Source: Candidatus Pacearchaeota archaeon
Lineage (GTDB): Archaea > Nanobdellota > Nanobdellia > Pacearchaeales > GW2011-AR1
Length of the DNA stretch: 35,042 nt
Reading direction: 5' to 3'
NCBI GenBank assembly: GCA_018303785.1
Contig: JAGVXM010000040.1
Coordinates: forward strand, 1 to 35,042
The position numbers and the translations under genes were made by a program. Shown here in pieces: positions 1 through 35,042 of this stretch (the first letter of the stretch is position 1; each line of letters opens with the position of its first letter). Below the pieces are notes generated by a model. The model had not been told where the DNA came from and made no database searches. It saw only the letters and a program-made list of their open reading frames with translations.

Positions 1-336
1 TATTATTTTGAAAGTTCTGCCGAATCATGTCCACTTGATTGTGAACTGTCCCAGAACTTTTTCTGACGCTATGCTGATGCAGATAATTAAGGGATTGTCA
101 TCGTACATTCTCTTTTGATTATGTCCAGCGTTACGAAAAAGATATCCGAAAGGACATTTTTGGAATGATGGATATTTTTGTAAGGATGTGGAAGTGATTT
201 TGAAAGAGCGTTGAGGTATGTTGAGAATCAAGAAAGGCATCATGGTCTAGCATAAAATGAAATGACGCCGTCCTCCACCGCAGTGGATTTTTTGCCACAG
301 CAAAAAACCTTTAGGGGACGGAGGATGTCACATATT
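1..336 (+). pseudogene. tnpA: IS200/IS605-family TnpA (Y1 transposase) remnant, copy 1, with right-end hairpin
   Basis: Reads LKVLPNHVHLIVNCPRTFSDAMLMQIIKGLSSYILF*LCPALRKRYPKGHFWNDGYFCKD. HxH motif is HVH. In-frame TGA at 116-118 and a later frameshift. 3' end (approx. 260-333) nearly identical to copy 2. Left edge cut by window. Confidence 0.85.
268..321. repeat. IS200/IS605-like right-end nested hairpin (copy 1)
   Basis: CCGTCC (268-273)/GGACGG (316-321) encloses TTTTTTGC-CACA-GCAAAAAA (288-307). Same structure at the end of copy 2. Confidence 0.7.
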
Positions 337-393
337 TAAATGATGGAGGGATTGTATTAACATCACACTTCACCCGTTCAATAAAATTCTAAA

Positions 394-618
394 ATGAAAG
401 GAAAATTAAGCATTCATTATGACGAAGAAGGAGACTATTTAGAGATATTTATAAAAACTAACAGGCCAACTTATGGGGAAGATTTTGTCTCAGGAGTTAC
501 TATTTTCAAAGATGAAGAAACTGATGAAATTATTGGAGTTGGAATACTCAATTTTAAAAAAATGGCTGGAGATTTAGATGAGCTAAATCTCCCGTTTGAA
601 ATTAATTTTCATATGTAA
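394..618 (+). CDS. DUF2283-like small protein, paralog 1
   Basis: MKGKLSIHYDEEGDYLEIFI... typical YDxExDxLEI N-terminus. Confidence 0.75.
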   Translation: MKGKLSIHYDEEGDYLEIFIKTNRPTYGEDFVSGVTIFKDEETDEIIGVGILNFKKMAGDLDELNLPFEINFHM

Positions 619-627
619 TTATATTTA

Positions 628-858
628 ATGAAAAATCAATTGCAAATCTATTATGATATTGAAGAAGATATCCTTGAAATAAAATTAGGCGAGCATGATG
701 AAGCGTATTATGATGAAATTGAAGATGATGTTTTTGAAGGGCATGTTGAAAAAACTGGAGAATTAGCCGGATATAAAATATTTAATTTCAAAAAACGCGG
801 CGGTATGAAGAATATAACTATCCAACTTCCTGCTCATGTGAATATCTCTACTCAATAA
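628..858 (+). CDS. DUF2283-like small protein, paralog 2
   Basis: MKNQLQIYYDIEEDILEIKLGE...; same fold signature as neighbours. Confidence 0.7.
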   Translation: MKNQLQIYYDIEEDILEIKLGEHDEAYYDEIEDDVFEGHVEKTGELAGYKIFNFKKRGGMKNITIQLPAHVNISTQ

Positions 859-880
859 AATTCTAAAATGAAAGGAAAAT

Positions 881-1096
881 ATGAATATTTATTATGACGA
901 AGAAGGAGATTTTCTAGAAATCTCTAAAGGAGATATTTCTAATTGTTATTTTGATAATTTAGGAGAGGGTATTTTCCAAATTGTTGACAAATCTACTAAA
1001 GAAATAAAAGGAATAGCCATTCATAGTTTTAAAAATAGAACTAAAAATTTAGATGAAATCAAATTAAAATTGCCATTCAAATTTAATTTTTCATAA
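881..1096 (+). CDS. DUF2283-like small protein, paralog 3
   Basis: MNIYYDEEGDFLEISKGD...; leader duplicated from paralog 1. Confidence 0.7.
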   Translation: MNIYYDEEGDFLEISKGDISNCYFDNLGEGIFQIVDKSTKEIKGIAIHSFKNRTKNLDEIKLKLPFKFNFS

Positions 1097-1098
1097 TG

Positions 1099-1275
1099 GT
1101 AGAAACATTATAAGTTCACATTCCTATTGATTTTACCATTACTTCTTTATCCAATTTATCGAGAAATTCTTGAGCTCTAATTGAAAGCTCTACAGAATAC
1201 ATTATAATCTCCTTGTTTTTCCTTTTTTCAAATCGTCTTCAGCTTTAGCTAACGAATGAATATCATCTTGAGTTA
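1099..1275 (-). pseudogene. RelB/RelE-like toxin-antitoxin remnant
   Basis: Reverse strand reads ...MNITLTQDDIHSLAKAEDDLKKGKTRRL* then MYSVELSIRAQEFLDKLDKEVMVKSIGM*; truncated relative to a normal RelBE pair. Confidence 0.45.
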
Positions 1276-1297
1276 AAGTTATGTTCATTTCTTCAAA

Positions 1298-1317
1298 CCA
1301 CTGCCTAAAGGCAGTGG
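1298..1317. repeat. Palindrome CCACTGCC-TAAA-GGCAGTGG
   Basis: Perfect 8-bp stem with TAAA loop; same CCAC...TAAA...GTGG design as 34841-34862 and 34911-34932. Confidence 0.75.
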
Positions 1318-1360
1318 ACGATTCTTTCCAGAATCATCGTGAAATTCCTGCCCCAAAAAA

Positions 1361-1534
1361 TCTAATGATAACATAAAAAGATTTTTTGGTATTGTCTATA
1401 AAAATAGAAAACATCGCGATGCAGTGAATAAGAAAGTTATGAGCGACCCTTTTGTTAAAAAATACGACGGAAAACTAATGCCTTTTTATATGAAGCGCAT
1501 GACCTATGGCGGTTTCGACGTTATTGTTGAATAA
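1361..1534 (+). pseudogene. C-terminal fragment of a DUF1428-family gene
   Basis: In-frame SNDNIKRFFGIVYKNRKHRDAVNKKVMSDPFVKKYDGKLMPFYMKRMTYGGFDVIVE*; matches remembered DUF1428 pattern (IVYKxRxHRDxVNxKVMxDP...MPFxxKRMxxGGF); no start or N-terminal half. Confidence 0.65.
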
Positions 1535-1553
1535 TTCTTGTATCACCATAAAA

Positions 1554-1582
1554 TTTATATATTAAGTAAGATACATCTTACT
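1554..1582 (+). promoter_or_regulatory. TATA box plus operator palindrome of TA module 1
   Basis: TTTATATA at 1554-1561; AGTAAGAT-AC-ATCTTACT at 1565-1582, directly abutting ATG at 1583. Confidence 0.65.
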
Positions 1583-1852
1583 ATGGTACAAATTGATACA
1601 ACGAAAATAAGTTCAAAAGGACAGATTGTTATACCGGCGAGTATGCGAGGTGATTTTAAAGAAGGAGATACTTTGCTCATCATTAAAGATAACCATACTT
1701 TATTATTGAAAAAAGCTGATGATTTGGACGAAGCATTTAAAGAAGATATTGAATTCGCCAAGAGAACTGAAGAAGCGTATAAAAGACATGAGCGAGGAGA
1801 ATTCAGAAAAATGTCTGCTGATAAGTTTCTTGAAGAACTTGAGAAATGGTAG
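1583..1852 (+). CDS. AbrB/MazE-fold antitoxin
   Basis: MVQIDTTKISSKGQIVIPASMRGDFKEGDTLLIIKDNHTLLLKK, SpoVT-AbrB signature; start placed at 1583, not at track start 1538. Confidence 0.85.
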   Translation: MVQIDTTKISSKGQIVIPASMRGDFKEGDTLLIIKDNHTLLLKKADDLDEAFKEDIEFAKRTEEAYKRHERGEFRKMSADKFLEELEKW

Positions 1853-2094
1853 AGGTAATATTTGACGAACATTTTCAAAAAACTATTTCTAAAATAAAAG
1901 ATAATAATGTGCAAAAAACTATTAAAAACAAAATTAAAAAAATAATTGAAAATCCCGAAATTGGAAAACCTATGAGAAATGTTAGAAAAGGTACGCGTGA
2001 AGTATATGCAGGAAGTTTTAGAATTTCATATGCATATTACAAAGGTAAAGATACTATTGAGTTTCTCGAGTTTTATCATAAAGATGAACAGTAA
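1846..2094 (+). CDS. RelE/ParE-superfamily toxin
   Basis: FDEHFQKTISKIKDNN...NPEIGKPMRNVRKGTREVYAGSFRISYAYYKGKDTIEFLEFYHKDEQ; overlaps the antitoxin gene. Confidence 0.85.
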   Translation: MVEVIFDEHFQKTISKIKDNNVQKTIKNKIKKIIENPEIGKPMRNVRKGTREVYAGSFRISYAYYKGKDTIEFLEFYHKDEQ

Positions 2095-2134
2095 TTATTA
2101 GCGATGATCTAATTTTGAGATATCACAAATAAAA

Positions 2135-2971
2135 TTACTTGAACCCTAATTTCTTCCAATAAAATAATCCAAGAAGAACAGATAAAACCGTCGTAGAAAA
2201 TAAAGTTATAATAAGGAACGTAACATGTTCTTCGAAATAAGCATTGGACAATGCAGGAATACCAAAAATAGCGCCGACAGTTCCAGGAACATTAACAACA
2301 ATACTAACAATAGTCAAAAATGTCATAATAACCGTAAGCTTCTTCATTGTATCATTTAACTCGCGATTCGACCTCATTTCAGATTTTGTTCGCAAAGAGG
2401 CAATTCGATAAACGTGACTTCTACATCGTTCAAGCCAATAACGCGCTTCCGTCGTGAAAAGATCATACTCAAATGAAACTAAAGAAAAATTAAACCATTT
2501 GATATCTTCTTCTTTTAATTCGATGATTATTTGGAACAATCCTTCCATTCGGTCAGTTAATTTTCGCAAAATTCTTCCAGTATCTTCAATAGAATCTAAA
2601 ACAGGATCCATCTCAAGTGTGTTCATAACCTCTCGAATACGAACAAATTCATGCGAATAATTTTTTAAAACCGCGCGCAGCAACATGAAAATACTAATAG
2701 TGCTCCGCCCAAATTTTTTATTCATTATTCGCTCATATTTTTTATCAATCTCTTTGCCATTTCCAGACGAGAACATAAGAATTTTATCATCTGCCATGAA
2801 AATAAGATTATGGCCCTGATGTCCATACGATGGAATGTTTATCACAGCAAAATCACTGTGGCTGTCAATAAACGGCGTATCAATAGCAAGAATCTGGTTA
2901 ATATCGACTTCTTTTTTCAATCGAGAAATCTCCTCTTTAAGTTCCTCAATATTCTCAATATTTTTTATCAT
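2135..2971 (-). CDS. CorA-like divalent cation transporter
   Basis: Coiled-coil N domain and two C-terminal TM segments; VPGTVGAIFGIPALSNAYF replaces the classical GMN region. ORF extends to 3037. Confidence 0.75.
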   Translation of the reverse strand: MIKNIENIEELKEEISRLKKEVDINQILAIDTPFIDSHSDFAVINIPSYGHQGHNLIFMADDKILMFSSGNGKEIDKKYERIMNKKFGRSTISIFMLLRAVLKNYSHEFVRIREVMNTLEMDPVLDSIEDTGRILRKLTDRMEGLFQIIIELKEEDIKWFNFSLVSFEYDLFTTEARYWLERCRSHVYRIASLRTKSEMRSNRELNDTMKKLTVIMTFLTIVSIVVNVPGTVGAIFGIPALSNAYFEEHVTFLIITLFSTTVLSVLLGLFYWKKLGFK

Positions 2972-3046
2972 GTTAGATTTACCTTTTATCCATTTATAAA
3001 TTTTTAGAGTAAATATATTTTTAATATACAGAAACATAATTCTATT

Positions 3047-3979
3047 ATGAAAAAGTTTTACAAAAGAATTATTTCTATTCTTGTCTTGATTGTGCTGACA
3101 ACTTTGGCTTATCTATATCTCAAAAATAATATAGAAACGTTCAGATCACTGAAAATTGTTTCTCCTATATTGTTGCTATTATTAATAGCCCTATTTTTGT
3201 CAACTTATATTTTAATTGCTTATTTAACAAGAATGATTCTAAAAACAATGAAAATATCTATATCTAATCGCGAATCATTCATGTTATCGATAGTTACTGG
3301 CTTTTACAATCTTATTACACCATTAAGAGGGGGTTTAGCAGCCAGAGCCTTATATCTTAAGAAAAATCACCAATTCTCCTATACTGATTTCATTTCTTCG
3401 GTTGCCGCAAGTTACGTAATAATTTTCTTGGTAGCAAGTGTTACAGGATTAAGTACAGCTTTACTAATTTTCATAAAAAAACAAATAATCAATTGGATTT
3501 TAGTCACTATCTTTTTTATTGTATTTTTGGCGATGATGTCTATCATTCTTTTTTCAAAAAAATTAAAAGAATCAAAATATTTTCTAATCAACAAAATAAT
3601 AATGATATCTAATAGCTGGAACATTATAAGAAAAAAGCCGCGAATAATTATTGCAGTGAGTTTGATTGCAATTACCCAATTGCTTATTTCTGCTCTTATG
3701 CTCAAATTACAATTCAGCGTATTTGGTTTCCACATTTCTTTTGTTGAAGCTTTATTTATTAGCTCAATTGGATCTCTCAGTTTGTTAATCTCTATAACGC
3801 CGGCAGGTTTAGGAATTAATGAAGCAATAACTGTGTTTTCTGCATTAACTCTGGGCATTTCCCCAGCACAAAGTTTGTCAGCAGCTTTACTGGGAAGAGC
3901 AGCTCAAATAATTATATTATTTATTCTTGGCCCAATATTTTCTTTCATTCTTTTTAGAATAAAATCTCCAATGAAATAG
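3047..3979 (+). CDS. YbhN/UPF0104 (LPG synthase TM-like) flippase-like membrane protein
   Basis: Multi-TM; TPLRGGLAARALYLKK and ITPAGLGINEAI motifs. Confidence 0.75.
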   Translation: MKKFYKRIISILVLIVLTTLAYLYLKNNIETFRSLKIVSPILLLLLIALFLSTYILIAYLTRMILKTMKISISNRESFMLSIVTGFYNLITPLRGGLAARALYLKKNHQFSYTDFISSVAASYVIIFLVASVTGLSTALLIFIKKQIINWILVTIFFIVFLAMMSIILFSKKLKESKYFLINKIIMISNSWNIIRKKPRIIIAVSLIAITQLLISALMLKLQFSVFGFHISFVEALFISSIGSLSLLISITPAGLGINEAITVFSALTLGISPAQSLSAALLGRAAQIIILFILGPIFSFILFRIKSPMK

Positions 3980-4024
3980 TACAATACACAAATGCCTTTA
4001 AACTCGCGGTATATGTAAAAAATA

Positions 4025-5617
4025 ATGATACGGAAAGTTGTGCAGAGTAGTTTCTTCCAACTGCTTTTCGTTTATACCTTTATTGTTCTAATTATTTCTA
4101 TGAATCTTATATACAGATACAGTTTTCATCTAGAAGTGTTAGCGCTTTTTCTCGGCGTCATAAGTTTTTTCATTATTAACTCTTTAGAAACAAAACAAAC
4201 AGATAAATACATTCATTATTTCTTCATAATATTTTCATTCGTTCTCATTATTTTCTTCAGGCTTGTTCCTTACATTAACAATTCCATTCCGATAGGATAT
4301 GATGCCGGAATTTACAAATATATAATTGAACATGGAACCAATTACGATCAATGGATTCTCCAAGGAACTGAACCCGGATTTTTATATTTCATGACCTTTC
4401 TTTCTTTCTTTTTATCTTCAGAATTCATCTTAATCTGGTTATTTACCGCTTTTTCTGTACTGTTAGGATATGCAATCTACATGACGACCAAAATTTATTT
4501 CGACGATTTTACCGCGATAATAGCACTATTAATTTATTCCTTATCCTCCGTTCAATTTCTAACATTTAGTTATTTGTATTACAAGAATATAACAGCCTTA
4601 TCCACAGTATTATTTTCCCTCTGTTTCTTGAAAAAATTTGAAACTAATCCAAAAAAAATTAATTTTATTTTGTTCATCTTAATGGCTATTTTGACAGGGA
4701 TATTGCATCGCCCAACATTTTACATTTTCGGATTAAGTTATTTTTTCTATGTATTCATAGCACCATTTTCAAAAAAAGATTACTATTATAATTTTGCTAA
4801 ATTAATCGTATATATTTGCGCTGGAATTCTTATCCTTTTTTTTACCATCATCTTTTACCTAGGAAAATTTAGCCCGGCAATTCTTGTCATGTTTGATCCT
4901 GTTTTAAATGCATTTTTTCAACCCGGCGAGGCTCCCGGAACTTTCATAAATTTTTTCACTTATCAATTTGCAACACTCGCATATCTACCATTTGCATTCA
5001 TAGGATTATTCTGGCTACTTAAAAATAAAAAAATAAATGTAATTTTCCTTTGGACTCTAATCGTACTCATAATAGTGTATTTCAAATTTTTCTTTTTCAA
5101 TCGTTTCATAATCCATCTGGATATAATGCTTATAATAGTTGCTTCAGTTGGATTTTCGCTGGTTATTAGCCAAAAAAGAAATGTTGGCTTTTTTATTCTT
5201 ACTATCATGCTGATGTCTTCATTTATTGTAATATATAATGAATCCTCCAAGGCAGCGCCAATTGTTTCAGAGCGGGAAATTGAGGCAATATCTTATTTGC
5301 AAAATACAGAAGCAAATGCGTATGTTATTGCTACCTCATCATTATACTCTCCAGTAGTTTTAGGGTACAGCCAGAGAAAAACTATTGCTCCAGGTCTTTT
5401 TGACGATAACAAACACTCAAGAGAGCAATGGATAGAATTCTGGAAGACCAATAATCTAACGTATATAAAACAATTCATGAATGCTTATAAAACCAACAAT
5501 AATCCACTATACGTGTTTATTGGAGAAAAACAAAAAGACAACATAGCGCAGTTCAAACCGTGCTTTGATCTCGTGTTCAATAAAAATAACAACAAAATTT
5601 ACAAATACAAATGTTAA
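4025..5617 (+). CDS. Multi-TM glycosyltransferase-like protein (GT-C-like)
   Basis: About 10-12 TM helices; PIGYDAGIYKYIIEHG...TEPGFLYFMTF; soluble C-terminal tail. Confidence 0.55.
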   Translation: MIRKVVQSSFFQLLFVYTFIVLIISMNLIYRYSFHLEVLALFLGVISFFIINSLETKQTDKYIHYFFIIFSFVLIIFFRLVPYINNSIPIGYDAGIYKYIIEHGTNYDQWILQGTEPGFLYFMTFLSFFLSSEFILIWLFTAFSVLLGYAIYMTTKIYFDDFTAIIALLIYSLSSVQFLTFSYLYYKNITALSTVLFSLCFLKKFETNPKKINFILFILMAILTGILHRPTFYIFGLSYFFYVFIAPFSKKDYYYNFAKLIVYICAGILILFFTIIFYLGKFSPAILVMFDPVLNAFFQPGEAPGTFINFFTYQFATLAYLPFAFIGLFWLLKNKKINVIFLWTLIVLIIVYFKFFFFNRFIIHLDIMLIIVASVGFSLVISQKRNVGFFILTIMLMSSFIVIYNESSKAAPIVSEREIEAISYLQNTEANAYVIATSSLYSPVVLGYSQRKTIAPGLFDDNKHSREQWIEFWKTNNLTYIKQFMNAYKTNNNPLYVFIGEKQKDNIAQFKPCFDLVFNKNNNKIYKYKC

Positions 5618-5626
5618 AGAGGAAAA

Positions 5627-7189
5627 ATGGGATGGTATACCGAGCAGTACAAAAAGGGGCATAAAAAAGAAATTAATTCTATAAAAGAAGCTGTATCAAA
5701 TCCATTTGCCGAACAAAAAAAAGTTTTCGAAAGTCCAGACCAAATTTTCAAAGAAGTTCGGTTACACATGCGCAACGAAAGAAAAATTAAAATATTCAAA
5801 ATTATTATAATTCTAATACCGATAATTCTAATATCTTTTATTTTATACAGCAATTTATTTGCCAACCATATTTTTAATTATTTTTATGATATCGGGGAGA
5901 ATGAAAAATATCTTTCACCTGAATCAAGAATATCCTCGCCAATTCAGGAAGAAATAGGATATCGCAATCTCACCGCGAGCCTCGTTTATTTTTCAGTACT
6001 AATTCCCAGAAACGCAGAGACGATCACGGTACAAACAAAATTTAAACCCAACTTTCCAGAAGATTATGTTTTTATTTTAGGCGCAAAAGACAGGGAAGAC
6101 TGGCATTACAAATGGAATCAAGTGTATAACCCATCATTGAATAATTTATCTCAGTTCGAACGCATTGACAAAGTATATCTGATCAACAAAAATCTCTACT
6201 TAGTTCCATATGACGAATTAAAATACGAAAGAAACGTAATCGTTGCCTCAGATAACTATTATACTCTATTGCCGAACATAATAACAGAGTATACGAAAAA
6301 AAATACGTCAATAAATCATTCATTGCGCGGAGGACATATTTTTTATATCTATACCGAGGAAGATCTTGAAATTACTATAAAAAAACAGGACATAAATTGG
6401 TATCCAGGTGAGGATGTTCTGGAAATTTTAGTGTACGATGCAAATGAAAATATTAAGGGAAATTTCACGATAGAAGATGATGGCATTTCTGAAGTGAGCA
6501 AAATTCCAGCACCAATTCAGGAAAAAACATACACTATTAAAAATCTTGAAAAAGGAGTATATAAACTGCAGCTTTCAAATTTTGACGGTCTGATCCGATA
6601 TATAGAAGTTAATACAAATAAAATAGTTTCAACAAAATTATTTTTAGCAGACAATCCTATTTACTCAGTTAACGAATCCAATGTAACTTTATTTTTTGAT
6701 ACTCAGCGTCCAACTAGAATCTCGATGAGAACCTGGCATTACCAAGGACTCCAAAATATTTCTATTAATAACCAATCAGTTCCGATTAAGCATTTAGTCA
6801 ATGCAACTTATTATAACGCTACTTCAGGAAGGTATGTCATTATAAGCTATGAGAATGATATAATTTTAGAATCTACCCGTTATTTTTCTTTTACAGAAGA
6901 AAGTTTATTTGAACCATTTAAGCAAACCCTTATTTCAATAAAAAATGATCTGGAATGGATGACGAGCAACGTTGATTACTTAGTCACGAATTATAAAAGG
7001 CCGAAAGAAGATAACGGCTGGCTAACAGCCGAAACAAATTTTAATATAAAAGAAGATAATATTTTTATAAAAGATAATAAAATAAATTTTGTGTACAACG
7101 TTCCGCATTTGTCGAATCCAGAATATGCGAATTACAGCATTCCTGTAGACTGGATAAATATAACTGTTTACAAAAAAGGCCTACTATGA
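5627..7189 (+). CDS. Membrane-anchored extracellular protein, unknown function
   Basis: N-terminal cytosolic segment, TM IIIILIPIILISFILYSNLF, then Asn/Ser/Thr-rich ectodomain. Confidence 0.6.
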   Translation: MGWYTEQYKKGHKKEINSIKEAVSNPFAEQKKVFESPDQIFKEVRLHMRNERKIKIFKIIIILIPIILISFILYSNLFANHIFNYFYDIGENEKYLSPESRISSPIQEEIGYRNLTASLVYFSVLIPRNAETITVQTKFKPNFPEDYVFILGAKDREDWHYKWNQVYNPSLNNLSQFERIDKVYLINKNLYLVPYDELKYERNVIVASDNYYTLLPNIITEYTKKNTSINHSLRGGHIFYIYTEEDLEITIKKQDINWYPGEDVLEILVYDANENIKGNFTIEDDGISEVSKIPAPIQEKTYTIKNLEKGVYKLQLSNFDGLIRYIEVNTNKIVSTKLFLADNPIYSVNESNVTLFFDTQRPTRISMRTWHYQGLQNISINNQSVPIKHLVNATYYNATSGRYVIISYENDIILESTRYFSFTEESLFEPFKQTLISIKNDLEWMTSNVDYLVTNYKRPKEDNGWLTAETNFNIKEDNIFIKDNKINFVYNVPHLSNPEYANYSIPVDWINITVYKKGLL

Positions 7190-7548
7190 TCAAAGGAAAC
7201 TCAGCAATTATTATAAACCATTTATTTCAGACACTTCTAGCAACCTGTCTCTTATTACTGCTAGTTGAACAAATCTGGCAGGGAACAGTATCTGTCTATA
7301 TAAATTTAAACTACCTTCTTGTTATAGTAGTTATCACTGGAATTATCGATGTTTTTTCTGAAAAGCCTGTTTTGTTCAAAGAAAAACCAACAACCAAAGA
7401 TTATTTGTTCGTTTTCGCTTTGGGAATAATCGGTTTTGCTATAATTAAATATAAAACACACCAATTAGGAAATCTATCATGGATAATTTCATTGGTCGCC
7501 GGAATTCTCATAATATTATTATCAATAATGGTGCTGAATGATGAATAA
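7186..7548 (+). CDS. Small integral membrane protein
   Basis: Four predicted TM segments; starts inside the stop of the upstream gene. Confidence 0.65.
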   Translation: MIKGNSAIIINHLFQTLLATCLLLLLVEQIWQGTVSVYINLNYLLVIVVITGIIDVFSEKPVLFKEKPTTKDYLFVFALGIIGFAIIKYKTHQLGNLSWIISLVAGILIILLSIMVLNDE

Positions 7549-7933
7549 AACTAACGTCTTAGCGTTTATAGGACTCGTGTGTATATTAGGCATAATATCA
7601 GTCATAATTCCTTTTTTTACTTCGCTGCGGCCTTTAGAATCGATGAGAATCGTATTTGGATCAGTGTATGTATTATTTCTTCCAGGATTCATAATGAGCT
7701 ATATTTTTTTCCCGAAAAAAAAACATGAACATTTTGAAACAGATAAAAACTCTATAGATTTTATAGAAAGAATTGCATTAAGTTTTGCTCTGTCAATTGC
7801 CGTCGTGCCATTAGCAGTTTTTTATTTGAATCTAATCGGCGTAAAAATAAATTTGTTGAATAGTTTTTTAACAATTCTTGGAATTATAATTATCAGTTTA
7901 TTGATAATTGGATTCAAAATGAGAAGATTTTAA
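7538..7933 (+). CDS. DUF1616-like membrane protein
   Basis: MRIVFGSVYVLFLPGFIMSYIFFP...SIDFIERIALSFALSIAVVPL. Confidence 0.65.
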   Translation: MMNKTNVLAFIGLVCILGIISVIIPFFTSLRPLESMRIVFGSVYVLFLPGFIMSYIFFPKKKHEHFETDKNSIDFIERIALSFALSIAVVPLAVFYLNLIGVKINLLNSFLTILGIIIISLLIIGFKMRRF

Positions 7934-7955
7934 TAATAATTCAGATTAGATTAAT

Positions 7956-8357
7956 ATGCAGGATTTAAAGATACGCCTAATTGAAAACAAAGACTTGATA
8001 GAACTTGCTGATATTTATAATGAAACATATAGAGTTTTTGATGTCGGAGAAAAATGGACAAAAAAATCTTCATATGATCTTCTAAAATATTAGTTAAACA
8101 GGCAACCAGATTTATGTTTTTTGATAGAATATAAAAATAGAATTATGGGAGGATTTGTTGCAGGAATTAAGCCATGGTGGGACGGCAATCACTTGGTTGA
8201 TGGAGAAATATTCATTCATCCAAAATTTCAAAAGAAAGGATTTGGAAAGCTTTTATCGAAATATATGTACGAAACTGCAATAAAAAAATACAATGTGGTT
8301 AGTTTTAATACAATAACTTTTAAATGCTACGCAGGAAATCCGCACCTTTTAAGGTGA
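7956..8357 (+). pseudogene. GNAT acetyltransferase, in-frame TAG at 8091-8093 and 3' truncation by IS element
   Basis: MQDLKIRLIENKDLIELADIYNETYRVFDVGEKWTKKSSYDLLKY*LNRQPDLCFLIEYKNRIMGGFVAG...FQKKGFGKLLSKYM; frame resumes after TAG; C-terminus lost in IS sequence. Confidence 0.8.
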
Positions 8358-8393
8358 CGGATGAATTGCGTCACCCGCAGCTAAATATTTATT

Positions 8394-8437
8394 TCTAGAA
8401 AAATTAATCCAATAGTCTAGAAAAATTAATCCAATAG
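8394..8437. repeat. Perfect tandem 22-bp duplication
   Basis: TCTAGAAAAATTAATCCAATAG at 8394-8415 and 8416-8437. Confidence 0.95.
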
Positions 8438-8538
8438 AGCTAGACAGCAGCCCCTTTGAATTCAGTACACTTAGAGATAACTGGCTCATTCTAAATAAAC
8501 TTTGTGGTGCGCGCATGCGCGCGCCGCGCGGAGAAAAA

Positions 8539-8939
8539 ATGGAAACACAATTAACCTTTAGCGGAAGCTCTGTTGGAGCAAATAAAAAACACATTCAGCT
8601 GACACCAAAATATCGGTATCATATGATGCAAAAAGAAAAAATAAATATTTTTTGCAAAATTTCAATTGAAGAAGCATGCAAGCGACACAAGATAGAAATT
8701 ATTATTTTGAAAGTTCTGCCGAATCATGTCCACTTGATTGTGAACCTGACGCTATGCTGATGTGGATAATCAAAGGATTGTCATCGTACATTTTTTTTCG
8801 ATTGTGTCCAGCGTTGCGAAAGCGATATCCCGACGGACATTTCTGGACAGAAGGATATTTTTGTGCGAGTTGTGGCAGTGATTTTGAAAGAGCTTTAAGA
8901 TATATCAAGGATCAAGAGATTCATCATGGCTTCGCATAA
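8539..8939 (+). pseudogene. tnpA: IS200/IS605-family TnpA, copy 2, frameshifted
   Basis: METQLTFSGSSVGANKKHIQLTPKYRYHMM...LKVLPNHVHLIVN in one frame, MLMWIIKGLSSYIFFRLCPALRKRYPDGHFWTEGYFCASCGSDFERALRYIKDQEIHHGFA in another; 16 bp missing relative to copy 1. Confidence 0.88.
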
Positions 8940-9015
8940 ATGTGAAGGACGCCGTCCTCCACCGCAGTGGATTTTTTGCCACAGCAAAAAACCTTTAGGG
9001 ACGGGGGATGTCACA

Positions 9016-9317
9016 TCTTTTGAAAATTGTTCTGTTGATGCAATCAGTAATAACCCCTGCTCTGTTCTTCGATAAAACTTCACCGGTTTTCCATTATCTT
9101 TCTGCAAAGTCTCATAAGACCCCCAAAAATAAGAAGAACTTTTATTGCCGACATTATCTAGAAAACAATATGAAAATGTATCCCGAAAAACTTCAGTTAC
9201 AATTTTCGGCCTTTCATTAAGTACATTTAATCCGTCAATAATATCTCCAGGGCGTATTGTCTCAGCAGTAGGCAGAGGAATGTTTCTATTAGCCAATTTA
9301 ACGTTCATTAAACTCAT
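9016..9317 (-). pseudogene. Unknown protein truncated at its C-terminus by IS copy 2
   Basis: MSLMNVKLANRNIPLPTAETIRPGDIIDGLNVLNERPKIVTEVFRDTFSYCFLDNVGNK...; residues from VTSPVPKGFLLWQKIHCGGGRRPSH onward are translated IS right end. Confidence 0.55.
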
Positions 9318-9373
9318 TACATAACCATTTTTTAGATCTATATAAAATTAATTGCACTAATTTGTATCATAAA

Positions 9374-10138
9374 TCATCTCCAATGATTAATACAATAATC
9401 AACTAATTTTTCTCCTTCGAGGGTCCTATTCTCTGAATCGACGCGGATCAAGAACATTTCTTTGTTATTCATTTTTAAAAAAATTCTGAAGTCGCTCGGC
9501 TTAATGTTTATCCAGCAGACTGTTTTCCCCTCAATAGTAACAAATTGAAAGCCGAGATAATTATTGAGATGATTAAATAAACGTGCTGGAAAAAAAGCAC
9601 GAACAATTTCGTCAATAATAATTCGTTTATAATGATCCATGCCTTTTAGTTTTAATCGTGCCATATCTTCCTCGATGCCAAAAATCTCAAATTTTTCTTT
9701 TTCTTTATTTTCCACAATACCGATGATTAGATTGCCGCCGGATGAATTCAAAAAAGCTGCCAGCGATTTTGCGATAATAATTTTTGAGGTTTTTTGTCCG
9801 AATTCGCGCAATTCCGGCGATTTGCTTTCAGTAATCTGCTGATGTGAATAGGTAAGACTCCAGAATGCTTCTTTCTTGAATTCAGTATGAAAATGCTCGC
9901 CTTTCTCTAAAAGTTTTTTCAATTCTAAAGCTAAGGAGTTTTGTAATTCAGTTTCGCTGAGCAAGATTTTTTTAACTCTTCCAACGTCTCCATTTTTCAA
10001 GCGAACCATGATTCCCTGCTCGTGAAACTGTGTTCGCGCTGCAATTTCATCGACAATGCCAGTAGAATATTTTCTCCGTGCTGTCATGACGCCGACTTTC
10101 ATACCTGGTTTTATATTTTTGAGATGTTGATGGTCCAT
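9374..10138 (-). CDS. YwbE (DUF2196)-like domain fused to Schlafen AlbA_2-like domain
   Basis: N: MDHQHLKNIKPGMKVGVMTARRKYSTGIVDEIAARTQFHEQGIMVRLKNGDVGRVKKIL; C: EKGEHFHTEFKKEAFWSL...ITESKSPELRE...KSLAAFLNSSGGNLIIGIVEN. Confidence 0.75.
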   Translation of the reverse strand: MDHQHLKNIKPGMKVGVMTARRKYSTGIVDEIAARTQFHEQGIMVRLKNGDVGRVKKILLSETELQNSLALELKKLLEKGEHFHTEFKKEAFWSLTYSHQQITESKSPELREFGQKTSKIIIAKSLAAFLNSSGGNLIIGIVENKEKEKFEIFGIEEDMARLKLKGMDHYKRIIIDEIVRAFFPARLFNHLNNYLGFQFVTIEGKTVCWINIKPSDFRIFLKMNNKEMFLIRVDSENRTLEGEKLVDYCINHWR

Positions 10139-10241
10139 GATAGAATAAAATTTTCAAAATATTTAAAATATTCTTTTATCTAGATGCTTAATTGTTTGAA
10201 AGAATATAAAAAAATATAAAGAAATAATGCTTTATTTTATT

Positions 10242-10724
10242 ATGAATCAAGAAGAGATTTATTCTTATTTGAAGAGAGCATCAAAATTGCCTCCGGATCC
10301 ACCTTTGTTTTTTCGTTTAAATGCTAAAAATAGATACCGAGTAAAAGATGAATGGGAAGAAAAGAAAATAAAAGTTGGGGCAAAAAAATTCAAAGGAAAA
10401 ATTTTTGGATTTTTTGGTTTTAAAAAAAGTAAAGTTAAATCCTTGGATGAATTAGCTCAAGATTTAGTTGAAGTAGGGATGGTTAATGATATAAATGAAG
10501 GAGAAAAATTAATACCTCAATTAATAGGATATAAGATAGCATATGCATCTTATTATCTTCCAGGGGATGGTCATTGGCGCGCCGAGAAAGTATGTCATCG
10601 TATTCTAACTAAATATCTTGAACTAAGAAAAGAAAATAAAGAGATTTATAGATTCTCTCTAAATAAAGAAATAGAATCTTTAAAAGATGAATATCTAAAA
10701 AGTATCGGTTACAGGAGAAAGTAA
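10242..10724 (+). CDS. Hypothetical protein
   Basis: Intact ORF MNQEEIYSYLKRASKLPPDPPLFFRLNAKNRYRVKDEWEEK...; no family recognised. Confidence 0.6.
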   Translation: MNQEEIYSYLKRASKLPPDPPLFFRLNAKNRYRVKDEWEEKKIKVGAKKFKGKIFGFFGFKKSKVKSLDELAQDLVEVGMVNDINEGEKLIPQLIGYKIAYASYYLPGDGHWRAEKVCHRILTKYLELRKENKEIYRFSLNKEIESLKDEYLKSIGYRRK

Positions 10725-10777
10725 GATTAAAGAATGTTTTCGAAGTTATTTAACCCCGAAAATTATTTAGGCAGAAA

Positions 10778-11227
10778 TTACTCGAATAATTTTCTGTATT
10801 TCCTGTATCCTTCTTTTTCTAATTTTTCCACAGGAATAAATCGCAAGGCAGCAGAATTCATGCAATATCGTAATCCTGTTGGCTGCGGACCGTCATTAAA
10901 AACATGGCCTAAATGATTTCCGGCTTTACTTTTTATTTCGATCCTTTTCATAAATAAAGATTTATCTTCTTTCTCAACAATATTTTTTTTCTCCAATGGC
11001 TGCGTAAATGATGGCCATCCAGTTCCAGAATCAAATTTGTCTTTAGAGATAAACAAAGGCTCTCCAGTTAATATATCGATGTAAATGCCATCTTTCTTAT
11101 TATCCCAGTATTCATTGTTAAAAGGAGGCTCTGTACCACATTGTTGAGTAACGTGAAATTGCAATGGTGTAAGTTTTTTCTTAAGTTCTTCAATGGATGG
11201 TTTTTTATTTGACAGTTGTTTTTTCAT
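10778..11227 (-). CDS. msrB: Peptide-methionine (R)-S-oxide reductase
   Basis: [41 protein letters not shown]...[12 protein letters not shown]...[26 protein letters not shown]. Confidence 0.95.
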
Positions 11228-11238
11228 ATCTATCTTAA

Positions 11239-11571
11239 TCAATTTTTTAAGTAAGTACATAACTCATTTACTATGCTAATAAATTTTGTTTGTTTTAGCG
11301 AACCGACTTTGTACTTGACCATTGATTTTTCAACAGAAAATATTTTGTCTAATCTTAGATAACTTTCAACTTTCAAGCTTCCATTTTGAAAATCTTCTTT
11401 CTTAATAGGTATCTCGACAGACTTTTCGTATGATTTTCCTGTTATTTGACAAACAATTAAATCATCTCCTTTCGGAATTTTGATTATTAAAGAAGGCCTT
11501 CTTTTAGAATTGATAAAATTTGAAAAAGGAAATTCTAGAATAACTACTTTTCCTTTTACAAATCCTTCCAT
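11239..11571 (-). CDS. MazF/PemK-like toxin
   Basis: [43 protein letters not shown]; overlaps AbrB antitoxin gene. Confidence 0.75.
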
Positions 11572-11774
11572 ATTTCATCTTCTTCTTTGTTCATCCACGT
11601 TTTTGCCAAAGATTTCTCTGACCAAAGAGCTGTTTCAGAAATTAATTTTTTTAAGATAATCTCATCATCTTTTCTAATGACAATTAATTTATCTCCCTCT
11701 TTTATATCTTTTCTCATATCTAAAGGAATAACTACCTGTCCCCGTGAACTCATTTTTATTTTATCAATTTGCAT
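11556..11774 (-). CDS. AbrB/MazE-fold antitoxin
   Basis: MQIDKIKMSSRGQVVIPLDMRKDIKEGDKLIVIRKDDEIILKK. Confidence 0.85.
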   Translation of the reverse strand: MQIDKIKMSSRGQVVIPLDMRKDIKEGDKLIVIRKDDEIILKKLISETALWSEKSLAKTWMNKEEDEIWKDL

Positions 11775-11803
11775 AAATAAGATTAATCTTATTTGTATAT
11801 AAA
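11775..11803 (-). promoter_or_regulatory. TATA box plus operator palindrome of TA module 2
   Basis: Minus strand: TTTATATA (11803-11796), AAATAAGAT-TA-ATCTTATTT (11794-11775), abutting ATG at 11774. Confidence 0.65.
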
Positions 11804-11813
11804 TATTATGCCA

Positions 11814-12473
11814 CTACTCGTCTTTAGATAATTTACACATATATCCTATGCCTGATTTTTCTATTTCTTCAACGGTAAATTTTACTTTACTAAATATTTT
11901 AATTAATTCTTTTTTTGAAAATTGTTCTGAAACATTTGCTCCAACGCTTTCATCAAAAATTATTTTTCCGTTTTTGGCGATTTCTTTTATAGGAACTTCC
12001 TGGCTCTTGTAAACTTTCATTCTTTCGTCTAGAGCATCTTCTGAAAACACACTTATAATGATCGTTCCTTTTTTTCTTACTACTCTTTTCATTTCTTCAA
12101 GAATTTTATATTTGTCATCTCCAAAATTCGCAAACGTCGTGAGGCATAACACATGATCAAAAGTATTATCTTTAAAAGGTAAGTCCTTAGCATTAGCTAA
12201 TGAAATATTGATAGTTTTATATCTTTTAAAATTATTACTAGCATCAATTACTGCTTTGGGATCATTGTCTATTGCAGTTATATTTTGCGTTATATCGATA
12301 ATATCTTTGATACTTCTTCCATCTCCACATCCAACTTCCAAAACTTTAGAGTTTTTTGTTATATTTTTATATAGAAATTTTTTTTCATCTTTAAACCACA
12401 ATTTATAGGATTCGGGGAGTTCTTGTAATACCTTTTGCCAGAAATCTATATTTTTTAGTTCTTTGTTAGTCAT
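11814..12473 (-). CDS. Class I SAM-dependent methyltransferase
   Basis: SKVLEVGCGDGRSIKDI...ITAIDNDPKAV...DLPFKDNTFDHVLCLTTFANF. Confidence 0.85.
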   Translation of the reverse strand: MTNKELKNIDFWQKVLQELPESYKLWFKDEKKFLYKNITKNSKVLEVGCGDGRSIKDIIDITQNITAIDNDPKAVIDASNNFKRYKTINISLANAKDLPFKDNTFDHVLCLTTFANFGDDKYKILEEMKRVVRKKGTIIISVFSEDALDERMKVYKSQEVPIKEIAKNGKIIFDESVGANVSEQFSKKELIKIFSKVKFTVEEIEKSGIGYMCKLSKDE

Positions 12474-12558
12474 TTTATTAATAAAAGATTAGAATTTAAA
12501 AAATGATCGATTACCAATATTTAGAGAAGAAGCTTGACAAGGTCAGCCCAAATCAAAT

Positions 12559-13095
12559 TTATTTTTTCTCCCACACCTTCTTTAAAAAAGAATTTCTGCC
12601 TGATCCAATTTTATACATTTTGTATTGCAGCGGATTTTTTTTTGCATAGTTTTGGTGATAATCTTCAGCAGAATAAAAGTTTTTGAAAGGAATAATTTCG
12701 ACAGCAATTTTCTCAAACTTTTTCATCGTTTCAATTTTTTTCCGTGATTCTAAAGCCGATTTCTTCTGTTCATCAGAATGATAAAAAATTGCGGGAGAAT
12801 ACTGAAAACCTCGATCATAAAACTGCCCATTATTATCAGAAGGGTCAATATTTTTCCAGAAATGATTTAATAAATTTTCATAAGATATTTTTTTTGGATT
12901 AAAGGTAATTTGAATTGCTTCCCGATGGCCAGTTTCGCCCGATGAAACTTGCTCATAGCTTGGATTTTTTATTTCTCCACCTGAATAACCCGAAACAACT
13001 TTTTCCACACCAGGAATTAATAAAAATGCAGCTTCAACACACCAGAAGCATCCCCCTGCAAAAGTGGCCACTTCATTACTTGAATTTTTTTTCAT
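12559..13095 (-). CDS. msrA: Peptide-methionine (S)-S-oxide reductase
   Basis: ATFAGGCFWCVEAAFLLIPGVEKVVSGYSGGEIKNPSYEQVSSGETGHREAIQI. Confidence 0.95.
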   Translation of the reverse strand: MKKNSSNEVATFAGGCFWCVEAAFLLIPGVEKVVSGYSGGEIKNPSYEQVSSGETGHREAIQITFNPKKISYENLLNHFWKNIDPSDNNGQFYDRGFQYSPAIFYHSDEQKKSALESRKKIETMKKFEKIAVEIIPFKNFYSAEDYHQNYAKKNPLQYKMYKIGSGRNSFLKKVWEKK

Positions 13096-13153
13096 AATAC
13101 CCGAAAGCTATTAGAATATTTAAGAATATCGAGAAGTAGAATAATATCTAGAA

Positions 13154-13717
13154 TCAAACACGCAATAAACCACGAAATCCTCGTGCTGCATAATATGACT
13201 CCGCGCCATTATGATAAACAAAAACATGATCATAACGGCAATCGCAAAAAAGAGCTCCTCCGTGTTTTCTAATAGCCGGAGGGGTTTTGATCCAGCTTGA
13301 AGTTTTTGTATCAAATTTTCCTATTTTTTGCAACTCTCGATATTTGTTTTCATCTAGAAGTTCAATGCACATTTCAGCAGCCATATCTACTGCATTATTT
13401 TTCGGTTTGTGTTCTTTCCTCGATTCCAGCGCCTCACGATCATAACACACACTTCTTCGATTTATTGGACTTTCAGCTGAACAATCATAAAAAAAGTATT
13501 CTTTATTTTTTGGATCAAAGCCAACAACATCTGGCTCTCCCCCTGTTTTTTCCATTTCATGTAATGACCATAATTTTTGAGGATTCGCTTTAATTTTTTT
13601 TTCGATTTTATCCCATTCAATTTTTTTATGCCGATGCATGTTTTTTTCAAATCGGAGCTTTAGTACCTCGATTATTTTATCTTGTTCCTCTGAAGTTAGA
13701 TTTTTTGAGACGTCCAT
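13154..13717 (-). CDS. DUF4256-like protein
   Basis: LKLRFEKNMHRHKKIEWDKIEKKI...WSLHEMEKTGGEPDVVGFDPKNKEYFFYDCSAESPINRRSVCYDREALESRKEHKPKNNA. Confidence 0.75.
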   Translation of the reverse strand: MDVSKNLTSEEQDKIIEVLKLRFEKNMHRHKKIEWDKIEKKIKANPQKLWSLHEMEKTGGEPDVVGFDPKNKEYFFYDCSAESPINRRSVCYDREALESRKEHKPKNNAVDMAAEMCIELLDENKYRELQKIGKFDTKTSSWIKTPPAIRKHGGALFCDCRYDHVFVYHNGAESYYAARGFRGLLRV

Positions 13718-13803
13718 ATATTATTATAAGACTACATTGTAAAGTTAGCGGTTGGTAAGGAACAGAAATTAATAAATAGTTTAGTTTTCTTATTTTATTC
13801 ATT

Positions 13804-14025
13804 ATGATGCCTAAAAAAACAAAATGCGGGAGATGTGGAAAATTTGGAGAAGTTACGTGGGCTAATTATATTCCCTATTGCAAAGAATGTCTTGCGGAAA
13901 AAAGCAAAGGAGCGATACCATTTGAAGAAGCCCTTTATCCAGAAGAAACTACAAAAAAAGAGATTAACGATTTGAAGAAAAGAATACTGAAATTAGAAAA
14001 TGAAGTTAAGAAATTAAAGAAATAA
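13804..14025 (+). CDS. Zinc-ribbon plus coiled-coil small protein
   Basis: KCGRCGKFGEVTWANYIPYCKECLAEK...NDLKKRILKLENEVKKLKK. Confidence 0.65.
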   Translation: MMPKKTKCGRCGKFGEVTWANYIPYCKECLAEKSKGAIPFEEALYPEETTKKEINDLKKRILKLENEVKKLKK

Positions 14026-14104
14026 ACAATTAATTAATAAGTTAGGAAATGAAAAAATTTGGGAAAGTTTAAAAGATATGAAAAACTAATAGTTTTAATT
14101 GAGG

Positions 14105-14150
14105 CATTAGGGAATCCACCTGCTTGGAAAGAACAGGCAATTCCCTAATG
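14105..14150. repeat. Large stem-loop between converging genes
   Basis: CATTAGGGAAT (14105-14115)/ATTCCCTAATG (14140-14150), inner CCTG (14119-14122)/CAGG (14134-14137). Confidence 0.8.
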
Positions 14151-14176
14151 TTGTGTCCTTTTCTCACATATGAGCA

Positions 14177-15289
14177 TTATAATGTCCTTTGAATTTCATT
14201 AGAAATTGGATTGACTTTGTTCAAAAATACATTCCAACCAGCATAATTTTTCATAGTTTCAATAACATTTCTTTTAGATAATAAAATTTTATTAATTAAG
14301 TTTAAATCCTGCTGTTGTAAATGATGATTAATCCATCTTATAGAATCATAACTATTTAGTCCCTCACTTACAGCTATTTTTTCCATAAAATTATCTGTTA
14401 AACTAAATCCATGCCATTCTTTTTGAGAAAGAGATTTTGTAAATTTTTTTTCTTTAATGTCGTATAAGAAATAGTCACTTATTTTTTTGTTCATCATATT
14501 TTCTACTGATTCTGGGGACATAGTTCTTGGGAAATGTGCCTTTTCAGAAAAAATATCTCCTGCAAAACAGCAATAAGCAAATGAACCAGCAATATAAGAA
14601 TGGTTCGTTAGAATCTTATTATAATCCAAATAAACAATCAAAGAGATATTATCTCCAATATTAAAAGAGGAATTTAGTGAATTTACTATAGACAAATTTG
14701 TTTTCTCTATAATATTACTCATTCCATAAGAACAGATACCAATTAATTGGGAGTGTTTTAATTCATATTTTACTAATCTTGGAAATTCATCAATATTAAG
14801 ATGCTTAGATGAAAATATGGGAATTAATTTTTGATTTTTTTCAAGAGATTTAATTGCCTCTTCTCTTTTGATTTTCCATTCATCAAAAGAAGCATTTAAA
14901 GGAATACAATAAGGAACTAATTTAGATTTTGATTTTAATTCCTGAAAATCTTTTTTTGTCTCATTCCAATTTAATTTATTCCATAATCCTTCATTTCTCT
15001 GTTTATATGGGATAAAAATTCTATTGTATTTTTCAGAATGTTCTTTTGCTTTTTTTAATCCCTTAAATTCCCATTCTTCCTCTTTACTATCCCAATTTAT
15101 ATGAAATGTTTGAAAAGGAGAACTTAAAACAGATTTTCCGTGATTCAATCTTTTTTTTTCACAAGAATAAATACCATTTGAAACAGATAATATCCTATTA
15201 AAAAATTCTCCATTGTCTGTGATAATTCTTTTTATCACAAATCTCGATTCTTTGTCTACTAATTCAACTTTTACCTCTTTAATTTCCAT
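14177..15289 (-). CDS. Uncharacterised 370-aa protein, candidate effector
   Basis: Intact ORF; overlaps upstream wHTH gene by 11 nt; no family recognised. Confidence 0.6.
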   Translation of the reverse strand: MEIKEVKVELVDKESRFVIKRIITDNGEFFNRILSVSNGIYSCEKKRLNHGKSVLSSPFQTFHINWDSKEEEWEFKGLKKAKEHSEKYNRIFIPYKQRNEGLWNKLNWNETKKDFQELKSKSKLVPYCIPLNASFDEWKIKREEAIKSLEKNQKLIPIFSSKHLNIDEFPRLVKYELKHSQLIGICSYGMSNIIEKTNLSIVNSLNSSFNIGDNISLIVYLDYNKILTNHSYIAGSFAYCCFAGDIFSEKAHFPRTMSPESVENMMNKKISDYFLYDIKEKKFTKSLSQKEWHGFSLTDNFMEKIAVSEGLNSYDSIRWINHHLQQQDLNLINKILLSKRNVIETMKNYAGWNVFLNKVNPISNEIQRTL

Positions 15290-15542
15290 TGTGCACTAAT
15301 TCCTTCATAATTATATTTGGTTCTTTAAGAGTATAAATTTTTTTCCTCATATCCTCTTTACTTGGTTTAATTTCTATCCATTCTGCTTTTTTTAATTCAT
15401 TCAAAAAAACACTAATAGTGTTCCTATCATCCATGGGGCTTAACACTTTTTCTATCATATCAAAAGTTAGCTCCTTTGAATTATATTTTTTCCAAATTCG
15501 TGAAACTCTTTCCTGAACCCATTTTGGTATTGGCTTTGCCAT
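15279..15542 (-). CDS. Small winged-helix-like protein
   Basis: IPKWVQERVSRIWKKYNSKELTFDMIEKVLSPMDDRNTISVFLNELKKAEWIEIKPSKEDMRKKIYTLKEP, helix-turn-helix then wing-like pattern. Confidence 0.5.
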   Translation of the reverse strand: MAKPIPKWVQERVSRIWKKYNSKELTFDMIEKVLSPMDDRNTISVFLNELKKAEWIEIKPSKEDMRKKIYTLKEPNIIMKELVHNGN

Positions 15543-15617
15543 GTGCTAACCTAAGCAAATAGCTATTTAAAAATCTTTTGTAAAATTTTAATTAAAACGA
15601 TAGATTTTTAAGGATGT

Positions 15618-15656
15618 GTAGGTATTAAATATTATTAAATACAATTTAATACCTAC
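15618..15656. promoter_or_regulatory. Operator-like inverted repeat upstream of AbrB-like gene
   Basis: GTAGGTATTAAAT (15618-15630), 13-nt spacer, ATTTAATACCTAC (15644-15656); ends 1 nt before ATG. Confidence 0.65.
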
Positions 15657-15657
15657 T

Positions 15658-15810
15658 ATGGATTATGAGAGTTATTTTGATGCCAAATTAAGGAAGAATG
15701 GAAATTCCTTAATTATCACTATACCGACGGAAACAATTGAAAAATTAAATTTGAAATTAAATGACATTCTTGAAATAGCGTTAAATAAAGCCAAGAAAAC
15801 AAAAAAATGA
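15658..15810 (+). CDS. SpoVT-AbrB-like DNA-binding protein (absent from ORF track because short)
   Basis: MDYESYFDAKLRKNGNSLIITIPTETIEKLNLKLNDILEIALNKAKKTKK*. Confidence 0.7.
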   Translation: MDYESYFDAKLRKNGNSLIITIPTETIEKLNLKLNDILEIALNKAKKTKK

Positions 15811-16031
15811 ATTTTTGGAATAAACATGATTTAATAGTAATGAATACAAGAGAAAAGATAATTTTACTTAAAGAAGAATTTAATAAGAAAAATGGAAATG
15901 ATATTGAAAATTATAATAAAAGATTAAATAGTTTTTTAGATAGAAAATTGAAAAAACAATCTGAAATAATTTTAAAACAGCAAATACTATTATCTATGTT
16001 TTTCTTATATTCTCAAAACCGAAAGGTTTAA
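15807..16031 (+). CDS. Small hypothetical protein, overlaps AbrB-like gene
   Basis: MNFWNKHDLIVMNTREKIILLKEEFNKKNGNDIENYNKRL...; start overlaps preceding stop (ATGA). Confidence 0.5.
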   Translation: MNFWNKHDLIVMNTREKIILLKEEFNKKNGNDIENYNKRLNSFLDRKLKKQSEIILKQQILLSMFFLYSQNRKV

Positions 16032-16078
16032 ATACATTAGTTATTTACTAATGTAATAATATTAAGTAAACATTAAAC

Positions 16079-16099
16079 CGCCTCCGAAGAGGCGGGTTA
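16079..16099. repeat. GC-rich hairpin upstream of transposase
   Basis: ACCGCCTC-CGAA-GAGGCGGGT, strong stem in an AT-rich region. Confidence 0.65.
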
Positions 16100-16112
16100 T
16101 CCACTCGCTAAA

Positions 16113-17066
16113 ATGAATAACACAAATAACAAAAAAATCAAGTATAAAAATATAACGTGTTTTAATTGTAGCTCTGCAAATACGATTAAATGGGGAAAGA
16201 GAAAAACTGAGAACAGAGGAGAAATACAGAGATATAAATGTAAATCTTGTAACTCCTATTTTACTCTTGACAATGGTTTTTTCAGAATGAGAAACACACT
16301 ACAGAAGATAACTCAATCAATAGACTTATTTTATAGAGGAGTAAGCACAAGAAAAGTGCAAGAGCATTTAGCCATATTTCATCCGCACAACGCCTCACAT
16401 ATGAGCGTTTATAATTGGGTTGTGAAATATGCAAAAGTGATAAGTAAATTTACCAATAAATTAAAAATCAATGTCGGAACAGAGGCACAAATTGATGAGA
16501 TAGAATTTCATAGAAGACAACACCATGAAAAAGGAATGAAAGGAACAGAGAAAAACTTTTTTATTGATAGCATAGACCCAGAGACCAAATTCTTAATTTC
16601 TTCTGAATATTCTAAGACAAGAGGAAGCCAGAACATTAAAACAGTAGTAAAGAGAATAAAAGAAAAAACGGATAATCAAATTCAGATGGCTACAACTGAC
16701 GGATGGAATGCTTATGGAAAAGTCATTAAGAAAATCTGGGGCTACAATAACAAATTAGGGCGTTACAATGTTTTTCATAACAGGGTTATTGTTTCAGAGA
16801 AAGATGAGACTTTTAATTATCCTATTGAAAGATTGCATAATAACGTAAGGGCAAGAACAAAAGTAATGAGAGGTTTTCATGGAAGTATAAACTCTGCAAA
16901 CGCTATTATGAAGGGTTACGAGATTTATTATAACTTCATAACTAAACATCAACAGATAAAATGCTGTCCTTATGAGTTGGCTATCCCTGAATTAGCAGAA
17001 ACACTAAAAAACACCAAAAACAGATGGCTCGGTTTAATCTATCTTACAAAAGAGGCAAGTTTATAA
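16113..17066 (+). CDS. Zinc-ribbon DDE transposase (IS6/IS240-like; exact family unresolved)
   Basis: N-terminal CFNCSS...RYKCKSCNSYF; AQIDEIEFHRR / TTDGWNAYGKVI / YPIERLHNNVRARTKVMRGFHGSINSANAIMKGYEIYYNFITKH. Confidence 0.85.
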   Translation: MNNTNNKKIKYKNITCFNCSSANTIKWGKRKTENRGEIQRYKCKSCNSYFTLDNGFFRMRNTLQKITQSIDLFYRGVSTRKVQEHLAIFHPHNASHMSVYNWVVKYAKVISKFTNKLKINVGTEAQIDEIEFHRRQHHEKGMKGTEKNFFIDSIDPETKFLISSEYSKTRGSQNIKTVVKRIKEKTDNQIQMATTDGWNAYGKVIKKIWGYNNKLGRYNVFHNRVIVSEKDETFNYPIERLHNNVRARTKVMRGFHGSINSANAIMKGYEIYYNFITKHQQIKCCPYELAIPELAETLKNTKNRWLGLIYLTKEASL

Positions 17067-17068
17067 AA

Positions 17069-18319
17069 ATGAAAAAACATAAAAGATTAAGGAAAAAAAG
17101 AATGGAAAATAAATCTGAAAATGTAAGTTTTAGAAAGTTAGTAAATATACCTTCTACTACGCATGCTACATTTGGATTGTATAGATACCCTGCTAAGTTT
17201 ATTCCGCATGTTGTAGCTTATGTTATGGAAAATTATGCAAAAGAAGGTATGTCTATATTTGACCCATTTGGCGGCTGCGGAACGACAGGTATAGTTTCAA
17301 GGATTTATGGACATGATTATGAATTGTGGGATTTGAACCCGATTATAAAAATACTTCACCAAGTAGCGATTATGAAACCTGTCAATATTAATTCTGAAGA
17401 AATAATAAAAGAAATGAGAGATAGCAAAAAGGAGTTTATTCCTAATTGGTCTCGTTTAAGTTATTGGTATCCGCAAGAATTTTTACCTTTTCTCTATAAG
17501 GTCTGGGGATACTATCACTCTTTTAAAGATAGTGAAGAAAAAAATATTTTGGTTGTGCCATTACTTAAAATTTCAAGATATTTCTCTTATGATGATAGCC
17601 AACGCCAAAAACTTTCTAAATCTACAAGGTCGCAAGATAAGATAAAAGAGTTATTAAAATCAGATTGGCAAAACATATTTTTTGAGATGCTCAAAAAAGA
17701 GATAAATAAAGTTATCATAGGTATTAAAGAATACTCTGAAATGTCTCCCAAAAATGTAAAAGCAGTTATTAGGGGGGGCGTTGATTCTCTGGGAGAAACC
17801 TTAAATAAAAAAAGAGACATTCTCATAACTTCCCCGCCCTATATACAATCACAAGAATACATGAGGCAAGCAAAATTAGATTTATTTTGGCTGGGTTATA
17901 CGGAAGAAGATATAAAGAAATTAAGTAAATTAGAATTGCCTTATAGACATATAGAACCAATAGAAATACACTCTAAAACATTTTTTGAATATCGTAACAA
18001 GATAAAGGGTAAGCATATACAAGAAGTGTATGATAAATATTTTTGGAGTATCTTAGGACTTTTCACGCAATTACAGAAAGATATTAATTCACGAATGTTT
18101 ATTTTTGTTGGTAACACAAGTGCGGAAGGAATTAGCATACCTTTAGACAGAATTATTATTGAACATTTGGAAAACTTTGGATGGGAACATGAGATTACCT
18201 TAATAGACACTATTGTAAGTAGAAGGTTATTTTCATATAAAGTAAATCCAGCATCAGAGAGAAAAGACAAGAGAACAAATGTTGAAAATTTGGTTATTCT
18301 GAAAAAAATAAATAATTAA
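17069..18319 (+). CDS. DNA N4/N6 methyltransferase of an R-M system
   Basis: YPAKFIPHVVAYVMENYAKEGMSIFDPFGGCGTTGIVSRIYGHDYELWDLNP (motif I) and ITSPPYIQSQEYMRQAKLDLFWLG (motif IV). ORF open from 17024. Confidence 0.85.
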   Translation: MKKHKRLRKKRMENKSENVSFRKLVNIPSTTHATFGLYRYPAKFIPHVVAYVMENYAKEGMSIFDPFGGCGTTGIVSRIYGHDYELWDLNPIIKILHQVAIMKPVNINSEEIIKEMRDSKKEFIPNWSRLSYWYPQEFLPFLYKVWGYYHSFKDSEEKNILVVPLLKISRYFSYDDSQRQKLSKSTRSQDKIKELLKSDWQNIFFEMLKKEINKVIIGIKEYSEMSPKNVKAVIRGGVDSLGETLNKKRDILITSPPYIQSQEYMRQAKLDLFWLGYTEEDIKKLSKLELPYRHIEPIEIHSKTFFEYRNKIKGKHIQEVYDKYFWSILGLFTQLQKDINSRMFIFVGNTSAEGISIPLDRIIIEHLENFGWEHEITLIDTIVSRRLFSYKVNPASERKDKRTNVENLVILKKINN

Positions 18320-18813
18320 GGAATTTGTTTATCAAGATTGCTTAAAAATACATTATTCCAATTAAGCAGAATATCCCAATTATTTTTTAATAATTGTATT
18401 TTGCTCGTTGCTCGTGATGTTCCCCATTTTTGTATAAATCTCGTGGGTATTAAATAAACATCAAGAGTTTTTCTGTCTATTCCTAAAATAATATCACTAT
18501 GACTTGTATTATATTTGTAAGTTTTAACTCCTGATTTATATTCTCTATCAATCCCGCCACGACTACCACCAATAAAAGAAATGCTTGTATCAATTGTCTT
18601 AACTTGGGCTCTTAATACGATTTCTTTTCCATTCGGGTTTTCAAAAGCTATAATAAATAAGTCATAAGGCGAACCACGAATATCAACAAAGCCAACAATA
18701 AAACCCAATCGCATCAATATTCCTGAAACAAGATGCTCATGTGCATCCCCCAGATTAGCCGCAATTTTACCCGTAGGTAAATTTGTTACATTCATATCTG
18801 TTATTTTACCCAT
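18316..18813 (-). CDS. Probable type II restriction endonuclease, PD-(D/E)XK-like
   Basis: DAHEHLVSGILMRLGFIVGFVDIRGSPYDLFIIAFENPNGKEIVLRAQVKTID: D...(A)QVK catalytic pattern; convergent with methyltransferase. ORF open to 18855 from TTG. Confidence 0.65.
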   Translation of the reverse strand: MGKITDMNVTNLPTGKIAANLGDAHEHLVSGILMRLGFIVGFVDIRGSPYDLFIIAFENPNGKEIVLRAQVKTIDTSISFIGGSRGGIDREYKSGVKTYKYNTSHSDIILGIDRKTLDVYLIPTRFIQKWGTSRATSKIQLLKNNWDILLNWNNVFLSNLDKQIP

Positions 18814-18917
18814 ATGAAAGTAAAGAAAATCCAACCTTTTAACCTTTTCCACCAACCGCTAACTTTACAATGTATTATAAAACATAACTTTATTAATCCT
18901 TTTTTCTCTTTTTTAAT

Positions 18918-19148
18918 ATGGCTATTAACATCGATAAAGAAAATTTAGAAAAGGCATTGCAAAAAACAGTGGAAACAGAACAACCTCCAATTTCAAAGGA
19001 AGAAGAAATTGGATTTCATAAAGGAGCATTGAATACATTATTGGCAGAGCGAAATGAATTAATTAAGATAATCGCAAACGTTGAAGCAATAATGCAAGCA
19101 CATTTGAAACGATTAGGAGAACTTGGAGTTACGACTCAGAAGAATTAA
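18918..19148 (+). CDS. Small conserved-looking helical protein
   Basis: MAINIDKENLEKALQKTVETEQPPISKEEEIGFHKGALNTLLAERNELIKIIANVEAIMQAHLKRLGELG. Confidence 0.6.
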   Translation: MAINIDKENLEKALQKTVETEQPPISKEEEIGFHKGALNTLLAERNELIKIIANVEAIMQAHLKRLGELGVTTQKN

Positions 19149-20857
19149 ATTTTTTCTGCAATTTCCTTTATAACTTTCTCAATAAACTCATCCCGGTTAA
19201 TCTGTTCAATTCTTCCTTTCGTGCGAACTGCCAGATTTCCTGATTTTTCTTCTTTATCGCCAATAACAATAATGTACGGAATTTTTTGTAATTCTGCCTC
19301 CTTAATTTTTCCCTGCAGCGGTTCGCTTTTCAAATCAGTATCCACGCGAACATTATGTTTGAGTAATTCTTCAAACAACGATTCACATATAGCATTATTA
19401 CGGTCAGTAAAGTTTACAATTCTCACTTGAATTGGAGCTAGCCATAAAGGTAAGTGGCCATTCGTATGTTCCAATAGGATTCCAATAAATCTCTCCAAAG
19501 ATCCATAAATTACTCGATGTAAAATTATCGGACGTTTTTCTTTATTGTCTTTATCAACATAGCTTAGATCAAAGCGATCAGGCATAGCAAAATCCAATTG
19601 AATAGTAGCAAGTTGCCATGTCCTATTCAATGAATCTTTAATATGAAAATCAATTTTCGGTCCATAGAAAGCTCCGTCCCCTTTATTAATTTTAAATTTC
19701 ATTTTCTTTTTTTTCAAAACATCTTCTAATATTTCTTCAGCTTTATCCCATAATTTGTCATCACCAATTCTTTTTTCCGGACGAGTAGAAAGCTCAACGT
19801 GATAACTAAACCCAAATAAAGTATAAAATCTATCAACAAGTTCAATAATTTTGATAATTTCTTCTTCTAATTGTTTTTCAGTGCAGAATATATGTGCATC
19901 ATCCTGTGTAAATTGTATAACTCTAAATAATCCTGATAAAACTCCGGACAATTCTTGCCGGTGTACTATTCCAAGCTCGGCTAAACGCAAAGGCAAATCC
20001 TTGTATGTTTTAGGCGAGTTTCTATATACAATCATACCGCCAGGACAGTTCATAGGTTTAACTGCAAACGTTCTTTTCTCATAATCAGATAAAAAAATAT
20101 TTTCTTTATATTTTTCCCAATGCCCTGATATTTGCCATAATTTTTTATCAAGAATTTGTGGTGTTCTGATTTCTTGATAGCCAGCTTTGCGATGTTCCTC
20201 GCGCCAAAAATTAACCAATTCATTAAAAATCGTCCAGCCGTTATTATGCCAAAATACCATGCCCGGAGCGATATCCGAAAAACTAAACAAATCCATTGCA
20301 TGACCGATAATGCGATGATCATTACCATTTAATTTTGAAGTATCTAATTTAGATTTAGTTAATTCACGCAACAATTGTTTTGGATCGTATTTCTCTTCAA
20401 CCGCTGTTATAACTTTCCCTTTCTCATTCTTCACCTCACCAATTTCTCTTGACAATTCAGAAAGAGGATGACCTTTGCATTTTAATGAGAACTCTTTATA
20501 ATATCCAAAAGGTGCCCTAGAAACAACATATTTTTTCTTCGTTAATTCTTTTTCTGCTCCCTCCAATGTTTTCAAAGCAAAATCTGGGTTTGAAAGAGAA
20601 GAAGATAAATGTGCATACGGATATAAGACAATGTTTTTCGATCCGACTTGCTCTGCTAAGCTCATTATTTCAGCAATGTATCTATTAAGTACGTCGGGAT
20701 TTGATTCATCAGATTTTTCAACGGCCGTAAAAATAACAAGAGGATCTTTAATCGTTATTTCTTTTTTTCTTTCTTCAGAAAGCTCTTCCGGATTTTTTAA
20801 CGCTTTTTTTAATGGTTTAAAGTTTATGTAATCGCAGTGCACTGACAATAATTTCAT
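19145..20857 (-). CDS. thrS: Threonyl-tRNA synthetase, archaeal type with N-terminal DTD-like editing domain
   Basis: MKLLSVHCDYINFKPLKKALK...; class II motifs MNCPGG, RLAELGIVHRQELSGVLSGLFRVIQFTQDDAHIF, HRVIYGSLERFIGILLEHTNGHLPLWLAP. Confidence 0.95.
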   Translation of the reverse strand: MKLLSVHCDYINFKPLKKALKNPEELSEERKKEITIKDPLVIFTAVEKSDESNPDVLNRYIAEIMSLAEQVGSKNIVLYPYAHLSSSLSNPDFALKTLEGAEKELTKKKYVVSRAPFGYYKEFSLKCKGHPLSELSREIGEVKNEKGKVITAVEEKYDPKQLLRELTKSKLDTSKLNGNDHRIIGHAMDLFSFSDIAPGMVFWHNNGWTIFNELVNFWREEHRKAGYQEIRTPQILDKKLWQISGHWEKYKENIFLSDYEKRTFAVKPMNCPGGMIVYRNSPKTYKDLPLRLAELGIVHRQELSGVLSGLFRVIQFTQDDAHIFCTEKQLEEEIIKIIELVDRFYTLFGFSYHVELSTRPEKRIGDDKLWDKAEEILEDVLKKKKMKFKINKGDGAFYGPKIDFHIKDSLNRTWQLATIQLDFAMPDRFDLSYVDKDNKEKRPIILHRVIYGSLERFIGILLEHTNGHLPLWLAPIQVRIVNFTDRNNAICESLFEELLKHNVRVDTDLKSEPLQGKIKEAELQKIPYIIVIGDKEEKSGNLAVRTKGRIEQINRDEFIEKVIKEIAEKI

Positions 20858-20945
20858 ACTACTCATAACAAGAAATAGTTTATAAGATTTTGGGATTATT
20901 ATTGAAAACACAAAACATTATATCTTAGTGTGCATCATATATTAT

Positions 20946-21479
20946 ATGCAAGTAATTTTAGATTCTGGCTTTATTTTGCATGCAATGCATAAACGAATCG
21001 ATTTTCTTGAACAATTGGAGAAGCAAGGATTTGTAATTAGAATACCTAAAGAGATAGTGCAGGAATTGAAAGATTTGATTAATGAACTATCAAATTCGCA
21101 CAATGAAAGAGCAATGATTCGCGCTGCTTTGCAAATGATTCAGGCGAATAGTATTAAGCATATTAGCATGGGAAAAATGAAAATTTCTGACTGGCTAATC
21201 CATATGGGTAAGCAAGGTTATTTTATAGCTACGACGAATGCTGAAATCAGGCATCATATTCCTAAAACAATTGATGTATTTGAATCACGGGGAACTGTTG
21301 AACCAGTGATTAAAGAGCATCATGAAGTGAAGAAAAAAATAGCTAAAAAGAAAAAAAATAGAGAATGGCCGCGGCGATTTTATCGAGGAGGAAGATCAGT
21401 GAAAGGATATGTCGGAAAAAATTTGGAAGCACGAAAAATTGATTTAGGAGATCCTCAGTTTCATAAAATATTCATTTGA
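20946..21479 (+). CDS. PIN-domain protein (FCF1/Utp24-like)
   Basis: MQVILDSGFILHAMHKRIDFLEQLEKQGFVIRIPKEIVQELKDL...FIATTNAEIRHHIP; basic C-terminal tail. Confidence 0.7.
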   Translation: MQVILDSGFILHAMHKRIDFLEQLEKQGFVIRIPKEIVQELKDLINELSNSHNERAMIRAALQMIQANSIKHISMGKMKISDWLIHMGKQGYFIATTNAEIRHHIPKTIDVFESRGTVEPVIKEHHEVKKKIAKKKKNREWPRRFYRGGRSVKGYVGKNLEARKIDLGDPQFHKIFI

Positions 21480-21561
21480 TTAGAATTAAGTTATTTGGCT
21501 ATATTGGGTAATTAATATGAAATCTAGGTTAAACTACTGCGCTCGAGAATGAGAGGAAAAT

Positions 21562-21588
21562 AACGATATTATCTATATCGTTGCTTTT
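21562..21588 (+). terminator. Hairpin followed by T-rich tract
   Basis: AACGATAT-TATCT-ATATCGTT (21562-21582) then GCTTTTT. Confidence 0.5.
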
Positions 21589-21607
21589 TATCTTATTTTT
21601 CATCAAA

Positions 21608-21869
21608 TTAATCACTTTTTATATTTTGTCTTAATATCTTTATAATGTTTTCAGAAATAGGGGATTGAATATCATAAATTACTCTTTTACTATCTCTATC
21701 TATTTCTCTAACCACTCCATTAACTACCTCTATATCTGAGTTTATATATCCCCCATCTTTTAACATTTTTTTTTACTTTGTCAAAATGAAATTGTTCAGG
21801 ATCAGAAAATAAATTTTCTGATTCTTCAGTTCTTACGAACTCTAATAGAATCTCACGAAATCGCTTTAT
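21608..21869 (-). pseudogene. Small gene split by a frameshift at a 9-nt homopolymer
   Basis: Minus strand: RFREILLEFVRTEESENLFSDPEQFHFDKVKK in one frame, LKDGGYINSDIEVVNGVVREIDRDSKRVIYDIQSPISENIIKILRQNIKSD* in another; junction in an A9 run (T9 on +). Confidence 0.4.
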
Positions 21870-21918
21870 ATTTTTTCATATACCAAATTTATTAAATGTT
21901 TCTGCTATCAAAAAAACA

Positions 21919-21998
21919 CGCCGCCACTGGGAATCGAACCCAGGAACCGAAACGGCACGGATTAGCAATCCGTTGCTCTACCACTGAGCGATGGCGGC
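21919..21998 (-). tRNA. tRNA-Ser(GCT)
   Basis: GCCGCCA-TC-GCTC-AGTGGTA-GAGC-A-ACGGA-TTGCTAA-TCCGT-GCCGTTTCGGTTC-CTGGG-TTCGATT-CCCAG-TGGCGGC-G; long variable arm, anticodon GCT; no encoded CCA. Confidence 0.95.
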
Positions 21999-22204
21999 TT
22001 AAAATGAATAGAAATATACCAATTATAAAGTTATTGTTAATTAATTTGATACATTTACTTATTTTTAAAAAAGTCTTTTTCTTTAAAAGACGAAAAATCC
22101 CACTCATATTTAAGAGACATACTATCAATTGTGCGCATTAACTTTTAAATATTGTGACAGAGAAATGTGTGAATATTTATAATCTCTTTATTCTTAATTT
22201 TTTC

Positions 22205-22738
22205 ATGATAGAGGTGTATGGAATAATTTTAGTTATACATCTACTTTCTGTTGTTGTTGCAGTTGGCGCAGTTACAGTAACAGATTATTTGCATATAGCT
22301 GGACATCGCCAAAAAAAATTAGCTCAAGAATTACTAGATGTTTACCCACTATTATCTAAATTAATTAGCACAGCATTGATCCTTGTGATTATATCCGGAA
22401 CTCTGTTAGTATATCAAAAACCCGAATTTTTATCCAAACCCTTATTTCAGCTTAAGTTATCGTTAGTTGTTATTCTTATTTTAAATGGATTATATTTACA
22501 AAAAAAAATAGCACCACAAATAATGATTTGTACTATAAATCCAGAATTATGTTCTGAAAAGGTAAAATATCGCGCCGCATTTGCAGGAATTTTATCACTA
22601 ATTACTTGGTATGCAGTAACTATTTTGGCGCTGACGAAGAACTTTAGTTATACAGTTATACAATTCGTGAGTGTTTACCTTATTGTTTTATGTATTGCAA
22701 TTGGTATGACGATGTATATCGAAAATAAATTTCATTGA
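22205..22738 (+). CDS. Four-to-five TM membrane protein
   Basis: MIEVYGIILVIHLLSVVVAVGAVTVTDYLHIAGHR...; hydrophobicity. Confidence 0.6.
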   Translation: MIEVYGIILVIHLLSVVVAVGAVTVTDYLHIAGHRQKKLAQELLDVYPLLSKLISTALILVIISGTLLVYQKPEFLSKPLFQLKLSLVVILILNGLYLQKKIAPQIMICTINPELCSEKVKYRAAFAGILSLITWYAVTILALTKNFSYTVIQFVSVYLIVLCIAIGMTMYIENKFH

Positions 22739-22849
22739 TCTTTAACAAGAAAAAAGATTTCTATATTAACAATTACTTCAACAACTAGAGGTATTATTAC
22801 ATAACTCATTAAAAAATAATAAAATTATAAAAAATAAAAAAAAATAAAA

Positions 22850-23194
22850 TTAATGTTTAGCAATGCTGAAAACGTTTCTTATTGCAACAATTATTGTAGC
22901 AGGAACAAACAAAATAAGCAAAGCTTGTAAAATTCCGCTAACATACATTACATCAGAAAGAACTTGTCCTCCTAATGCAGAAACGATAACAAGTACTGCA
23001 CCAGACATTAAAAATGGAGTAGCTTCTCTATCAGCAACGTTTAACAATCCGACAATAATACCAACAAGAACCAAGACCCACGTTAATGTATCTGCTAACC
23101 CGCCGGTAAAACCAAGACCTAAAACAACTGCTAAAATCACTCCTATTAGAAACGCCCAACTTCCCAGAACATTTCCGTTATTATTTTTAGCCAT
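22850..23194 (-). CDS. Four-TM membrane protein with strong Shine-Dalgarno
   Basis: MAKNNNGNVLGSWAFLIGVILAVVLGLGFTGGL...; GAAAGGAGGTATACTATAATG leader. Confidence 0.7.
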   Translation of the reverse strand: MAKNNNGNVLGSWAFLIGVILAVVLGLGFTGGLADTLTWVLVLVGIIVGLLNVADREATPFLMSGAVLVIVSALGGQVLSDVMYVSGILQALLILFVPATIIVAIRNVFSIAKH

Positions 23195-23296
23195 TATAGT
23201 ATACCTCCTTTCAATATTATTCAAAATATATATTCTACCCATGTAAAATAAGTTTATAAGTTTTTTCTATTTCCTCTATATACCAATTATCAAAAA

Positions 23297-23911
23297 ATGG
23301 ATTCAAAAAAGGCAATAGCTCAATTAAAAAAAATCAATGAAATAAAGGGAGATATGCGCTTAGCTGCAGAATCCTGGGATTCAAAATTTAAGACATTGAT
23401 ATCAACATTATTGTCAGCCAGGACATTAGATGAAACTACAATAAAAGTCTGCAGCACTTTATTTGAAAAATTTCCCGACGCAAAAAAATTATCCGAAGCA
23501 TCATTAGTAGAAATACAAAGCATAATCAAACCTGTCAACTTTTACATCACCAAGTCAAAAAATATAATAGGCTGTGCTAAAATCCTATCAGAAAAATATG
23601 ATGGCAATGTCCCATTAAAATATGATCGACTTATTGAACTGCCTGGCGTTGGGAATAAGACTGCAAATGTCTTCCTGTCTGAAAATGGCTATAACACTAT
23701 TGGCGTCGATACCCATGTCTACTTTATAGCTCATTATTTAGATTGGAGCAATGGAAAGGGTTCAGAAGATGTGGAAAACGATTTGAAAAAATTATTCCCA
23801 GAAAGTTATTGGAAAGAACTAAACTCCATATTAGTTAAATTTGGAAAAAAATATACCTCGCGAAAAAGAAAAAAAGAATTACTGGATGAAATAAAAAATA
23901 TAAAAGTTTAA
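23297..23911 (+). CDS. nth: Endonuclease III (HhH-GPD)
   Basis: STLLSARTLDETT...LIELPGVGNKTANVFLSENGYNTIGVDTHVYFIAHYLDW; lacks the C-terminal FeS cysteine cluster. Confidence 0.88.
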   Translation: MDSKKAIAQLKKINEIKGDMRLAAESWDSKFKTLISTLLSARTLDETTIKVCSTLFEKFPDAKKLSEASLVEIQSIIKPVNFYITKSKNIIGCAKILSEKYDGNVPLKYDRLIELPGVGNKTANVFLSENGYNTIGVDTHVYFIAHYLDWSNGKGSEDVENDLKKLFPESYWKELNSILVKFGKKYTSRKRKKELLDEIKNIKV

Positions 23912-23935
23912 ATAAGAGATATAGCATCTTTAAAG

Positions 23936-24319
23936 ATGACAAATTACACTGCAGTTTTTGAAATTGAACACGGAGTATCTAAGGGATTTGGAGTGGTATA
24001 TAATGATATAATTACAAAATCTAAATTGATTTCAGCAGAATCTGACATTGAAGCATTGAAACATGCATATCATTTTGGTGAACAACTTGTAAAAAATTAC
24101 CTGGCAAATACAGACGGCTATAAAACTGCAACATTAATTTCTTTAAAAGACGAGACAAATAGCGAAATTGATCAAGTTTCTTTGATTAGAGACAAATCTT
24201 CTGATAAAGAAGGATTAGAAGATCATTTAAATATTTTATTTCCCAAGGGCAATTTGAGATTACAAATGACATGGATAGAAGATATGCTTGAAATTTTTAA
24301 CATTCAAAAAACTTCCTGA
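23936..24319 (+). CDS. Hypothetical protein
   Basis: Intact ORF MTNYTAVFEIEHGVSKGFGVVYND...; no family recognised. Confidence 0.55.
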   Translation: MTNYTAVFEIEHGVSKGFGVVYNDIITKSKLISAESDIEALKHAYHFGEQLVKNYLANTDGYKTATLISLKDETNSEIDQVSLIRDKSSDKEGLEDHLNILFPKGNLRLQMTWIEDMLEIFNIQKTS

Positions 24320-25650
24320 ATTTTAATTTTTCCATAACATGACGGACAATAAAATTTGTTCTCAATTTTTTTAAATAACTGCTTACTTCCAAGTCGTTTG
24401 CAAGACGGACAAGTTGTGCTACACTGACGACATATAATTTTTTTTGTTATAAAGTCTGTTTTTGCATCTGATTGGCATATATTTTTTCTACACATGCTGC
24501 ATAATGAAGTGCAGCTATCGCAAATTTGTTTGCTGCAAAGATAGCAATTGCTTTTCCGACATTTGATACATTGAATGGCATTACACGAGCATCGATCACC
24601 ACATTGTCGGCATAGTAAATGATTAGACGAACAAATGATAATTTCTTTTATTTCTAAAGAACAGCATTCACAAACGATTTTATGGATTTGTTTAGTCAAT
24701 GCATTAAATTCTGCATCAACTGTTTTAAATTTTTTATTATTCATAAATACCATCTGTAAAGAAAAAATAGGAAAGCAAATTACCGTCTGATTTAATAGCT
24801 TAGATGAGATATTAATTGAATGCTTGTTTTTTTCTTCAATTAAATGAAATTTTTTTTCTTTTTCTAATTCTTGAGGATGAATTTTTTCTTCTAACCGAAT
24901 AATAGCCTCCTGTAACTTTTGTTCTTTAACCTTTTTCGTTTGCAGATCTTCATGAGAATTTTTCAATTCCGCAAGTTTTACTCTTGTAGATTCAATTTCC
25001 TTATTGGCTTCGTGAGACAAATTATTGTAATGCTCATTAATACGTAGTATTTCTCTATCTAATGAAACTTTTAATTTTTCCTTAATTTCAAGCAGACGAT
25101 CATGAAGCAGCTGCTTAATTTTTTCTTGTGGCAATTTCATATCTAATTCACCTTCATTTTTAATTTCCCGTCGAGTCGCGGGAATTGTTTGATAATCTTC
25201 AAGATTGAAATTTTCAATAAGTGTGTTATCATGAATATACAAGTGATTAATCACTTTCTCAGTTTCATTTAAGTAATGAATAGTTGTTTCAAAAGTGAGT
25301 TTGTAAATGTAATCATTATTGCTTTTCTTATTGATTTTGTAAATATTGTACCCATTAAAATGAATATGTTTCTGCAGTTCATCCGGCGAAATTTCCTCTA
25401 ATTCTAATTTGAGCAGTGTAACTTTTGCTTTATTTCTCAAATATTCCGATATAACATTAAATAAATGGCTCGAGCTAGTTAATAATTCTCCATCGGCATT
25501 TTCTTCAAATGCAAAACGGTAAGGTCCATTTTTTCCGTAAATTTTTTCAAAATCTTTTGGAACATTTTCAATTAACAAAATATCATCTCCAATAACTGTA
25601 CAATTAAGTTTAACAAAAAATTCTTTTACAATATTTTTAAGATCACTCAT
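24304..25650 (-). CDS. Coiled-coil protein with multiple zinc fingers, partner of SNF2 helicase
   Basis: Central coiled coil; C-terminal CxxC pairs VCECCS, CRQCGDRCSC, CIKCRKSNCYLCSKQICDSC, CSMCRKNIC, CRQCSTTCPSCKR, FYCPSCYG; overlaps helicase gene. Confidence 0.65.
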   Translation of the reverse strand: MSDLKNIVKEFFVKLNCTVIGDDILLIENVPKDFEKIYGKNGPYRFAFEENADGELLTSSSHLFNVISEYLRNKAKVTLLKLELEEISPDELQKHIHFNGYNIYKINKKSNNDYIYKLTFETTIHYLNETEKVINHLYIHDNTLIENFNLEDYQTIPATRREIKNEGELDMKLPQEKIKQLLHDRLLEIKEKLKVSLDREILRINEHYNNLSHEANKEIESTRVKLAELKNSHEDLQTKKVKEQKLQEAIIRLEEKIHPQELEKEKKFHLIEEKNKHSINISSKLLNQTVICFPIFSLQMVFMNNKKFKTVDAEFNALTKQIHKIVCECCSLEIKEIIICSSNHLLCRQCGDRCSCNAIQCIKCRKSNCYLCSKQICDSCTSLCSMCRKNICQSDAKTDFITKKIICRQCSTTCPSCKRLGSKQLFKKIENKFYCPSCYGKIKIQEVF

Positions 25651-27427
25651 GGTCTATTAATTCTGAAGTATTTATTTTATATTCTGAATATGATTGTATT
25701 CCTTGTTGAATAATAGTTTCAATTTCCTTAATTCCTTTAGAAAATATTTCTAGGTTATTTTTTGAATCGATAAAATGATTCATTATCATTTCCTCAATTT
25801 TATTTACACCATTATTACCATTTCCATCAAGGCCAAGATTAAAAAGAATAATTGGCAGTTCTCCAATAATTAAACCGACGCAGCACATTTTATTTATAAT
25901 AAGATCAACAACATATTCTTCCATTGTGCCTTTCGTAGCTAAGCTGTAAATATTCATATTTCTTTTTTGCCCAATCCTATCTATTCTTCCAATTCTTTGT
26001 TCAACGGACATAGGATTCCATGGCAGATCATAATTAATAAGATTATTGCAAAATTGAAAATTTAATCCTTCACAACCAGTTTCAGTTGAGATCATGATAT
26101 CGGCACGATTCTTAAATTCATCAATAATCGCAGTCTTCTCTTCACGCGTACTGGCGCCGGTAAAAGGAACAATACTTAATCCAGTTGGTTTAAGTTTTTC
26201 AATAATATAAAAGAGAGTCGTAGGATGCTTTGTGTAAATAAGAATTTTTTGATTTCGGTCCTGACGAAAAATATCCCGAATAAGTTTGATGAGTGTTTCT
26301 ATTTTTGAATCTGTTTTTAAGACAGCATATGCGTCTAAAATCTTTTGTGCATGAGTAATTGTTCTTTTGTGATATTTATCTTGATTATCAATTATCCGTT
26401 GCAAAGATTCCATTGCAGACTTTGAAGAACTCGTAATTTTGGGAAGAATTGCATAGATCGCGAGCTTACCATTTATTTGCATGCCCGATGATAAAAAGTA
26501 ATTAGATTTAATCATGTTTTGAATCTCCTCGTAAATAATTTTTTCTTCATCCGTTAAATCTACTGAAATAGTTTTCGGAACTCTCTGCATATATTCAACA
26601 GTCGTCTCACTTCTTTTTCTTCGCACCATAACTTCCCTCAGTTTTCTTTTAAGTACCTCATGGTTCAATGGCTTTCTTTTATTTCCTCGTTCCAGAAAAT
26701 TTTTCCTAAATGCCTGTAAAGTTCCCAAATGCCCTTTCTTTAACAAATTCAATAAGTTATACAATTCAACTAAATCGTTTTGAAATGGCGTTGCCGTTAA
26801 AATTAAAAATCTTTTTTTCTGAATTTTATCAACAAATTTTGTTCTCATGCTTAGTCGATCTTTTAACTTATGTGCTTCATCAACGATTAACAGATCCCAA
26901 GAAATATCGTGAACTTTTTTATGTCTAAATTGTCTTGATTCGAGATCATAGCCTTTTACTCGATCAATAGATGCTATGGCAAAATCGCTCACATCCCAAT
27001 CATCTTCGTTCTCAATAATGTTAAAAGAAATATCAAATTTATCATCGAGCTCTGCTACCCATTGATCCACTAGAGAAGGAGGCGTTAATATTAAAATTTT
27101 CTTTGCAAAACCCCTTTCAATGAGTTCTTTTATAACCATTCCTGTAGTAATTGTTTTTCCTAATCCTACTTCATCTGCAAGTAAGGCATTACAATTAAAA
27201 TCTCGTAAAATTCTTAAAGCTCCGTCTCGTTGATACGGTAAATCATACGTCAAATTATTTTTAATTTTCGGGTAAGATATAAGTTTGTTAATAACATTAT
27301 CAGTAACTAACTCGCTGACCTTTATTTTTAATTCCATAAGTTCTCGAGAATTAAAGTCATCCACTTCCAAATTTGACATTTCTATATCAAATGATTCATT
27401 GATAATTATTTCTTCAGTCATGGTCAC
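25643..27427 (-). CDS. SNF2/RapA-like helicase
   Basis: LLADEVGLGKTITTGMV (Walker A), LLIVDEAHKLKD, LILTATPFQNDLVELYNLLNLL, STETGCEGLNFQFCNNLINYDLPWNPMSVEQRIGRIDRIGQ. Confidence 0.92.
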   Translation of the reverse strand: MTMTEEIIINESFDIEMSNLEVDDFNSRELMELKIKVSELVTDNVINKLISYPKIKNNLTYDLPYQRDGALRILRDFNCNALLADEVGLGKTITTGMVIKELIERGFAKKILILTPPSLVDQWVAELDDKFDISFNIIENEDDWDVSDFAIASIDRVKGYDLESRQFRHKKVHDISWDLLIVDEAHKLKDRLSMRTKFVDKIQKKRFLILTATPFQNDLVELYNLLNLLKKGHLGTLQAFRKNFLERGNKRKPLNHEVLKRKLREVMVRRKRSETTVEYMQRVPKTISVDLTDEEKIIYEEIQNMIKSNYFLSSGMQINGKLAIYAILPKITSSSKSAMESLQRIIDNQDKYHKRTITHAQKILDAYAVLKTDSKIETLIKLIRDIFRQDRNQKILIYTKHPTTLFYIIEKLKPTGLSIVPFTGASTREEKTAIIDEFKNRADIMISTETGCEGLNFQFCNNLINYDLPWNPMSVEQRIGRIDRIGQKRNMNIYSLATKGTMEEYVVDLIINKMCCVGLIIGELPIILFNLGLDGNGNNGVNKIEEMIMNHFIDSKNNLEIFSKGIKEIETIIQQGIQSYSEYKINTSELIDHE

Positions 27428-27485
27428 CTCTTATTCAGGAAATCAAAAAACGTTTTTTAAGTTTATGGTAGACTAAGATATAAGA

Positions 27486-28280
27486 TTATACATCACTCGT
27501 CTTTAGGTAGGAAAAACCCATTTTATCAATAAGAGTAATCATTCGTTCTCGTTCCTCAGCTTTTCCACACCCTTTCCAGTCAATCAACACTTTAGAAATC
27601 TGTTCTTTAGTTTTTGCTTCAGCCTCCTTGAGCATATTTTCTGTTAAAGGCAATGAATATTGCGCAACGATATGGGAGACAGCATATGAAGATTTTAACT
27701 GTAAATGATTAAAATTAGGGGCATAATGCGGACCTCCTATAGCAAGGGAAGCTATCCAATTTTTTTCAGGCTTATATTCTTGAATAGATAAAACCGTTTT
27801 AGCCAAAACACCCGCAGCTGTTGCATCTTTCCACTCATTTTCTGCACTTCCAAGCTCAATAAAACAACAAGGAATATCTATTAACGGGCCATGATGTGTC
27901 GCTTCCATGCTAATTGAATATTTTGTCGTCACTTTTTCTTCAATTGCGAATTTATGCAGCATAATAAACAGGTATTTCATAACAAAAGCATACGTCGGAC
28001 AAATTTTTCCTTCTTTTCCGCCTAAATCCGCAGACCGCCAATTTCCCGGAGTGTGCAAACATAAGGAAGGAACTCCTTTTTCAGAGCGATGCGTGGATGC
28101 AAAAAAAATAAAATCAATATTTCTCAGTTCAGGATATTTTTCTATAGTAATTTCAGAGTAAAGCGTCTCTTTTCTTAGCTCAATAATAGGCACATGGGGA
28201 TTAAAACCCATTTCTCTAAATCGATCGGCAACATTTTTACCGGCAATATTATCCTTACAATAAATTATCGCATATCTCAT
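27486..28280 (-). CDS. dtdA: D-aminoacyl-tRNA deacylase, archaeal type
   Basis: DFIFFASTHRSEKGVPSLCLHTPGNW...SISMEATHHGPLIDIPCCFIELGSAENEWKD...AIGGPHYAPNF. Confidence 0.93.
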   Translation of the reverse strand: MRYAIIYCKDNIAGKNVADRFREMGFNPHVPIIELRKETLYSEITIEKYPELRNIDFIFFASTHRSEKGVPSLCLHTPGNWRSADLGGKEGKICPTYAFVMKYLFIMLHKFAIEEKVTTKYSISMEATHHGPLIDIPCCFIELGSAENEWKDATAAGVLAKTVLSIQEYKPEKNWIASLAIGGPHYAPNFNHLQLKSSYAVSHIVAQYSLPLTENMLKEAEAKTKEQISKVLIDWKGCGKAEERERMITLIDKMGFSYLKTSDV

Positions 28281-28307
28281 GTAAATACTTCTTCTCCTTC
28301 ATTTAAA

Positions 28308-28853
28308 TTATTTCCTAGAAATCTCCTTCCCTTCAACAATAAGTGTCGAAGGCTTTCCGGACAACACTCCATCATCAATAATTACATCTGCTTCTTTATC
28401 AATTTTTTGAGGTAATTCTGATATATCTGTAATTGGTTTTTCACCTGACAAATTAACCGAAGTCGTGATAAATGGTACCCTAGCTTTTTGAATAATAGTG
28501 GTAAACTCATGCTGTGGAATTCTAATTCCCAGAGAGTCAGTTCCAGAAACCCAAGATAAGAATTTAGGATTTTTTTTCTTAAGTATTATCGTGTAAGGCC
28601 ATGGCAAATATTTTTTTAAGTCAACATCAACATCACAATTTTCATAAATCCAATCAAAGGAAGGCGCAATTACAGAAAATGGTTTATCATCTCTTCCTTT
28701 AATCAATCTAATTTTTTGTACTGCCAACTCATCCAGAGCATTGCAGCCAATTCCATAAATTGTATCTGTTGGATAAATAAAAATTTCATTATTAAAAATC
28801 CTCTGAATCATTTCATCTCGAGGAAATGCTTTTAAAGTTGTTTTGATTTTCAT
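28308..28853 (-). CDS. Sua5/YrdC-family threonylcarbamoyl-AMP synthase
   Basis: IFIYPTDTIYGIGCNALDELAVQKIRLIKGRDDKPFSVIAPSFDWI...SLGIRIPQHEFTTIIQKARVPFITTSVNLSGEKP. Confidence 0.92.
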   Translation of the reverse strand: MKIKTTLKAFPRDEMIQRIFNNEIFIYPTDTIYGIGCNALDELAVQKIRLIKGRDDKPFSVIAPSFDWIYENCDVDVDLKKYLPWPYTIILKKKNPKFLSWVSGTDSLGIRIPQHEFTTIIQKARVPFITTSVNLSGEKPITDISELPQKIDKEADVIIDDGVLSGKPSTLIVEGKEISRK

Positions 28854-29094
28854 AATTATGATAACAGAGGTTTTTTACGTTTTATTAATCTTACTAGGAA
28901 TTCCTGCGGCACTAGTTTTAGGAAAAATGTGCAAAGAGGAAATTAATGCGTGGAAATTTAGGTTTTTTATTATTTCTGTTATTTCATTCATTCTTTCTGG
29001 TATTATTCTGTTAACATCTATTCAGTCTAAAATACTCATAGCTGTTTCTTTATTATTCATGGCGGTTGTAACATTTACATTGTACAAAATGTAA
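28843..29094 (+). CDS. Small 2-3 TM membrane protein
   Basis: Hydrophobic ORF MIFIIMITEVFYVLLILLGIPAALVLGKMCKEEINAWKFRF... Confidence 0.55.
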   Translation: MIFIIMITEVFYVLLILLGIPAALVLGKMCKEEINAWKFRFFIISVISFILSGIILLTSIQSKILIAVSLLFMAVVTFTLYKM

Positions 29095-29114
29095 ATTACC
29101 GTCTACAAGAAACA

Positions 29115-29122
29115 TTTATATA
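29115..29122 (+). promoter_or_regulatory. TATA box of pilin gene
   Basis: TTTATATA about 55 nt upstream of the pilin ATG. Confidence 0.55.
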
Positions 29123-29173
29123 CTGGATTTAGTTTTTATAGACATTCTAAAGGGGATGAAAGGAGGGAGAATC

Positions 29174-29608
29174 ATGTTTAATAAAAAGGGTCAAGCAGCT
29201 ATGGAGTTTCTTATGACCTATGGTTGGGCTATTTTAGCGGCAGTTATTGCAATCGGTGTTCTTGCGTATTTCGGAGTTTTTACTCCAGGAAAATATACAT
29301 CTGGAACCGCAATTGTAACAGCTCCTTTCTATGCTAATGCTTGGAACGCGAAACCTGCAGGAGTTACATTAGAACTTCAAAATAATGGCGGAGAAACGTT
29401 CCAAATTGAAAGTGTCGACATCACAAATTGCGGTATTGATACAACAAAAGTAAATGTTACAGCAAGTTCAAAAACGACGAAAACAGTTTCGTGCGCTTTG
29501 ACAACCGGAGATAATTTCAAAGGAGATATAACAATTACATATAGAAAATCAGGCAGCTCAGTTAGTTTAACTGCAACTGGAACAATAACTGAAAAAGTAA
29601 CAGCATAA
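29174..29608 (+). CDS. Archaeal type IV pilin-like protein
   Basis: MFNKKGQAAMEFLMTYGWAILAAVIAIGVLAYFGVF class III signal peptide; SD AAAGGAGGGAG. Confidence 0.85.
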   Translation: MFNKKGQAAMEFLMTYGWAILAAVIAIGVLAYFGVFTPGKYTSGTAIVTAPFYANAWNAKPAGVTLELQNNGGETFQIESVDITNCGIDTTKVNVTASSKTTKTVSCALTTGDNFKGDITITYRKSGSSVSLTATGTITEKVTA

Positions 29609-29665
29609 ATTTTCATTTTTTTTATTTTATAATTTTATATTTTTAGAGAATTAGAATTGTTATTT

Positions 29666-30388
29666 TCATTCCTTCAACTTTCCGATATAAGGCTTATTTA
29701 TCAAAGTAATACCTTGATCTATCGTGAATGGGTAAATCTTCTTTTCATGTTCGCTTCCGCGCATTTTTATAACCTCTAAAAATCTATTACGCGTATCTTT
29801 TTCGCGAAGGTAATATAAATAAATCAACGAATCACATTCGAATTCAAGAATTTGATTATCGATAGATTTTTTCTGTAAGGGATTTCCTTCGTAAATTAAT
29901 AAAGTTGTACAATTCCAGTTCCTTAGAATATTAAATAGTGATAACACTGCTTCTCGTTTCCGAATCTCTCGATCAAAAAGGACTACAAATGATGTAATAC
30001 TATCAATAACCAACCGAGTTATCTTTTCCCTTACAATAATTGTCTCTATGATTCCTCCCCCTTCTTCAAGCATAGTCTTAACCTTTTTAGGGCTGTATTG
30101 CAAAAAATGAAACTTCCCTTTTTTTTCTAACTCAGCCAAGTTCCATCCTAAATCAAGCATGTTATCATAGAAATTCTCTTTTTTCTCTTCAAAAGTCAAA
30201 TACATACAAGCTTCATTTTTTTTCAAACCTTCAATCAAAAATTGGACGCCAAAAATAGTTTTACCAGAACCAGAATTACCAACGACAAGATTTGAAGAAT
30301 TCTTTTCAAAACCCCCATTCGTTAATCGATCAAGAAATTCATTTCCCGTAGAAACTTTCCCTTTTTTCTGTGCAGCTCTTTTTTTCAT
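29666..30388 (-). CDS. KaiC-like RecA-superfamily ATPase
   Basis: TGNEFLDRLTNGGFEKNSSNLVVGNSGSGKTIFGVQFLIEGLKKNEACMYLTFEE...RLVIDSITSF. Confidence 0.88.
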   Translation of the reverse strand: MKKRAAQKKGKVSTGNEFLDRLTNGGFEKNSSNLVVGNSGSGKTIFGVQFLIEGLKKNEACMYLTFEEKKENFYDNMLDLGWNLAELEKKGKFHFLQYSPKKVKTMLEEGGGIIETIIVREKITRLVIDSITSFVVLFDREIRKREAVLSLFNILRNWNCTTLLIYEGNPLQKKSIDNQILEFECDSLIYLYYLREKDTRNRFLEVIKMRGSEHEKKIYPFTIDQGITLINKPYIGKLKE

Positions 30389-30435
30389 ATCCTATTGAAT
30401 CTAAATTATTTTAAAAATGTATTGTTTACTAATAA

Positions 30436-31320
30436 CTAAAACAGGCTTCCAACAAAATTTCCTACAATAATCCTAGTTAGAAAAAAAACAGTAAGGCTCA
30501 GGACAATAAGTATTGGAAGAAACTTCAGCCCTTGTCTCTCTTCACCTTTATTTACCAAACCCAAAACCATTGCTGCAAGTATATCGATAGTAATCATAAA
30601 AAATATAGAGAAGTAAAAAACAAAAGTTGTGGAAATATTTATTTTAGACAATGAAAAAGGCAGATTGATATTTGTGTTTTGAATATCCGGCAGCCCAGAA
30701 AAAATATTTGTCAGCACAGTTACCAAAACATTAGATAAAGAAAAAAGCGCCGGCGCAAAAATTGAAACAGCTAAAAAAATAAAAATAACGTACATTAAAA
30801 TACTTGAAGCAGCCTTTTTTTCCAAAATGGAGCGATCACGCAAACCTCTGGAAGTCTGTTCGAGCAAAATTGCCAAATCTCCGCCAGATCGTATTCCCGA
30901 GATTATTAAAAAAATAATTTTATCTATTTTTGATGATCCAATTCTTTTAGCTAATCCAAGTAAAGCACGATCAATATTTTTTCCAATAGTTATATCTCTT
31001 CCAGTCTTAAGTATTTCCTCGTCGAGCGGAGCAAATTCAGGACGCGAACTCAAAAGCATAGCTCGATCAATTGTCATTCCCGCGCGTAAATTACTAGACA
31101 TTAACTGCAAAAAATCAGGAAATACATCTTCTATTTTCTTAATTCGCGCACTAGTCTTAAAATATTCTTTCAAGTACTCATAGACAAAAAATACCGAAAG
31201 TGATAATCCAAACGCAAATAATGACGGCCAAATTTTCCGATAAAATAAAAGAGTGATTGAACTAATAACGAGGGAAAAAATTAATCCAATTATTATTTTT
31301 TTGATTAAATCTTTTTTCAT
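30436..31320 (-). CDS. Type II/IV secretion membrane protein (T2SF; TadC/FlaJ-like)
   Basis: PDFLQLMSSNLRAGMTIDRAMLLSSR...IRSGGDLAILLEQTSRGLRDR. Confidence 0.85.
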   Translation of the reverse strand: MKKDLIKKIIIGLIFSLVISSITLLFYRKIWPSLFAFGLSLSVFFVYEYLKEYFKTSARIKKIEDVFPDFLQLMSSNLRAGMTIDRAMLLSSRPEFAPLDEEILKTGRDITIGKNIDRALLGLAKRIGSSKIDKIIFLIISGIRSGGDLAILLEQTSRGLRDRSILEKKAASSILMYVIFIFLAVSIFAPALFSLSNVLVTVLTNIFSGLPDIQNTNINLPFSLSKINISTTFVFYFSIFFMITIDILAAMVLGLVNKGEERQGLKFLPILIVLSLTVFFLTRIIVGNFVGSLF

Positions 31321-32204
31321 TAGAATAAGCTCGGCCTCCTAGATTTAATTAGCCCTAAAAACATAACTTGTATCAACACGTCAAAGACAAACAAGCCGAT
31401 AAAGAGAAGAACAATCATATTTTGAGGTAAATTTACCATTGAAGATATTATCGTTAAGAAAGTTATTGATAAAGCAGGAATAATAACTGCAATAAGCATG
31501 TAAAAAACAATTAAAGGATTTAATCGATTCCCATAATTTTGTATTTGGATCAATTGTTCTTCATTCAAAGTTTTAACGCTTTCTTTAATGACAATACTCA
31601 TATCGCTTCCGGACCTCATTCCATTGCTAATCTGCCATAAAACTCGTCGAAAAAACACAGAAGGATTCTTTTTCCCCAAATAATCTAAAACATCTGATTC
31701 TGGTTGGCCTGAACTTATCATTTTTACCGCTTTTTTAAATTCAAAACTCAACATACCGTAATCAGATTCAGAAATATTAGTCATTATTTCAAATAGCGGT
31801 ATACCCGAGTTTAATTGAATCAAAATATCTTCCAATGCCAGTACTAAATTTTTTTCAATTTCCATTTGCTTTCTAGAAACATAAATGTAAGGATAAACTC
31901 GTTGTGAAAAAAATACAAAGCCAGAAAAAATAACAGCAATTCCGAATCCATAAACCACAAAAAAATCCGCATTAACCATCGCTAAAATAGTTGTTGAAAT
32001 GACAAATAAAATAATAAAATTCATAACAAAACATCTAAGACATATTCCTAAATATTCCTCTCTGGTTAGAGGAACATCACAATTTTTCAACTCTTCGCCC
32101 AAAGTAGATTTTTTCCGATAACTAATTTTTTGTATAAAAAACTCGGAGCGTATTTTTTGCTTTTTCAAATCAGGAAATGTAAACGGAATTTTGAACTTAA
32201 CCAT
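31320..32204 (-). CDS. Type II/IV secretion membrane protein (T2SF; TadB/FlaJ-like)
   Basis: LEDILIQLNSGIPLFEIMTNISES...ISNGMRSGSDMSIVIKESVKTL; start placed at MVKFKIPF, ORF open to 32255. Confidence 0.85.
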   Translation of the reverse strand: MVKFKIPFTFPDLKKQKIRSEFFIQKISYRKKSTLGEELKNCDVPLTREEYLGICLRCFVMNFIILFVISTTILAMVNADFFVVYGFGIAVIFSGFVFFSQRVYPYIYVSRKQMEIEKNLVLALEDILIQLNSGIPLFEIMTNISESDYGMLSFEFKKAVKMISSGQPESDVLDYLGKKNPSVFFRRVLWQISNGMRSGSDMSIVIKESVKTLNEEQLIQIQNYGNRLNPLIVFYMLIAVIIPALSITFLTIISSMVNLPQNMIVLLFIGLFVFDVLIQVMFLGLIKSRRPSLF

Positions 32205-32208
32205 GAGA

Positions 32209-33786
32209 CTAAACAAAAGTAACGTCAGATTCTGTTTTAATTTTGTTTGCCTCATTATTCGCTACAATTTTTTGCAATTCTTCTTTATCATTGTAATAAA
32301 TATTCATGACTTTTCCGATTTGATTAATAGTACGAATATTATTTTTAATGAGCCAACTAATTATTTCTTTTTTATATTCGATGTTTTTATCAAGATCTTG
32401 CTGAGACATTCCGGTGTTTCTTGAAATGTTTTCAAAAAATCGTGAATTTTCACTATGCTTAACTAATTTGTCTTCTTCTGCGGATCGTCGATATAATATT
32501 GTTGCAGTAGCGCTGTCATCTTCAGCGTCAAACTCTGCAATTTGAAAAACTCTACGAATACCTTTTCGTCGGTCACGAAACATAACTATATTCAAGTTTA
32601 CTGCTTTCAAAAGATTAGGCGGTACACTGATAGGAGGATTGGTTAAACGTGAAATGGTTTCAGAAGCAGAATCAGCATGAAGCGTAGCATATACACTATG
32701 TCCGGTATGCATTGCTTCAAACAAAACCATCGCTTCTTCTTTTCGTCGCATTTCTCCCAACACAATTCTATCTGGTCTCATACGTAAACTATTAATCAGA
32801 AGATCTAACATCGAAACTTCTCCTTTTCCTTCAGGGTTTGCAGTTCTCGTTACAAGAGGACACCAATATAAAAATTCAGGCAGCATTAATTCGCGAGTAT
32901 CTTCAACACTGATTATACGATGATTGGGAGGAATGAAAGGCATGCACGCATTCAAAAATGAAGTTTTCCCCGATGCAGTTCCACCTGAAATCAAAATGTT
33001 CATTTCATATTCAATCGCAAGCCAAATAAGTGCTGCGGTTTCTAAATCGCACGTATTAGTCGTGATCAAATCTACAATACTGTAGGGATCACGAGCAAAT
33101 TTTCTGATCGTAATAGTATTCCCCTTCGAGCTAATCGGATATAATATGGAATTAACTCTGTCTCCTGAAACTAAATGAGCGTCGAGCAATGGCGTTAGTA
33201 CTGTAATCTGTCTTCCAACACGACGAGCGATTATATTTGAGTAGTTTGTAATCTCATCTTCTCTTTTTATAGTCAAATTTGTTTTAATCCATCCGTATTT
33301 TTTATGAAAAACTCGAATTGGTTCTTTAGATGATGTTATGACAATTTCCTCGAGTGATTGATCATTAACAAGAAACTCCAATTCTCCTAAACCCATCATA
33401 TCTTGCATTAATTTTCCAATCAAAAATTCTTTGACATGAGTATCCAGCTTAGGTAATTTGGTCATTAATAACTGTTCTGCATCTTTCATAAATTTCCTTT
33501 TTATCTCAGCAAAAGCAGCAGGATTAGTTATCTCCTTGAGTCCGACAGAAGTAACAGAAATTAATTCATTCCTTATATCATCAAGTAAAACTGCAGTCGG
33601 CAAAGAAATTTCTGGACTATACAAATAATAAATTATCCCGTTCTCATCTTTTTTAATCTCAACTTTTAGTTCAGCTTTGTCTATTACTATTTTATACGTT
33701 TCCAAAACTCCTCTTGGAATAATAACGTTTTTCTTGTATTCGTTTTTTTCTTCCTTTCTAAAAAATTTTTCTTTTAAGCTTTTCAT
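32209..33786 (-). CDS. VirB11/FlaI/TadA-type secretion ATPase
   Basis: NILISGGTASGKTSFLNACMPFIPPNHRIISVEDTRELMLPE...SLRMRPDRIVLGEMRRKEEAMVLFEAMHTGHSVYATLHADSASETISRL. Confidence 0.95.
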   Translation of the reverse strand: MKSLKEKFFRKEEKNEYKKNVIIPRGVLETYKIVIDKAELKVEIKKDENGIIYYLYSPEISLPTAVLLDDIRNELISVTSVGLKEITNPAAFAEIKRKFMKDAEQLLMTKLPKLDTHVKEFLIGKLMQDMMGLGELEFLVNDQSLEEIVITSSKEPIRVFHKKYGWIKTNLTIKREDEITNYSNIIARRVGRQITVLTPLLDAHLVSGDRVNSILYPISSKGNTITIRKFARDPYSIVDLITTNTCDLETAALIWLAIEYEMNILISGGTASGKTSFLNACMPFIPPNHRIISVEDTRELMLPEFLYWCPLVTRTANPEGKGEVSMLDLLINSLRMRPDRIVLGEMRRKEEAMVLFEAMHTGHSVYATLHADSASETISRLTNPPISVPPNLLKAVNLNIVMFRDRRKGIRRVFQIAEFDAEDDSATATILYRRSAEEDKLVKHSENSRFFENISRNTGMSQQDLDKNIEYKKEIISWLIKNNIRTINQIGKVMNIYYNDKEELQKIVANNEANKIKTESDVTFV

Positions 33787-33787
33787 A

Positions 33788-34480
33788 TTATTTCTTTCGA
33801 GATTTTAATGGAATTTTGTTATTTCGTTTGATATTCAACGAATTCACTTTCTCATCCTTTTTTTTAACAAACAAAGCAGAAATGTCAAATGATTTCTTTT
33901 CATCTGCTTTAAACTTTTTTTCCACCTCATTTTTTTCCTTTTTTTCAGGAATGATAGATTCAGTTTTTTTATCTTCCTCTAATTCATCTTCTTTTAATTT
34001 TAAAATCGGATCTCCAAACCCTGGATAATAAATTTCGGCCAAATCCCCTGATTCCAAAATCTTAAACCACTCTATTACCAAATCTTTCTCGACATTAAAC
34101 GATTTTGCAATATCGGTCACGCTAACCTTTTTGTGTTTTTTAAGAATTTCATACAAAGTGTCCATATCAGTCTTGAAATTTACAGGAGTAGAATAATTAA
34201 TAACTAAAGTAGGACGTTGTCCGCGCAAAAGTGTCATATCTCTCACTGCAGTGTAGAGAAGGAGCATAATTAACAAAGCCCATTGACCAATAAGAAAGAT
34301 TTGTGTTTTAGAATTCATATTCTGTAAATATGAGAAATTTTCTTCGATATCTTTAAAGCTTTTAACAGAAAATCCTGTAAAGCCATTAGATTTGTAAACA
34401 AAAAACAGCGTATTTGCAAGCAAAACAATTGCCACAAATCCCAGCGTTTTCAAAAATAAGTAGCTGCCCTCTTTTTCCAT
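33788..34480 (-). CDS. Membrane-anchored wHTH-like protein of pilus operon
   Basis: Two TM segments then DTLYEILKKHKKVSVTDIAKSFNVEKDLVIEWFKILESGDLAEIYYPGFGDPILKLK and a Lys/Glu-rich tail; stop 1 nt from ATPase start. Confidence 0.6.
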   Translation of the reverse strand: MEKEGSYLFLKTLGFVAIVLLANTLFFVYKSNGFTGFSVKSFKDIEENFSYLQNMNSKTQIFLIGQWALLIMLLLYTAVRDMTLLRGQRPTLVINYSTPVNFKTDMDTLYEILKKHKKVSVTDIAKSFNVEKDLVIEWFKILESGDLAEIYYPGFGDPILKLKEDELEEDKKTESIIPEKKEKNEVEKKFKADEKKSFDISALFVKKKDEKVNSLNIKRNNKIPLKSRKK

Positions 34481-34840
34481 ACTATAATATCGAAATGTAT
34501 ATTATAAATTTATTGCTTAAGGATCATCGATGTGGAGTCCTAATATTATTTCGCTTTTTTATTTCATGCCATGTATCTTGTTCATTCATGTTCAATTAAC
34601 CTCAAAAATTCTCCGACAATAGATTCGGGTCTTCTTTTTCTTATAAACGCTTCGTGGGGAGTTTCTCCCCATTCAAGCGTTAATGCGCCGTGCAAACGAT
34701 TGTTATACCAATAAATCCATTCTTTTAATGTTTTAAATCTCCAGCGATGCTTGTCATATTCCAGCCATAATCTTTCAAGCTTTCCATTTGTTTGTGGTAT
34801 ATGCTGTATTTTTTGTGAAAATCAAGAAAACCTTGTGTGT

Positions 34841-34862
34841 ACCACACACTAAAGTGTGTGGT
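34841..34862. repeat. Palindrome ACCACACAC-TAAA-GTGTGTGGT
   Basis: Perfect 9-bp stem, TAAA loop. Confidence 0.9.
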
Positions 34863-34887
34863 TTGTTTTGGTTTTCTGGATGATCCA

Positions 34888-34941
34888 AAATCTAAAACTT
34901 TAAAGCTACGACCACATTCTAAAGAATGTGGTTTTAGATTT
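34888..34941. repeat. Composite palindrome: outer AAATCTAAAAC/GTTTTAGATTT arms around ACCACATTC-TAAA-GAATGTGGT
   Basis: Outer 11-bp arms 34888-34898 and 34931-34941; inner 34911-34932. Confidence 0.85.
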
Positions 34942-35042
34942 ATGGACATAAAAATAATTCAAATGCTGATTTTGAATTAGAATTCCTTTCTTTTTTATTG
35001 GAAAAGAACTCTGCTCCACGATCAGTATTAACTTGGAAAATC

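Follow-up and report, generated by a model that had tools for sequence, protein, structure and literature searches.

A single-transposase cargo transposon with a putative restriction–modification cassette and its promoter-associated relatives in DPANN archaea

The stretch of Candidatus Pacearchaeota DNA analyzed here (35,042 nt, hereafter the window) contains, at positions 13733–18874, a unit of approximately 5.1 kb that is bounded by perfect 24-bp terminal inverted repeats (TIRs) and a target-site duplication (TSD) and encloses one DDE transposase. We are highly confident that this unit is a single-transposase cargo transposon with a restriction–modification (R-M) cassette aboard, and that it belongs to a DPANN (Nanoarchaeota) family that is aimed at promoters and swaps its cassettes. 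With one transposase, its own TIRs and TSD, and passengers inside, it has the organization of a cargo-carrying unit transposon (tIS).

Element boundaries and the family of related elements

The TIR, TACATTGTAAAGTTAGCGGTTGGT, was found without mismatch at 13733–13756 (+ strand) and 18851–18874 (− strand), exactly where the first-pass annotation of this DNA had placed it. Within three mismatches, these are the only two copies in the window and in the whole 874-kb genome, and the repeat appeared in 0 of 100 shuffles of the window even when three mismatches were allowed. The abutting sequences, TTATAAGAC on the left (13724–13732) and TTATAAAAC on the right (18875–18883), neither of which is assigned a strand, differ at one position (8/9 identity). 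They had been read as a target duplication, and this reading is supported by the relatives, which make a 9-bp TSD.

A contig scan identified transposase homologues in 47 of the 180 genomes assigned to the GTDB family and in 37 of 327 genomes sampled in the phylum, all labelled as the same class or nearer. No relative was found in viral contigs. At 29 loci, both ends were set by TIR and TSD; the arms matched at 18–24 of the 24 positions, and the shared end consensus was TRCATTGTTRCNTTAAMGGKWGKT. These discovery elements were partly chosen on their TSDs, and a perfect 9-bp TSD was present in 25 of the 29, compared with 0 of 812 swapped flank pairs; position 10 matched in just 12 of the 29, setting the TSD length at 9 bp. 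Among 12 further elements defined by the TIR alone, and thus unselected for the TSD, seven had a perfect 9-bp TSD, as did 11 hold-out elements from other families and one more found later. Together, the set comprises at least 53 elements in DPANN genomes (29, 12, and 12 hold-outs; 1993–7820 bp, median 3877 bp) that have the transposase, the 24-bp TIR, and the 9-bp TSD in common. One of them, L004, is delimited by the identical 24-mer; its transposase is 84% identical to that of the window, and its 9-bp TSD is perfect. A second, contig-truncated relative with an N6/N4 methyltransferase (L049, G000:C47:7500–17290) occurs in the genome from which the window derives.

The first-pass annotation had proposed a true transposon that carries the R-M system as its passenger, and this is borne out by the TIR shared with L004 and by the dozens of elements with the same ends, TSD length, and single transposase but other cargo, often R-M. 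The precise promoter targeting and the cassette exchange described below go beyond that annotation. The alternative, in which an ordinary R-M island is flanked by two copies of a common regulatory sequence and not by transposon ends, can practically be dismissed: both copies do lie near gene starts, but there are only two in the genome, and TIR, TSD, and transposase occur jointly at over 50 loci whose cargo is unrelated.

Insertion sites and host promoters

The insertion sites were mainly intergenic, and their distances to start codons clustered. Insertion inside genes was rejected because the joined flanks showed practically no split host genes, and this pointed to promoters. When the flanks are read from the TSD outward, AAANNTTTAWAAAC is found at a fixed position on one side. 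In 26 of the 39 elements, the motif TTTAWA begins precisely 5 nt past the TSD (binomial P = 7e-46), whereas none of the other offsets between 0 and 80 had it in more than three. The rule was fixed before the elements of other families were fetched, and in these hold-outs the strict +5 TTTAWA was present in 10 of 12 (P = 8e-18); a TATA-like match at +5 was found in all 11 of the first hold-out set. Approximately one third of the elements depart from strict TTTAWA, although most of these are still TATA-like at +5. The commonest start-codon position is +34/+35 (0-based) after the TSD, and among 381 host ORFs of these loci TTTAWA is most frequent between −29 and −27 relative to the ATG. Because the TATA-to-ATG spacing of the host ORFs equals that of the inserted sites, the +5 motif corresponds to the host BRE/TATA promoter. 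Insertion occurs in both orientations, with the transposase pointing toward the promoter in 17 cases and away from it in 22. Integration thus looks to be directed to archaeal promoters at a fixed position. A sigma-70 promoter scan, which does not apply to archaea, remained at chance level, and transposases of the PF01609 (IS4) type were excluded as a control for target choice since their elements could not be delimited.

In the window, the element splits a divergent promoter. A host BRE/TATA promoter (ATAAC TTTATTAA; 18884–18896, + strand) adjoins the right TSD, in agreement with the family target motif and with host promoter spacing, and the targeted gene, which encodes 76 amino acids (18918–19148, + strand, start codon at 18918), keeps its TATA box (18889–18896). 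This box, TTTATTAA, is a weaker match to the motif. On the left, the DUF4256 gene retains just 15 nt ahead of its start. Elsewhere in the genus, the orthologous 76-aa genes have TATA promoters that are not interrupted by any element. An exact empty site, suggested as a check in the first-pass annotation, was not found: the joined flanks of the window element, like those of L004, had no contiguous match in the respective genera. Some targeted genes in the family appeared tRNA-Leu-like by eye (L004 and L112); ARAGORN did not call them.

We propose that the transposase would bind the 24-bp ends and, by the chemistry expected of a DDE fold, insert everything between them at a cut staggered by 9 bp. 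With the 9-bp target directly upstream of the BRE/TATA, the downstream gene retains its core promoter. The site would be recognized either via the TBP/TFB complex or as BRE/TATA DNA itself. For the first of these, in which the transpososome of a modular, R-M-shuttling DPANN family docks on TBP–TFB at the BRE/TATA and inserts the element beside it at a constant spacing, we put the chances at only a little below even. A TFB gene is present in the window genome. For the second, in which the transposase prefers an A/T-rich DNA motif (AAANNTTTAWAAA) without any transcription factor and promoters are hit as carriers of that motif, the chances are appreciable but somewhat short of even. The motif is sharp and begins directly after the TSD, and sequence preferences are frequent among transposases, for example ISH6 (PMC3942029). 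On the other hand, a few targeted promoters have a degenerate TATA, which fits a protein receptor better and is not decisive. It is very improbable that the pattern arose by selection only, from random insertions that survived just upstream of promoters. The genomes are indeed compact, with 79% of the joined flanks coding, and the insertions are mostly intergenic; however, selection predicts no single offset, since an element placed another 10–100 nt upstream, or behind a gene, would do no more harm, whereas a single base position recurs in 26 of the 39 sites and other offsets in three at most.

In a more distant relative (L055, 5396–9851; 26% transposase identity), the 9-bp TSD is followed by AAAGCTTAAAAAG, which suggests that the preference for promoters predates the family.

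Genes, cargo, and cassette exchange

The transposase (16113–17066, + strand; 317 aa) had been described as a zinc-ribbon DDE enzyme, and profile matches agree. It scored above the cut-offs of the IS240-type DDE domain (PF13610, 30.3 bits against 27) and of the N-terminal zinc-binding domain of the IS1/IS1595 type (NF050000, 31 bits against 28), and its catalytic residues D128, D196, and E239 were invariant in an alignment of 26 relatives. It fell below the cut-offs for the IS6 family (NF033587, 67 bits against 125), the IS1 family (NF033558, 33 against 100), and the Mutator type (PF00872, 14.5 against 21), and no IS1595 DDE model was among its Pfam and NCBIfam matches at E ≤ 0.1. We place this transposase between IS6 and IS1. 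In a Foldseek search of the PDB, the AlphaFold model (pLDDT 80) matched ISCth4 of the IS256 group best, followed by other DDE enzymes, with low TM-scores; these matches of a predicted structure confirm the DDE superfamily and no finer placement.

A stem–loop, CCGCCTC-CGAA-GAGGCGG (16078–16095, + strand), lies in the transposase leader. Similar CGAA-loop hairpins occur approximately 13–32 nt upstream of the transposase start in the window and in L004, L042, L095, L097, L102, L113, L137, L139, and others. Their stems vary in sequence yet remain paired, with 27 compensatory cells compared with 7 in shuffles, a comparison that is biased because the hairpins were picked by pairing. No Rfam family matched the hairpin above threshold. 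It may regulate the translation of the transposase. In elements that lack it (L088, L090, L116, and L120), an operator-like inverted repeat surrounds the transposase's own TATA box.

The cargo is arranged as cassettes that flank the transposase. The left cassette contains the two-gene operon and the AbrB-like regulator already recognized in the first-pass annotation. The operon (− strand) encodes a 370-aa protein without an assigned function (14177–15289; no Pfam, NCBIfam, or PADLOC match) and an 87-aa winged-helix-like protein (15279–15542) with weak MarR/MsvR matches, which are 87% and 90% identical, respectively, to their counterparts in the cargo of element L102. The regulator is an AbrB/MazE-like DNA-binding protein of 50 aa (15658–15810, + strand) that matches PF04014 above the cut-off; it forms an operon with a 74-aa ORF (15807–16031, + strand; 81% identity in L102). 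Nearest the left TIR is a small ORF absent from the first-pass annotation (13804–14025, + strand), which encodes 73 aa with a zinc ribbon and a coiled coil, as judged from its sequence, and has no family match. A conserved zinc-ribbon ORF of 46–60 aa adjoins one TIR in at least 18 of the 53 elements (L005, L012, L016, L096, L097, L099, L103, L110, L112, L119, and others), and other elements have small AbrB or RHH proteins in the TIR-adjacent position. All three kinds are candidate regulators or targeting factors.

To the right of the transposase lies a predicted Type II-like R-M pair. The N6/N4-type DNA methyltransferase (17024–18319, + strand) matches the PADLOC model MTase_II over its full length (1e-30), which confirms the methyltransferase named in the first-pass annotation, and contains FGGCG and SPPY motifs. 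Its first ATG lies inside the overlap with the transposase gene, and the ATG at 17069 is also a possible start. The neighboring gene encodes a PD-(D/E)XK-like nuclease, a putative restriction enzyme of 165 aa (18316–18813, − strand), convergent with the methyltransferase so that the stop codons overlap by 4 nt (18316–18319). For this nuclease, the earlier assignment is supported in part: a PYD...QVK motif is visible by eye and in another archaeal family, too, it is paired with a methyltransferase, whereas no Pfam, NCBIfam, or PADLOC model matched it. Structure prediction of the nuclease alone gave no usable fold (pLDDT 37). Only one homologue was found in 371 genomes of the phylum (genome G290; 56% identity), again convergent with a methyltransferase homologue of the same family and with the same stop overlap, and no TIR was found within that 20-kb stretch. 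Because the G290 pair is likewise convergent and has no TIR, nuclease and methyltransferase form a conserved unit that also occurs independently of the transposon. The pair in the window is very likely a genuine R-M cassette that the transposon most likely captured. It is improbable that the methyltransferase is solitary and merely lies beside an unrelated nuclease-like gene. The missing match to any restriction enzyme model and the failed fold prediction would fit a solitary enzyme, but the sole homologue repeats the arrangement outside any transposon, and the same slot holds an MvaI/BcnI enzyme in L084 and an MjaI enzyme in L093 and L103. Between the stand-alone pair (L163, 9251–11091) and the window pair (17024–18813), the nuclease is 56% identical and the methyltransferase just 24%, the opposite of what would be expected. 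The 4-nt stop-codon overlap of convergent cargo genes is also seen in L004, L005, L084, L093, L103, L108, and L163.

DNA methyltransferases are present in at least 25 of the 53 elements (about half). Profiles for four classes (N6/N4, C5, D12, and Eco57I) detected them in 22 of 41 elements but gave a single hit in the 418 kb of flanks to which they were also applied; since these profiles were built from element proteins, the independent Pfam model PF01555 carries more weight. By manual count in 33 genomes (~29 Mb), 14 of 34 genes with a strong PF01555 match (E of about 1e-35 or better) lie in elements or contig-truncated copies, which make up ~0.6% of the DNA of those genomes. Identifiable restriction enzymes include HinP1I (L011), MjaI (L093, L103, and L135), and MvaI/BcnI (L084); L048 carries a Type I-like/IIG system, and L134 and L135 carry further N6/N4 systems. 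Non-defence cargo comprises ABC transporters with binding proteins, glycosyltransferases, a WbqC protein, a flavoprotein/aldolase gene, and a Fic protein.

Pairwise comparisons show that elements swap the cassettes to the left and right of the transposase. The window element and L102 share 84–88% nucleotide identity over 14064–16032 and 55–70% over the transposase, with nothing beyond, and the R-M system aboard L102 is of the D12 type. With L004, the window element has only the transposase in common (78–89%). L004 and L084 are 84–94% identical from the left end into the transposase, but the match stops abruptly near its stop codon, past which they carry different R-M pairs. The transposase gene is the part that stays constant, and recombination there and at the common ends would most simply explain how cassettes change partners.

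From the sequences, we infer that the element may transpose actively and that the pair in the window would have restriction activity. We also infer why R-M systems dominate the cargo: such cassettes probably persist by defending the host and punishing their own loss. Both properties are established for R-M systems in general.

Elsewhere in the window, 1–316 and 8700–9000 are two copies (85%) of what appears by eye to be a frameshifted IS200/REP-associated transposase gene, and 1538–2094 and 11239–11774 read as two toxin–antitoxin-like pairs with AbrB-type antitoxins.

Comparison with known systems and implications

The transposase resembles IS6 (IS240/IS26) enzymes in its DDE domain, which exceeds the PF13610 cut-off, and in a similar catalytic E-x6-R/K motif. 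IS6 elements are common in archaea and have an 8-bp TSD, ends of ~14 bp, and a length of ~0.8 kb, and a review of the family names a single passenger-carrying member (PMC7986276, Varani et al. 2021). The new family differs in its 9-bp TSD, 24-bp ends, and length of 2–8 kb with cargo. With IS1/IS1595, it shares the N-terminal zinc-binding domain. IS1 makes TSDs of ~9 bp, and some IS1595 members carry passengers. Nevertheless, the window transposase is far below the IS1 model cut-off and has no IS1595 DDE match.

The closest behavioural precedent is found in bacteria, where the DDE elements TnGBS/p-MULT insert 15–17 nt upstream of the −35 of sigma-A promoters and, where their inverted repeats are near-perfect, in both orientations (PMC3942029, Guerillot et al. 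2014). Both groups thus insert at a fixed distance upstream of promoters, but the bacterial elements use a Mutator-superfamily transposase, whereas here an archaeal BRE/TATA abuts the TSD and the transposase belongs to another group. The yeast retrotransposon Ty3 integrates at TFIIIB-bound tRNA genes, guided by TBP-based promoter complexes. It invites comparison with the elements located by tRNA-Leu-like genes, although TBP/TFB would be only a putative guide in the present family. Tn7-like transposons carry interchangeable defence cargo at chosen sites (PMC8649781). The archaeal family likewise has swappable defence cargo and chosen sites, but Tn7-like elements depend on several Tns proteins and on one particular attachment site, whereas here one transposase and generic promoters are found.

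Passenger-carrying composite DNA transposons have been stated to be undetected in archaea (PMC6563490). No archaeal transposon targeted to BRE/TATA was reported in the literature searched, whose coverage is incomplete and no proof of novelty; within it, the family is previously undescribed. Passenger-carrying transposons are now shown in DPANN archaea, where they offer a physical vehicle for the movement of R-M systems, and ~40% of the N6/N4 methyltransferase genes with strong matches across the 33 genomes belong to the family. It provides a single-protein archaeal system in which to study how transposases find promoters, and a potential tool for inserting DNA upstream of genes while leaving the genes unbroken. 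If docking on TBP–TFB is true, it would be the archaeal counterpart of Ty3/TFIIIB targeting.
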